NCBI GenBank assembly: GCA_003281125.1
Contig: QCCW01000001.1
Span: forward strand, 50,284-114,283
Direction of reading: 5' to 3'
DNA: 64,000 nucleotides
From: Prochlorococcus sp. AG-347-N23
Lineage (GTDB): Bacteria > Cyanobacteriota > Cyanobacteriia > PCC-6307 > Cyanobiaceae
Positions 1-64,000 of this stretch are shown piece by piece. The notes below the pieces were generated by a model. The model was not told the origin of the DNA. It ran no database searches and saw only the letters and a list, made by a program, of their open reading frames with translations. The position numbers and the translations under genes were made by a program. How positions within the stretch are numbered: the first letter of the stretch is position 1; each line of letters opens with the position of its first letter.

Positions 1-104
1 GCGTTCTTCCAAGAGCAGTTCCCATGGTTGATGCTATGGTAGCTTTAGTACTTGCTGATCATTTGCTTCTAAATCATGCTCAATGTGACTTAATAAATAA
101 GTAG
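1..104 (+). CDS. aroC: Chorismate synthase, C-terminal fragment (gene begins before the window)
   Basis: Frame from nt 3 reads [33 protein letters not shown]; typical chorismate synthase C-terminus. Confidence 0.85.
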
Positions 105-138
105 TAGTTTTGTTGAATAAATTATATTTATCTTTAAC

Positions 139-765
139 TTAATTATTTTTGAGCCATTCATATATTTTTGGATCAAATTTTTTATTTTTGATAGCTTTAT
201 CTCCAATTACAACTGCTTTATAACCTAAAGATTTATAAGTTTTTACATCATTGATTGATAGTCCTCCAGCGGCAATGAAATTAATATTTTTGAAATTGGG
301 TATATCTATCAAACTATCTTTACTTTTTATTGGGTAAATTTTGATAATGTTGCAATTTAAATCTATCGCTTCCTTAAGATCTTTTAAATTATTAATTCCT
401 GGAATTAATAAATAATTTTTTGACTGCGCATAATTTAAAAGATCCTTATCCCAAAATTTCATCATCGAAAAATTTAATCCAATTTTTAAAGAATCTTTTA
501 TTGATTTCTTATTAACTATGGAGGCAGAGCCTAAATTAATTCTTGGATATTTAATTTTGATATCGGATACAAAATCGAACCAATTTTCGTTGTTAGACCA
601 ACTTATTTCAATATTCTTTAATCCTAATTTTACTAAGTTTTCTAATTCTTCAAAAAATGAATTTCTTATAGAGGTATTTGAGTAAATATTATCTTCAGGT
701 TTTATAAGTAAAAAAAAAGATTCTTTCTTTAGAAACTCTGAAAAAGAATCCTCTTTATTATTCAT
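139..765 (-). CDS. eda: KDPG/KHG aldolase family protein (divergent)
   Basis: 208 aa TIM-barrel-like; IEIS, NIIKIYP (Schiff-base Lys region), FIAAGGLS motifs. Confidence 0.7.
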   Translation of the reverse strand: MNNKEDSFSEFLKKESFFLLIKPEDNIYSNTSIRNSFFEELENLVKLGLKNIEISWSNNENWFDFVSDIKIKYPRINLGSASIVNKKSIKDSLKIGLNFSMMKFWDKDLLNYAQSKNYLLIPGINNLKDLKEAIDLNCNIIKIYPIKSKDSLIDIPNFKNINFIAAGGLSINDVKTYKSLGYKAVVIGDKAIKNKKFDPKIYEWLKNN

Positions 766-784
766 TAAAAATCTAAGTTTTTAA

Positions 785-2638
785 TTAGATATAATTCGCC
801 ACTTTTACTTCTGAGCGGTTAAGCAAATCTTGAATATCTTCAGTATCAATAGTTTCTCTTTCGATAAGCATTTGAGCCATTTCATCGAGAACAGTTCTAT
901 TATCTGTCAAAACTTTTGTAGCTCTTTTGTAAGCTATATCAACCAGCTCTGACACCTCTATGTCTATAGTCGCAGCAGTATCTTCTGAGAAGTCTCTTGA
1001 GGAGCTCATATCTCTTCCAAGAAACATTCCACCTTGAGATTGACCTAAAGCAACTGGACCAATCTTATCACTCATGCCAAATTTAGTGATCATTTGTCTT
1101 GCTACATTAGCAACTTGCTGTAAATCATTTGAAGCTCCAGTTGTAACCTCTTCTTCTCCATAGACTATTTCTTCAGCAACTCTTCCACCTAGCGCTACAG
1201 CCATTTGATTTTGAAGATAAGAACGAGAGTAAAGACCTGATTCCATTCTTTCTTCACTTGGAGTAAAGAAGGTTAGACCTCCAGCTTGACCTCTAGGAAT
1301 AATTGAAACTTTTGCTACTGGATCATAATCAGGCATTAATGCTCCCACAAGTGCATGCCCAGCCTCATGGTAAGCAACTAATTCTTTTTTCTTGTCACTG
1401 ATTACTCTATCTTTTTTTTCTGGTCCAGCCATAACTCTTTCAATAGCATCCCCGACTTCATCATTACTTACTTTATCAAGATCTTTTCTGGCTGCTAGTA
1501 TTGCTGCTTCATTTAGTAGATTAGCTAAATCGGCGCCTGTGAATCCTGGAGTTCTTCTAGCAACTTTATCTAAATCAACGTCTTTTGAAAGTGTTTTATC
1601 TTTTGCATGAACATTTAATATTTGCAATCTTCCAGCGTAATCTGGTCTATCAACTGTTACCTGTCTATCGAATCTTCCAGGACGCATTAAAGCTGAATCT
1701 AGGACATCAGGTCTGTTAGTGGCAGCTACTATTATTATTCCTGAATTTCCTTCGAAACCGTCCATTTCTGTTAGGAGTTGATTTAATGTTTGTTCTCTTT
1801 CATCATTACCTCCCCCCATACCAGCACCTCTTTGTCTTCCAACAGCATCTATTTCATCAATGAAAACAATACAAGGAGCATTCTTTTTAGCTTGTTCAAA
1901 AAGATCTCTAACTCTGCTAGCACCAACTCCAACAAACATTTCAACAAATTCTGAACCTGATATTGAGAAAAAGGGGACACCTGCTTCTCCAGCTACTGCT
2001 TTAGCAAGCAATGTTTTCCCTGTACCAGGAGGTCCCACAAGAAGGACACCTTTCGGAATTTTTGCTCCGACTGCAGTAAATCTATCTGGACTTTTAAGAA
2101 AATCTACAACTTCAGTTAGTTCTAGTTTTGCACCTTCAACACCAGCAACATCTGAAAATGTTACTTGTGTAGATGGTTCCATTTGGAGTCTGGCTTTGCT
2201 TTTACCAAAACTCATAGCCGGGTTACCACCTCCAGCATTCCCACCTTGAGATCTTCTGAAAAGAAAAAATAGGCCTCCAATTAAAAGTACTGGAAAAATT
2301 AAGCTACTTATAGCTTGTTGCCACGGATTAGCTAATTTTGTGGGAGTTACAGCTATGTCTACATTATTTTCAGTTAGGATTTTTAATAAATCTTTGTCTG
2401 GGGCTAAATTGACCTCAGATCTGCTTCCATCATTTTCAACTACTTGAGCTGTGGCATTGTCAGGAGATATTAGAACTCTACTGATTTCTTTATCTTGAAC
2501 TGCCTCTATGAAGTCACTATACCTTAAGGTTTTTGTAGCATTTTCATTACTAGGTTTATCAAATACAGAAGTACCAATGAAAATTACAGTAATTACAGCT
2601 AGAACATAAAGTCCTACGTTTCTCCAACGTTTGTTCAC
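785..2638 (-). CDS. ftsH: ATP-dependent zinc metalloprotease FtsH
   Basis: [13 protein letters not shown] Walker A, SRH region, HEAGH zinc motif, N-terminal TM segments. Confidence 0.97.
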
Positions 2639-2684
2639 AATAAATAATCTTTAATAAAACTATAATACTAATAATAAAACATTA

Positions 2685-3860
2685 TTAAGAGCGTCTTAGA
2701 ACATCTACTACACTTTTGAATGCAAACCATTCAGGAATTGGTTCGCCTTTCCTCAATTTCTTTCTAAATTCAGTACCACTAAGTTTCATAATTTCATAAT
2801 TAAATTCTTTAGCTTCTTCTGCTGTAATATATCCTTTTTCCTTGGTATAAACTAAATTTTTTGAAGGAATGGTCTGCATCATTAATTCTTCTGCGCATTG
2901 ATTCGCAAAATTCTGGGCTTCATATGGACCATAAAAATCTTTACCCGTTGATGATGACTTACATCCAGCCATATCTCTACCGATAATAAAATGGGTGCAG
3001 CCATAATTTCTCCTTATTATCATATGTTGAAGAGCTTCTCTTGGCCCTGCCATATGCATTGAATAAGGTAAAAAAGCCCATTTTATCCTTTCATCAGATA
3101 TCTCCTCTTCCAATTCTTTATAGGTCAAATATCTAACTTTTCCAGGGATATCATCTTGTTGCGTTGGCCCACAAGTAGGATGTACTAAAACAACTGAATT
3201 AGGAGAGACATTATCTGAGAGTAAGGCATTAGTAAATAATTCATAATGTGCTCTATGAATGGGATTTCTGCATTGAAATGCTACTACATCATGATTTGAT
3301 GGCAGAGTAGATCTTACTTCTGCAGGGGTTTTGCAGGGAAATTCCCTAATTGGCAATTCGAAACCATAAACTCTTCCTCCTATATAAAATCTTCCCCTCT
3401 CATTAAAAATCATCTTAACAGCAGGATGATCTAAAGAATTAGTGCCATAACAAAGTTTAGCTTCTAATGATTTGTCAGGCTCCCATATAGAATTGACTTC
3501 TAAAACTGCTATTTTTTGGTTTTTGTAGGTAAGCAAGATTGTTTCACCGGCTTTTACTTCTTTATTATTTGAATCAAATACAATCGGTAAGCCATAAAGC
3601 AACCCACTTGTATCTCTATTGTTTTTAATAACCGATTTGTAGTTATTCTCATCCATAAAACCTTCCAAGGGAGAAAAAGCACCAACCATCAGTAGTTCTA
3701 CATCACATGCATTTCTCTCGCTACATTCAAACTCATATGTAACCTTAGAGATAAGATCATTTTTTAGGTCATTATCTTTGACAATTAAATTTTTTAGTTC
3801 CCCCCCATAAGGCGGTATTAGTCCATTAGGGTCTGTTTTTGTTTTTTGTTGTAATTCCAT
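2685..3860 (-). CDS. sat: ATP sulfurylase (sulfate adenylyltransferase)
   Basis: QCRNPIHRAHYEL and GRDMAG motifs, 391 aa. Confidence 0.96.
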   Translation of the reverse strand: MELQQKTKTDPNGLIPPYGGELKNLIVKDNDLKNDLISKVTYEFECSERNACDVELLMVGAFSPLEGFMDENNYKSVIKNNRDTSGLLYGLPIVFDSNNKEVKAGETILLTYKNQKIAVLEVNSIWEPDKSLEAKLCYGTNSLDHPAVKMIFNERGRFYIGGRVYGFELPIREFPCKTPAEVRSTLPSNHDVVAFQCRNPIHRAHYELFTNALLSDNVSPNSVVLVHPTCGPTQQDDIPGKVRYLTYKELEEEISDERIKWAFLPYSMHMAGPREALQHMIIRRNYGCTHFIIGRDMAGCKSSSTGKDFYGPYEAQNFANQCAEELMMQTIPSKNLVYTKEKGYITAEEAKEFNYEIMKLSGTEFRKKLRKGEPIPEWFAFKSVVDVLRRS

Positions 3861-3888
3861 TTTTTTTAATTTGTAAAGAAAAATTTTG

Positions 3889-3919
3889 AAAAAAAAAAGA
3901 GGGTTTGAACCCCCTTTTT
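3889..3919 (-). terminator. Rho-independent terminator downstream of psbO
   Basis: Minus-strand RNA AAAGGGGG-UUCAAA-CCCUCUUUUUUUUU (one G-U pair) followed by a U-tract, between psbO and sat. Confidence 0.7.
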
Positions 3920-3934
3920 ATCTATAACTAAAAT

Positions 3935-4729
3935 TTATGCTTTTCTTCCGTAAAGCTCTCCGATTATTTTTACATCAAGTGGATCTTTTGAGCCCATGTC
4001 AGTATCGGATGGTTGGATAGCTTCAAAAGTACCTGCAAATTCGTCTGTATCAGAATCTACATTATTAATCGAAAGAGTTATAACTCCAGTACCGTTTACA
4101 TCAACTTTAATATTCTCTTTGGCAAGTTCTTCATCATCGCCACCTAATGCAACTAGACCTTGGGCATATTCAACACCTGTATTTTTAGCTCTTGCTTTAG
4201 GATCTAAAAAATCACCAGTTCTGTAGTTAGGCGTAAAAGTTGAACCACTAACCTCAGTACCTGGCTCAATAGATGAAGGTAAATCAGCTGTAAGATCTTT
4301 TGCTGAGAATGCAAATGGCACCTCTAAGCCACCAGGAGTTAAAACAGTAATAAGTTGAAAATCAATACCACCTTTTTCGGTAAAAGTTCCTGAGTCTATA
4401 TCTCCATAAACTTCTGTGACTGTGGTGTTATTTCTAGGACTAATAATTTTTGTAGAAACAAATTCTGCAGCTTTTCTTTTCGTCCCTGGCACTTTTACAT
4501 AAACTTCTGTTGGATGCATGCATATTCCTTTAAGGCTATCTCCATTCCCTAGGGATATTGATCCGACAAGAGATGAGTCTAGTGTTGGACAATCATTAGC
4601 TTTTCCTGTGTTAACAACATCTGTAAATTGTGCGTTTCCTCTTTCAGAAAAAGCGAATGTTTTAACAGGTACGAAAGCAAAAGTTATACAAATTGAAATA
4701 ACAAAAGCTAAGAAAGAACGAATTCTCAT
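3935..4729 (-). CDS. psbO: Photosystem II manganese-stabilizing protein PsbO
   Basis: Lipoprotein/signal-like N-terminus MRIRSFLAFVISICITFAF; CMHPTEVYVK, GDIDSGTFTEKGGIDFQ, GRKA motifs. The ORF-track start at 4774 is probably upstream of the true start (4729). Confidence 0.95.
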   Translation of the reverse strand: MRIRSFLAFVISICITFAFVPVKTFAFSERGNAQFTDVVNTGKANDCPTLDSSLVGSISLGNGDSLKGICMHPTEVYVKVPGTKRKAAEFVSTKIISPRNNTTVTEVYGDIDSGTFTEKGGIDFQLITVLTPGGLEVPFAFSAKDLTADLPSSIEPGTEVSGSTFTPNYRTGDFLDPKARAKNTGVEYAQGLVALGGDDEELAKENIKVDVNGTGVITLSINNVDSDTDEFAGTFEAIQPSDTDMGSKDPLDVKIIGELYGRKA

Positions 4730-4945
4730 AATTAAAGTTGCAGTAAAGTTCTGTGACGGTTGATTAAAGGTCATCTACATAGTTCAGTACGGATATTACA
4801 AGGCAAAGGACCATAAAAGATAGGACTTTTAAATCCTCGAAACAACCCGTAGCTTTTTAGATTTTAAAAAACTGGAATTATTTTAAGCTATCACACTATT
4901 TTTAATGATTAAGATTACAAAAAAATACAAACTATAAATTTATTT

Positions 4946-6202
4946 TTATTTTTTTTCATAAATAATTTGAGTAATTATTTTATTTGCTAAATCAATTTTT
5001 GATGTTTTTTTGATATGGTGTTCCAGATTTTCCTTATTGAATAGCCAACCTTCATTTTTTGCTAAGGAGCCAAATCCTTGGCCTTCAAGATCAATTGGAT
5101 TTGCGAATAGATAATCACAGCCTTTTTGAATAATCTTTTCTTTAATTGTTAGTCTTGCTTCTTCAATAGATCCCGTAAAGGCACAAAAACCAACAAAAAC
5201 TTGATTATCTTTTTTTAATGCACTAATTGTTTTTAAAATATCTGGGACTAACTCAAAATTTTTAATCAAATGATCATTAATTTTATTTTTCGGAATTTTA
5301 GTTGAATTATCAGAAGGTATCTTAAAATCAGAAACTGCTGCATTCATGAAAAAATAATCACAATTTGAAATTTCATTTTTAAGTACCCTTATCAAATCAT
5401 CACTAGTTTCAATTTCATATCTTTTAATTCCATCGGTAAGATCTTTATCGATCTTAAGAGGCCCATGGACATATTTTACTTTTGCCCCTCTAAACTTTGC
5501 TACTTGAGAAAGAAGTAAGCCCATAGCTCCAGAACTTTTGTTAGTTATATGTCTTGCTGCGTCAATTTTTTCTGAGGTACACCCTCCTGTTATTAAAATT
5601 TCTTTGTTAATTAAATCTTTACGATAAGTATTTTCATTTTGTGAAGTTATAAATTCAAGAGCTAATTGAATTAGATCATTTGGAGGTATCTTACCGATGC
5701 CAATAGCATCACATGCTAAGAGACCTTCACTAGGATTTAAAGTCAAAACATTTTCGTAATTCTGTAAATTTTCATAATTTTTTTGGACAGCTTTATTTAG
5801 CCACATTTGTGTATTCATTGCTGGTGCAACAATAATTGGCTTAAGATTTGCTATGAGAATGCTTGGGATCAATCCCTCTGCATTGCCAGTTACCCATTTT
5901 GATAATGTTGTCGCTGTTAAAGGCGCAATGATTAAAATATCTGCCCAATTGCTTAGTTCTATATGAAGAGGTTTTGATTGATTATTTAACCATTGATCAT
6001 TATCTAATATGCAAGGGTTTCTACTTAAGATTGAAATAGAAAGCGGCTTTATTAATTTTTCTGCATTCTTAGATAAAACGCACCTTATTTCATAATTTTC
6101 TTTTGCTAATTGGCTTACTAATAATGGAATTCTTACAGCTGCGATACTCCCTGTTATTAACAAAAGAACCTTTATTTTTGAATCATTACTATTAGTTTTC
6201 AT
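4946..6202 (-). CDS. coaBC: Bifunctional phosphopantothenoylcysteine decarboxylase / phosphopantothenate-cysteine ligase
   Basis: ITGSIAAVR flavoprotein N-terminus, APAMNTQMW, ITGGCTSEKIDAARHITNKSSGAMG; probable start MKTNSND at 6202 overlapping the preceding gene. Confidence 0.93.
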   Translation of the reverse strand: MKTNSNDSKIKVLLLITGSIAAVRIPLLVSQLAKENYEIRCVLSKNAEKLIKPLSISILSRNPCILDNDQWLNNQSKPLHIELSNWADILIIAPLTATTLSKWVTGNAEGLIPSILIANLKPIIVAPAMNTQMWLNKAVQKNYENLQNYENVLTLNPSEGLLACDAIGIGKIPPNDLIQLALEFITSQNENTYRKDLINKEILITGGCTSEKIDAARHITNKSSGAMGLLLSQVAKFRGAKVKYVHGPLKIDKDLTDGIKRYEIETSDDLIRVLKNEISNCDYFFMNAAVSDFKIPSDNSTKIPKNKINDHLIKNFELVPDILKTISALKKDNQVFVGFCAFTGSIEEARLTIKEKIIQKGCDYLFANPIDLEGQGFGSLAKNEGWLFNKENLEHHIKKTSKIDLANKIITQIIYEKK

Positions 6203-6428
6203 CGAAAGGTTCCTGATCAAGGAGATGGATATAATTGGTCGTTAATTCAGGTCTGTTGATTGCGAGGGCTCTCAGAAGGTGCCAGTCTTTTAAACCATCA
6301 AATGGTGTCTTATATGCATCTTCTTCAAGTCTTTTTGCTAACTCAAAGGTCATCTCTTCGTCAAAAGAATTTACTAGTTCCTCACTTATTTTATTTTCAG
6401 AAATAAATTCCATATTGAATAAAGCCAA
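6192..6428 (-). CDS. DUF2555-type conserved cyanobacterial protein
   Basis: 78 aa, EEMTFELAKRLEEDAYKTPFDGLKDWHLLRALAINRPEL. Confidence 0.75.
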   Translation of the reverse strand: MALFNMEFISENKISEELVNSFDEEMTFELAKRLEEDAYKTPFDGLKDWHLLRALAINRPELTTNYIHLLDQEPFDEN

Positions 6429-6628
6429 TATATTCTAATAATAAAGCCTCAAGTAATTTTTTAAAATTAAAGTGTTAACTACACATTTAATAAATATAAG
6501 AATTTTTTAAAGGTGTTATCTTTTAAAAAGTGTAGTAAAGTATTTTATCTTCATTTTCAGTTATAGATATGCAAACTCTCCTTATCAAAAATATTCTTTC
6601 TTAAAGTAAATTTGTTCAAGATTAAATC

Positions 6629-6829
6629 ATGTCACAAACCAAGAGAGAGCAAGTCATTACTCACTTGCGATATTTAAGGCAAGAAATAAGAGAAATGCAT
6701 TTAGGTTTAAATGAGGATGAACTCTTGCCTGAACCAGGGGAACTTAGAGGAATAATCGCTCAGTTAGAGGCTTTACTTGAATTAGTAGATGGAAAGACTA
6801 CAATTCAATCAAACTCTGAAGCAGCTTAG
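6629..6829 (+). CDS. Small conserved cyanobacterial hypothetical protein
   Basis: 66 aa ORF with highly charged helical composition, coding-like context. Confidence 0.6.
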   Translation: MSQTKREQVITHLRYLRQEIREMHLGLNEDELLPEPGELRGIIAQLEALLELVDGKTTIQSNSEAA

Positions 6830-6840
6830 TTGAAATTAAA

Positions 6841-7182
6841 ATGGTTTTTAGACCTCAAAAGACAAATTTCCAACTAAAGATTATACAAAATATACAAACA
6901 CTAAGTATTTGGGCTAATAATCCATGGCGAAAATATTCAATATCGTTAATCATTCTTTTATTTGGTTACTTTCTAGGAAGTTCTCTTGGTATGATAAGTG
7001 CCGTTGTTGAACTAATGGATCCGGTAGCTGCTTTTTTGTCGGTTATTTTTATTGAAATTTTGATAGTTTTAAGAAGAAATTTTCGATTTGAACGGAAAAA
7101 GAAATTTTTAGTTCTTTTATTAGATTCTTTAAGATTGGGATTATTTTATGGCTTTTTCACTGAAAGTCTTAAGTTGCTATAA
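6841..7182 (+). CDS. Ycf20-like (DUF565) membrane protein
   Basis: 113 aa; SISLIILLFGYFLGSSLGMISAVVELMDPVAAFLSVIFIEIL, LLDSLRLGLFYGFFTESLKLL. Confidence 0.75.
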   Translation: MVFRPQKTNFQLKIIQNIQTLSIWANNPWRKYSISLIILLFGYFLGSSLGMISAVVELMDPVAAFLSVIFIEILIVLRRNFRFERKKKFLVLLLDSLRLGLFYGFFTESLKLL

Positions 7183-7184
7183 AT

Positions 7185-8201
7185 TTATTTTTTGTATTTC
7201 TTTAACAGATAAAGTAAAGCCATTCTTATCGGTATACCATTTGAAACTTGATTATTGATTAAGCAATTAGGATATTCATCTACTACTTTACTGCTAATTT
7301 CTATATCTCTATTAATAGGTCCAGGATGAAGAATTGGAATTTCTTTACTATTCATAGATAATTTTTCAGGAGTTAACCCATAATCTAAGCTGTATGAATC
7401 AATGCTGCTCAGTAAATTCTCTATCATTCTCTCTTTCTGGAGTCTTAAAACAATAATTGCATCAGCAATTTTTATTGATTCCTCTAATGATCTAGAAATT
7501 TTTATGGAACCTCTAGATTTAACAGGATCTTCTAATTGATTTGGCGCGGGGGTTTTTAAAAAATTGATAAATTCATCAGGTATTAATGTCTTTGGACCAC
7601 ATAAGATTATGTCTGCACCAAATGCACTTAAAGCCCAAAGATTTGATCTTGCAACCCTTGAATGATTAACGTCTCCAATTATTAAAATTTTTTTTGAATT
7701 TAAAACCTCTGGACGTAGTGATTTTTTGGAAAAGAATTTTATTAATGTGTAGATGTCAAGTAATCCCTGGCTAGGGTGACTATGTATTCCATCTCCTGCA
7801 TTAAGAACCGAAGTCTTGGAATTTATTGAATCAAGTTTTTTAGCAATCTCAAATGTTATGTAACTTGATGAATGTCTTATAACTAATGTATCTGCTCCCA
7901 TAGCAGAATAAGTTAAAGCTGTATCAATTATTGTTTCACCTTTTGTTAAAGAACTAGAGGATGGCGCAAAAGTTTGCACATCAGCAGAAAGTCTTTTTGC
8001 TGCAAGTTCAAAGCTATTTTTTGTTCTTGTGCTAGCTTCAAAAAACAAAGAAGTTACTAAAGTCCCCTGTAAAGCCGGTATCTTTTTTGTACCTGCATTT
8101 TTTAGTGCATCAAATCTATTAGCTAATTCAAATACTGACTCATAATCTTGAATTGAAAAATTAGCGAGTGTGTGGATATGTTTATGAGGCCAAATTTGCA
8201 T
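7185..8201 (-). CDS. pyrB: Aspartate carbamoyltransferase catalytic subunit
   Basis: [43 protein letters not shown] motifs. Confidence 0.96.
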
Positions 8202-8223
8202 TACGCTTTAAAAAGATAAATGA

Positions 8224-8805
8224 TTATTTTAATTTAGGTGTTCTGTCACCTTTAAATCTTTTACTTACACTCTTACTATTTTTAAGATACCAACGCCATT
8301 TTATATTTTTTGCCTTTGAAATGCCAATTCTAGTAGTTTGAATAAGATCTTTTTCTTCTAGATTTGACTCTCTTTGAGAAATCCACAAAGAATTATTATT
8401 AAAAACTTCAAGTGAGTTAAATGATATGTCTACACCGAATGTCTTAGTAACGAGGCCAGGTCCAGAAGCTATTCTTTCATTCTTTTTCGAGATAAAAACA
8501 GCCCTTATTAATACACCACTTGCAAAATTTTCTTTATCAGTAACTATGTTTAAACAATGATGAATGCCGTAAGATTTGTAAATATAAAATGTTCCAGGTT
8601 TGCCAAATAATGGTTTATTTGATTTGGTTATTTTGCGGTAACCGTGACAGGCCTCTTCTTCCTGAGAATAAGCTTCAGTTTCAACAATAATTCCTTTAAC
8701 TTTATCTTCATCATTTTTTTTTATGAGGCGACAGCCTATTAAATCAGGGGCAACAAGTTTAGAGTGCCGATAAAAAAAATTTTTTGGAAATAAGTGTTCT
8801 TCTAT
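8224..8805 (-). CDS. 3-methyladenine/methylpurine DNA glycosylase (AAG/MPG family); missing from ORF track; no ATG/GTG/TTG start
   Basis: Manual translation: (I)EEHLFPKNFFYRHSKLVAPDLIGCRLIKKNDEDKVKGIIVETEAYSQEEEACHGYRKITKSNKPLFGKPGTFYIYKSYGIHHCLNIVTDKENFASGVLIRAVF...ASGPGLVTKTFGVD...GDRTPKLK*; uninterrupted. Only plausible initiator after the upstream TGA (8809-8811) is ATA at 8803-8805. Confidence 0.8.
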   Translation of the reverse strand: MEEHLFPKNFFYRHSKLVAPDLIGCRLIKKNDEDKVKGIIVETEAYSQEEEACHGYRKITKSNKPLFGKPGTFYIYKSYGIHHCLNIVTDKENFASGVLIRAVFISKKNERIASGPGLVTKTFGVDISFNSLEVFNNNSLWISQRESNLEEKDLIQTTRIGISKAKNIKWRWYLKNSKSVSKRFKGDRTPKLK

Positions 8806-8974
8806 TTTTCAATATTTATCTATTACTATTTTTAGCTGAGAAAGATAATTGAGGCTATTAATTGATATTGATTTTCAAAAAGATGATTTTTTTTTAAAAT
8901 TATTTGAAATTCAAAGGATATGTAAATAAGTTGTTCTTAATAAACTATTATTTAATAAGAAAGATATTAAAGGT

Positions 8975-9268
8975 ATGACAAAAATAACTAAAGAGGAAGT
9001 AAAAAAAGTCGCTCATTTAGCGAGATTAGAACTTAACGAGAATGAAATTAATAATCATGCAGAACAATTAGAAAAAATATTGGATTACATAAAACAACTT
9101 GAAAAAATTGATACAGATGATATCCCCTGTACAACTAGAGCTATAGAGGTTGTAAATGTATTTAGAAAAGACGAAAACAAAAATTCTGATTGCAATGAAG
9201 AACTTCTAGAATTGGGTCCATCTAGAGAAGATAAATATTTTAAAGTACCAAAAATTATTAATGAATGA
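8975..9268 (+). CDS. gatC: Asp-tRNA(Asn)/Glu-tRNA(Gln) amidotransferase subunit C
   Basis: 97 aa, KKVAHLARLELNENE...IDTDDIPCTTRA. Confidence 0.93.
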   Translation: MTKITKEEVKKVAHLARLELNENEINNHAEQLEKILDYIKQLEKIDTDDIPCTTRAIEVVNVFRKDENKNSDCNEELLELGPSREDKYFKVPKIINE

Positions 9269-9273
9269 ATAAG

Positions 9274-10305
9274 TTAGTTGCTTCCAATAAATGTTTTGTT
9301 GACTATCTTTAATAAAAATTTTTTTATTTTAAAGCCTGGATATAAATTTATGATTTTTCTTATTTTACCCCTCTTTTTGCTATGACTCCTTACACCAATT
9401 AATAAATCATAAATAAAGTTAAAGATATCTTCTTTACTTTCAAATATCCCAACCCTTTGTGGAGAACCTTTTTTATCCAATAATGGCTTAGTTTTTTCAT
9501 AAGCTATTTTGTATTCAAACCAAGGAATCGAAGGCCAAAGATGATGAATGAGATGGTAATTTTGTCCCATTATTAATAAATTCATAAATTTGCTTGGATA
9601 AACTCGAGAATTTATCCATTTATTTCTTGATCTAAATGGTCTATGGGGTAAATAATCAAAAAATATTCCTAAAGTGACTCCTACCATTAATGCTGGGCCG
9701 AACCATAAATTATAAATTAAATTCATAAAGTCAAATTTCAAACCTGCCAAGATAATTGTTATAAATATGGATCTTTCAATTCCCCATTGCAGTAATTCAT
9801 ATCTTCGCCAGAGTTTTCTTTGAAAGAAAAACACCTCATGATAAAAAAATCTTGGAGCAATCAGCCAAATTGGACCAAAAGTACTGACAATATGATCTGG
9901 ATCATTTTTAGGGTGATTTACGTGTATATGATGCTGTAAATGAACTCTCGTAAAAACTGGGAAGCTAAACCCCAATAGAATGGCTGATCCATGGCCCATC
10001 GCTTGATTTATCCAAGGAACTGGGTGAGCAGCTTTATGACAGGCATCATGGATAACAGTACCTTCAATATGTAAAGCTAAAAATGCAGTGGCTACGAGTA
10101 AAGGTAAAGGCCAAACACCTCTATACCATTGCCATATACTAAGAAAGGCAAGAAAATAACCGCCAAAAAACAAACCTAATGTTGGATTCCAAAAACTTGG
10201 CGGATCTACGTAATTTTTAATCTCTTTTTGCCAATTAAATGTTTTTGAAGAATTAGTATTTTTAGTTGTATTTATACTGGTTAAGTTTGAAATCGTTTCT
10301 TTTAT
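9274..10305 (-). CDS. crtR: Beta-carotene hydroxylase (fatty-acid-hydroxylase/desaturase-like di-iron family); N-terminus extended beyond the ORF-track start at 10173
   Basis: HDACHKAAH, HLQHHIHVNH, NYHLIHHLWP histidine boxes. Upstream in-frame codons encode ...SKTFNWQKEIKNYVDPPSFWNPTLG, resembling the CrtR N-terminus, with no ATG/GTG/TTG before the TAA at 10309-10311; ATA at 10303-10305. Confidence 0.88.
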   Translation of the reverse strand: MKETISNLTSINTTKNTNSSKTFNWQKEIKNYVDPPSFWNPTLGLFFGGYFLAFLSIWQWYRGVWPLPLLVATAFLALHIEGTVIHDACHKAAHPVPWINQAMGHGSAILLGFSFPVFTRVHLQHHIHVNHPKNDPDHIVSTFGPIWLIAPRFFYHEVFFFQRKLWRRYELLQWGIERSIFITIILAGLKFDFMNLIYNLWFGPALMVGVTLGIFFDYLPHRPFRSRNKWINSRVYPSKFMNLLIMGQNYHLIHHLWPSIPWFEYKIAYEKTKPLLDKKGSPQRVGIFESKEDIFNFIYDLLIGVRSHSKKRGKIRKIINLYPGFKIKKFLLKIVNKTFIGSN

Positions 10306-10462
10306 TCTTTAAATAATATAACTAATTTTATAAGATGATTGCATGCTAAAACATAAAAAATTTCTTTTAAAAGATTTTTAATTTAATTTTAATGTGTTAA
10401 ATTAATCATCTTAAGAAAAAAAAATTTTAAAATAAACCTCTTTCAATTATTATTTTATTTGA

Positions 10463-10544
10463 GCGGTCGTGGCGGAATTGGTAGACGCGCGAGTTTTAGG
10501 TACTCGTATCTTCGGGTGTGGGAGTTCAAGTCTCCCCGACCGCA
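10463..10544 (+). tRNA. tRNA-Leu(UAG)
   Basis: Acceptor GCGGTCG/CGACCGC, anticodon stem CGAGTTTTAGGTACTCG with TAG, long variable arm, GTTCAAGTC T-loop. Confidence 0.95.
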
Positions 10545-10615
10545 CTTAAGGAAATTCTGATAGATAGTTTGCTTACCTATTTCAACTCTTATAATTTAAT
10601 TAAGTAATTAATTAT

Positions 10616-11065
10616 ATGAATAATTTGATATTTTATTTGGGAACTTTTTATATTTTAGTTGGGACCATTTTTTTAACTGTACCGATAATTTACCTTGAGC
10701 TTGGTAAACCAAAAGACTTAATAAAAGCTTTTTTAAATTTATTAATAGGTTTGATATTAATAATTAAAAATAAAACCTTGGATGAATCATTTTTTGTGAT
10801 TTTCCTTTTTTTAACAGTATTAGTTATTTTTTATCTAGTAGAGCTTTTTTTATTTAGATGGTACCAATTAACAGATAACGAAAAGAAAAAATTAACTACC
10901 TTTTTGGCGTTTAAAAATAACTTTTTGAAAATATTAGAGTCTATTAATCTGGTATTTCGTGATTTCGCGCAACCTTCAAATTTTTTTAATTTTGGTAGCA
11001 ATAATAAAAATACCACCCAAAAAAAGTGGGTAAGAAATGATAAAAATGATAATATAAAAGTCTGA
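10616..11065 (+). CDS. Conserved membrane protein of unknown function
   Basis: 149 aa, three or more hydrophobic segments, basic/Asn-rich C-terminus. Confidence 0.65.
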   Translation: MNNLIFYLGTFYILVGTIFLTVPIIYLELGKPKDLIKAFLNLLIGLILIIKNKTLDESFFVIFLFLTVLVIFYLVELFLFRWYQLTDNEKKKLTTFLAFKNNFLKILESINLVFRDFAQPSNFFNFGSNNKNTTQKKWVRNDKNDNIKV

Positions 11066-11185
11066 AATCAAATAAATTGGTTATTTGAAAATCCCAAAAA
11101 AACTACAGGTCAATTAAGAAAGAATATAATGGATTAGATTTATTTAAATAATTCTTTTGATCACCAATATTTCTTATAACGTCAT

Positions 11186-14092
11186 ATGAAATCTCAAAAT
11201 AGCAAAGAACAAAAATCAGACTTTTCTTACAAAGAAACTTTAAATTTACTAAAAACTGACTTCTCAATGCGTGCTAACTCAGTTGTAAGAGAACCCGAGA
11301 TTCAGAATTTTTGGGCTAACAATGATATTGATTTCCAATTAGGTTCAAGCAATTCAGGCGAAATATTTACATTACATGATGGCCCTCCTTACGCAAATGG
11401 AGCGCTTCATATGGGTCATGCACTTAATAAAGTTTTGAAAGACATAATAAATAAGTACAAAACCTTAAGAGGATTTAGGGTTCATTTCGTACCTGGTTGG
11501 GACTGTCATGGATTACCTATTGAATTAAAAGTTCTGCAGAATTTAAAATCTGATGAAAGAAAGAATCTTGACAGCCTAAATTTAAGAAAAAAAGCAACAG
11601 ATTATGCCCATATCCAAATTAATAATCAAAAGAGCGGTTTCAAAAGGTGGGGCGTATGGGGAGATTGGAATAACCCTTACTTAACTCTTAAGAAAAGTTA
11701 TGAATCTGCTCAGATTGGAGTATTTGGGAAAATGTTTTTAAATGGTTATATATATCGAGGTCTTAAACCTGTTCATTGGAGTCCCAGTTCAAGGACTGCA
11801 CTTGCAGAAGCAGAATTAGAATATCCAGATCAACATTTCTCAAAAAGTATTTATGTTTCCTTAAAAATTACTAAATTATCTGTAGAAATACTTTCGAAAT
11901 TATGTCAAGAAAATTCCAATATCAAAAAGGATTTTTTTCTAAATAATTCTTTCATCACTATTTGGACCACTACACCATGGACTATACCTGCAAACGAAGC
12001 AGTTGCAGTAAATCCAAAAATAGAATATGTTTTTGCTTTTGATGAAGAGAAACGAATATATCTTTTTGCAAAAGAATTATCTTCTGAAATTAGTAATAAA
12101 TTTAATAAAAATTTAGAGACTCTTTTAGAAATTAAAGGTGCTAGCTTAGAAAATATAGAGTATAAACATCCAACTAAGAACAAAAATTGCAATATTGTTA
12201 TTGGGGGAGATTACATTACAACTGAATCTGGTACTGGAATTGTTCATACTGCTCCAGGTCATGGTGTTGATGATTTTAATGTTGGGCAAAAATATAATCT
12301 GCCTACTACATGTGTTGTTGATGAAAAAGGCAACTTAAATGAATTTTCGGGACAATTCAGAGGATCAAATGTTCTTAAAGACGCTAATGATTTAATTATT
12401 GAATATTTAAAGGAAAATAATTTGCTCTTATTGCAAGAAAATTATAAGCATAGATATCCCTATGATTGGAGAACCAAAAAACCAACTATTTTTCGAGCAA
12501 CAGAACAATGGTTTGCATCTGTCAATGGCTTTAGATCGTCCGCATTAAAGGCAATTGAAGATGTTGAATGGATGCCAGCAACTGGAAAGAAAAGAATTTA
12601 TTCTATGGTAGTAAGTAGAGGTGATTGGTGTATTTCTAGACAAAGGTCATGGGGGGTTCCAATTCCAGTTTTTTATAAAAAGAATGGTAATGAAATTCTT
12701 TTAAATAGCGAGACAATTAATCATATTCAAAAACTTTTTAGTGAACACGGAGCGAATATTTGGTGGGATTGGGATGTTAAGAATCTATTGCCAGAAAATT
12801 ATGCAAAAGAATCTGATCTATGGGAAAAAGGAACAGATACAATGGACGTTTGGTTTGATTCAGGATCTAGCTGGGCCGCAGTGTGTGAACAAAGAAGTGA
12901 ATTACAGTATCCAGCCGATCTTTATTTAGAGGGCTCAGATCAACATCGAGGTTGGTTTCAGTCTTCTCTGCTCACATCTGTTGCAGTTAACAATAAACCT
13001 CCATATAAAAAAGTATTAACTCATGGTTTTGCACTTGATGAAAATGGAAGAAAAATGAGCAAATCTTTAGGTAATGTTGTTGATCCAAATATAATAATTA
13101 ATGGAGGTAATAATAAAAAAACTGAACCTGCTTATGGCGCTGATGTTTTAAGGCTATGGGTCAGCTCTGTAGATTATTCAGTAGACGTTCCAATTGGTTC
13201 AAATATACTCAAGCAGCTATCAGATGTTTATAGAAAAGTTCGCAATACTGCAAGATATCTTCTAGGAAATATTCATGATTATGACCCTAATATTAATAGT
13301 TTTGAAATTGATCAATTGCCATTATTAGATCAATGGATGTTGGGCAGATTAGTTGAAGTTACAGATCAAGTATCAAATGCTTATGAAAATTATGAATTTT
13401 CAAAATTTTTCCAAATCTTACAAAGTTTTTGCGTTGTAGATCTATCAAATTTTTATTTGGATATTGCAAAAGATAGGTTATATGTAAGTTCTAAATCACA
13501 ATTTAGGAGAAGATCATGTCAGTTTGTAATGTCTAAAGTTGTTGAAAATTTATCTGTTCTTATCGCTCCAGTACTATGTCATATGGCTGAAGATATTTGG
13601 CAAAATATTCCATATTCAACTATAGAAAAATCAGTATTTCAAAGAGGATGGCCAATTTTTTCTCAGTCATGGAAAAATGAAAATCTTAATGAGAACATTT
13701 CAAATTTAAGGAATTTGAGAGTTGAAATTAATAAGGCTATTGAGGTTTGTAGAAACAAACAAATCATTGGAGCAGCTTTAGAAGCAGAAGTTAATTATTT
13801 ACCTCAAGATAAATCTGTAAAAGATTCTTTGAATTGGCTTAAAAAATTTGGTAATGAAGATGTAGATTTATTTAGGGATTGGCTTATAGTTTCAAATTTT
13901 CAAGTAGTAACTAATCTGGCTGATAATTCTCTTTTTATTGACAATAATGAACTTGGGAAAATTCAAATTCTTAAAGCTCATGGTCAAAAATGCGATAGAT
14001 GTTGGCATTATGAAAAAGAAACTTTTAATGGCATCCAAAATACAAAATTATGTAAAAGATGTTCAAATATTATTAATTTTGAATTTACCTAA
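11186..14092 (+). CDS. ileS: Isoleucyl-tRNA synthetase
   Basis: [37 protein letters not shown] motifs; C-terminal Cys zinc motif CDRCWHYE...CKRCSN. Confidence 0.98.
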
Positions 14093-14292
14093 CTCCAGTT
14101 TTTTTTATTCATAAAGGAAACTTAGTTTTCATTTTTCTTATAAATTCTAAAGTTTGTTGATAAGAATTTAAATTTTAAAACTTTTTTAAAATCTATTTCA
14201 ATTTAATGAGTGGTAGAGTTACTGACGCCTTTGAAAATAATTATTTCTAAATACTCTTTTTGATTTTCTTTTTAAATAAAACCTTCTACTTT

Positions 14293-14326
14293 AAGTTTCT
14301 TATTAAGAAATAAGAAACTTATTTTT
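14293..14326 (+). terminator. Strong hairpin/terminator candidate
   Basis: AAGTTTCTTATT-AAGA-AATAAGAAACTT perfect 12-bp stem, then ATTTTTT. Confidence 0.65.
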
Positions 14327-14344
14327 TCAAGATTATTTAATAAA

Positions 14345-14968
14345 TCAATTTCTGTCATCTTCGGAGAAGCAGGAGTTTCTTCCATTTTTAGGTAATTGAA
14401 TTATTGACCATTGAATCAAGCCTATTGTGTATAGTAACAATGAAAATAATCCTAAAAATTTTGCTATCGGCTGAGTAAAGTTAGCCCCAAAGAAAAAATT
14501 AAATAAATTTTTAATAATAATATATAAATTTGAAGAAGGTTGAAGCCATATTTCACATGCAGCCGAATTTATAAAAGAAAAGCAGCTAATGTTTTGTAAA
14601 CTTTGGACTAAGACATTAAGAGATATAAAAGTTAGCGACCATCTCCATACTTTTGTTGTTGTGGTAAGGGAATAAGAAAAATCATATTCTTTTAATTCTT
14701 CATTAATATCGTTCCAAAACCAAACTGAAATTGTAATTAACAATGTTGAAATATTTGTAATAAGTAAAGCATAATTAAAATTACCTATTAGTAGTAAAAG
14801 GCTTATAAAAAATAAAAGTGATATTTTCCAATAAATTGAAAGAAGTTTTTTAATAGGTTTATTTCTTTTTTTGATTGACCAAATTAATAATGTAACAGGA
14901 ATGCCAATCAGGAAAATTATTGAAAGTTGAAAAGATATCCAAATAGAAAGTTGATTAAAAACGTTCAA
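14345..14968 (-). CDS. DUF3177-like cyanobacterial membrane protein
   Basis: 207 aa, multiple TM segments, Trp-rich WWSLTFISLN-like segments; family assignment tentative. Confidence 0.55.
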   Translation of the reverse strand: MNVFNQLSIWISFQLSIIFLIGIPVTLLIWSIKKRNKPIKKLLSIYWKISLLFFISLLLLIGNFNYALLITNISTLLITISVWFWNDINEELKEYDFSYSLTTTTKVWRWSLTFISLNVLVQSLQNISCFSFINSAACEIWLQPSSNLYIIIKNLFNFFFGANFTQPIAKFLGLFSLLLYTIGLIQWSIIQLPKNGRNSCFSEDDRN

Positions 14969-15088
14969 AACTTTTTCTTTTTACATACATAATAATTAAA
15001 CATCAAACTATTACTTTTTAACTTACTATTGTCATAGTTATGAATATTATAATCCTTTTATTATTACAAAGATCAGATTAATAATTGT

Positions 15089-15718
15089 ATGAGACAGCAT
15101 GTTAATCCGCTTAGTAGCAACTTCAATAAAGTTGAGATAATCCCTTCTTTAGGTGAAATGTTTAGCGATCCTAAATTGAATCTTCATTTGGATATAGGTT
15201 GTGGTGCTGGTGATTTTTTATTTGATTTAGCCTTAGTTAATACCAGTTGGAATTATTTAGCAATTGAAATACGTGAGAAATTAGTTAAAACTGCTAAATT
15301 TAAAGCGCGAGAAAGAGAAATCAAAAATTTATTTTTTTTATTTGGTAATGCTCATAATATTTTGAATGATAAGCAGAGCAAATTTTTTGTCGAAAATGTA
15401 AAAAGTATTTCTTTTAACTTTCCAGATCCTTGGTTTAAAAAAAGACATCATAAAAGGCGTGTAATTCAGCCAGAATTAATCAATATACTCTCAACTTTAT
15501 TGGGAACAGGATCCCTAATTTTTATAAAAACTGATGTAAAGGAATTATTCGATTATATGAATTGCATTATATCAAGTAATTTAAATTTTAAAGTATTAGA
15601 TAAAAAGGATTTTAATTATTACGAAAGTTTTAATCCAAATAAAATTAAAACTAATAGAGAAAATAATGTGATTGTTAACCAACTTGATATTTTTGAGAGG
15701 ATTTATATAAAAATATGA
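15089..15718 (+). CDS. trmB: tRNA (guanine-N7-)-methyltransferase
   Basis: [43 protein letters not shown]. Confidence 0.95.
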
Positions 15719-15724
15719 TTTTAC

Positions 15725-17077
15725 TTAGTTCGTTATTTTATCTATTTCTAAAGAAAGTTTATTTGTTATTTCGCTTGATAAAGAATTAACTTTCATCTGA
15801 TTTTTAGCCTCAACAAGAACTCGCATTAATGGTTCTGTACCGCTAGGTCTTATATAAATCCTAAAATCATCTGAGTTGTTTGCCTGGTATCTTTTTATAG
15901 TTTGATCAATTAAAGTTTTGGTTTTCGAATTTATTTTATTAATATTAAAGTCTAAATTTATATTTGTTAGTTTCTGCGGAAAAGGTTTGAAGCTGCTTTT
16001 AAACCAATCATTTAAAGTAATATTTTTCTTTTTACAGTATTTAGCAATTTGAATTGCAGTCAATATCCCATCTCCAGAAAAGTTATTTATTTTTGAAAGT
16101 ATATGCCCTGACTGCTCACCACCTAAAACAGCTCTTTTTTTCTTAATTGCATCATGAACGTATTTATCTCCTACATCAGTTCTATATAAAACTCCACCAA
16201 TTTTTTCCCAAGTCTTTTCAAAACCTAAATTTGCCATTTTAGTTGATATTAGTAAATTATTTGTAAGAATTTTTTGTTCCAAAAGTTCTCTACCCCAGAG
16301 AAAAAGAATATGATCTCCATCTAATACATTGCCTTTCGAATCTATTCCAATTACTCTATCGGCATCACCATCGAAACTAAATCCCATATCTGCAGGATTT
16401 TCCTCTAATGCTTTTTTTAATGGCTTGAGGTTAGTAGAACCACAATTCATATTAATTTTTAAGCCATTTTTTGAGTTATGAATAACTCTTACATCAGCTC
16501 CAAGTTTCTGAAAAATGTTTTTTGCGCAGGTTGTTGCTGATCCATAGCATGTGTCTAATATTATTTTCATTCCGCTTAAATTCTCTCCACCCATTGTTTG
16601 GATTAGGCTTTTCATATAAATATCCATAAGCTTTTTATTTGTTTCTAAGGAAATCTCTTTTGTGGGAAGTGATTGATTTTGATTTTGTTCTTCAACCAAT
16701 TTTTGTATTTTATTTTCAAAATTTTTGGGAATTTTTTGACCATTATGATCAAAGATTTTTATGCCATTATATTCGGGTGGATTATGACTAGCAGATATCA
16801 TTATCCCACTGCTCATTTTTTCTTGTTTTATTAAAAAAGGGATTGCCGGGGTAGGACATATTCCAAGATTTATAAATTTTTTTCCACTTGCATTGATGCC
16901 TTTTGTTATTGCTTGAAGCAGAATATCTCCACTAATCCTGGTATCTCTTCCAATTAATATTGGATTGTTATTTTCTAAATTCGAACCTAAAGCATATCCA
17001 ACTTTATAGGCTAAAGAATAAGTTATCTCTTTATTAAATCTGCCTCTTATTCCATCAGTTCCAAAGATTGATTGCAT
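15725..17077 (-). CDS. glmM: Phosphoglucosamine mutase
   Basis: [44 protein letters not shown]. Confidence 0.96.
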
Positions 17078-17214
17078 AATTAGATTTCAGGAATAAAAGA
17101 TATTTTGATCATTGTTTACTTCTTATTTTATCAGTTAATTAAAAGTTAACTGGTTTAAATTCTCTTTATCGATTTAACTTTCTTAAAATATCTTTAGTTA
17201 GTAAGATTTTTATA

Positions 17215-17760
17215 ATGCAATCTGAGAGTAGTGAGCCATTATTAAATAAAAATTTAAAAACAATACTCGTTTTACTATTTGCTTTTGTTTTTATCTTTTT
17301 GGCGTTATTTAAAAATCTCTTTTTTCAATCAACTTACCTTCTGAAAAGTTTTGGCGAATTATCTGTTGATCCTGAAATAGCTTTTAAAAACAATAAGCCT
17401 ACCTTTCTTGAATTTTATGCTGAATGGTGTGAAGTTTGCAAAGAAATGGCTCCAAAAATATCTAATTTAAAAGAGGAATACGGAAATGATATTAATTTTG
17501 TCTTTTTAAATGTTGATAACCAAAAATGGAATAATTACATAAGTAAATATGAAGTTAACGGTATTCCTCAAGTCAATCTTTTTGATGGAAATGGAAATTT
17601 GAAATCTACCTTTATTGGTAAACAAGAAGAAACAACAATAAGAAAATACATAGCTTTTTTAGATACAGATAATAAATTTAATGAAGAAATTCTTAATAGT
17701 GAATATTCAGCAATAAAAAAAAATAAAAATAATCAATTTACCCCACGTAGTCATGGATAA
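17215..17760 (+). CDS. Membrane-anchored thioredoxin-like protein (TxlA/HCF164 type)
   Basis: N-terminal TM; FYAEWCEVCKEMAP redox motif; GIPQVNLFDGNG. Confidence 0.88.
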   Translation: MQSESSEPLLNKNLKTILVLLFAFVFIFLALFKNLFFQSTYLLKSFGELSVDPEIAFKNNKPTFLEFYAEWCEVCKEMAPKISNLKEEYGNDINFVFLNVDNQKWNNYISKYEVNGIPQVNLFDGNGNLKSTFIGKQEETTIRKYIAFLDTDNKFNEEILNSEYSAIKKNKNNQFTPRSHG

Positions 17761-17763
17761 TTT

Positions 17764-18396
17764 CTACCATTCTAGAGACTTCGATACAATTGGAAAACTT
17801 TGTTTGAATATAGACTTGCAATTATGGGCAATAGACTTGTGTTCTTCTTGAGTACCATGAGCTGATCTTAAATGAATGTAATGTATCCATGATCTACATG
17901 ATCCAGACATATAGATTCTTGTTGGAGTTGCTAAAGGTAGAACAAATCTTGCACATTCTTTGGCAATTCCTTCGGCAAGTAAATCTTCATATAATTCTGA
18001 AGCAGCTTTAAAATGCGAAGATATTTTCTCATTGAATCTTTGTTTTAACTCATTGGGGAGGTCTGGAATGGAATTTTGTCTATTTTTAAAATCTTGTCTT
18101 CTCAAGTCTGGCAAAGGAATATTTCCTAATTGAGAACTATCTGCATATCGTTGTGAAAATTCCTGGAAAGTAAATGATCTATGTCTCAAGATTTGGGCTG
18201 CAATTCCTCTGTTAGTTTCTATTTTTAATGTCATAAATGACTGCTCAAATACACTCCAATGTTCATTTTTAATGCAATATCTTAATAGTTTTGAATAATC
18301 TTCATTTTCCTGATTCTTTGGATTACTAACTCTTGCGATGTAAGCCATTGTTTTTTCTGCATCAGGAGTTAGGGAAATTAGTTCAACTTTACTCAT
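17764..18396 (-). CDS. thyX: FAD-dependent thymidylate synthase
   Basis: RHRSFTFQEFSQRY motif; SWIHYIHLRSAHGTQEE. Confidence 0.95.
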   Translation of the reverse strand: MSKVELISLTPDAEKTMAYIARVSNPKNQENEDYSKLLRYCIKNEHWSVFEQSFMTLKIETNRGIAAQILRHRSFTFQEFSQRYADSSQLGNIPLPDLRRQDFKNRQNSIPDLPNELKQRFNEKISSHFKAASELYEDLLAEGIAKECARFVLPLATPTRIYMSGSCRSWIHYIHLRSAHGTQEEHKSIAHNCKSIFKQSFPIVSKSLEW

Positions 18397-18397
18397 T

Positions 18398-18988
18398 TTA
18401 TATTTTTGCTAGAGTTACTTGTTCTGGTTGATTTTGATATTTACCTTTTCTATCTTCGTATGTTGTAGAACAAGGATCACCTTCAAAAAAGAGGAGTTGA
18501 CAGATACCCTCGTTAGCATAAATTCTGCAATCGGCTCCTGAACTATTACTGAACTCTAAAGTTAGGTGGCCTTCCCATCCTGCTTCGGCAGGGGTTGTAT
18601 TAACTATAATCCCTAATCTTGCATATGTACTTTTACCTATACAAATAACAGTTATATTCTCTGGCACTTTCATCTTTTCTAAAGCTACTCCTAAACCATA
18701 CGAGTGAGCAGGAAGGATAAAAAAATCTCCATCTTGATCATTGTGAAGAACAGTTTTTTCTAAATTTTTAGGATTAAATTTTTTGGGATTCATAACAGTA
18801 CCAGGAATATGTCTGAAAATTAGAAATTCTTTTGATGAAAGCCTTAAATCGTAGCCATAAGAGGAACATCCGTAACTCAAAACTGGCTTTTGTTTATCTG
18901 GCTCAAGATGCCTCACCAAATTTGACTGGAAGGGGTTTATCATTCCCTCAGTCGCTTTTTGATTTATCCAAAGATCATTTTTAAGCAT
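18398..18988 (-). CDS. dcd: dCTP deaminase (dUTPase superfamily)
   Basis: CIGKSTYARLGIIVNTTPAEAGWEGHLTLEFSN. Confidence 0.95.
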   Translation of the reverse strand: MLKNDLWINQKATEGMINPFQSNLVRHLEPDKQKPVLSYGCSSYGYDLRLSSKEFLIFRHIPGTVMNPKKFNPKNLEKTVLHNDQDGDFFILPAHSYGLGVALEKMKVPENITVICIGKSTYARLGIIVNTTPAEAGWEGHLTLEFSNSSGADCRIYANEGICQLLFFEGDPCSTTYEDRKGKYQNQPEQVTLAKI

Positions 18989-18992
18989 AGTG

Positions 18993-19574
18993 TTATGAGC
19001 GAAGTTCGGTAATTTGGTTGGCCATTAATAATAAATCTTTGGGAATATCTGTACCAGTAAGGATTACATCTCCTGGTATAAATCGGTTTTCAAGTGTTGA
19101 AATCAAATCATCTTTATCAATAATTTTCATCTCAATTGCAAGAAAAATTTCATCAAGTATGATTTGATCATTTTCACCAGAAAGTAATTCTTTTTTGCAA
19201 AAATTCCATAATTCATAAGTAGATTCATTAATAGATTCTTTTAACTTTTGATTATTTTCAATTTCTTCAGAATGATATTGATCAAAAGAATGTGATGATC
19301 TTACCCAAATTAAATTGTCGCAAAGCTTTACTTTATTAGCAACTCCTTGTTTGACACCTCCTCTCATAAACTGCACTAAAAGTACTTTTCTACCAAGAGC
19401 TGCATTTCTTAATGAATCTCTAATAATAGAAGAATAACTTCCTCTGTAGGAAGATTGATAAATGTGGATTTGTCCGTTTTGTCTAAATCTCTTTAAGTTT
19501 ATTTTGTTAGCAGAATTTATGTTTACTACTTCAGGATTACTTTGGGGATAACTATTAGATGAACTAATTACCAT
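18993..19574 (-). CDS. cobO: Cob(I)yrinic acid a,c-diamide adenosyltransferase (CobO/BtuR family)
   Basis: LVQFMRGG, DEIFLAIE, LTGTDIPKDLLLMANQITELR. Confidence 0.85.
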   Translation of the reverse strand: MVISSSNSYPQSNPEVVNINSANKINLKRFRQNGQIHIYQSSYRGSYSSIIRDSLRNAALGRKVLLVQFMRGGVKQGVANKVKLCDNLIWVRSSHSFDQYHSEEIENNQKLKESINESTYELWNFCKKELLSGENDQIILDEIFLAIEMKIIDKDDLISTLENRFIPGDVILTGTDIPKDLLLMANQITELRS

Positions 19575-19714
19575 TATTTTAAGTTCTTTTCTATATGCAG
19601 TATAATTTGAATTTATTTACGCTGCATTTAGTGTAATTTTACTTAAAATAAACTTTGAGAAAGATGAAATTAGCCGAGATAATTTCATAGAGAAAAAAAT
19701 AAGAATTGAAAATT

Positions 19715-19756
19715 GTTACAGTTGATACAAGATATTTTATGGTGTCTTCTTAAGTT
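19715..19756 (+). promoter_or_regulatory. Putative NtcA-activated promoter of ntcA (autoregulation)
   Basis: tGTTacagttgaTACa (19715-19728; one mismatch to GTA-N8-TAC) and TAAGTT (TAN3T) -10 at 19751-19756, spacing 22 nt. Confidence 0.6.
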
Positions 19757-19776
19757 TTTTAATAGTCAAGATATTT

Positions 19777-20511
19777 ATGCTACCTTCTTCTCGAGGATTC
19801 AACCGCTTTAATTCTCAACAATCCGGACAAAGTAAAATTAACTCTGTTGGAGAGCGTTTTCCTATCAATAGAACTTTAATGGAAGTCATTAGAGGTCTAG
19901 AGGGCGCAAGCACAGAAATGGTTGAGAGATCTAAAACAATATTTTTCCCTGGAGATCCTGCTGAGAGAGTTTATTTGATAAGGAGAGGAGCAGTGAGATT
20001 GTCGAGAGTTTATGAGTCAGGAGAAGAGATAACTGTTGCTCTATTAAGAGAAAATAGTCTCTTTGGTGTTTTATCTCTTCTAACAGGCCATAGATCTGAT
20101 CGTTTTTATCATGCCATAGCATTTACAAGAGTTGAGATGATAACAGCACCTGCGAATTCTGTTTTAAGAGCCATAGAAGAAGATGCATCAGTAGGATTAT
20201 TATTATTGCAGGGTCTTTCAAGTAGGATCTTACAAACAGAGACAATGATAGAAACTCTTACACATAGGGATATGTCTTCTCGTTTAGTAAGTTTTTTAAT
20301 GGTTCTTTGTAGAGATTTTGGAGTTGCAAGTGAAAAAGGCATTACCATAGACTTGAGACTATCGCATCAAGCAATTGCTGAAGCTATTGGTTCAACAAGA
20401 GTAACGATCACAAGATTATTAGGCGATTTAAAGGATTCTGGGCTGCTTAATATTGAAAGAAAAAAGATTACAGTATTTGACCCAATAGCTCTTGCAAAAA
20501 GATTTAATTGA
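19777..20511 (+). CDS. ntcA: Global nitrogen regulator NtcA (CRP family)
   Basis: CRP fold; C-terminal [33 protein letters not shown], identical in type to NtcA. Confidence 0.97.
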
Positions 20512-20551
20512 TTCATCATTAATTATGATGTATTGAGTACCTGAAAAGTGT

Positions 20552-21514
20552 GTGGCCTGGATTTTAATTGTTTTTTTAATATTACTCGGTGGATTAATTG
20601 CGCCATTTGGGGATTTGCTTGGTACAAAGATTGGTAAAGCAAGATTTAGTATCTTAAAGTTAAGACCAAAGAAAACAGCGACAATTGTAACAGTAATAAC
20701 TGGTGGTTTTATTAGTGCAATATCTATAGGATTATTGATTTTAGTTAGTGAAGAATTTAGGCAAAGACTTTTTGTTGATATTCCTTTTTTGCAAAAAACT
20801 TTGGATGAAAGTAAAAAGGCGCTTCTTCCTCTTCAGGAAGAAAGGAAGAGGCTTGAAGATAAGATAAATAATAAAGAAAAGGAATTAAATAAATTAAAAA
20901 GTGATGTTAAAGAATTTAGAAGAGGAAATGTAGTTATTAAAAGAGGACAAACTTTATTTATTGGACAAGTAATTTCTAATCAAAATATAAAATCAGATCT
21001 AGCAAAGATTTATAATAGTGCAGATAGGTTTGTTCAGAAAATCGTAATTCCTAGTAAGAAAGAAATAAAAAATATTCTTTTATGGAGATCTAATGATATT
21101 TCGGAAATCGAAAAAGTCACGTCAAATGGAGGAAATTGGATCATATTGATAAAAGCAGCAACTAATGTTTTGAAAGGAGATAATTTTGTTTTTGTATACC
21201 CAGAATTGCTAAAAAATAAAACTATTGTGAAAAGAGGGGAAGTAATAACTAATGAAATTCTTGAAAAAAAAGATTTGGATTTTGAAAATATCAATTCTAA
21301 AATAAATATTTTGTTGAAAAAAACTAGAAACAAAATTAAGTCAAGAGGATCTATCGTCAAAGAAATTACTACAAAAGGGGATTTTATTAAAAAAATCAGA
21401 GATTCTATAAAGGTAAATCAAAATAATAAATATCTATTAGAAGTTATATCCTTAAGAGATAGTAAAACTGTAGAAGCAATAATAGTTGAGCTTAATATTA
21501 CTAAATTACAATAA
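20552..21514 (+). CDS. DUF3084 domain protein (membrane anchor plus coiled coil)
   Basis: GTG start; two TM segments, coiled coil LQEERKRLEDKINNKEKELNKLKSDV. Confidence 0.75.
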   Translation: MAWILIVFLILLGGLIAPFGDLLGTKIGKARFSILKLRPKKTATIVTVITGGFISAISIGLLILVSEEFRQRLFVDIPFLQKTLDESKKALLPLQEERKRLEDKINNKEKELNKLKSDVKEFRRGNVVIKRGQTLFIGQVISNQNIKSDLAKIYNSADRFVQKIVIPSKKEIKNILLWRSNDISEIEKVTSNGGNWIILIKAATNVLKGDNFVFVYPELLKNKTIVKRGEVITNEILEKKDLDFENINSKINILLKKTRNKIKSRGSIVKEITTKGDFIKKIRDSIKVNQNNKYLLEVISLRDSKTVEAIIVELNITKLQ

Positions 21515-21955
21515 ATGATGTCTAAGTTAATATCTATTGATCCTGGGAAATGTAAATGTGGTTTAGTATTAGTCAATTTTGATCAAAAAAAAGTTGATCA
21601 AGCAGTTGTACTAAATACTGAATTCCTTCCAAAATATGTAAAAAATTTGAATAATTACGAAAATATATCAAAAGTTATGATAGGCAATGGGACAACGAGT
21701 GGACAAAACATAGAAAAACTTGAATTTATAAAAAATAATCTAATTATTGTTGAAGAGAAAAATACAACTTTGAGAGCTAAAAAGAGATATTTTGAACTTT
21801 TCCCATTAAGGGGTTTAAAAACTTTAATACCAAAAGAAATATTCATAATGAATAAAAACTTGGATGCTTTGTCAGCCTTAATAATTTTGGAGGATTATTG
21901 TAATACTAAATTCACTTTGTCTGAAAATATAGACATTAAAACTTGGCTGAAATAG
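21515..21955 (+). CDS. Uncharacterised RuvC/YqgF-like (RNase H fold) protein
   Basis: ISIDPGKCKCGLVLV motif I; MIGNGTTSG; IVEEKNTTLRAKKRYFELFP; NLDALSALIILEDY. Confidence 0.7.
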   Translation: MMSKLISIDPGKCKCGLVLVNFDQKKVDQAVVLNTEFLPKYVKNLNNYENISKVMIGNGTTSGQNIEKLEFIKNNLIIVEEKNTTLRAKKRYFELFPLRGLKTLIPKEIFIMNKNLDALSALIILEDYCNTKFTLSENIDIKTWLK

Positions 21956-22193
21956 TTAACTTATATTCATTACCTGCTTCTAGTTGATAATCTTTTTTTA
22001 ATAAAAATCTTAATAAAGCATCCTCAATTAATGCTCTTCCTAAAGGAGGATTTACTAATAACAACCCTATATTAAAAGACCATGTGAATGTCCACTTAAA
22101 TTCACTTGCTTCTACCACTCCCTTGATTTGTTTTTTCGAGAAGCAATATTCTTTAACGCTTATATTGGCTATTGTTTCTGGTTTTGGCAGCAT
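21936..22193 (-). CDS. DUF3146-like cyanobacterial protein
   Basis: 85 aa, EFKWTFTWSFNIGLLLVNPPLGRALIEDALLRFLL. Confidence 0.65.
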   Translation of the reverse strand: MLPKPETIANISVKEYCFSKKQIKGVVEASEFKWTFTWSFNIGLLLVNPPLGRALIEDALLRFLLKKDYQLEAGNEYKLTISAKF

Positions 22194-22196
22194 TTG

Positions 22197-22799
22197 TTAT
22201 GTCTGATCTTTATCAAAAGAATTTAATTTATTTATTATAAATTCCTCTTTTTTAGTATTTAACTGCTCTAGGGATTCTATTACTCTTTCATATACTTTAT
22301 CTAATATTGATTTTTCTTGTTGAGAAATGTTGCCTAATACATGAGAAGTAGTGTTGAAATTATTGGTTCCTTTAGTTGATGAAGGCGATCCAATTCCAAT
22401 TCTTATTCTATTAAAGTTATCAGTTTGCAATTTTTCGATGATACTTTTGAGACCATTATGTCCCCCTGAGCTCCCTTTTTTTCTAAATCTTATTTTACCA
22501 AGGGGAATATCTTTATCATCTACTATCACAAAAATCTGGTCTAAACTAATTTTGTACCAATCTACTATTGCTAAGACAGCATCACCACTGTTATTCATAA
22601 AAGTATTTGGTAAAAATAACCTGTAAGTGGAATTATTTGTTTTGAATTCTGAGTAGAAACTTTTAAGTTTATCCTTTAATAAAAAATTTGAATTATATTT
22701 TTTTGAAAGATTTTCTAGCAGTAAAAAACCAATGTTATGTCTACTATTAGAGTATTTTTTACCAGGATTTCCCAATCCAATTAAATATATGTCGTTCAT
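22197..22799 (-). CDS. pth: Peptidyl-tRNA hydrolase
   Basis: GLGNPGKKYSNSRHNIGF, PNTFMNNSGDAV, DDKDIPLGKIRFRKKGSSGGHNGLKSI. Confidence 0.97.
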   Translation of the reverse strand: MNDIYLIGLGNPGKKYSNSRHNIGFLLLENLSKKYNSNFLLKDKLKSFYSEFKTNNSTYRLFLPNTFMNNSGDAVLAIVDWYKISLDQIFVIVDDKDIPLGKIRFRKKGSSGGHNGLKSIIEKLQTDNFNRIRIGIGSPSSTKGTNNFNTTSHVLGNISQQEKSILDKVYERVIESLEQLNTKKEEFIINKLNSFDKDQT

Positions 22800-22921
22800 A
22801 ATGTATCTCTAAATCTCTTTACATAGAGAATTATAAATATACAAACATTGCTTAACTCTGTAAATTAAAACAAAAGTTTTAAATAAAAGTTAAATAAATA
22901 GTTTTTTGTCTAATAAAATAA

Positions 22922-22943
22922 CTTTCGAAAAATTTTCAGAAAG
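22922..22943 (-). terminator. Hairpin/terminator candidate immediately after psbH
   Basis: Minus strand CTTTC..GAAAATTTTTC..GAAAG then TTATTTTATT, adjacent to the psbH stop at 22944. Confidence 0.45.
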
Positions 22944-23144
22944 CTAGTTTCCGTTCCAATCAACTGAGAAACCCTGTAAAAGTAAAGATTGATTATAAAT
23001 TTGTAGAAGAATAACTAAAAAAACCAAAAGTAATAATCCTATAACTGTCATCACAGGAACTGCTCCCCAACCAGGTACAACTTTACCTTGACCTGAATTG
23101 CCAATTGCTTTTAAAAGACTTCCTAAGGCTGTTTTTTGTCCCAT
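22944..23144 (-). CDS. psbH: Photosystem II protein PsbH
   Basis: 66 aa, [44 protein letters not shown]. Confidence 0.96.
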
Positions 23145-23224
23145 GTTGAATTCACAAAATCTGATATTATTTCGCTATTGTATAAGAACTTATACATAAA
23201 TTGTTTACAAACTTATTAAAATTG

Positions 23225-23377
23225 ATGCAAACTTTATCATCTGCGCCAGATCCGGCGGTTTCCATAGCCGTAACAATCCTGGCATTACTTCTAGCTTTAA
23301 CCGGTTTTGGTCTTTGGACTGCATTTGGACCCAAAGCTGCAAAACTTACAGATCCTTGGGATGACCACGATGATTAA
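23225..23377 (+). CDS. psbN: Photosystem II protein PsbN (below ORF-track length cutoff)
   Basis: MQTLSSAPDPAVSIAVTILALLLALTGFGLWTAFGPKAAKLTDPWDDHDD*; divergent from psbH as usual. Confidence 0.95.
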   Translation: MQTLSSAPDPAVSIAVTILALLLALTGFGLWTAFGPKAAKLTDPWDDHDD

Positions 23378-23441
23378 TCTCTTTTAAAGTATTTCAAAAT
23401 TTTCCAAAAATACAAAAAGTAAACCTTTTACCATAAATTAA

Positions 23442-23463
23442 ATATATCTTTAATAAGATATAT
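23442..23463. other. Perfect 9-bp hairpin upstream of psbI
   Basis: ATATATCTT-TAAT-AAGATATAT. Confidence 0.5.
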
Positions 23464-23485
23464 ATCTGATAGTTAACCTAACTCC

Positions 23486-23614
23486 ATGCTTGCACTAAAA
23501 ATCTCTGTATACACAATTGTTTTTTTCTTTGTTGGAATTTTTCTCTTCGGATTCTTAGCGAGCGATCCAACTAGAACACCTAATAGAAAAGATTTAGAGA
23601 GTCCTCAGGATTAA
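23486..23614 (+). CDS. psbI: Photosystem II reaction center protein PsbI
   Basis: [42 protein letters not shown]. Confidence 0.96.
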
Positions 23615-23631
23615 AATTTAATTTATTTATT

Positions 23632-25638
23632 TTGATTGCAGGAATATTAAAAAAGTTAATATTAACGTCCCTTTTATTTTTTAACTTTGTAAAGCCATCA
23701 AAACCTGCTGACATAGATATAACTAACAGTAATAAAGATGATCTATATCCTAAAATAAATAAATTAAAATTTCCCAATTCTTTATTTAAATACAATCCAT
23801 CAAATTCCTCATTAAAAAATAAATTTAAGAAAAATTTTTTTGAAAAAAAACTTTCAGATGGAGTAGAGGAATTTTTTGCTTTTATTTCCGAAAAACAAAA
23901 TGAGATATTAATACAATCTGATAAACAGTCTGAAATAAATAATGTTATTTATGCACAAGGAAATGTATCTTTGTCATACAGAGGAAAACTGCTGAAAGCA
24001 GATAATTTAATGTACGATAAATTAAATAAAGTAATTAGTGCTGAAGGAAATATTGTCTTAATATTAGGAGATCAAATCTTTAAAGTTTCACAATTAGAGT
24101 ACAACCTTATTAGTGAAAAAGGTTATTTATTAGATGTTCAGGGATCTATTAATACAAATACCTTGATGGATGATTTATCTACAAATTTCAGCTTGTCAGA
24201 TTTAAATAAGGTAGAAAGTTTACTTAAATTAGAAAAAAAAGAAGTTTTAAATACACCAGGTAAAATTAATAATTGGATTTTCTCAACGGAAAGAATAAAT
24301 ATTGATGGAGAAAAATGGAAGAGTAATAAAGCAATATTTTCTAATGATATCCTTCAATCTAAACAAGTAAAAATAGTAATTAATTCATTGGAAGTTTACT
24401 CTTTGAATCAAGAATTAAGATTTAAATCATCTTTGAATTATCTAGTTTTAGATGAAAATGTTTCAATCCCATTTTGGTTTGGTAGTAGAACGCTTACTAA
24501 ATCCGAACAAAATCTTGATTCGAAAAGTAGTTGGACGCTTGGTTATGACATCCTTGATAAGGATGGTTTGTTTATTGGCAGAAAATTTAATTATTTAAAT
24601 TTTTCTGATAATTTTCTTATTAATTTAGAACCACAATTTTTAATACAACGTTCATTCAATGGAAAGACAAAGAGTTTTGTAGAGAAAGGACATATAATAA
24701 ATGGAGAAAAAGTAGAAAAAGATGCAAAATTTGCTGACTATTTTGGGGTTAAATCTGAAATAAAAGGCAAAGTTAATAATTGGGATTTGAAAATAATTAA
24801 TCAAATAAACTCCTTAGACACTAATAAATTTCCAGAAGCTCTAAGATCTAAATCTATTTTGAACAAAGAAATTAATTTCTTGAACTCTAAATGGGATAAG
24901 AGTTTTTACGGAGTTTATAGAGATAGAGTTTGGAATGGTTCATTGGGGGAAGCTGAAATTTATGCAGGATATGGTTCAAAATTAGAAAAAAAACATATTT
25001 GGGAAGTAAAAGGTATAAAAAAGACTGAAGTTTTATCTTTAGGTCTCGCATATTTAAAAGGAGAGGCCTTAAGTAGTAAAAACTTAATTGATAGTCCTAA
25101 AGGTAATTTGTTTTATTCCTTAGATCAAAATATTCCATTAAGTGTTAATAAACCTAAAAGTAAAATTATTGATAGTTCCTATGAATATATTTATGAGCCT
25201 ATTAAAAAAGGCCTAAGTCTAAATACGAGACTAGCAGCATCATATTCTTTATATCATGATGGAAATCATCAAGAATATATTGGTATTGGTTTTGGCCCAG
25301 AGTTAATCTTAGGTAATTTCAAAACAAAGACTTTTGATTACACCCGAATTAGTATTTTTCCCCTTTATAAATTTAAAAACGGAGATAGCATATTTAAATT
25401 TGACCAAATTGCTAACAAATTTACTTTAGATATTGGTTTTGATCAGCAACTTTTTGGCCCAATTCTGCTTAAAAGTAGTGGAACATTAAACTTAGATTGT
25501 GATTCTAATGATTATGGAGAATTCATAAATTCAAAAATTTCATTAAATTGGAAAAAAAGATCCTATGATCTTGGTATTTTTTATCAACCTCATAATCAAG
25601 CGGGAGGGATTTCTTTTAATTTATTTGGATTCGAATAA
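23632..25638 (+). CDS. DUF3769/LptD(OstA)-like outer-membrane protein
   Basis: OstA-like N-terminal repeat (IYAQGNVSLSYRGKLLKADNLMYDKLNKVISAEGNIVL) and beta-barrel-like C-terminus ending in F-G-F-E; TTG start. Confidence 0.75.
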   Translation: MIAGILKKLILTSLLFFNFVKPSKPADIDITNSNKDDLYPKINKLKFPNSLFKYNPSNSSLKNKFKKNFFEKKLSDGVEEFFAFISEKQNEILIQSDKQSEINNVIYAQGNVSLSYRGKLLKADNLMYDKLNKVISAEGNIVLILGDQIFKVSQLEYNLISEKGYLLDVQGSINTNTLMDDLSTNFSLSDLNKVESLLKLEKKEVLNTPGKINNWIFSTERINIDGEKWKSNKAIFSNDILQSKQVKIVINSLEVYSLNQELRFKSSLNYLVLDENVSIPFWFGSRTLTKSEQNLDSKSSWTLGYDILDKDGLFIGRKFNYLNFSDNFLINLEPQFLIQRSFNGKTKSFVEKGHIINGEKVEKDAKFADYFGVKSEIKGKVNNWDLKIINQINSLDTNKFPEALRSKSILNKEINFLNSKWDKSFYGVYRDRVWNGSLGEAEIYAGYGSKLEKKHIWEVKGIKKTEVLSLGLAYLKGEALSSKNLIDSPKGNLFYSLDQNIPLSVNKPKSKIIDSSYEYIYEPIKKGLSLNTRLAASYSLYHDGNHQEYIGIGFGPELILGNFKTKTFDYTRISIFPLYKFKNGDSIFKFDQIANKFTLDIGFDQQLFGPILLKSSGTLNLDCDSNDYGEFINSKISLNWKKRSYDLGIFYQPHNQAGGISFNLFGFE

Positions 25639-25654
25639 CTAAAAGTTGTAATAA

Positions 25655-26263
25655 TTAAAATTTTAAATAGGGTAAATTATTAAATTTATTTTCAATTAGA
25701 TTTTCATTCTTAAGTAGTGTTGAAGTTGCATCCCATTCTCCTGATAAAAACATTTTTCTTGAGCTTTCCTTGATCTCAAGATCAAAATTTAAATCTTTTG
25801 ATTTTGCTAAGCAATTTTTTAGTCTAATTTCTAAAAATAAACTTCTGTTATCGATATATTTTTGAATAATTTTTATTGATTTTTTTGGAAGCGTGAAGCA
25901 TGGAATTCCAATTGCAACACAGTTGCTATAAAAAATTTCGGCAAAACTTTCACCTATTATTGCTTTTATACCCCATCTCATAAGTGCTTGGGGAGCATGT
26001 TCTCTGCTGGAACCACATCCAAAATTGCTATTAACAATAAGAATAGAAGCATTTTTGTTTTCTTCTAAATCGAAAGGATGCTTTCCTTTTAAAGTTTTTC
26101 TGTCGTCTTCAAATACTGATTTCCCTAATGAATCAAAATTAACACACTTTAAGAACCGTGCCGGAATTATTCGATCTGTATCAATATCGTTACCAATCAA
26201 TGAGATGCATTTCCCAACTATTTGCGTAATTTCCCCAAATGGCTGGGTAAATTTTGATTTCAT
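25655..26263 (-). CDS. leuD: 3-isopropylmalate dehydratase small subunit
   Basis: [17 protein letters not shown] motif. Confidence 0.96.
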
Positions 26264-27669
26264 TTTTTTATAAATTCTCGAACGTCGCTTACTTTGCCAT
26301 TAATTGCAGCAGCAGCAACCATTGCTGGACTCATAAGAAGTGTTCTTCCGCTTGGAGAACCTTGTCTACCTTTGAAATTTCTATTGCTAGAACTAGCACT
26401 TATTTGATTACCTATTAACTTATCTGAATTCATTGCTAAACACATTGAACAGCCTGGCTCTCTCCATTGGAATCCAGAATCCTTAAAGATCTTATCAAGA
26501 CCTTCTTTTTTTGCTTCATTAGCCACTTTTTCTGAACCTGGAACTACAAATGCTTTTACTTTTGCAGATACTTTTTTGTCTTTTAATACTTTAGCTGCAA
26601 CTCTTAAGTCACTGATTCTGCCATTCGTGCAACTGCCTATAAAACAAACATCTACTAAAGTATTTTTTATTGATTGCCCTGGCTTGAAACCCATATATTC
26701 AAAAGCCTCTTCAGCAATTAATTGATCATTTGGAGACAAGTCATTTAATAGAGGAATCTCTTGATTGATTCCTAAGCTTTGACCGGGAGTAATGCCCCAG
26801 GTTATGGTTGGTTCTACTTTTGAAGCATCTAATTTAATTACATCATCATAAATAGAATCTTCATTGCTTTTTAGTGATTCCCACCATAAGAGCGCTTTTT
26901 GCCAATTTTCACTTTTTGGAGCATATAGTTTGTTTTTAATATATTTAAAGGTCTTTTCATCAGGATTTATATATCCGCATCTCGCCCCTCCTTCAATAGA
27001 CATATTGCATATAGTCATTCTTTCTTCCATTGATAATGAATTGATCGCAGGTCCCGCGAACTCATATGCAAAACCTACCCCAGCCTTTACGCCAAGTTTA
27101 TTAATAATATGAAGCACTAAATCCTTAGCATAAACGCCGTTGGATAATTTATTTTCACACCAAATTTGTCTTACCTTTAATTTGTTCATTGCTATCGTTT
27201 GGGTAGCAAGAATATCTCTTACTTGGCTTGTACCTATCCCAAAAGCAATTGACCCAAAAGCTCCATGAGTTGAGGTATGTGAATCTCCACAAGCTATTGT
27301 CATTCCTGGTAGCGTTAACCCCAATTCTGGAGCAACTACATGGACTATTCCTTGATTACCACTGCCAATATTAAAAAATTTTATTTTATGTTGTAAGCAA
27401 TTCTTCTCTAATGTGGTAATCATTTGCTCCGCAAGATTATCTTTGAAAGGTCTGCTTTGGTTATCTGTTGGCACAATATGATCAACTGTTGCAAAAGTTC
27501 TGCTGGGAAATTTTACTTTTAAGTTTTTATCTTTTAATGCTCCAAATGCTTGCGGACTTGTCACTTCATGGATGAGGTGAAGACCAATAAAAATTTGATC
27601 TGAGCCACCAGGTAGACTCGAAACTTTGTGTAAATCCCAAACTTTATCAAATAAGGTATCTTGACTCAA
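26260..27669 (-). CDS. leuC: 3-isopropylmalate dehydratase large subunit
   Basis: [36 protein letters not shown]. Confidence 0.98.
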
Positions 27670-27681
27670 TTTGTAAAAAAG

Positions 27682-28956
27682 TTACTTACTACTAGATAAT
27701 AGGATCAATCTGAGCCTGTTCAAACACACATTTACACTTAGTGTTTGAATTTCAATTCTATTACGGGTTGAGTTAAATATTTTTTTGATGTTAGTAATAT
27801 GATTATTCGGTCCTGAAATAGAAATATAGACTAGCCCAACAGGTTTATCTTTACTGCCTCCCTTAGGACCAGCTATTCCACTTATTGAAATTGCCCAATC
27901 TGCTTTTAATTTTTTTTTTACATTAATCGCCATGGCCTCACAAACTTCTTCAGAAACAGCTCCATATTTTGTAAGCTTTTCTTCTGAAATATTTAATAAT
28001 GAATTTTTTAGTTCATTACTGTAGGAAATAATACTGCCTTGAAAAACTTGAGAAGAGCCTGATATTGATGTTATGGATGAAGATAGAAGACCTCCGGTAC
28101 AGGATTCAGCAAAAACAATAGTTTGATTCCTTTTGGTTAATTCTTTTATTATTACGCTAGGGAGAGTATCATCATCTTCTCCAAAAATAAATTTTGAAAA
28201 CTCTTTTTTTAATTTTTCTTTTACAGGTTTAATAATATTCTTTGCTTCCTCTTCATTCTTTGCTCTAGCTGTGATTCTGAGTTTAACCTCTCCTAAGTTT
28301 GCATATGGAGCAACAGTCGGGTTTTTTAGATTTAATAGTTCGTTAATTTTTTCTGCGACACTAGATTCTCCAATTCCTGCAAATTTAAGAGTATTTGAAA
28401 AGAAGCAATAACCATCTGAGAACTTGGTTTTAATGAAATTAAACGCTGTCTCTTCCCACATACTTTTCATTTCACTGGGTACTCCAGGAAAAGTAAGTAT
28501 AGTAAAACCTTTTATTGGCTCCCATATCATTCCAGGGGCAGTGCCTCTAGGGTTATAAATTATTTGAGCATTTTTTGGGAAGAAACATTGTTTTCTTAAG
28601 CTAGAAGAATCGTCTTGGAGCTTTGAGTTTGAGAGTTTTTGTTTAATTTCGTCCCATAAGTGCTGTCTTTCAAAAAGAGATTCATTAAAAGATTTGGCTA
28701 TTGCTTCAGTAGTTAAGTCATCTGGAGTGGGTCCTAATCCACCCGTAGTAATTAGAAGATTACTTCTTTGAGAAATTTCTTGAATTACTTTGATAATTCG
28801 ATCACAGTTATCACCTACAGTTGATTGCCTAAAGTGATTTAAGCCTAATTGAGACAACTGTTGAGAAATCCATTGAGCATTTGTATTTACAATATTTCCT
28901 AAAAGTAGTTCAGTTCCAATAGAAAGAATTTCAACCCCAAAGGAATTAGGACTCAT
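27682..28956 (-). CDS. cinA: CinA family protein (competence/damage-inducible, NMN deamidase-like)
   Basis: [51 protein letters not shown]. Confidence 0.94.
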
Positions 28957-30245
28957 TTTATTGATGCTTGAAGCTTGCTTTCATAAAGAGGAAAACTTTT
29001 ACACAAGGTTAATACTCTTTCTTTACATTGACTTTCAATGACAGAATCATTTGGATTAAGCAATCTATCAGCAATAATTTCGCCAACTTCAGCAAAAGCA
29101 CTTTCATTAAATCCTCTGGTAGTTAAAGCTGCAGTACCCAATCTTAGTCCACTAGTCACAAAAGGTGATTCAGGATCAAATGGAACAGTATTTTTGTTTG
29201 CTGTGATATTCACTTCGCTTACAAGCAAATCAGCAATTTTACCAGTCATATCAATACTTCTCAAATCAAGTAAAACTATATGATTATCAGTGCCTCCACT
29301 AACAATATCAATACCTCTACTGATTAAAGTTGAAGCCAGAACTTTGGCATTTTTTATTACTTGTTGGGAATAATTAACGAAATCAGGTTGTAAGGCTTCT
29401 CCAAATGCAACTGCTTTAGCTGCAATAATATGTTCTAGGGGACCACCTTGAGTTCCAGGGAAAACAGATTTATCAAATTTCTTTCCAAATTCTTCATCTT
29501 TGCATAAGATAAGTCCCCCTCTAGGCCCTCTTAATGTTTTATGAGTAGTTGTAGTTACTACATCACAAAAAGGTATTGGATTTGGGTGAAGTTTACTTGC
29601 TACGAGCCCAGCTATGTGTGCAATATCAGCCATTAAGTATGCCCCAACTTCATCTGCAATTTTTCTAAATGATTCAAAATCAATAGTTCTTGGATAAGCA
29701 GAATATCCACATATGATTAATTTTGGTTTTGTCTCTAATGCTATTTTTCTTATTTCATCAAAATTTAATTCACTAGTTTCTTTATTTACTCCATAGTGAA
29801 CGGCATTAAACCACTTACCACTCATATTGACTGGAGATCCATGAGTAAGGTGTCCACCATGAGATAAATCCATTCCCATAATTGTATCGCCAGGTTTAAG
29901 AAGACTTAAAAAAACAGCTGCATTTGCCTGTGCGCCACTATGGGGTTGAACATTAGCCCAATTTGCATTAAATAAATTTTTCGCTCTCTGGATAGCTAAT
30001 TCCTCGATTTCATCAACAAATTCACATCCCCCGTAATATCTTTTTTGAGGTAATCCCTCAGCATATTTATTGGTAAGGACGGATCCTTGAGCCTGCATTA
30101 CTGCAATTGATGCGAAATTCTCACTTGCTATTAACTCTAGATGGGTCTCCTGTCTATTTTTTTCAGAATTTATAAAATTGGATATTACTGGATCACTTTC
30201 TGTAAGATTTTGAAGAATATTCATTGAATTTGATAAGTAATACAC
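28953..30245 (-). CDS. glyA: Serine hydroxymethyltransferase
   Basis: [37 protein letters not shown]. Confidence 0.98.
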
Positions 30246-30301
30246 ATAATATAGACTATATTTTTTAGAAAAATATAAAAAGAATATTTCATAATTTTAA
30301 A

Positions 30302-30375
30302 CGCGCCTGGAGAGATTCGAACTCCCGACACCCTGATCCGTAGTCAGGTGCTCTAATCCACTGAGCTACAGGCGC
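30302..30375 (-). tRNA. tRNA-Arg(ACG)
   Basis: Minus strand GCGCCTGTAGCTCAG...CTGACTACGGATCAG...GGGAGTTCGAATCTCTCCAGGCGC. Confidence 0.95.
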
Positions 30376-30461
30376 ATAATTATGTAATATCTCTGTTTCA
30401 GGGGCTCTTAGTCAACTAGATTTCGGGTAAAATATCCATTATTAACAATATAATTATTAAT

Positions 30462-30713
30462 ATGCCTATAAAATGGTACGGAAATGGTGATTTAGAAGAT
30501 CCCATCTACAAACATTTTTCTCGAATAGTAAATTTTGTTATTCACTGCATGATATTTACTGCGATTCTTAGTGGTACTTGGCTTTTAAAAGAAATTAAAT
30601 ACGAAATCGCTTTTTTCAATAATTTTGCAATTTTCTGGTCCGTTCTTTTGCTCTCCCATTTGATTTTTGTAATTATAAAAAAACCTAAAGATACTTCAGA
30701 ACAATCAACTTAA
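30462..30713 (+). CDS. Small conserved cyanobacterial membrane protein
   Basis: 83 aa, two TM segments, MPIKWYGNGDLEDPIYKHFSRIVNFVIH. Confidence 0.6.
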   Translation: MPIKWYGNGDLEDPIYKHFSRIVNFVIHCMIFTAILSGTWLLKEIKYEIAFFNNFAIFWSVLLLSHLIFVIIKKPKDTSEQST

Positions 30714-30728
30714 ATTAATTTTTTATTT

Positions 30729-31019
30729 ATGGAGTCTCAGATACGAATAAGTGATCTAGAAAATATTATTTCTGATAAGGTTTTTATAAAAATAGAAAAC
30801 TGGAATTTATATCTTGGAGATGCTGGCCTAGCCAGACATCTTGCTATTGAATGTATTAGCAATAAAGATCAAGGACCCTTAGAGTCTGCAAAAATAAGTT
30901 TGAAAGCAATAAATGTAAAGGTAGGGGATGGTGTTAACAGTATTCCACTCATTAATCTAATAACTTCCTCACAAATTGTAGAATTAGAGGAGATTTTGGA
31001 AAGTTTTTTTGAAAACTAA
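30729..31019 (+). CDS. DUF3181-like protein
   Basis: 96 aa; WNLYLGDAGLARHLAIECISNKDQG. Confidence 0.65.
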   Translation: MESQIRISDLENIISDKVFIKIENWNLYLGDAGLARHLAIECISNKDQGPLESAKISLKAINVKVGDGVNSIPLINLITSSQIVELEEILESFFEN

Positions 31020-32599
31020 ATCTTTGTTTTATAAACTTTAAATTTATTCACTTTCAACCATTTTGTAAGTAAATAATAAATTGCAAAAAAAATTAGAGAT
31101 CCAAATACTAATAATAAAAATTCTCCGAGCATTGAATTAAACTTATTAGTAGTTTTGAGAATGCTAAAACAAAAATTACTATCGATAAATGCCGATATTG
31201 CCATTAGGGTAATTTTCTTCAACAAATCAAAGTTAGGCAAATGGATGTCTTCATTTCGCAGATTTAAAGAGAGCAAAATAGAAACTATTAAGTTAACTAT
31301 TACTGAAGATAAAATTATTCCTACAACTCCAAAATTGTATGGTGAAAGATTTCCAAAATTTTTAATTGGTGCACCAATTAAAAACCAATCAAAAAAAATA
31401 TTAAATATTATCCCTGCAAATGATAACTTAAATGGGAATTTTGTTTTTTCTATTGAGTAGTAAGTTCTTACTAATAAATCCCTAAAAAGATAAAAAGGTA
31501 TGCCAATAGCATAAGCAATTAGTATATTTTTCACTTGTAAAGTTGCTAACTTATCAAAAGCTCCTCTTTGAAAAACTAACTGTACAATTTGGTTATTGAA
31601 TGTAATAAAAAATCCAGTTAAAAAGATAGTTGTCAAGAAACAGTACTCTATTCCTGAGATCAATTTTTTTTGTATACTCCTAGTGTCTTCATTACTTTTC
31701 AATTTAGAAAATTTTGGAAGTAATGGTAAAATTAAAGAGTTAGATAGTATGCCTAATGGGGCTTGTATAAGAAAATTTCCGTAAGCCAGTCCAGATGCTG
31801 CTCCTTGAAAACTAGAAGCGAAAAACATATCAATGAAAACATTAATTTGACTTAGGCCAGATGAGAGAGATGCTGGAATAATTAGTTTGAAAATCCTCCT
31901 CTGTTCATCTTTAAAAAATTGGAAAGTTGACCCTAATCTCAAGAGGCCGATTTTATTTATTTCCCAAATTTGAACAACAAATTGAATGAAAGTTCCCGTT
32001 AAAGTTGCAAAAGCAAGTAATCCCGTTTGATTGAGAAAGTTGCTAGATATGTTTTCTTGGTTGAAAAGCCAACTAAATAAAATAAAAAAAATAATAGTTA
32101 CACTTGTTATAACTGGGCTTATGGTGGATAGAAAGAATTTTCTTTGGGAATTTAAGGCTCCAAAGCTTAAACCTATGAAACCGGATAATGGTATACAAGG
32201 TGTAAGTATTCTTAATTGATAAGTCGCAATAGATTTGGCTTCGTAACTTAAATTTGGGGCTAGTAATTCAATTATCAGACTAGAATTAAAGTAAATTAAT
32301 ATAGCTAGACCAAATAATAATATTGAAACTTTTATGCTTACTTGAGTTAGAACAATCCCCCCGTTTTTTTTGTTGAGGGGGGTTAGAACTGCTACCACTG
32401 CATTATGTAAAGGACCATTAATCCCTCCAATAATTATGAGCAAAAAACCTGGAATTATATAGGCATAATTAAATGCGTCGTATGTAACCCCAACCCCAAA
32501 AGCAGCAGCTATAAAGATTTGCCTTATGCATCCAGCTAATTTACTAAGACTTGTACCAAATGAAATTGACAAAACATTATTTTTTAAAAATGAATGCAT
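31016..32599 (-). CDS. murJ: MurJ/MviN-type lipid II flippase
   Basis: SISFGTSLSKLAGCIRQIFIAAAFGVGVTYDAFNYAYIIPGFL; 14-TM profile. Confidence 0.9.
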   Translation of the reverse strand: MHSFLKNNVLSISFGTSLSKLAGCIRQIFIAAAFGVGVTYDAFNYAYIIPGFLLIIIGGINGPLHNAVVAVLTPLNKKNGGIVLTQVSIKVSILLFGLAILIYFNSSLIIELLAPNLSYEAKSIATYQLRILTPCIPLSGFIGLSFGALNSQRKFFLSTISPVITSVTIIFFILFSWLFNQENISSNFLNQTGLLAFATLTGTFIQFVVQIWEINKIGLLRLGSTFQFFKDEQRRIFKLIIPASLSSGLSQINVFIDMFFASSFQGAASGLAYGNFLIQAPLGILSNSLILPLLPKFSKLKSNEDTRSIQKKLISGIEYCFLTTIFLTGFFITFNNQIVQLVFQRGAFDKLATLQVKNILIAYAIGIPFYLFRDLLVRTYYSIEKTKFPFKLSFAGIIFNIFFDWFLIGAPIKNFGNLSPYNFGVVGIILSSVIVNLIVSILLSLNLRNEDIHLPNFDLLKKITLMAISAFIDSNFCFSILKTTNKFNSMLGEFLLLVFGSLIFFAIYYLLTKWLKVNKFKVYKTKI

Positions 32600-32670
32600 T
32601 TGGCGTTATCTAAAATTTTTCAGGAAGATTAAGTATCAATTATATTTGATTTTTAACTAACGACATATTT

Positions 32671-33411
32671 ATGAATGAACGGATAATAGAATTTGATCCA
32701 TTAATTGAAGGGGTTTTAATTAAAAGGTATAAAAGGTTTCTTGCTGATATTAAATTAGATAGTGGAGAGGTAGTAACTGCTCATTGTGCTAATACTGGCC
32801 CAATGAAAGGGCTTTTGAACGAGGGAGCAAAAGTAAGACTCAGTCAATCTTCTTCTCCTAAAAGAAAATTACCTTTTACTTGGGAACAGATATGTGTTGT
32901 AAATGCAAATAATGACGAAGTTTGGGTTGGGATTAATACCCTATTTGCTAATAAGTTGATTAAAAAGGTTATTGAAAAAAATTTGCTACACGAAATAATT
33001 GGAGAAATAGAGATTATTAAATCTGAAGTTCCTTATGGAAAAGATAAAAAGAGCAGAATTGACTTTTTTTTAACTCCAAAATCTTCAAATCCTGATAAAC
33101 GTAACATTTTCGTAGAGGTAAAAAATACGACCTGGATTCAAGGAAATGTAGCTCTATTTCCAGATACAGTAACGAAAAGAGGTCAAAAACACCTTATAGA
33201 ATTAAAGGAATTAATTCCTGAAAGTAAAAGTGTTTTAATACTTTGTATTACTAGAAAAGACGCCTGTTTCTTTGCGCCCGGAGATGATGCAGATCCCTTA
33301 TATGGCAATCTTTTTAGAGAATCTGTAACGGCAGGAATGATATCTATTCCATGTTCCTTTGAATTTCACAAAGACCACGTTACATGGAATGGAATTAAAC
33401 CTTTGAAATAG
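32671..33411 (+). CDS. sfsA: SfsA family protein (sugar fermentation stimulation homologue)
   Basis: [42 protein letters not shown]. Confidence 0.94.
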
Positions 33412-33505
33412 ATTGAAATAGATTAAGAAACTCGATATTTTGAAATTCAAAAAAAATAATTTTCAAATTTAACAAATAATTTTTTAGGGTGCAACTATAA
33501 AAATG

Positions 33506-33548
33506 GTATAAACAACTACTAGACACCGATAAGTTTTTTGAATAAATT
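33506..33548 (+). promoter_or_regulatory. NtcA-activated (class II-like) promoter of amt1
   Basis: GTAtaaacaacTAC (33506-33519; exact GTA-N8-TAC) and TAAATT (TAN3T) -10 at 33543-33548, spacing 23 nt. Confidence 0.8.
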
Positions 33549-33561
33549 TAGATTTGAAAGG

Positions 33562-33583
33562 AAACAGCACAAACTGTTTTTTT
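33562..33583 (+). terminator. Terminator-like hairpin inside the amt1 5' leader
   Basis: AAACAG-CACAAA-CTGTTT followed by TTTT, about 20 nt before the amt1 ATG. Confidence 0.45.
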
Positions 33584-33602
33584 GCAGATCTAATTTTTTT
33601 TT

Positions 33603-35063
33603 ATGACCACTGCTTTGCAAACGCCTCAAAGGCGCTCTAGGTCCAAATTACAAGATGCGAGTCTTGTAAATGGACCTATGCTCCTTTTGAGGAGTATTCG
33701 AGGATTTAGTTCAAACCGCTCAATGTTGTGGCTTGCAACTGTTCCTTTAGCTTTGTTTGGTTTAGGTATTTTTAATCTTTCTGCTCATGCAGGCGATCTA
33801 CCTGAGTTGAATGCAGCTTTTCTTGCCAATAACTTATGGCTATTTGTCGCTACTATTTTAGTGATATTCATGAACGCCGGCTTCGCTATGGTAGAAGCAG
33901 GTATGTGTCGTTCTAAGAACGCCGTCAACATTCTTGCTAAAAACCTTTTCGTTTTCGCTCTAGCTGTTACCTCTTATTGGGTAATAGGCTACTCGCTAAT
34001 GTACGGGGATAGTATTGCTGGTGGATGGCTATATTTTATGGGCCTATTTTTTGATCCAACTGTAACTGCCGAAACAGTTGCTGATGCTGGATTAGTCCCA
34101 ACAGTTGATTTCTTATTCCAGTCTGCATTCGCAGGAACTGCTGCTACTATCGTTTCCGGTCTTGTAGCTGAAAGAGTTAAATTTGGAGAATTTGTTGTTT
34201 TTGCGATTGTATTAACTGCATTTATATATCCAATTGCTGGTAGCTGGAAATGGAATGGTGGTTGGCTAGATGCATTAGGTTTTGTTGACTTTGCTGGTTC
34301 TTCAATTGTTCACTCAGTTGGAGCATGGGCAGGTCTTGTTGGAGCTATGCTTCTTGGACCAAGAATTGGCAAATACTCTGATGGAAAACCACAGGCTATG
34401 CCAGGACACAATATGGCTATAGCTACTTTGGGTGCATTAGTTCTATGGATAGGTTGGTATGGATTTAACCCCGGTTCTCAACTTGCTATGGACCAATGGG
34501 TTCCATATGTTGCTGTAACAACTACTTTGGCAGCTGCAGCTGGCGCTATCGGAGCAACTGTTGTTTCAACATTAACTTCTGGGAAGCCTGATCTTACAAT
34601 GATTATTAACGGAATCCTTGCTGGTTTGGTTAGTATCACTGCTGGTTGTGGTGATATGACTCTAGCTGGAGCCTGGTTCGCAGGACTAGTTGGTGGAATT
34701 ATCGTTGTATTTTCTGTCGCAGCACTCGATGCCGCTGAGATCGATGATCCTGTAGGTGCATTCTCTGTTCACGGAGTATGTGGTGTATGGGGTACTGTTG
34801 TTATCGGTCTTTGGGGTACTGCTGTACAGGGCGATGGAGCAGGTATGGGACTGTTCAATGGTGGAGGTATTACCCTTCTCCTTGTTCAAGCTCTTGGTGC
34901 CGCAGCTTATGCTATCTGGACACTAGTTACTTGCTGGATTACTTGGTCTATAATTGGAGGATTATTCGGTGGAATCCGAGTATCTGAAGAGGAGGAGACT
35001 CAAGGACTTGATATAGGAGAGCACGGAATGGAAGCATATCCAGACTTTGCATCTGCTAAATAA
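33603..35063 (+). CDS. amt1: Ammonium transporter Amt1
   Basis: MNAGFAMVEAGMCRSKNAVNIL, SIVHSVGAWAGLVGAMLLGPR, GTVVIGLWG. Confidence 0.97.
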   Translation: MTTALQTPQRRSRSKLQDASLVNGPMLLLRSIRGFSSNRSMLWLATVPLALFGLGIFNLSAHAGDLPELNAAFLANNLWLFVATILVIFMNAGFAMVEAGMCRSKNAVNILAKNLFVFALAVTSYWVIGYSLMYGDSIAGGWLYFMGLFFDPTVTAETVADAGLVPTVDFLFQSAFAGTAATIVSGLVAERVKFGEFVVFAIVLTAFIYPIAGSWKWNGGWLDALGFVDFAGSSIVHSVGAWAGLVGAMLLGPRIGKYSDGKPQAMPGHNMAIATLGALVLWIGWYGFNPGSQLAMDQWVPYVAVTTTLAAAAGAIGATVVSTLTSGKPDLTMIINGILAGLVSITAGCGDMTLAGAWFAGLVGGIIVVFSVAALDAAEIDDPVGAFSVHGVCGVWGTVVIGLWGTAVQGDGAGMGLFNGGGITLLLVQALGAAAYAIWTLVTCWITWSIIGGLFGGIRVSEEEETQGLDIGEHGMEAYPDFASAK

Positions 35064-35084
35064 TCTAACCCAAAAATCAATTAT

Positions 35085-35118
35085 AGAAACCTGACTTGTG
35101 TCAGGTTTCTTTTTTTTT
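35085..35118 (+). terminator. Rho-independent terminator of amt1
   Basis: AGAAACCTGAC-TTGT-GTCAGGTTTCT perfect 11-bp stem plus T-run. Confidence 0.92.
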
Positions 35119-35153
35119 ACGAAAAATTATTTAAAATGTTGTAATATTTAAAA

Positions 35154-36350
35154 ATGGATACTCAAGCTTTTAGAAGATCTCTTCATCATTCTGATAGATA
35201 TAACAGGAGGGGGTTCGATTCTCCAACAAAAAGAGCTCAAGCTTTAGAAAAGGCTTACCAAAGCGATTTGATAAGTTCTATAAGAGATAATGATTTTAAT
35301 TACACTAAGGGCAGACTAAATATTAAATTGGCCAAAGCTTTTGGTTTTTGTTGGGGGGTTGAAAGAGCTGTAGCAATGGCTTATGAGACAAGGAGACATT
35401 ATCCTAATGAGAATATTTGGATTACAAATGAAATTATTCATAACCCCTCAGTCAATGACCATTTGAGAAAAATGAATGTGAGGTTCATCTCAGCTAAAAA
35501 TGGAATTAAGGATTTTTCGTTAGTTTCTGATGGGGACGTAGTTATATTGCCTGCTTTTGGTGCTACTGTTCAAGAAATGAAACTCCTTCATGAAAAAGGT
35601 TGCCACATTATAGATACAACTTGTCCTTGGGTTTCTAAGGTTTGGCATACTGTTGAGAAACATAAAAAACATATTTTTACATCTATAATTCATGGAAAAT
35701 TTAAGCACGAAGAGACTCTTGCTACAAGTTCATTTGCTGGTAAGTATTTAGTAGTACTTGATCTTGAAGAAGCAAATTTTGTATCTGAATATATTCTGGG
35801 TAAAAGAAACAGAAATGAGTTTATTAACAAATTTGCTAAAGCTTGTTCTGATGGATTTGATCCCGATAAGGATTTAGACAGAGTAGGAGTTGCTAACCAG
35901 ACAACTATGCTTAAAAGCGAGACAGAAGAAATTGGAAAGGTTTTTGAAAGAACGATGTTAAAAAAATTTGGACCAGAAAAACTAAATAACCACTTTTTAG
36001 CTTTTAATACAATTTGTGACGCAACTGAAGAAAGACAAGATGCGATGTTTTCTTTGGTAGATGAAGATCTTGACATTCTTGTAGTTATTGGAGGTTTCAA
36101 TTCTTCAAATACTACTCATTTACAAGAAATAGCAATTACTAAGAATATTTCTTCTTTTCACATAGATACGCCAGAGAGGATATCGGTTGAAGAAAACTCA
36201 ATATTACATAAACCACTAGGATCAGAATTAGAACTTAAAAAGAATTTTTTACCAGATGGAAAAATTAAAGTTGGAATTACATCAGGTGCTTCTACACCAG
36301 ATAAAGTTGTAGCGGATGTTATAGAAAAATTGATTGATATAGCTTCCTAA
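35154..36350 (+). CDS. ispH: 4-hydroxy-3-methylbut-2-enyl diphosphate reductase
   Basis: [51 protein letters not shown]. Confidence 0.97.
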
Positions 36351-36455
36351 ATTTGGAATTTTAATTATAAATTTGCTTAGTTTTTTTAATTTATTACTTA
36401 TAATTTTCCAAAAGATCTACTTTATTAACTAGAATAAATAAAAATTTTATGAAGT

Positions 36456-37016
36456 ATGGAAGACAAAACACAAACTAATCAAGTTCAGACACCCAGCATG
36501 AATAGAACTAAAGCTCCCCAAAAAGTTGAAGTTGTTGTTGCTAATCCATCTTCCAGTTCAGAAGTTAATATTCTCGGAGAATTATCAATTTTTATTTTAA
36601 GGATTGGGTTTTGCGCTTTGATGATTCATCATGGCTTAGAGAAACTTCAGGATCCGCAGGGTTTTGCGGAGTTTGTAGTTGGTAAGTATTTTCCATTTTT
36701 GCCAGGCGATCCTGTTATTTGGACTTTTGGAGCAGCTATAACTCAATTAGTTTGCCCCTTAGGATTGGCTGTAGGAATTTTTGCAAGGCTTTCTTCTCTG
36801 GGACTATTCTCCACAATGGCATTTGCGGTTTATTTTCATCTACTTGACACTGGATTAGAAGGCTTTCCTCTTGCAGTTGTAGAAGGTCATAACTATGCGT
36901 TCGAATTGTCTTTTATATATGGTGCCATTTCTCTCTACTTTCTATGCGCAGGTCCTGGAAGGCTTTCTTTATTCAGAAAAACCAACAAGATTACATATTA
37001 CCCAAAGTCAACCTAA
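36456..37016 (+). CDS. DoxX family membrane protein
   Basis: ILRIGFCALMIHHGLEKLQDPQGFAEF; 4 TM. Confidence 0.88.
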   Translation: MEDKTQTNQVQTPSMNRTKAPQKVEVVVANPSSSSEVNILGELSIFILRIGFCALMIHHGLEKLQDPQGFAEFVVGKYFPFLPGDPVIWTFGAAITQLVCPLGLAVGIFARLSSLGLFSTMAFAVYFHLLDTGLEGFPLAVVEGHNYAFELSFIYGAISLYFLCAGPGRLSLFRKTNKITYYPKST

Positions 37017-37017
37017 T

Positions 37018-38571
37018 TTAATGCAAAAAATGCCTTTTTTGCGTAAATACCATCGATATATCCTTAGAATTACACATATCAATACTCTCTTGGTCTCTTA
37101 GACTCCCTCCAGGTTGGATAATTGCTTTTATACCGTATTCATTTGCAAGCTCTACAGTATCTGCAAATGGGAAAAACCCATCGCTGGCTAAGACAGCATC
37201 TGAACATGATTTTCCAGCTGCTTTTAATGCAATTTTTGCTGCTCCAACTCTATTCATTTGTCCAGCTCCAATTCCAATAGTTTTTTGGTCTTTTGCAATA
37301 ACAATGGCATTAGATTTCACGTGTTTACATATTTTCCATGCAAAATTTAGATCTAAGTACATTTGATTACTCGGATTTTGATTAGTTACTGAAATCCAAC
37401 TTTCAGTTTTTTCTTCACTTTCATCGGTATCTTGGACAAGTAATCCTCCCATTATTGATTTAGTAGAAGTTTGATTCTTTTTTGGAAGTTGCTCTTTTGA
37501 TAACTTTAAAATTCTTAAATTCTTTTTAACTTTTAAAATTTCTAGAGCTTCCCCATCAAAAGATGGAGCGACGACACACTCTAAGAAAATATCTTTGAGG
37601 TGAACTGCGGTCTCAATATCAACATTTGAATTAAAAGCAACTATTCCTCCAAATGCACTTATAGAGTCACATTCCAATGCGTTTAAAAATGCTTGACAGG
37701 CTGAATTACTTATGGAGGCACCACAAGGATTATTGTGTTTTAAAATTACAGAAGCAAACTTGTCTTTTGTAAATTCATCTTTTTCTGAATAGCCAAATTC
37801 TAAAACTGTTGAAAGTGCCGACTCTAGATCCAATAGATTGTTATAGCTTAAATCTTTACCCTGCAATTGCTCTGCTGAGTTCCATCCAGTGTTACTTAAA
37901 CCATACCAAAAAGCTTTTTGATGAGGATTCTCTCCATATCTTAAGGTTTTGATTAATGGATAAGATTCAATATATTTAGAAGATTGTAAACCTCTTTCTT
38001 TACTTATCCAACTAGATATTGCGGTGTCATAGTCAGCTGTATGTTGAAAAGCTTCAAGGGCTAATTTTACTTTATATGATTCCTTTAATTCACCTTTTTT
38101 ACTTTCTTCAAGAAAATTTTGATACTGACTGGGATCAACTAAAACGGAAACGTCTTTATGATTTTTAGCTGCAGAACGAATCATTGATGGCCCTCCGATG
38201 TCGATATTTTCAATAGCATCTTCCCAACTAGCTCCCTGATCTACAGTTTTTTTAAAAGGATATAAATTGACAACAACTAAGTCAATTAACTCAAGATTGT
38301 TAGCTTCTATATCTTTTTTATGTTCCTCTTCATTTCTTTTTGCTAAAATCCCTCCGTGTATTTTTGGATGTAAAGTTTTAACTCTCCCTCCAAGAATTTC
38401 AGGAGAATTAGTAAAATCTGCAACTTTAATTACTGGAATTTTTGCTTCTATAAGATGTTTGGCAGTTCCTCCACTTGATAGGATTTTATAATTAAATTGC
38501 TCTACCAATTCCTTACAAAATGGGATTATATTTTTTTTATCAGAGACACTTACTAAAGCTAATGGTGACAT
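37018..38571 (-). CDS. purH: Bifunctional AICAR formyltransferase/IMP cyclohydrolase
   Basis: LALVSVSDKKNI, GGRVKTLHPKIHGGIL, KHNNPCGAS, YGIKAIIQPGGSLRDQE. Confidence 0.97.
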   Translation of the reverse strand: MSPLALVSVSDKKNIIPFCKELVEQFNYKILSSGGTAKHLIEAKIPVIKVADFTNSPEILGGRVKTLHPKIHGGILAKRNEEEHKKDIEANNLELIDLVVVNLYPFKKTVDQGASWEDAIENIDIGGPSMIRSAAKNHKDVSVLVDPSQYQNFLEESKKGELKESYKVKLALEAFQHTADYDTAISSWISKERGLQSSKYIESYPLIKTLRYGENPHQKAFWYGLSNTGWNSAEQLQGKDLSYNNLLDLESALSTVLEFGYSEKDEFTKDKFASVILKHNNPCGASISNSACQAFLNALECDSISAFGGIVAFNSNVDIETAVHLKDIFLECVVAPSFDGEALEILKVKKNLRILKLSKEQLPKKNQTSTKSIMGGLLVQDTDESEEKTESWISVTNQNPSNQMYLDLNFAWKICKHVKSNAIVIAKDQKTIGIGAGQMNRVGAAKIALKAAGKSCSDAVLASDGFFPFADTVELANEYGIKAIIQPGGSLRDQESIDMCNSKDISMVFTQKRHFLH

Positions 38572-38604
38572 TATGGGAAAGTTTACTTACTTAAGAATAT
38601 AAAC

Positions 38605-39222
38605 ATGAAATATGCTATCAATCATGAATTTGTCTCGATTAGCTCTCAAACTGCAACTCATAGAATTATTTTGATGCATGGTTGGGGAGCTGATTGTGAT
38701 GACCTTCTAACATTTGGAAAGGAGATGACTGAAAAAATAAATTTTGATTTTGAGGTTATTTCTTTGAGGGCCCCTGGATTGCATCCAAGTGGCAAGGGAA
38801 GACAGTGGTATGGCTTGTACCCACATGATTGGAATGGAGCTGAGGTGGAAGTAAATAAACTTTTAGTTACATTAAAAAATTTTGATACCAATCAGATTCC
38901 ACTAAGAAAAACAATTTTGTTGGGTTTCTCTCAGGGTGCGGCAATGGCAATTGATGCAGGATTTAAATTAGATTTTGGATTAATTGTTGCTTGTAGTGGT
39001 TATCCTCACCCCAACTGGTCCCCAGGAGAAAAATGCTCGCCATTGATTATCAGTCATGGATTATTTGATGACGTCGTGCCTATAGATGCTTCTAGGGCTA
39101 TTTATGAAAAAGTAAAGAGTGAGTCTTCTAAACTTTGTGAATTATTAGAATTCGAGGGATTTCATCAAATTGATCCAAATTTAATTAATTTTATAAGTTC
39201 AAATATGAGTAATATCTTTTAA
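38605..39222 (+). CDS. Phospholipase/carboxylesterase family alpha/beta hydrolase
   Basis: LMHGWGADCDDL, LLGFSQGAAMAIDAGF, SHGLFDDVVPI. Confidence 0.88.
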   Translation: MKYAINHEFVSISSQTATHRIILMHGWGADCDDLLTFGKEMTEKINFDFEVISLRAPGLHPSGKGRQWYGLYPHDWNGAEVEVNKLLVTLKNFDTNQIPLRKTILLGFSQGAAMAIDAGFKLDFGLIVACSGYPHPNWSPGEKCSPLIISHGLFDDVVPIDASRAIYEKVKSESSKLCELLEFEGFHQIDPNLINFISSNMSNIF

Positions 39223-39587
39223 ACAAAAGCATATTCATATTCTTCAATCTCTTCCCAATCATCTGCAGTAAGTTCAAGACCCTCAAATATTTTTTCTTCA
39301 CCAATTCCTTCAACAACAAATTTTAGTGATGGAAATAGAAAATGATTTTCTTCAGCATATTGGGCGCTAAATAAGCCTTTTTCTCCCCAAAAAAACCTAT
39401 CGGTGGTATGTTCATTTCTTCTGACATTAAAAACTGAAGGTGCAGAGAGACCATTTTCAGCTATGAATCTTCTTGCTGCTGTAACTGGTTTATGTTTGCC
39501 AGTTTCGATATGATAAATAGGCACATGTGCCATTACTCTTTGGCCAGCCAATCTTCTTCTGCTGATTCTTTTTCTTTTTTTTGACAT
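39219..39587 (-). CDS. DUF3155-like cyanobacterial protein
   Basis: 122 aa; KRISRRRLAGQRVMAHVPIYHIETGKHKPVTAARRFIAENG. Confidence 0.7.
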   Translation of the reverse strand: MSKKRKRISRRRLAGQRVMAHVPIYHIETGKHKPVTAARRFIAENGLSAPSVFNVRRNEHTTDRFFWGEKGLFSAQYAEENHFLFPSLKFVVEGIGEEKIFEGLELTADDWEEIEEYEYAFV

Positions 39588-39675
39588 TGATTGGTACTCC
39601 TGAAATTATTAATGAGATTAGTCTTATTTATTTTTACTAATCTTATATGTGATTTGAATTCACTTCTAATTACAT

Positions 39676-39755
39676 AGAGGACCCATCAACCCCTGATGTA
39701 GCTTAAAATATGATTAAACTTTCATATTTAAGGCTGGCTAAAGTCAGACCTCTTT
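39676..39755. ncRNA. Structured intergenic element (candidate ncRNA or leader; orientation unresolved)
   Basis: Consecutive hairpins CATCA-ACCCC-TGATG, AAATATGA-TTAAACTT-TCATATTT, GGCTGGC-TAAA-GTCAG(A)CC and an outer AGAGG/CCTCT pair. Confidence 0.35.
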
Positions 39756-39837
39756 CTATATCTTAATACTTTTTTCATATTTTACAAGCCCTTTTTCAAG
39801 TTTTTTTTAAAAAAAATTTCTCAAAATTTCATTAATT

Positions 39838-40974
39838 ATGAATCCAACAAAAAAATTTGAAGAATTGATTTTAAAACAGCTAGAGAGTTTTGGATGCTCA
39901 ATGGGCGTGACTAATTTGGTTATGTATCTTGCATCAGCTAAGCAAGGAACTAAAGCATCTTTTGAAATGATTGGTCAATGGCCACAAATTGATAGGCTAC
40001 TGACATCAATAGAAGATGATCCTTCACTAAAAGTTTCATCGCCTAATAGAAGATGGTACCCACTTCAAGAAAACGATATTCTACTTGGTGTTCTGAGAGT
40101 AGAAACTGATTTGAAAGGGGGGAATTGGCCAGCATCTCTTGATTCTAGATTAAAAGCCCTTTCAATATCTTTAGCTAAATGCGTCTCTATCGAATTAGAA
40201 CGTCAAAATAAAAATAAAGAAATCAATTATTTAAAAAATCAGGTGAATGTCATTATCCATCAATTAAGGAATCCATTGGCTGCTATTAGGACATATGCAA
40301 AATTACTAATAAAAAGACTTGGTTCAGATAATGACTCTATTGAAATAGTCGAACGCATGATATTAGAGCAAAAACAAATTAATCAATATATGGATTCTTT
40401 TGCGCAATTAAATTCACCTATTCAACTGCCTATAGAAATTGGAGAGGAAAGATTATTATTACCACCAAATTTAGATAATAAAAAGTTAATAACTGTTCAG
40501 AGTTTATTGAGACCCATATTAGAGAGGGGTAAAGCTAATGCCAACTTAGAGGATAGAGATTGGACTGAACCTTCTCTTTGGCCAGATTGGACTATATCGC
40601 CATTAAAGGCAAAATATGCTGTAATTGCCGAAATTGTGGCCAATTTATTAGAAAATGCGTTTAAATATGCCCAACAAGATTCTGAAATTGGACTTGAAAT
40701 TACGAGTAATGGAATTTGTATATTTGATGATGGGAAAAAAATAACAAAAAATGAAAAAGAGAAAATTTTTGAAAAAGGTTTTAGAGGATCTGCCGCTAAG
40801 AAGAAGGACGGAACTGGTGTTGGACTTTTTTTAGCTAGAAAATTAGCAAAACAAATTGGAGGGGAATTGAGATTGCTGGAAAATGACTCAATTAGAAATA
40901 CTGAGAAATTAAAAAATCTTAAGAAGAAAAATATTTTTTATTTAGAACTACCTATAAAAGAATTGCATTCATAA
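39838..40974 (+). CDS. Sensor histidine kinase, Hik2/chloroplast-sensor-kinase-like
   Basis: H-box IIHQLRNPLAAIRTYAKLLIKRL; N-box ANLLENAFKYA; GTGVGLFLARKLAKQIGGEL. Confidence 0.8.
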   Translation: MNPTKKFEELILKQLESFGCSMGVTNLVMYLASAKQGTKASFEMIGQWPQIDRLLTSIEDDPSLKVSSPNRRWYPLQENDILLGVLRVETDLKGGNWPASLDSRLKALSISLAKCVSIELERQNKNKEINYLKNQVNVIIHQLRNPLAAIRTYAKLLIKRLGSDNDSIEIVERMILEQKQINQYMDSFAQLNSPIQLPIEIGEERLLLPPNLDNKKLITVQSLLRPILERGKANANLEDRDWTEPSLWPDWTISPLKAKYAVIAEIVANLLENAFKYAQQDSEIGLEITSNGICIFDDGKKITKNEKEKIFEKGFRGSAAKKKDGTGVGLFLARKLAKQIGGELRLLENDSIRNTEKLKNLKKKNIFYLELPIKELHS

Positions 40975-41692
40975 ACAACATTACAGTTTCAACTAGTACA
41001 ACACTTGCACCGCAGGCATCTCCATTGAAGCCTCCAATTTTATTACCCAGTATGTTTGGGATAGAATAGCTTAGAAAAATACCAATCAAAATAAGAATTA
41101 AAAATTTAATTAATATTGCTTGGGATGTAATTGAAACTAATTGGTATGGAATGAAAATTAATAGAAAAAAAATGGAGATCAAAGATTCTTTTTTAAATCC
41201 GTTCCAAAACTTTTTGTGACTAATAGATTTTTTCTTGTAACTTGTATATTTAAACCTTTCTATAAAAAATAAATTTGAAAATCTTCCCCAAAATAAGCAC
41301 ATAGGTAAAACAAAAATTATTAGGTTTTGAAGTTTCAGTATGCAAGCAATTTGAATTAAAGTTATAAAAACTAAAGCTTGAACGCCAAAGGACCCAACTT
41401 TACTGTCTTTCATAGCTTTTAAACGTTTCTTTTTACCCGCAAAAATACCATCGAAAGTGTCCATTAAACCATCAATGTGAAGACCACCAGTAATTAAATA
41501 TCCTGAAGCCAAACAAATTAATGCAGATGCATAAATTGACCAAGAGTTTGTTCTAAAAAAAAGAAAGATATAACTCTGTATTGTTCCAATCAAAAATCCT
41601 AAAGGCGGGGCAAATTGTGCAATATTTTTAAATTCGGGACTAATTAAAGGTATCTTTGGAAATGTCGTATAGAAAATCCAAGATCCTGCCAA
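40952..41692 (-). CDS. cobS: Adenosylcobinamide-GDP ribazoletransferase (cobalamin synthase)
   Basis: GGLHIDGLMDTFDGIFAGKKKRLKAMKDSKVGSFG. Confidence 0.94.
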   Translation of the reverse strand: MAGSWIFYTTFPKIPLISPEFKNIAQFAPPLGFLIGTIQSYIFLFFRTNSWSIYASALICLASGYLITGGLHIDGLMDTFDGIFAGKKKRLKAMKDSKVGSFGVQALVFITLIQIACILKLQNLIIFVLPMCLFWGRFSNLFFIERFKYTSYKKKSISHKKFWNGFKKESLISIFFLLIFIPYQLVSITSQAILIKFLILILIGIFLSYSIPNILGNKIGGFNGDACGASVVLVETVMLFMNAILL

Positions 41693-41790
41693 ATTTTTTA
41701 TTAAATATTTTTTGATGAGATAAAAATAGATTCAATATTAAATAATAGGGTAGATTAATGAAAAAGGATCAAAAACTTTTATAAATTATC

Positions 41791-42909
41791 GTGTTTGAAT
41801 TTGAAATTACATCGAATTGCAGTAATACAGGGGCAAGAACTGGTATATTTCATACACCAAATGGTCAAGTAAAAACACCAAAATTTATGCCAGTGGGTAC
41901 TTTGGCAACGGTTAAAGGAATTTCATCTAAGCAGTTAACCTCTACAGGATCAGAAATGATTCTCTCAAATACCTTTCATCTTCATTTACAACCTGGAGAA
42001 AAATTAATTAAAGAATCTGGCGGAATACATAAGTTCATGAATTGGCCTAAGCCTATTCTTACTGATTCAGGAGGATATCAAGTTTTTAGTTTGGCCAAAT
42101 TAAATAATATTTCTGATAAAGGAGTGGAATTTAAAAATCCAAGAGATGGTAGTCATGTATTTTTATCACCTGAAAAAGTAATACAGATTCAAATGGATCT
42201 TGGATCGGATGTTGCGATGGCTTTTGATCATTGTCCACCGCATACAGCTAACGAAAATGATATTGAGGAATCTTTAGAAAGAACTCATTCATGGTTGCAA
42301 AAATGTGTTGAGACTCATCAGAAATCTAATCAAGCATTATTCGGTATAGTTCAAGGTGGAAAGTATCCTAGATTGAGAGAATATAGCGCAAAATATACAA
42401 GTTCTTTTGATCTGCCTGGAATAGCAGTGGGAGGTGTAAGTGTTGGAGAGGCAGTTGAAGAAATACATAGTGTAATTGATTACGTCCCGAAATTCTTACC
42501 AATAAATAAACCAAGATATTTAATGGGAATTGGCTCTTTAAAAGAAATTTCTTTAGCTGTTGCAAATGGATTTGATATATTTGACTGTGTTTTGCCCACA
42601 AGACTAGGAAGACATGGGACTGCATTTTTTAATAATGAAAGATTGAATTTGAGAAATGCTCGATTTAAAAATGACTTTTCTCCAATTGACAAAACTTGCA
42701 AATGCGAGACATGTAAATCCTATTCTCGAGCATATTTGCATCATCTAATTAGAAATGACGAAATATTAGGCCTAACCCTCATAAGTTTGCATAATATTGC
42801 TCATTTAATAAGATTTACCAATGCAATTTCTACTGCAATTAGAGATAATTGTTTTACAAATGATTTCGCTCCTTGGAAAACATCCTCTATTGCTCACTAT
42901 ACGTGGTAA
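41791..42909 (+). CDS. tgt: Queuine tRNA-ribosyltransferase (GTG start)
   Basis: [58 protein letters not shown] zinc ligands. Confidence 0.97.
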
Positions 42910-42943
42910 CGTCTTATCATAATTAATTAAATTACCAAAAAAG

Positions 42944-43084
42944 GTGCTCATTCTATTTAATACATTCGCTGAATTGCCCGAGGCTTATAAGGCCTTCGCT
43001 CCAACTGTTGATGTTCTTCCACTTATTCCTTTATTTTTCTTTTTATTGGTGTTTGTTTGGCAAGCTGCAGTTGGATTTAAATAA
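42944..43084 (+). CDS. psbK: Photosystem II protein PsbK (GTG start; below ORF-track cutoff)
   Basis: (M)[45 protein letters not shown]. Confidence 0.95.
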
Positions 43085-43109
43085 ATTCTTTTAGTTTAGA
43101 TTGTTTTTA

Positions 43110-44114
43110 TTAGAAGGGATTTTCAAGTAAAATCGCATCTCCAGAATTATCTACAGCACTCTCTATAAAATCAGCAATTTTTAATGCTCTTGAGGCTTGC
43201 TCACCATCTACCTCAGGTATTTCTTTGCCCTGAACGCATTTAAGAAAATGCTCTAGTTCTGCATAAAGAGGCTCAATGGAAGTTGTGCTAACTTCTTCAA
43301 CATATCCATCATTTCTATAAACTAATTCTCCATGCTCTGCTGTGTATGATTCATGAGACTTTCGATGGATTTGTAAAGAGTGATTTAAGAAATCAGTCTC
43401 TACTAAGCCTTTTTGGCAGTGAGCACTTAAACTTCTAATTTTTTTGTGACTCATTTTACTTGCAGTTAGACTTGCAATAACATTATTTTTAAAAACTAAA
43501 GTAGCATTGACATAATCTATTAATCCTTCGCTATTTCTTCCTCCAACTGCTGCTAATTTTTGTATTTTTGAGTTTACAAGCTCCAAAATAAGATCAATGT
43601 CATGAATCATTAAATCCATTACTACAGATACATCATTTGCTCTGTCTGCATGAGGACTGTGCCTCCTTGCTTCTAAAACAACAATTTCTTCATTATTTAC
43701 TATTTTATTTAATTCTCTAAAAGCAGGATTAAATCTTTCAATATGCCCAACTTGTAATAGACAGTTACTTGTATTAGCGGCCTCTATTAAAGATTTTGCT
43801 TCCAACTCATTAGCTGCAATTGGTTTTTCAATGAGAACGTTAGCACCTCCCTTGAGACAATCTAGTCCTACTTTTTGGTGAAGTAGTGTAGGAACAGCTA
43901 TACAGATAGCATCAACTTTTGGAATTAAGTCTTTATAATCTTTGAACCATTCACATTGAAATTGCTCTATCGCTAATTTGCCTCTCTCTTCATTTGGATC
44001 TGCAACCCCAATGAGATTTGCATCTTTGAGCAAACTAAGTACTCGAGCATGATGCCAGCCCATATTCCCTATGCCTATGACTCCAACCTTTACCGGTGAT
44101 GAGGTTGGCTGCAT
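43110..44114 (-). CDS. Gfo/Idh/MocA family oxidoreductase
   Basis: VGVIGIGNMGWHHARVLSLL Rossmann; LIEKPIA. Confidence 0.9.
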   Translation of the reverse strand: MQPTSSPVKVGVIGIGNMGWHHARVLSLLKDANLIGVADPNEERGKLAIEQFQCEWFKDYKDLIPKVDAICIAVPTLLHQKVGLDCLKGGANVLIEKPIAANELEAKSLIEAANTSNCLLQVGHIERFNPAFRELNKIVNNEEIVVLEARRHSPHADRANDVSVVMDLMIHDIDLILELVNSKIQKLAAVGGRNSEGLIDYVNATLVFKNNVIASLTASKMSHKKIRSLSAHCQKGLVETDFLNHSLQIHRKSHESYTAEHGELVYRNDGYVEEVSTTSIEPLYAELEHFLKCVQGKEIPEVDGEQASRALKIADFIESAVDNSGDAILLENPF

Positions 44115-44164
44115 AATTTCAAATCCATATATTAATTATCATTATCCTCTATAGGAAGCCACAT

Positions 44165-45433
44165 TTAGGTTTTGGGAAGAATTATTTTAACACGATCAAT
44201 TTTTGGACCTGACATAGAAATAACTTCAAATTTCATGTTATTAAAATCTAAAACGTCGCCAATCTTTGGAACCATTTGAAATTTATCTAGCAGAAATCCA
44301 GCAAGAGTATGATAGTCTGCACCTTCTGGAATAGAACATCCTAACTTTTTATTGATATCTATAATTTCTGATTTTCCAGCTATTGACCATTTTTTAGAGA
44401 AATTATCTAACATTCTCATATCTGAATTAATTCTATTATTGAGCATTTCCTCTCCAACTATTTCGCCATTTAGATCAGCTGCGGTTATGAGTCCCTCTGT
44501 TCCACCGTGTTCATCAACTACCAGCAAGAACGGATTATAGTCTCTTACTATTGGAAATATTTCTGCTAGTGAACATGTCTCTATTATTTTTGTTACTGGT
44601 AAAAGGAATGGCTCTAATAATGTATCGGCTTCCATTTCGCCTTTTGATATTGGCTTAGCTAGATATCGCATATCTAATACACCTAATACATCATCTAAAG
44701 ACTCACCAATCACAAAGAAGCGAGCATGTCGAGTTTTATCTACTTGTTTCATAAGTTCTGAAAAGGTTATATTTTTTGGCAAAGTTACCATTTCAGATCT
44801 TGGAATCATCACTTCTTTAACCTGTGTATCTTTTAAAGCAAAAACTCCTTCAAGAATATTCTTCTCATCTGGTTTTAAACCTGTTACGTTATCTGTTTCA
44901 ATAAGAGTTTCTAATTCTCCAGCAGATAAACCCGAATTTAAAGAATCCCATTTGTTATTTAAATTGAACAAGCCTAAACAGGCGCTAGCAAAGAATTCTA
45001 TTACCCTAACTATAGGATTCATACCTTTTCTAACGGCATCGAATATTGTAGTTAACCTTAATGCAGCAGATTCTGGATTATTAATTACTAGGGCTTTAGG
45101 AATAAGTCCAGAAACAAGAGTAACAACTAAAACAACAAATAAGAAAAATAGAAGATCATAAAATCTATTTGACAAAATATTGCTTTTCCAATAATCATTT
45201 GCAAGATTATTGCTGAGCCATCCAATTGCAATTAGTGAAATTGTTACTCCAAATTGAGAAGCAATTAATGAAGATCTAAAGCGTTTTTGAATTTTTAAAA
45301 TTGAAAATGCTCCTTTCTTTTTTTCTTCTATTAACCTTAAAACTTTACTTGGTCTAATTAATAAAAAAGAGAGTTCACTTGCTGCGAAAAAAGCTGGGAA
45401 AAATAAAAGAAATAAAAGTAGAGTTATTTTCAT
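44165..45433 (-). CDS. CNNM/CorC (HlyC) family transporter-associated protein with CBS domains
   Basis: DUF21 TM region; VKEVMIPRSEMVTLP; CBS; VVDEHGGTEGLITAADL. Confidence 0.9.
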   Translation of the reverse strand: MKITLLLFLLFFPAFFAASELSFLLIRPSKVLRLIEEKKKGAFSILKIQKRFRSSLIASQFGVTISLIAIGWLSNNLANDYWKSNILSNRFYDLLFFLFVVLVVTLVSGLIPKALVINNPESAALRLTTIFDAVRKGMNPIVRVIEFFASACLGLFNLNNKWDSLNSGLSAGELETLIETDNVTGLKPDEKNILEGVFALKDTQVKEVMIPRSEMVTLPKNITFSELMKQVDKTRHARFFVIGESLDDVLGVLDMRYLAKPISKGEMEADTLLEPFLLPVTKIIETCSLAEIFPIVRDYNPFLLVVDEHGGTEGLITAADLNGEIVGEEMLNNRINSDMRMLDNFSKKWSIAGKSEIIDINKKLGCSIPEGADYHTLAGFLLDKFQMVPKIGDVLDFNNMKFEVISMSGPKIDRVKIILPKT

Positions 45434-45451
45434 TCAATGACAAATTAATAA

Positions 45452-45524
45452 TGGGGGTGGCGAGGATCGAACTCGCCTTAGCCAAATTATGAGTTTGGTG
45501 CATTCACCAGATTGCTACACCCCC
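45452..45524 (-). tRNA. tRNA-Met(CAU) (elongator-type; could be tRNA-Ile2)
   Basis: Minus strand GGGGGTGTAGCAATCTGGTGAATGCACCAAACTCATAATTTGGCTAAGGCGAGTTCGATCCTCGCCACCCCCA. Confidence 0.9.
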
Positions 45525-45665
45525 AGGGAAATTTATGTAATTTTAATTACATTGAATTTCAATATACAATATAAAAATAATATTTCAAAAAATACCTCAT
45601 TTGGAAGTTTTTGTGAGATTTCTTTTTTTTCTTCTAATCTTTAAATATCAATTTAACTTTCACTA

Positions 45666-46226
45666 ATGGGCCAATTTTCTGATAAGTATGATTTAAATAA
45701 AGCAAAATTGTTAAAGCAGTTAATTGAAAAATCTTACAAGAAAGGAAACTTCACTTTATCTTCAGGAAAAAAAAGCAGTCATTACTTGAACTGTAAACCA
45801 GTTTCATTAAATGGTGAAGGCTTAAACTTAATAAGTGATTTATTTTTAGAGTTGAAGGACTCAAGGTCAAAAGCTGTAGCAGGATTGACATTAGGTGCTG
45901 ACCCTATAGTAAGTGGATTAATTGTCAAAGCAGCTTTACATGGCCTAGACCTCGATGGTTTAATAATTCGGAAAGAAATCAAAAAATACGGTACCAAAGC
46001 TGGAATAGAGGGTCCTATATTAGAAGAAGGAACTTTGGTAACTGTTTTAGAGGATGTCGTTACAACTGCTGGTTCAGTGATAAAAGCTGTAAAAAAGTTA
46101 CGCGAAAATAATTATGTTGTTGAGGAAGTTTTGTCTATAGTTGATAGGCAAGAAGGGGGATTAAAAGCCCTTGAAGATGAAAATGTTAAATTAAAAAGTC
46201 TTTTTACAATAAAAGACTTTTTATAA
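45666..46226 (+). CDS. pyrE: Orotate phosphoribosyltransferase
   Basis: [36 protein letters not shown]. Confidence 0.95.
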
Positions 46227-46236
46227 ATATTTCAAA

Positions 46237-47073
46237 ATGCAAGATATAACAAAAAAGTTTTGGCTTGAAAAATTTGATTGTTTTTCTATTACTGGAAAAG
46301 ATGCCAGAAAATTTTTGAATGGAATAACAACTGGTAATATTCTTAATTCAGAAAATAAATTTATCAAAACTTGTTGGTTAACTCCAAATGGAGTTCTCAG
46401 GTCATTAATTGAAATTATTTTTTTAGAAAGAAACTTAGAAGTAATTATCTTGTCGGGTAATACTAATGAAATAATTGATTACTTTAATAAAATTATTTTT
46501 CCAGCTGACGATGTACTTCTAAGTGAACCTTTCTTGATAAATAGAATTCAGGAAATTGATGAATCTAGTTCATGGAGAACTTACCAGCCTATTTTCTTCA
46601 AAAAAGAAGATAAAGAATTTGAAATATATAAAAATAAACTAAATTTACTAAATCCCAATGATTTAAAACTTTGGAAGATTAATCAGGCAATACCCTCATT
46701 AGAAATGGAAATAAACGGAAAAAATAATCCTCTTGAGCTTGGATTACAAGATCTTATAGATTTTAATAAAGGTTGTTATTTAGGACAAGAAACAATGTCA
46801 AAAATAAAAAATGTTTCTTCTTTAAAACAGGAAATAAGAATTTGGAAATCATTTGAATCTAATTTGAATTTAGACGTTGAAGATAAAAATTTATATATAA
46901 ATTCTGCCAAGGATATTTCTGTAGGCAAAATCACTAGTTTTTTCAAATCAGATTCTCAAATAACAGGTTTAGCAATGATAAAAAGAAAATATTTAAAGGA
47001 AGGAAGTTATTTTTTTTCTGAAATTTTTGGAAAAATTATTATTAATAAATCTGTAGGATCAATTTTTCTTTAA
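46237..47073 (+). CDS. YgfZ/GcvT-like folate-binding protein
   Basis: DFNKGCYLGQETMSKIKN (K-G-C-Y-x-G-Q-E signature). Confidence 0.88.
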   Translation: MQDITKKFWLEKFDCFSITGKDARKFLNGITTGNILNSENKFIKTCWLTPNGVLRSLIEIIFLERNLEVIILSGNTNEIIDYFNKIIFPADDVLLSEPFLINRIQEIDESSSWRTYQPIFFKKEDKEFEIYKNKLNLLNPNDLKLWKINQAIPSLEMEINGKNNPLELGLQDLIDFNKGCYLGQETMSKIKNVSSLKQEIRIWKSFESNLNLDVEDKNLYINSAKDISVGKITSFFKSDSQITGLAMIKRKYLKEGSYFFSEIFGKIIINKSVGSIFL

Positions 47074-48474
47074 TTGATTTTTGATTAAATATTCTGCAAT
47101 TTGTAGAGTAGCCAAACAATCATCTTTGTTATATTGGATAATTTTTTTTAAAAATATTTCGTTTTTTGTAATTTGATATTGAATCCACCAATAAAGGGCT
47201 TTCGAACCACTTACATTTTTATGCATCCATTCAAATCCAAGCCAATTAGAAACAGTTTTTAAGCCATAGTTTTTTAGTGGTAATACCCAAGACTTTCTTA
47301 TTAAGGTATGTAAGTCAATAAATCTGGAGGAAAGTGAATCAATTTCTTCAAAACTAAAATTTAGTTCTTTAGCAATATTAATTATTGATATTTTTTCAGT
47401 TTCTCCGTAATGCAAAACTGGCCATTCCTTGTGTGAAAAAAGTATTTCAAGAATTTTCCTGTAAGATTCTCCTTTATTGTTTTTGAGATTTAAGATAGGT
47501 TCATAAATAAGATCTTCTTTTTTTAGAGTCAAATCATTTACTTTTAAAAATCCATATAAAAAATCATGCTTTTCATCTGGATTTGACTCAATATCAAATA
47601 TATAAAATCCCGAACATATTTTTTCTAATAGATCTTCGGTATTTTTAATGGAAATGAAATATGGTTCTCCAGAAATATATGCTTGTGCTTGCTTTACAAA
47701 TATGGATGCTTTTTCATACTTCTGATCTTTGAATTTAGATAATTTCTCTCCAAGTTGTTTTTCGCTATACGAAGCTAATGTTTGGGTATTAGTTATTCCG
47801 TTTGCTTTGAGTAACGAGGCCGTTTTGGACCCTATCCCATCTATATCTGTTAGATATCCATTTTCTTTTGCTTCTTTGTCACAAAATTTTTGCCAGGAAC
47901 AAATAGTACATTTTTTTCTATCTTGAGTTATTTCTGGTATAGATCCCTCCAAGCATTCATTCAAATTTAATAAAACATTTAAAACTTTTTTTCTTAATTT
48001 TTTATTTAAATAAATTTCTTCAGCTTTAACTTTTTTATAAAAAGTTGAAATAACTAATCCTTTCTCAATTTTAGATTCTTGAAAAGATTCCAAAAGCATA
48101 GAACAAAAAGCTAAGTCGAATAAATGTTCTTTAGTTGTTTTGTGGCCTAACTTATAAACAACAGGTAAATATTTATATTCCCCCCATTTACTTTTACCTT
48201 TAGTCTTTAAAAGTAATTGTGGAAGTACCTCTACGTTTATATTTTGGAAAAGATTCCCTTTGATTTTTAATCCAATTACCCCTTGATAACCATTTTCACA
48301 GGCTTTTAATCCTGTATATATTTCACCATTACAAAATTCAGAGAAAATACGAAACTGATTAATTTTATCTATCGCTTTATGGGGAGACCAAACTTCATAA
48401 GATTTTTTACCCTTAAAATCGAGCCATGCTTTTCTTTTGCATCTTGTAAAACTTTTTAAATGAAGAGAATTCAA
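47059..48474 (-). CDS. TM0106-type RecB/Cas4-like + HhH + DEDD exonuclease-like fusion protein
   Basis: RCKRKAWLD; C-x2-C-x5-C (CTICSWQKFC); DIDGIGSKTASLLKANGI HhH; FDIESNPDE and YNKDDCLAT. Confidence 0.75.
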   Translation of the reverse strand: MNSLHLKSFTRCKRKAWLDFKGKKSYEVWSPHKAIDKINQFRIFSEFCNGEIYTGLKACENGYQGVIGLKIKGNLFQNINVEVLPQLLLKTKGKSKWGEYKYLPVVYKLGHKTTKEHLFDLAFCSMLLESFQESKIEKGLVISTFYKKVKAEEIYLNKKLRKKVLNVLLNLNECLEGSIPEITQDRKKCTICSWQKFCDKEAKENGYLTDIDGIGSKTASLLKANGITNTQTLASYSEKQLGEKLSKFKDQKYEKASIFVKQAQAYISGEPYFISIKNTEDLLEKICSGFYIFDIESNPDEKHDFLYGFLKVNDLTLKKEDLIYEPILNLKNNKGESYRKILEILFSHKEWPVLHYGETEKISIINIAKELNFSFEEIDSLSSRFIDLHTLIRKSWVLPLKNYGLKTVSNWLGFEWMHKNVSGSKALYWWIQYQITKNEIFLKKIIQYNKDDCLATLQIAEYLIKNQLKKN

Positions 48475-48547
48475 ATTATTTTTTAAGGGAGGTTTTAAAA
48501 TTGACTCATATAAATTAGTATAGATAATTAAAAGAAATCAAGGAAAT

Positions 48548-50002
48548 TTGAGAGCTGATAAATTAGATAATATAAAATTTGGAACTGATGGTTGGAGAGG
48601 AATTATTGGTTTTGACTTTAACCTGTCCAATCTTTCAAGAGTTGTTGTCGCTGCATGTCAGGAGTTACATTATCAATACCATAAAAAAGTTAATTCAAAG
48701 AAAATTATTATTGGATATGATCGTAGATTTATGGCTTGTGAATTCGCCAAGCAAATAGTGCCTTTTGTAAGAGGATGTGGTTTCGAGCCGATCTTATCTG
48801 ACAGCTTTGTTACAACACCCTCTTGCAGTTTCTATGCCAGAGAAGTTGGTTGTCTTGGAGCGTTAGTAATTACAGCAAGTCATAATCCATATAATTGGCT
48901 AGGTCTGAAAATAAAGAGCTTTAATGGATGTTCTGTTGACGAATCTTTTACAAGTGAAGTTGAAAAAAGATTAATGCTTGGAAATTCAATTGAAAAAATA
49001 GATGGTATTAATCAATTTGTAGATATTAAGAAATTTCATTTAGATAGAATTAAATCCCTTTTTGATATTGACTATATTTCTAAGAGATTAAAAAAAATGA
49101 AATTGAGAATTTTTGTAGATTCTATGCATGGTTCAGCAGCAAATTGTATGGCTGAGATTTTTGCTTCTAATGATTTAGAAGTTATTTCAGAAATCAGGAA
49201 AGATGCTGATCCTTTTTTTGGAGGAAAACCTCCTGAACCTCTTTTGAATTATGCAGATGATCTAAAACAAACACTAATAAAAAATTCAACAAATGAAGTG
49301 AAAACTTTAGGAATAATATTTGATGGTGATGGTGATAGAATTGCGGCAATTGATGAAAAAGGAAGATACTCTAGTACTCAAGATTTACTTCCATTCTTTA
49401 TTAGCTATTTGGGCGAAATTAAAAATAATTCTTATCCAGTTTTAAAGACTGTTAGTGGTTCAGATATTATTAAAAATATATCAGAGAGTCAAAATAGAGA
49501 TGTTTTTGAACTTCCAGTTGGCTTTAAATATATTGCTGAAAAAATGATTAAAGAAAAAATATTTATTGGGGGAGAGGAATCTGGGGGAGTTGGTTTTGGT
49601 GACTTTATGCCTGAAAGAGATGCTCTATATGCAGCGATGGTTTTATTAAATGGAATTGCTGAAAAATCTCAATATTTATATAAAACCTTAGATGAAATTC
49701 AAGAAGATTTTGGGCCAAGTTTTTATAAAAGAATTGATATTAAATTTCCAAATCAGTCAGAAAAAAATAACGTAAAAGAATTTATCATAGATAATATTCC
49801 TGAGAATATTAATAATCACAAGTTAAAAAGTATCTCAAAGATAGATGGAATAAAGTTGAGAATTGATAAAAATTTTTGGCTTCTTTTTAGGTTTTCAGGA
49901 ACGGAACATCTTTTAAGGTTATATTGTGAAGCACCAAAAGAATCTTATCTAATTGAGGTATTAGAGTGGGGTCAAGAATTTATAAATTTAGCAGGAAAAT
50001 AA
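48548..50002 (+). CDS. Phosphoglucomutase/phosphomannomutase family protein (TTG start)
   Basis: FGTDGWRGIIG, VITASHNPYNWLGLK, DGDGDRIAAID, FRFSGTEHLLRLY. Confidence 0.93.
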   Translation: MRADKLDNIKFGTDGWRGIIGFDFNLSNLSRVVVAACQELHYQYHKKVNSKKIIIGYDRRFMACEFAKQIVPFVRGCGFEPILSDSFVTTPSCSFYAREVGCLGALVITASHNPYNWLGLKIKSFNGCSVDESFTSEVEKRLMLGNSIEKIDGINQFVDIKKFHLDRIKSLFDIDYISKRLKKMKLRIFVDSMHGSAANCMAEIFASNDLEVISEIRKDADPFFGGKPPEPLLNYADDLKQTLIKNSTNEVKTLGIIFDGDGDRIAAIDEKGRYSSTQDLLPFFISYLGEIKNNSYPVLKTVSGSDIIKNISESQNRDVFELPVGFKYIAEKMIKEKIFIGGEESGGVGFGDFMPERDALYAAMVLLNGIAEKSQYLYKTLDEIQEDFGPSFYKRIDIKFPNQSEKNNVKEFIIDNIPENINNHKLKSISKIDGIKLRIDKNFWLLFRFSGTEHLLRLYCEAPKESYLIEVLEWGQEFINLAGK

Positions 50003-50004
50003 GG

Positions 50005-50580
50005 ATGAAAAATTTATATTTAGCGAGTAAGAATAAAGGCAAAATTGAAGAATATAAGAAATTGCTTGCTGGAGTTAATTGTAAATTATTACTCCAGCCA
50101 GAATCATTAGAAGTTGAAGAGGATGGACTGACATTTAGAGATAATGCAATTAAAAAAGCGAGTGAAGTTTCGAGAAAAACGAATAATTTTTCAATAGCAG
50201 ATGATTCAGGTATTTGTATTGAAGCACTAGGTGGTAAGCCAGGCATTTACTCATCTAGATATGCAGAAAATGATCAGAAGAGAATTGAACGAGTTTTAAG
50301 CGAACTTAATGGAGTTCAAAATAGAAGTGCTTTCTTTATTGCTAATATTTGTGTTTGTTCCCCAAATGGTGAAGTGATTATTGAATCTGAGGCCAAATGT
50401 CATGGCAATATTATTTTAAACCCCAGAGGAAGAAGTGGTTTTGGGTATGACCCAATTTTTGAGGAGAGTTATACCAGATTAACTTTCGCAGAAATGAATA
50501 ATGATATTAAAGACTCTTGTAGTCATAGAGGTAAAGCATTAAAAAAAATTATTCCAGATTTAATTGAAATTTTTTCTTAA
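50005..50580 (+). CDS. rdgB: RdgB/HAM1 family XTP/dITP diphosphatase
   Basis: LYLASKNKGKIEEYKKLL, FSIADDSGICIEALGGKPGIYSSRYA, GRSGFGYDPIF, SHRGKAL; start at 50005 preferred over 49966. Confidence 0.95.
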   Translation: MKNLYLASKNKGKIEEYKKLLAGVNCKLLLQPESLEVEEDGLTFRDNAIKKASEVSRKTNNFSIADDSGICIEALGGKPGIYSSRYAENDQKRIERVLSELNGVQNRSAFFIANICVCSPNGEVIIESEAKCHGNIILNPRGRSGFGYDPIFEESYTRLTFAEMNNDIKDSCSHRGKALKKIIPDLIEIFS

Positions 50581-50582
50581 TT

Positions 50583-52106
50583 TCAATTAACCCAAGATCC
50601 ATGAAGGCCATGAGGAATTGAAATAGGTAATTCATAAACAGCTAGTTCTTTTAAGTCTTTTGCGTCTAATATCACTAAATCGCTTCCTCTTCTTTCTCCG
50701 TTCCATATAAGTATAAATAAAAATCCCTCATCTTCTTTTGAAGAGTTTTCTGATGGAACCATAATTGGTTCACTAACAAATCCACTTGGACCTGCTGACC
50801 AAGAAATCTCTTCCTTAGAAGTTAAATTTATTTTTTTTATTGCTTGCAGTGGAGCGTTCCCCAGCTTTTGAGATGTGCTTGCCATCCAACTAAAAGTTGC
50901 TTTTAATCCTAAGTTTTTAGGATTAATAACAGCAAATTCACAACATTGTTCACTGTAAGTTTCAAGTTCACAAGTATTTGTCTTTAGATCGATAATTGAT
51001 CTTTTCAGTTTTCCCTCTGGATATTTATCGAAGTCAATATCTCTAAAATTCTCGTCTGGACCTACTGATGGGAAATCATCATAAAAAATACTATCTAATA
51101 CGATTTTGGAATCTTTTTCAAATGCGTTTACATGATGAAAAACGAATCCTTCTGGAGCATCTATTGTTAAAGGAGGCTGTCCTCTAAATAATCCACTTTC
51201 TCTGGGGATGATAAAAAACTTTGCCTTTTTATTTGGGTTTGACTTTAGACATTGTGCTGCTCCTCTTTGTCCCATTACAAATGGAAGAGGGTTGAAATCA
51301 ATAGCATTCTGTAAAAATATTGCCCAATTAGTTGTAATTGCGAAATCATGAAGGAATGCAAAGCCATTAAAGGTATCTTTTCTGTCAAAAATGAGCTCTC
51401 CAGAATTTGTACCAGCGTTATCAAATTCCATTAATCTAATGGTACTTTTTGGCCCGGTTTGTACTCCAAAAGTGACTAAAAGTTCTGAAGATGCATTTGA
51501 GTTTAAGTCTGTTTTGGGATGAGCACTGAATGCTTCGTTAGGCTTGAGTACCCCTTTTAATGTTGTTAAACCAATAGTGTCAAGACTATCAGGATCCATT
51601 GCATGTGGACCTGCTGCTTCCCATAATGCGAGAATTTCATCTCCTAATTTAATGACATGTGTATTAGCGATATTCTTGAATTTTAGATCTAATGCATTAT
51701 TTAAAATTCCTCCATTTTTTTGTGTTCCAAAAACACCTCTATAAATAAATTTATCTATTTTTTCTTCTTCCAAATAGCCTTTAGTTTTAACAAATCTATT
51801 TGTTAAGCAGGGCTGACCATTTTCGAATTTTATGGATGTTATCATCCCATCACCATCAAATGGATGATGAACCCATTGTCCACCTCTCTCTAATATTCCT
51901 GGTCCATTTCTTAATAATGTTCCATTTAAATTTTTAATATTATTACCTTTGCTAATTTTTAGAGGCTCTTTAGTTAGCTCCTTTTCTACATTTTGATAAG
52001 CACTTGACCAATCTTCTTTTTTAAAAATATTAAATTTATCAATTTTTTTATCTTGTAAATTAGTCACAACAAAACGATTACTTTCTCTATTTTCACCAAA
52101 AATCAA
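50583..52106 (-). CDS. Carotenoid cleavage oxygenase family protein
   Basis: NGTLLRNGPGILERGGQWVHHPFDGDGMI, FLHDFAITTNW, FHHVNAFE, PHGLHGSWV. Confidence 0.92.
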   Translation of the reverse strand: MIFGENRESNRFVVTNLQDKKIDKFNIFKKEDWSSAYQNVEKELTKEPLKISKGNNIKNLNGTLLRNGPGILERGGQWVHHPFDGDGMITSIKFENGQPCLTNRFVKTKGYLEEEKIDKFIYRGVFGTQKNGGILNNALDLKFKNIANTHVIKLGDEILALWEAAGPHAMDPDSLDTIGLTTLKGVLKPNEAFSAHPKTDLNSNASSELLVTFGVQTGPKSTIRLMEFDNAGTNSGELIFDRKDTFNGFAFLHDFAITTNWAIFLQNAIDFNPLPFVMGQRGAAQCLKSNPNKKAKFFIIPRESGLFRGQPPLTIDAPEGFVFHHVNAFEKDSKIVLDSIFYDDFPSVGPDENFRDIDFDKYPEGKLKRSIIDLKTNTCELETYSEQCCEFAVINPKNLGLKATFSWMASTSQKLGNAPLQAIKKINLTSKEEISWSAGPSGFVSEPIMVPSENSSKEDEGFLFILIWNGERRGSDLVILDAKDLKELAVYELPISIPHGLHGSWVN

Positions 52107-52139
52107 CTGAATTGTGGCTAATTCGAAAAAATTCCTATT

Positions 52140-52745
52140 TTATTGTTTTTCTAACATTCCTTTACTGCTTGGAATTGTATCAGATCTTCTTGGATCTATC
52201 TCGGTAGCCATTCTCATTGCTCTTGAAAAAGCTTTAAAGCAAGCCTCAACTATGTGATGTGAATTACTTCCTCGTATTTGATTAATATGCAGAGTAATAC
52301 CGCTATTATTTATAAAGGCAATAAAAAACTCTCTTACTAGTTCAGTATCATAATTTCCTATTCTAGGGGCTTTTAATTGAAGATCATAAGATAGATGCGG
52401 TCTACCAGAGCAGTCTAAAGTGACTTGAACTAATGCTTCATCTAATGGGGCAAAGAAATGTCCAAATCTGCCTATTCCTTTTCTTTCTCCCAAGGCTTTT
52501 GAAAATGCTTTGCCTAATGCGATTCCTACATCTTCATTTGTATGATGATCATCAATATGGGTATCTCCAATTGCTTTTATTTTTAAATCGAACAGACCAT
52601 GACTGGATATTTGATGAAGCATATGATCTAAGAATGGTATCCCCGTATCAATCTCAGAAATTCCATTTCCATCTAAGTTTATAAATACAGAAATATCTGT
52701 TTCATTCGTTTTTCTTTTTATTTCAGATTGCCTTAGAGATGACAT
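52140..52745 (-). CDS. hisB: Imidazoleglycerol-phosphate dehydratase
   Basis: [47 protein letters not shown]. Confidence 0.98.
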
Positions 52746-52765
52746 TTTTATGCAAAAAAATTAGT

Positions 52766-53548
52766 TTACATTCCATTAATGCAGTAACCCGCATCAACAT
52801 AAATTGTTTGGCCTGAAATGCCGCTAGAGAGATCACTTAATAAAAAAGCAGCTGTATTACCTACTTCTGTTTGAGTGACTGTTCTGCGTAAAGGAGCCTT
52901 TTCTTCAACGTTGTGAATCATATCTAAAATGCCACCTATAGCAGAACTCGCAAGTGTTCTTATAGGCCCAGCACTTATTGCGTTAACTCTGACTTGTTTT
53001 TCGGGACCAAGTTCTGCAGAAAGATATCTTACTGAAGCTTCTAAAGCTGCTTTAGCAACTCCCATCACGTTATAGTTAGGAATCGCCCTTTCTGAACCTA
53101 AATAAGTTAATGAGACAACTCCAGCACCATCACTAAAAAGTGGTTTTGCTGCTTTACATAAAGGTGCTATCGAATATGCACTTATATTAAGAGCCCTATC
53201 AAAACCCTCTGAAGTGGTAGCACTATAATCTCCAATTAATTCATCTCGTCCTGCAAATGCTAGGCAGTGAACTAATCCGTCAATTTGCCCCCAATTGTCT
53301 TTTATATTTTTAAAGATTTCTTCAATTTGAGCTGGATTTTGAACATCAAGAGGCAAAAATAACGATGGGTTTAAAGGTTCAGTTAGTTCTCTAACTTTAG
53401 ACTCGAATCTTCCCTTATCATCAGGCAAATATGTAATTCCAAGTTCTGCGCCAGCTTTTGAAAGTTGTTGAGCGATACCCCATGCTATTGAACGATTGTT
53501 GGCAATTCCCGTAACAAGAATTTTTTTGCCAGTTAGATTTAGAAGCAT
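52766..53548 (-). CDS. fabI: Enoyl-[acyl-carrier-protein] reductase (NADH)
   Basis: GIANNRSIAWGIAQQL, YNVMGVAKAALEASVRYLSAELG, NAISAGPIRTLA. Confidence 0.97.
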   Translation of the reverse strand: MLLNLTGKKILVTGIANNRSIAWGIAQQLSKAGAELGITYLPDDKGRFESKVRELTEPLNPSLFLPLDVQNPAQIEEIFKNIKDNWGQIDGLVHCLAFAGRDELIGDYSATTSEGFDRALNISAYSIAPLCKAAKPLFSDGAGVVSLTYLGSERAIPNYNVMGVAKAALEASVRYLSAELGPEKQVRVNAISAGPIRTLASSAIGGILDMIHNVEEKAPLRRTVTQTEVGNTAAFLLSDLSSGISGQTIYVDAGYCINGM

Positions 53549-53647
53549 TTTGTTTATTATTTCTATTATTCTCCTATATAAAAGTACCTATCTTTACGGA
53601 TTACTGCAAAATATACAATAATTTTCAAATATCAAATAATTTTTAAC

Positions 53648-54244
53648 TTGAACATGGTAAGAACAAATTCTATGGTTTTGGAATTAGGTTTTAAATTGCC
53701 GAATTTCGAAATGTTAAATGCTAATTCTCCAAATAATCAATATTTTAATTCCCATAATCTAGATAATAGGCATTTACTTTTAATGTTTATTTGTGCCCAT
53801 TGTCCATTTGTTAAATATATTGAGAATCAAATTTTCACCTTAAGTAAAGAAATTGAAAATACAGTTCAAACGGTTGCAATTTCTAGTAATGATATTGTCA
53901 CTCATCCTTCAGATTCTCCTGAAAATTTGAGATTACAAGCACAATCACACGGATGGAGTTTTCCTTACTTATTCGATCAAGATCAAAATTTTGCTAAGGA
54001 GTTAAAAGCAGCTTGCACTCCAGATTTTTATCTTTTTTCCAATAAAGGAGATGGCAATTTTTTATTGTATTATCACGGCCAATTAGATGATAGTAGACCG
54101 GGTAATAATATCCCATTATCTGGTGAAGATTTGCGCTCTGCTGTAAGAGATTTGAATCAAGATAATTCTTCTCCTTCAAATCAGCTTCCGTCTTTGGGTT
54201 GCAACATTAAATGGACTCCTGGCAAAGAACCGAGTTGGTTTTAA
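53648..54244 (+). CDS. Thioredoxin-like/AhpC-TSA family protein
   Basis: LMFICAHCPFVKYIENQ; VAISSNDIVTHPSDSPENLR; C-terminal PSLGCNIKWTPGKEPSW. Confidence 0.88.
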   Translation: MNMVRTNSMVLELGFKLPNFEMLNANSPNNQYFNSHNLDNRHLLLMFICAHCPFVKYIENQIFTLSKEIENTVQTVAISSNDIVTHPSDSPENLRLQAQSHGWSFPYLFDQDQNFAKELKAACTPDFYLFSNKGDGNFLLYYHGQLDDSRPGNNIPLSGEDLRSAVRDLNQDNSSPSNQLPSLGCNIKWTPGKEPSWF

Positions 54245-54300
54245 TGAATTAAAATGTTTTTTTTACCATAGCAATATGGTTTAGGGTTAGTATATTTATT

Positions 54301-55506
54301 ATGAAGATTCCTCCATTTACTTTAGATAGGCAATATCAAGAAATTAGCTCTGAAATTGAGAGTGAGGTTTTTAAAGTTTTGAAAGAGGGTCAATTTATTA
54401 AAGGCCAACAAGTCACCATATTTGAGGAAAAATTTTCTAATCTAATTGGAGTCGAACATACTATTGGATGTAATAGTGGAACTGATGCTTTAGTGTTAGC
54501 TTTGCGCGCATTAGATATTGGTGTGGGTGACGAAGTTATTACCTCATCTTTTAGCTTTTTTGCGACTGCAGAGGCTATTAGTGCAGTTGGTGCTAATCCT
54601 GTTTTAGTAGATATAGATCCTGAAACTTATCTCATTAATACTGCACTAATAGAACAAGAAATTAATTCTAATACTAAAGCAATAATGCCTGTTCATCTTT
54701 TTGGAAATGCAGTGAATATGACTTTAATAAAATCATTGGCCAACAAATATGACTTAAAAGTAATCGAAGATTGTGCCCAGGCAACATGCACAATGTGGGA
54801 AAATTCAAAAGTTGGTAGTATCGGAGATATAGGTTGTTTTAGCTTTTTCCCTACTAAGAATTTAGGAGCTGCTGGAGATGGTGGAGCAGTAACAACATCA
54901 GATCAGAAGATTGCCCAAAAAATTAGAGAACTAGCTGTTCATGGAAGTCCAATAAGATATCATCATACTCAAATTGGATATAACAGCAGACTTGATACCA
55001 TTCAAGCTGCCATATTAAATATCAAAATTAAATATATTTCTAAGTGGATTAATAATCGCCAAAAAATCGCTAGAAATTACCTTGATCTTTTAGAAAAAAA
55101 TCCATTTATTAGTTTTCCTGAAATTAGCTCTGATTCAACTTCCCATTCTTGGAATCAATTTGTCATCAAATTAAGAAATGATAAATATTTTTTAAATGAA
55201 GATTTTGCAAATTTATTTGATACTGATTACAAAAAATATTATTCCTTAAGAAATTTGGTAAAACAACAACTTTTTGAAAAAGGTATTAACTCAATTATTT
55301 ACTACCCAATTCCAATACATGCACAAATAGCTTACATAAATAAAAATTTTTCTAGAAAAAAACTTACCAATACAGAAAGGATTTGTACGGAAGTTCTTAG
55401 TCTTCCAATGTTTCCTGAAATATCTTATGAAGAGCAAGTTTATGTAGCAGAAAATTTAAATAAAGTTCTAAAGAATTGCATAGAGGAAATTCAAATTTCA
55501 GCGTAA
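54301..55506 (+). CDS. DegT/DnrJ/EryC1 family PLP-dependent aminotransferase
   Basis: GCNSGTDALVLALRAL, VIEDCAQATC, FSFFPTKNLGAAGDGGAVTT. Confidence 0.93.
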   Translation: MKIPPFTLDRQYQEISSEIESEVFKVLKEGQFIKGQQVTIFEEKFSNLIGVEHTIGCNSGTDALVLALRALDIGVGDEVITSSFSFFATAEAISAVGANPVLVDIDPETYLINTALIEQEINSNTKAIMPVHLFGNAVNMTLIKSLANKYDLKVIEDCAQATCTMWENSKVGSIGDIGCFSFFPTKNLGAAGDGGAVTTSDQKIAQKIRELAVHGSPIRYHHTQIGYNSRLDTIQAAILNIKIKYISKWINNRQKIARNYLDLLEKNPFISFPEISSDSTSHSWNQFVIKLRNDKYFLNEDFANLFDTDYKKYYSLRNLVKQQLFEKGINSIIYYPIPIHAQIAYINKNFSRKKLTNTERICTEVLSLPMFPEISYEEQVYVAENLNKVLKNCIEEIQISA

Positions 55507-56927
55507 AGTGATTTAAATAATTTTTGTTGAATATTGTGATTGACAATAGGGCTTGAATAATTATTTTTTTCTAAATTAGATATCTCCCCATTTAATAATT
55601 CTGAATTTGACACTTTAGATAATTCAGGAATCCAATATTTTATATATTCGCAAATAGGATCAAATTTTTTTGCTTGGGTATATGGATTAAAAATTCTAAG
55701 TGGTTTTGGATCCATACCGCTACTGGAGCTCCACTGCCATCCCCCATTATTTGCAGCTAAGTCTCCATCAACCAAAGTCTCCATAAATTTTTTCTCGCCC
55801 ATTTGCCAATTGCATATAAGATCTTTTACCAGAAATGAAGCGACTATCATCCTACATCTGTTATGCATCCAACCAGTACTATTTAGTTGACGCATTGCTG
55901 CATCAACTATAGGTACTCCGGTCTCTCCGTTGTTCCAATGCTGAAACAATTCATTATTGTTTTGCCATGGAAAGTGATCCCATTTTTTTCTATATGGACC
56001 TTTCTCTAATTCTGGGAAATGAAATAAGCAATGTTGATAAAATTCACGCCAAACAAGTTCTTTTTGCCAAGTTTCAATTGATAGGTAATTTCCTTGATTT
56101 GAAAAATCTGAATTTAAATTTAATGTGGTATTCCAAACCTTTCTAATGCTGATGGTTCCGAATCTTAAAGATGCACTTAGGAAAGATGTCCCATTATGGG
56201 AAGGAAAATCTCGTGCAGAATTATAAGAATATATTTTTTTTTCGTTAATGAAGTTTTCTAATAATGTTTCTGCAGCATTCTCTCCAGGTCTGCATGGACA
56301 AATATTCGCACCAGCAAATTTGATATTTTTGATAAATTCCTCTAGAACCGAATCAGATAAATTTATTGTCTTATTTTCTTTGAGTTTATTATCTATATCT
56401 TTAAACTGGAAAACAACTTTATCTTGGTCATATGGACCTAATAAATTCATTTTTGATTTAAGGTTTTTATAAAAAGGCCCATAAACTGAATAAGGTTTAT
56501 TATTTCCGGAAAATATTTTTAAAGGATCTACTAATAAGTGATCCCAAGTTTCAATAACTTGAATATTTTGTTCTTCTAAATTTTTTTTTATTTTTAAATC
56601 GCGATTAATCTCATAAGGTTCAATTGATCTATTCCAAAAAACAAATTTAGCATCTATATTCTTTGCTAATTGAGGAATTATTAATACCGGATCTCCTTCT
56701 TCCATGATTAATCTACTACCCATTTTTTTCCAATTATTTCCTAATTCTTGAAGCGAATTTCCTAGAAACCAAGCTCTTGAACTTGCATTGAAATCGTGTG
56801 AGTAATTTTTATCAAATATATAAGTTGAAGTAATAGCATTTGATAATGAAAATGCTTTGATTAAAGCTTGATTATCAAATATTCTTAAATCCTTTCTATG
56901 CCAAAAAAGTATTCTAGGTTTATTCAT
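55491..56927 (-). CDS. Deoxyribodipyrimidine photolyase
   Basis: LFWHRKDLRIFDNQAL; FGTISIRKVW; WQKELVWREFYQHCLFHFP; GETGVPIVDAAMRQLNSTGWMHNRCRMIVASFLVKDL. Confidence 0.95.
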   Translation of the reverse strand: MNKPRILFWHRKDLRIFDNQALIKAFSLSNAITSTYIFDKNYSHDFNASSRAWFLGNSLQELGNNWKKMGSRLIMEEGDPVLIIPQLAKNIDAKFVFWNRSIEPYEINRDLKIKKNLEEQNIQVIETWDHLLVDPLKIFSGNNKPYSVYGPFYKNLKSKMNLLGPYDQDKVVFQFKDIDNKLKENKTINLSDSVLEEFIKNIKFAGANICPCRPGENAAETLLENFINEKKIYSYNSARDFPSHNGTSFLSASLRFGTISIRKVWNTTLNLNSDFSNQGNYLSIETWQKELVWREFYQHCLFHFPELEKGPYRKKWDHFPWQNNNELFQHWNNGETGVPIVDAAMRQLNSTGWMHNRCRMIVASFLVKDLICNWQMGEKKFMETLVDGDLAANNGGWQWSSSSGMDPKPLRIFNPYTQAKKFDPICEYIKYWIPELSKVSNSELLNGEISNLEKNNYSSPIVNHNIQQKLFKSLYAEI

Positions 56928-57487
56928 AATTTATCTAAAAATTGTTTAGCTCTAAACCAAGCCGTTACGGTTTTTGCGTCAAGAATTTCTTCCCCACTAG
57001 AAATAAGATTATCTAGCTCCTTGGGATCTAAAATTAAAACTTCTATATCTTCATCTAAATCTCCTTTAACCTCGGAATTGAGTTTGTTTAAATCACGAGC
57101 TAAAAATAAATAAATTTCTTCATCTGCATAACCAGGAGCAGGGACAAGAGTTCCTAGTTCGTCCCATTTGTTTGCACTGAATCCTGTCTCTTCTTGTATT
57201 TCTCTTTGAATTGAATTAATAGGTGTTTCACCTATTTCTAAGGTACCTGCTGGAAATTCTAATAAATACCTAGAAACAGCAAATCTATATTGCCGAAGAA
57301 TGATAACTTTATTGTCTTTTGTAATAGGTACGGCCAATGCTGCCCCAGGATGTTTAATGTATCCATATTCACCTTCATGTCCATTTGGAAGCTCAATTCT
57401 ATTTATTTCGAAACTAAATTTTTTTGACTTTAACTCAGATATTTTTTCTTTAAAAATGGATCTTTTTATAAGTTTTTTGTTGCCCAT
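56924..57487 (-). CDS. NUDIX hydrolase (ADP-ribose pyrophosphatase-like)
   Basis: Nudix box GTLEIGETPINSIQREIQEETGFSA. Confidence 0.93.
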   Translation of the reverse strand: MGNKKLIKRSIFKEKISELKSKKFSFEINRIELPNGHEGEYGYIKHPGAALAVPITKDNKVIILRQYRFAVSRYLLEFPAGTLEIGETPINSIQREIQEETGFSANKWDELGTLVPAPGYADEEIYLFLARDLNKLNSEVKGDLDEDIEVLILDPKELDNLISSGEEILDAKTVTAWFRAKQFLDKL

Positions 57488-57534
57488 AATTTTTAAATGA
57501 AAATAGCCTAACAGTTATTTTTTGGTTTTGTAAA

Positions 57535-58113
57535 TCATTCAATAGACCATTTTGGGTCATCAAACTTTTTGATTTTTTGGCTTCTACTTAAGATCTCAGA
57601 AAGTGGTGTAATAACGAAATTCCGATTCATGAATCTAGGGTGAGGTAATGTCAATTCCTCGTCAACCGTATAAAAATCTTCCCACCAAAGAATATCTAAA
57701 TCGAGACATCTTGATAGCCATTTTTTACCCTTTGGCGCCTCTTCTCGTCCGAAAAATCTCTCCAACTTTTTTAGCTCTTTTAAAAGTAATTTCGCGTTTT
57801 TATTTGATGGTTTAGGGAAAGAATTACTTTTTATGAGTAATAAAGTATTTAAATAATTTGGCTGCTCATTTTCAACACCATGGGGTAATGTCTCATAAAT
57901 TGAAGACCAAAAAAAGTTTGCATGGAATTTGCTTTTCTCTTCTTTTTTTTTGTTGGAACTATCTCCCCAAATATTTATTATTTCCTCTATTTTTGGTTTG
58001 CAAATTAATAGTGACTCAAGAGGGCTCCCGAATTTACTATCAATATTTGCTCCTAGGGATATACATAGTCCATTTTTGATATTAAGATTTGATAATTCCA
58101 CTACAAAAAACAA
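57535..58113 (-). CDS. folK: 2-amino-4-hydroxy-6-hydroxymethyldihydropteridine pyrophosphokinase
   Basis: [43 protein letters not shown]. Confidence 0.92.
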
Positions 58114-58149
58114 AGTTATTGGATAAATTCTATATCAGGCATTTTTAAA

Positions 58150-60327
58150 GTGATTTTGAACCCCGAGTTAAAAGAAAAAGGAGAAATTAAAGATTTAATA
58201 AAGTCAAAGGATTCTTTTAGAGCTTTCCCTTTGGCCGCAATTACAGGTCATAGCTTATTGAAATTATCTTTACTTTTGGCAGCAGTTGATCCCAGTTTAG
58301 GGGGAGTGATTATTGCTGGCGGAAGAGGTACTGGTAAGTCAGTATTAGCGCGGGGTTTACATACTTTACTTCCTCCTATAGAGGTATTGGATAATGAATT
58401 AATACTGGAAAAGCTAACTGAGAAAAATAGTGGAACTTCATTAAGACCTATTGGTAGGAACCTAGATCCAGATAAACCAGAGGAATGGGATATTAGTACT
58501 AATAAATTGTTGGAGGAGGTAATTGGAAGTGATTATTTGAATCAAATTGAAGAAATTCCCAAAAAAGTAAGGGAGGCACCATTTATTCAAGTTCCTATTG
58601 GCATAACTGAAGATAGACTTGTTGGATCAATTGACGTCGCTGCTTCATTAAGTACGGGGGAACAAGTTTTTCAACCTGGAATTTTAGCAGAGGCTCATAG
58701 AGGTGTTCTTTATGTAGACGATATAAACTTATTGGATGATGGTATTGTAAATTTAGTTCTTGAAGCTACAGGAAGAGAGAAAAATAATATTGAAAGAGAT
58801 GGTTTGAGCCTTTCTCATCCTTGCAAGTCACTTTTAATAGCAACTTATAATCCTGAAGAAGGTGCTTTAAGAGATCATGTTTTAGATCGTTTTGCGATTG
58901 TGCTTTCCGCAGATCAATCTTTTGATAATGTTCAAAGAGTTGAGATTACAAAATCTGTTTTAGCACATGCAGAAAATAATATTAAATTTTCAGAAAAATG
59001 GTCTGAAGAATCTGATAATTTATCTACTCAATTAATTTTGGCAAGGCAATGGTTAAAGGATGTCAAGATAACAAAAGAGCAAATAACTTATTTAGTGAAT
59101 GAGGCTCTAAGAGGAGGAGTAGAAGGGCATAGGTCAGAATTATTTGCAGTAAAAGTTGCAAAGGCAAATGCAGCTCTTCGAGGCGATGAGAATGTAAATT
59201 CTGAAGACCTAAAAGTAGCAGTAAGATTAGTTATCCTTCCACGTGCAATGCAAATACCACCTGAAGATGATGATATTCAACCTCCTCCGCCAGAGGATCA
59301 GAGCCCGCCACCCCCACCTCAATCAAATAATGATGAATCGGAACCTGAGGCTAGTGAAAGTGAAGATAATCAAGAGCAAGAACAAGAAGAGGATAATTCT
59401 GATGTAGAAGAAGAATCTACTCCCGATATACCAGAAGAATTTATATTAGATCCTGAGGCATGTATGGTTGATCCTGATTTATTACTTTTTTCATCAGCTA
59501 AAGCCAAGGCAGGTAATAGTGGAAGTAGATCAGTGATATTTAGCGACAGTAGAGGAAGATATGTAAAACCTATTATTCCAAGAGGCAAAGTAAAAAGAAT
59601 TGCGGTAGATGCTACTCTTCGAGCTGCCGCGCCTTATCAAAAATCAAGAAGACTAAGGAACCCTCATAAATCAATAGTTATTGAAGAAAACGATTTTAGG
59701 GCAAAGCTTTTACAAAAAAAAGCTGGTGCTTTAGTTATTTTTCTGGTTGATGCGAGCGGCTCTATGGCTCTAAATAGAATGCAAAGTGCTAAAGGTGCAG
59801 TTATACGACTTTTAACAGAGGCATATGAGAATAGAGATGAAGTAGCCTTGATTCCTTTTAGAGGTAATCAGGCTGAAGTTCTTTTACCTCCAACAAGATC
59901 TATAACTGCAGCAAAAAGAAGGCTAGAAACAATGCCTTGCGGAGGTGGATCGCCTTTGGCTCATGGGTTAACACAATCAGCGAAAGTAGCAAAAAATGCA
60001 CTTTCTACAGGAGATATAGGTCAAGTTATTGTTGTAGGGATTACTGATGGGAGAGGAAATGTACCCTTAGGATTATCTCTTGGACAAAATGAGTTTGAAG
60101 AAAAAGATAATGAAAATCTGAATTTAAAGCAAGAGGTTCTCGATATTGCTGCAAAATATCCCATGCTTGGCATAAAACTCTTAATTGTTGATACAGAGCG
60201 AAAATTTATCGCAAGTGGTTTTGGTAAAGAATTAGCAGAGGCAGCTCAAGGAAAATATGTTCAATTGCCGAAAGCTACAGATAAAGCAATCGCAGCGATG
60301 GCTTTAAATGCTATAAATGAATTTTGA
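58150..60327 (+). CDS. chlD: Magnesium chelatase subunit D
   Basis: AAA+ domain, Pro/acidic linker [49 protein letters not shown]-type start. Confidence 0.96.
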
Positions 60328-60333
60328 TAGTAC

Positions 60334-61179
60334 TTATGGATAAATTTCGTTAAGAAATTTTGAAAGTCCAATAGTTAAATCTCTTATTGATTTGGTTAAT
60401 TCTTTATCTTTTGTTAATTTTGCAAAATCATCGCTCATATCATCCATTTTGCTGGAAATTGATCTTGCAGCATTAATTGTCAATTTAATATCATTGAGTG
60501 TTTCTTCATCGTCCAATGTAGACAAAATCTTATTCAAATGATTAGCAGCGATTGTAATTTCTGTTATTAAAGGTTTAACTCTCAGTATTTCTTGCTTTGA
60601 CAAATAAATTAGTTCATCAAGGTTTTCTTGTGTTCTATCAAATTGGTCAATCGAGTTGACAATATTTTCAATTAGGTTTTCTTGATTTGATTCTTTTAGA
60701 AGTTGACTTATTTTACTTGTTATATTTGACAGACTTGATAATTGTTTCCCGGTGATTGTATCACCCTGACAAATAATTAATTTTGAATCGCAATTTTCGG
60801 ATGTAGGTTTTGCATTGTTTTTAGGAATTGTTTTTTCGCTAGTTTCTAAAGCGACTTGCACGTCTCCTCCAAGGAAAGAATTAGTTACTACTCTGGCAAA
60901 TGCTGGCTTAGGAAGAATAATTTCAGGATTATTTAGAACTATTTTTGCTTTAATTGATTCATTTGTAAACAAAATTTCTTCTATTGATCCCACTAAAATT
61001 CCTCTATAGGTAACTGGAGATTTTTTTGATAAACCGCTTGCATTATTGAATTCAGCAAATAGGTGCCAGCTTTTTGAAGATAATCTGACTCCTTTAAGCC
61101 AAACAGAAAAAAATGTAAATATTAAAATTCCTCCCAATAAGGAAAATCCAACTATTGAATCTCGTAAGCTTCTACGCAT
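60334..61179 (-). CDS. MCE/MlaD family protein
   Basis: N-terminal TM then LFAEFNNASGLSKKSPVTYRGILVGSI. Confidence 0.87.
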   Translation of the reverse strand: MRRSLRDSIVGFSLLGGILIFTFFSVWLKGVRLSSKSWHLFAEFNNASGLSKKSPVTYRGILVGSIEEILFTNESIKAKIVLNNPEIILPKPAFARVVTNSFLGGDVQVALETSEKTIPKNNAKPTSENCDSKLIICQGDTITGKQLSSLSNITSKISQLLKESNQENLIENIVNSIDQFDRTQENLDELIYLSKQEILRVKPLITEITIAANHLNKILSTLDDEETLNDIKLTINAARSISSKMDDMSDDFAKLTKDKELTKSIRDLTIGLSKFLNEIYP

Positions 61180-61184
61180 AATTC

Positions 61185-61982
61185 CTAAATGTCTTTGGGT
61201 TGCATTGGACCATCAAGTTTCCCATTACGAAATTGAAATACATAGGGATCATTACTCTCTTTGAATTCATCAATAGAACCTGCCCATCGAAATTTTCCTC
61301 CATAAAGCATTAAAACTTTATCAGATGTCCTTTCTATAGTACTAAGAACATGGCTTACTACAATAGATGATCCATTTGCTTTATCATTTGTTTTGTTAAT
61401 TAAATCTTCAATTCTTGATGAGGCAATTGGATCCAAACCTGCAGTCGGTTCATCAAAAAGTAATAAAGGTTTAGTTTTCGCGTTAATAGTTTGATCTGTA
61501 ATTAAGGCTCTAGCAAAACTTACTCTTTTTTGCATACCTCCACTTAATTCATTGGGAAGTTTATTCTCAACATTAAATAACCCAACCTCAGCCAAGCATT
61601 CACATACGATTTCATGAATCAACCTTTTAGATAAGTTTTTATTCCTTTTAAGGAGAAAACCTACATTTTCCTCAATAGTTAAAGATCCTAGTAATGCTGG
61701 GTTTTGAAAAACTAGTCTTACATCAGGAGGGTTATTTTGATCTAGTCTTAAATATGTTTGTTTTTCACCAAATATTCTTAATTCTCCCTTGGTGGGTAAA
61801 ATGAGGCCTGCTAATATTTTTAAGATAGTCGATTTACCTGAGCCAGAGGGGCCAACAATTGCTAATTTCTCTCCATCATTTAGTTTAAAATTTAGTTGAT
61901 TAAGTACATTAACCTCTCCCCAACTTATTGAGAGGTTTTTGGTTTCAACTGCATGTTTTGATTTTTTCAAACCTTTTATCAA
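61185..61982 (-). CDS. ABC transporter ATP-binding protein (MlaF/Mkl-type)
   Basis: GPSGSGKSTILKILAGL, ELSGGMQKRVSFARAL, LLFDEPTAGLDP. Confidence 0.92.
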   Translation of the reverse strand: MIKGLKKSKHAVETKNLSISWGEVNVLNQLNFKLNDGEKLAIVGPSGSGKSTILKILAGLILPTKGELRIFGEKQTYLRLDQNNPPDVRLVFQNPALLGSLTIEENVGFLLKRNKNLSKRLIHEIVCECLAEVGLFNVENKLPNELSGGMQKRVSFARALITDQTINAKTKPLLLFDEPTAGLDPIASSRIEDLINKTNDKANGSSIVVSHVLSTIERTSDKVLMLYGGKFRWAGSIDEFKESNDPYVFQFRNGKLDGPMQPKDI

Positions 61983-62108
61983 GGAAAAAGTAATCGTTCT
62001 TTATATATATTGCCTATTTTTAGAAATAAAAAAAGGATGTATGAATTTCATTTATAATGAATCTATCTAGTTTTTTTATTTGCGAAAAAAATATTTAAGA
62101 GGTTTTTA

Positions 62109-63494
62109 ATGAATAAACAAAAAAAAAGAATCAGAAGATACTATAGATATTTTGAAAAATCTAAATTTGTCTTGCTAAACAAAATTTTAAGAATCTTAAG
62201 TTGGCTTTTACCAGGCTTGGTAATAAAAAGATGGATGATTACTTCTGCAGTTGGATTTTTGACATCACTATTGGGACTGGCAATTTGGACAAATTTAACA
62301 CCTCTTTATTGGCTTATTGGAATATTTATTAGGATCATAAGAGGCTTAACAAGTATTTTGCCAGTTTCATTATTAGGTCCATTAATTTTTGTGATTGGAC
62401 TTTTTTTAATAGTGATTGGACAAAATAGAAGTATTAACTCTATTAAAAAAGCTCTTGCTCCAGAAAAAAGTACATTTTTAGTTGATGCATTAAGAGTTAA
62501 GAGTAAATTAAATAGGGGTCCTAATATTGTTGCAATTGGTGGAGGAACAGGCTTATCTACTTTATTAAAAGGCTTAAAAAATTACAGCAGTAATATTACA
62601 GCAATAGTAACTGTTTCTGATGATGGAGGAAGCAGTGGAATTCTAAGAAAACAATTAGGCGTGCAACCTCCAGGAGATATTAGAAATTGTTTGGCTGCCT
62701 TATCAAACGAAGAACCTATTCTGACTAGGTTATTTCAATATAGATTTTCAGGAGGTAGTGGTCTAGAGGGTCATAGTTTTGGAAATCTTTTTTTATCTGC
62801 TTTAACAACAATTACAGGTAGTTTAGAAAAAGCAGTACAAGCTTCTAGTAAAGTTTTAGCTGTGCAAGGTCAAGTTGTACCTGCAACAAATATTGATGTA
62901 ATGTTATGGGCCGAATTAGAGGATGGTCAAAAAATTTTTGGTGAAAGTAATATTAGTAAATCAAAAAAATTAATTTCAAAGATTGGATACCTCCCAGAAA
63001 ATCCCCCTGCTCTATCAAGTGCTCTCGAATCTATTAAAGAAGCTGACTTAATTGTTCTTGGCCCTGGGAGTCTTTACACTTCATTATTGCCAAACTTGTT
63101 GGTTCCTGAGATAGTAGATGCCTTACTACAAAGTAATGCTCCCAAAATTTATATAAGTAATTTGATGACTCAACCTGGGGAAACAGATGGACTAAATGTT
63201 TATCAACATATCAAATCAATAGAAAAACAATTATCAACTTTTGGGGTTAATACTCGAATTTTTAATGCAATTCTATCCCAAATTCAATTTGAAAAGTCTC
63301 CGTTAGTAGATTATTACGAAAGTAGGGGAGCAGAACCAGTTCGATGTAACAAAGAAAAATTATTATCTGAGGGTTATTATGTTTTGCAAGCACCATTGTA
63401 TTCAAAAAGAATAACTCCCACTCTTAGACATGATCCTAGAAGACTTGCAAGAGCAGTTATATTTATGTATCGCAAATTAAAAAAATCAACCTAA
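62109..63494 (+). CDS. YvcK/CofD-like gluconeogenesis factor family protein
   Basis: [56 protein letters not shown]. Confidence 0.92.
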
Positions 63495-64000
63495 TAAGCA
63501 TCTTGAAGCTCATAGAAGTCAGGTTGGATATAGTCTTTCCTCAATGGCCATCCTCTCCAGTCTTCGGGCATTAAGAGTCTTTTGGGATTCGGATGATCAA
63601 TAAAATTTATTCCAAACATGTCATATGTTTCTCTTTCTTGCCAATCACTTCCTTTAAAAATGTTATACAAACTAGGAATTGATAAATCCGAATCTCTTTT
63701 TAAGAAGACTTTTAATCTAACTTCTTCAATCTTTTCGATTTTTTGTAAGTCATCAACAGTTATGAAATGATAGAAACTAACAAGTCTTTTACCTGGCCCC
63801 TCATCATAGCCACCTTGACATTGGAGATAATTGAAACCGTAATTTCTTAAGGCAGATACTGCTTCATATAATTTGTTAGGTTCCACAGAAATGTTTTCAA
63901 TTCCTATGAGATCATCAGATAAAGATTGATTTGGAATTCCATCTTTAGTTAAAGATTGGCTTATAAACCCCTCTTTTTCTATTGAAGTATCTAAGGATGT
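63491..64000 (-). CDS. ndhJ: NAD(P)H-quinone oxidoreductase subunit J (30 kDa); 5' end beyond window
   Basis: [48 protein letters not shown]; frame stays open to nt 64000 ([38 protein letters not shown]...). Confidence 0.95.

Follow-up and report, generated by a model that had tools for sequence, protein, structure and literature searches.

A methylpurine-DNA glycosylase gene of Prochlorococcus that is probably translated from a conserved AUA codon

The mpg gene of Prochlorococcus sp. AG-347-N23 is probably a functional gene translated from an AUA codon, with initiation at AUH codons (AUA, AUC or AUU) an old trait of Prochlorococcus and its relatives. AUA initiation of mpg is strongly supported by comparison with related sequences. 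The gene lies in a contiguous stretch of 64,000 nucleotides, which is called the window here; coordinates refer to it. As in infC-type genes, mpg has an N-terminal AUH codon, no usable canonical start (ATG, GTG or TTG) and conservation of this state among relatives.

The minus-strand stop-to-stop frame at 8808..8224 is open over 194 codons. From AUA, the coding sequence (8224..8805, minus strand) comprises 193 codons and a TAA stop. It matches Pfam PF02245 with E=1.4e-50 and 171.6 bits (cut-off 27) over profile positions 2-180 of 181, that is, over the whole domain, which bears out the preliminary description of an open AAG/MPG frame of about 194 codons. TIGR00567 is also matched above its cut-off (138.4 against 116.35). 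NCBI equivalog cut-offs are not reached, with NF002003 the best at 160.9 against 182. Membership of mpg in the family stands because the broader subfamily cut-off is reached, and no equivalog subgroup is claimed. Alignment to the human AAG structures 1f4r and 1bnk places both the ETEAY (IVETEAY) and YG....C.NI regions in the protein. The IVETEAY segment includes the active-site glutamate of AAG. On its sequence, mpg is an intact methylpurine-DNA (3-methyladenine-DNA) glycosylase (AAG/MPG, PF02245) with predicted excision activity. Its neighbours are pyrB, 22 nt downstream on the same strand, and the divergent gatC upstream.

Upstream of the mpg domain the frame reads TGA (8809..8811, minus strand), AAA and ATA (8803..8805, minus strand), so that the in-frame stop lies two codons upstream of AUA. 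The first ATG, GTG or TTG in the frame is a TTG at 8388, codon 140, well beyond the catalytic region. The absence of a canonical start between the upstream TGA and the N-terminus, as first described, is thus confirmed, and ATA, then named as the only reasonable initiator, is indeed the sole near-cognate start between TGA and the domain. Among 60 non-overlapping window frames of at least 90 codons, mpg alone has its first canonical start so late; in the other frames it falls within about the first sixth, although the beta-carotene hydroxylase gene crtR nonetheless loses 44 codons. The NCBIfam NF002003 alignment pairs mpg residue 5 with profile position 5, so that the N-terminus of the family and the AUA differ by no more than about one residue.

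The locus was aligned, as the preliminary description had proposed, across high-light Prochlorococcus and beyond. The same-genus set comprises 125 distinct mpg sequences, with identical ones removed. At the position of the window ATA, 124 of the 125 have AUA, one has AUC and none has AUG. The codons that follow vary (E/K/D/V, E/K/Q/N, E/H/K/Q, L/F/S), so that the isoleucine codon stays constant in an otherwise variable N-terminus. A stop (TGA or TAA) lies exactly two codons upstream of the AUH codon in 87/125, and the interval from the nearest in-frame stop to this codon is free of canonical starts in 111/125. Median pairwise dN/dS is about 0.16 (0.18 between the window and the remaining sequences), and the frame is intact among the genus matches listed. 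Members of the clade of genome G015 lack a canonical start near the mpg domain and keep AAA ATA GAT. The flanking genes at the same loci start with ATG in every case (pyrB, 105/105; gatC, 89/89). The dN/dS values and the conserved codon together indicate that the mpg protein is made and selected and that the missing start is not recent. They lend comparative support to the earlier proposal of translation from a non-AUG codon (AUA) and exclude its alternative, a recently lost start codon. The probability that the gene is a pseudogene, or that its start was lost recently or through a sequencing error, appears negligible: a canonical start is missing, and CP12 of G015 demonstrates that single-strain losses do occur, but no sister strain carries ATG at the site while this strain decays, the frame being under purifying selection, and the same codon state is common to 125 distinct sequences from many assemblies, which is incompatible with a base error.

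An internal start was considered and rejected. The first in-frame canonical codon lies beyond the catalytic region in most same-genus sequences (it is codon 59 in 63/125, with earlier, scattered positions in 27), so a protein initiated there would in most cases lack the catalytic region. Upstream sequence offers other candidates. An ATG occurs 8 codons upstream of the AUA in 79/125 and is absent from 46/125, the window among these; in 9 sequences this in-frame ATG is open and potentially usable. An out-of-frame TTG (8810..8812, minus strand), 7 nt upstream and with a frame that overlaps the mpg start, is present in 74/125 including the window. These codons could in principle serve the gene by readthrough of UGA from the in-frame AUG or by a +1 shift from the out-of-frame UUG, a route that we regard as highly improbable. 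Readthrough fails because 46 of the 125 sequences, the window and 45 others, have no such ATG and because the stop varies between TGA and TAA; the ATG is also near a conserved box, which is possibly promoter sequence and not message. The +1 shift fails because 48/125 have no out-of-frame start entering mpg at all, and neither the ATG nor the TTG is a shared feature in other genera. It is also very unlikely that a 6-codon upstream frame (ATG...TGA) feeds reinitiation at the adjacent AUA. An ATG and a stop directly before AAA ATA are found in 70/125, but only some members of one clade have the upstream frame; its absence from the window, the G015 clade and other genera means that it is not the general mechanism.

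The conserved box is GCTAAA (8831..8836, minus strand), 31-32 nt upstream of AUA in an upstream block that is conserved though non-coding. Among the 97 sequences with the box it lies 31 nt upstream of the start in 90 and 32 nt in 7. This spacing suggests that it is possibly part of a promoter. The number of promoter-like sites is 8, against 4.5 +/- 2.5 in shuffles, a difference that carries no information. No Shine-Dalgarno-like tetramer (AGGA, GGAG, GAGG or AAGG) occurs at -20..-4 in 123/125. A search for known RNA elements in Rfam gave only sub-threshold, chance-like matches, and a search for a terminator at mpg found none.

Beyond the genus, AUH codons recur at the mpg start. In genus group g65, a position common to the loci, seven codons ahead of the FF motif, is AUC in 19/22 and AUU in 2/22, and 20/22 loci have no canonical start of any kind. 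The basal same-genus locus L141 and groups g39, g55 and g34 share the spacing of the window, with AUA exactly 9 codons ahead of the FF/FY motif, and the sister genus g46 (L219) has ATG at this same distance. Likewise, CCC ATA GCC recurs in marine Synechococcus-type genomes (L170, L180, L214) and is matched by CCC ATG GCC in L221. The strongest comparative argument for this codon as the start comes from such paired sites, where one lineage has AUA and another AUG. ATG is present in mpg of genera g43, g50, g62 and g40, and in more distantly related cyanobacteria the frame offers canonical starts. This distribution points to an old AUH start of mpg with occasional AUG that is not universal, and to a third base that probably drifted among A, C and U between clades of Prochlorococcus and relatives. 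Five Synechococcus-type genomes of the same family (G126, G235, G198, G175 and G125) have additional mpg matches. Those in G126, G125 and G175 lie elsewhere and cover only N-terminal parts (about residues 7 to 51-96). The additional matches are possibly integration-site duplicates or pseudogene pieces.

Other genes with conserved AUH starts were sought in 1.2 Mb of G015 stretches (40 kb of which were N) by a start-agnostic scan, with follow-up in relatives. The crtR frame (9274..10308, minus strand) has no canonical start near its N-terminus and likely starts at AUU (10291-10293). No canonical start is present in 74/83 related loci, and the ATT is kept among all matches listed while codons on both sides vary. 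The crtR protein scores 470.1 bits against NCBIfam NF045688 (cut-off 475). At two crtR loci (L020 and L039) an ATG has been gained just before the ATT. For scpA (L374-L399), 22/26 loci lack a canonical start and have AAA ATA or ATT; in two loci TAA immediately precedes ATA. A gene for a STAS anti-sigma-factor antagonist (anti-anti-sigma factor; L404-L419) has no canonical start in 14/16, its start context being TAG or TAA followed by ATC ATA GAA GAT. In comB (L434-L455), ATT followed by Asn-Leu codons occurs in 22/22 and a canonical start is missing in 12/22; position 1 of the NCBI equivalog profile for ComB falls on the AUU codon. A SpoU methyltransferase gene (L494-L511) lacks a canonical start in 15/17 and has two candidate AUH sites.

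Two further candidates from the scan were rejected. CP12 has ATG in 29/30 genomes (L344-L373) and AAG only in G015 (L346), where it represents a single-strain start loss or a sequence error. A short gene (L464; G015 1338581-1338805) is shortened at the 5' end in G015 alone, and its relatives have an upstream ATG. In picocyanobacterial genomes with a readable start, infC (L262-L283) has ATG in its conserved N-terminus, and the classical AUU autoregulation of IF3 therefore appears to be absent from the picocyanobacteria examined. The contrast with CP12, the gene at 1338581 and infC indicates that the comparison separates conserved AUH starts from single-strain losses. One can speculate that mpg, scpA, the STAS gene, comB, crtR and possibly the SpoU gene form a translational regulon in which the dose from AUA and AUU starts is set jointly by IF3 or ribosome state, but we consider this rather unlikely. 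If true, such a regulon would couple the doses of DNA repair, chromosome segregation, stress signalling and pigment enzymes and would be hidden from annotation.

AUA and AUU starts are already known in bacteria, and mpg adds an unusually deeply conserved case. The infC start is AUU in E. coli, ATC in Streptomyces and AUA in S. aureus, and IF3 disfavours AUH codons (PMC5472188, PMC13009471); mpg likewise has an AUH start, but unlike infC it does not encode a translation factor. In S. aureus, ccpN and citZ start with AUA and cvfC1 with AUU, with conservation for ccpN and cvfC1; reporters of the three genes give about 10% of AUG expression in poor medium, and ccpN reaches up to 30% in rich medium (PMC13009471). 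Extended Shine-Dalgarno motifs accompany the S. aureus infC, ccpN and cvfC1 sites, whereas mpg lacks them (123/125). Dose-setting by a non-canonical start through IF3 has been proven experimentally for Streptomyces sigR, which starts with GTC (PMC5472188); sigR and mpg share a non-canonical start but differ in codon and in kind of protein. Proteogenomics of Nostoc PCC 7120 includes ATA and ATT starts with peptide support among eight revised genes, and the passages considered do not describe conservation across a genus (PMC8557916). A limited literature search found no description of AUH starts in Prochlorococcus. In E. coli, the weak AUU start of pcnB limits an enzyme that is harmful in excess. 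The analogy of pcnB with mpg extends to dose control only.

If ribosomes initiate at the mpg AUA, the ordinary initiator tRNA would read it through a third-base mismatch, and fMet would still be expected as the first residue. IF3 would make this initiation inefficient, and selection may keep this abasic-site-forming glycosylase at a low dose. By analogy with start-codon work in other bacteria, it is plausible that mpg expression is held low via AUA (PMC13009471). AAG overexpression in yeast is mutagenic via abasic sites and bulge binding (PMC5363859), which suggests why such a glycosylase would be kept low.

Another reading accepts AUA as the start and denies it a regulatory role: an old AUG-to-AUA change may have been tolerated under AT-biased mutation and weak selection and then inherited. 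We give this reading a substantial, though minority, share of belief. It is favoured by the AT-rich genome, by the occurrence of the trait in several unrelated genes and by the AUA column itself, whose third base shows no stronger conservation than a few other mpg codons. It is opposed by the retention of AUH across many genera and by the failure of AUG to be regained at the start-site codon in any of the 125 same-genus sequences or in g65, g39, g55 and g34. A-to-G changes also occur at most comparable third positions, with G-ending codons in 16/20 A-majority Lys/Glu/Gln columns of mpg. No G occurs in the other 4/20, so that the chance of finding no G at one codon is about 1 in 5 for this gene and this genus alone and from few comparison columns. 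Selection against AUG at the mpg start is thus suggested and not proven, since those four A-ending columns likewise lack G, and the comparison columns are too few for a statistical claim.

Prochlorococcus is among the most abundant photosynthetic organisms, and in its genomes such genes can be missed or given a wrong start by gene finders restricted to ATG, GTG and TTG. Mis-annotation of this kind would lead to the mistaken conclusion that repair genes have been lost or that proteins are shortened. The conserved AUH codon at the start of mpg, a functional gene probably translated from AUA, provides a clean, testable case of start-codon dose control, which is of interest because glycosylase excess is mutagenic in other organisms, as for AAG in yeast (PMC5363859). 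The parallel genes with AUH starts provide a set in which a regulatory trait can be tested against drift.
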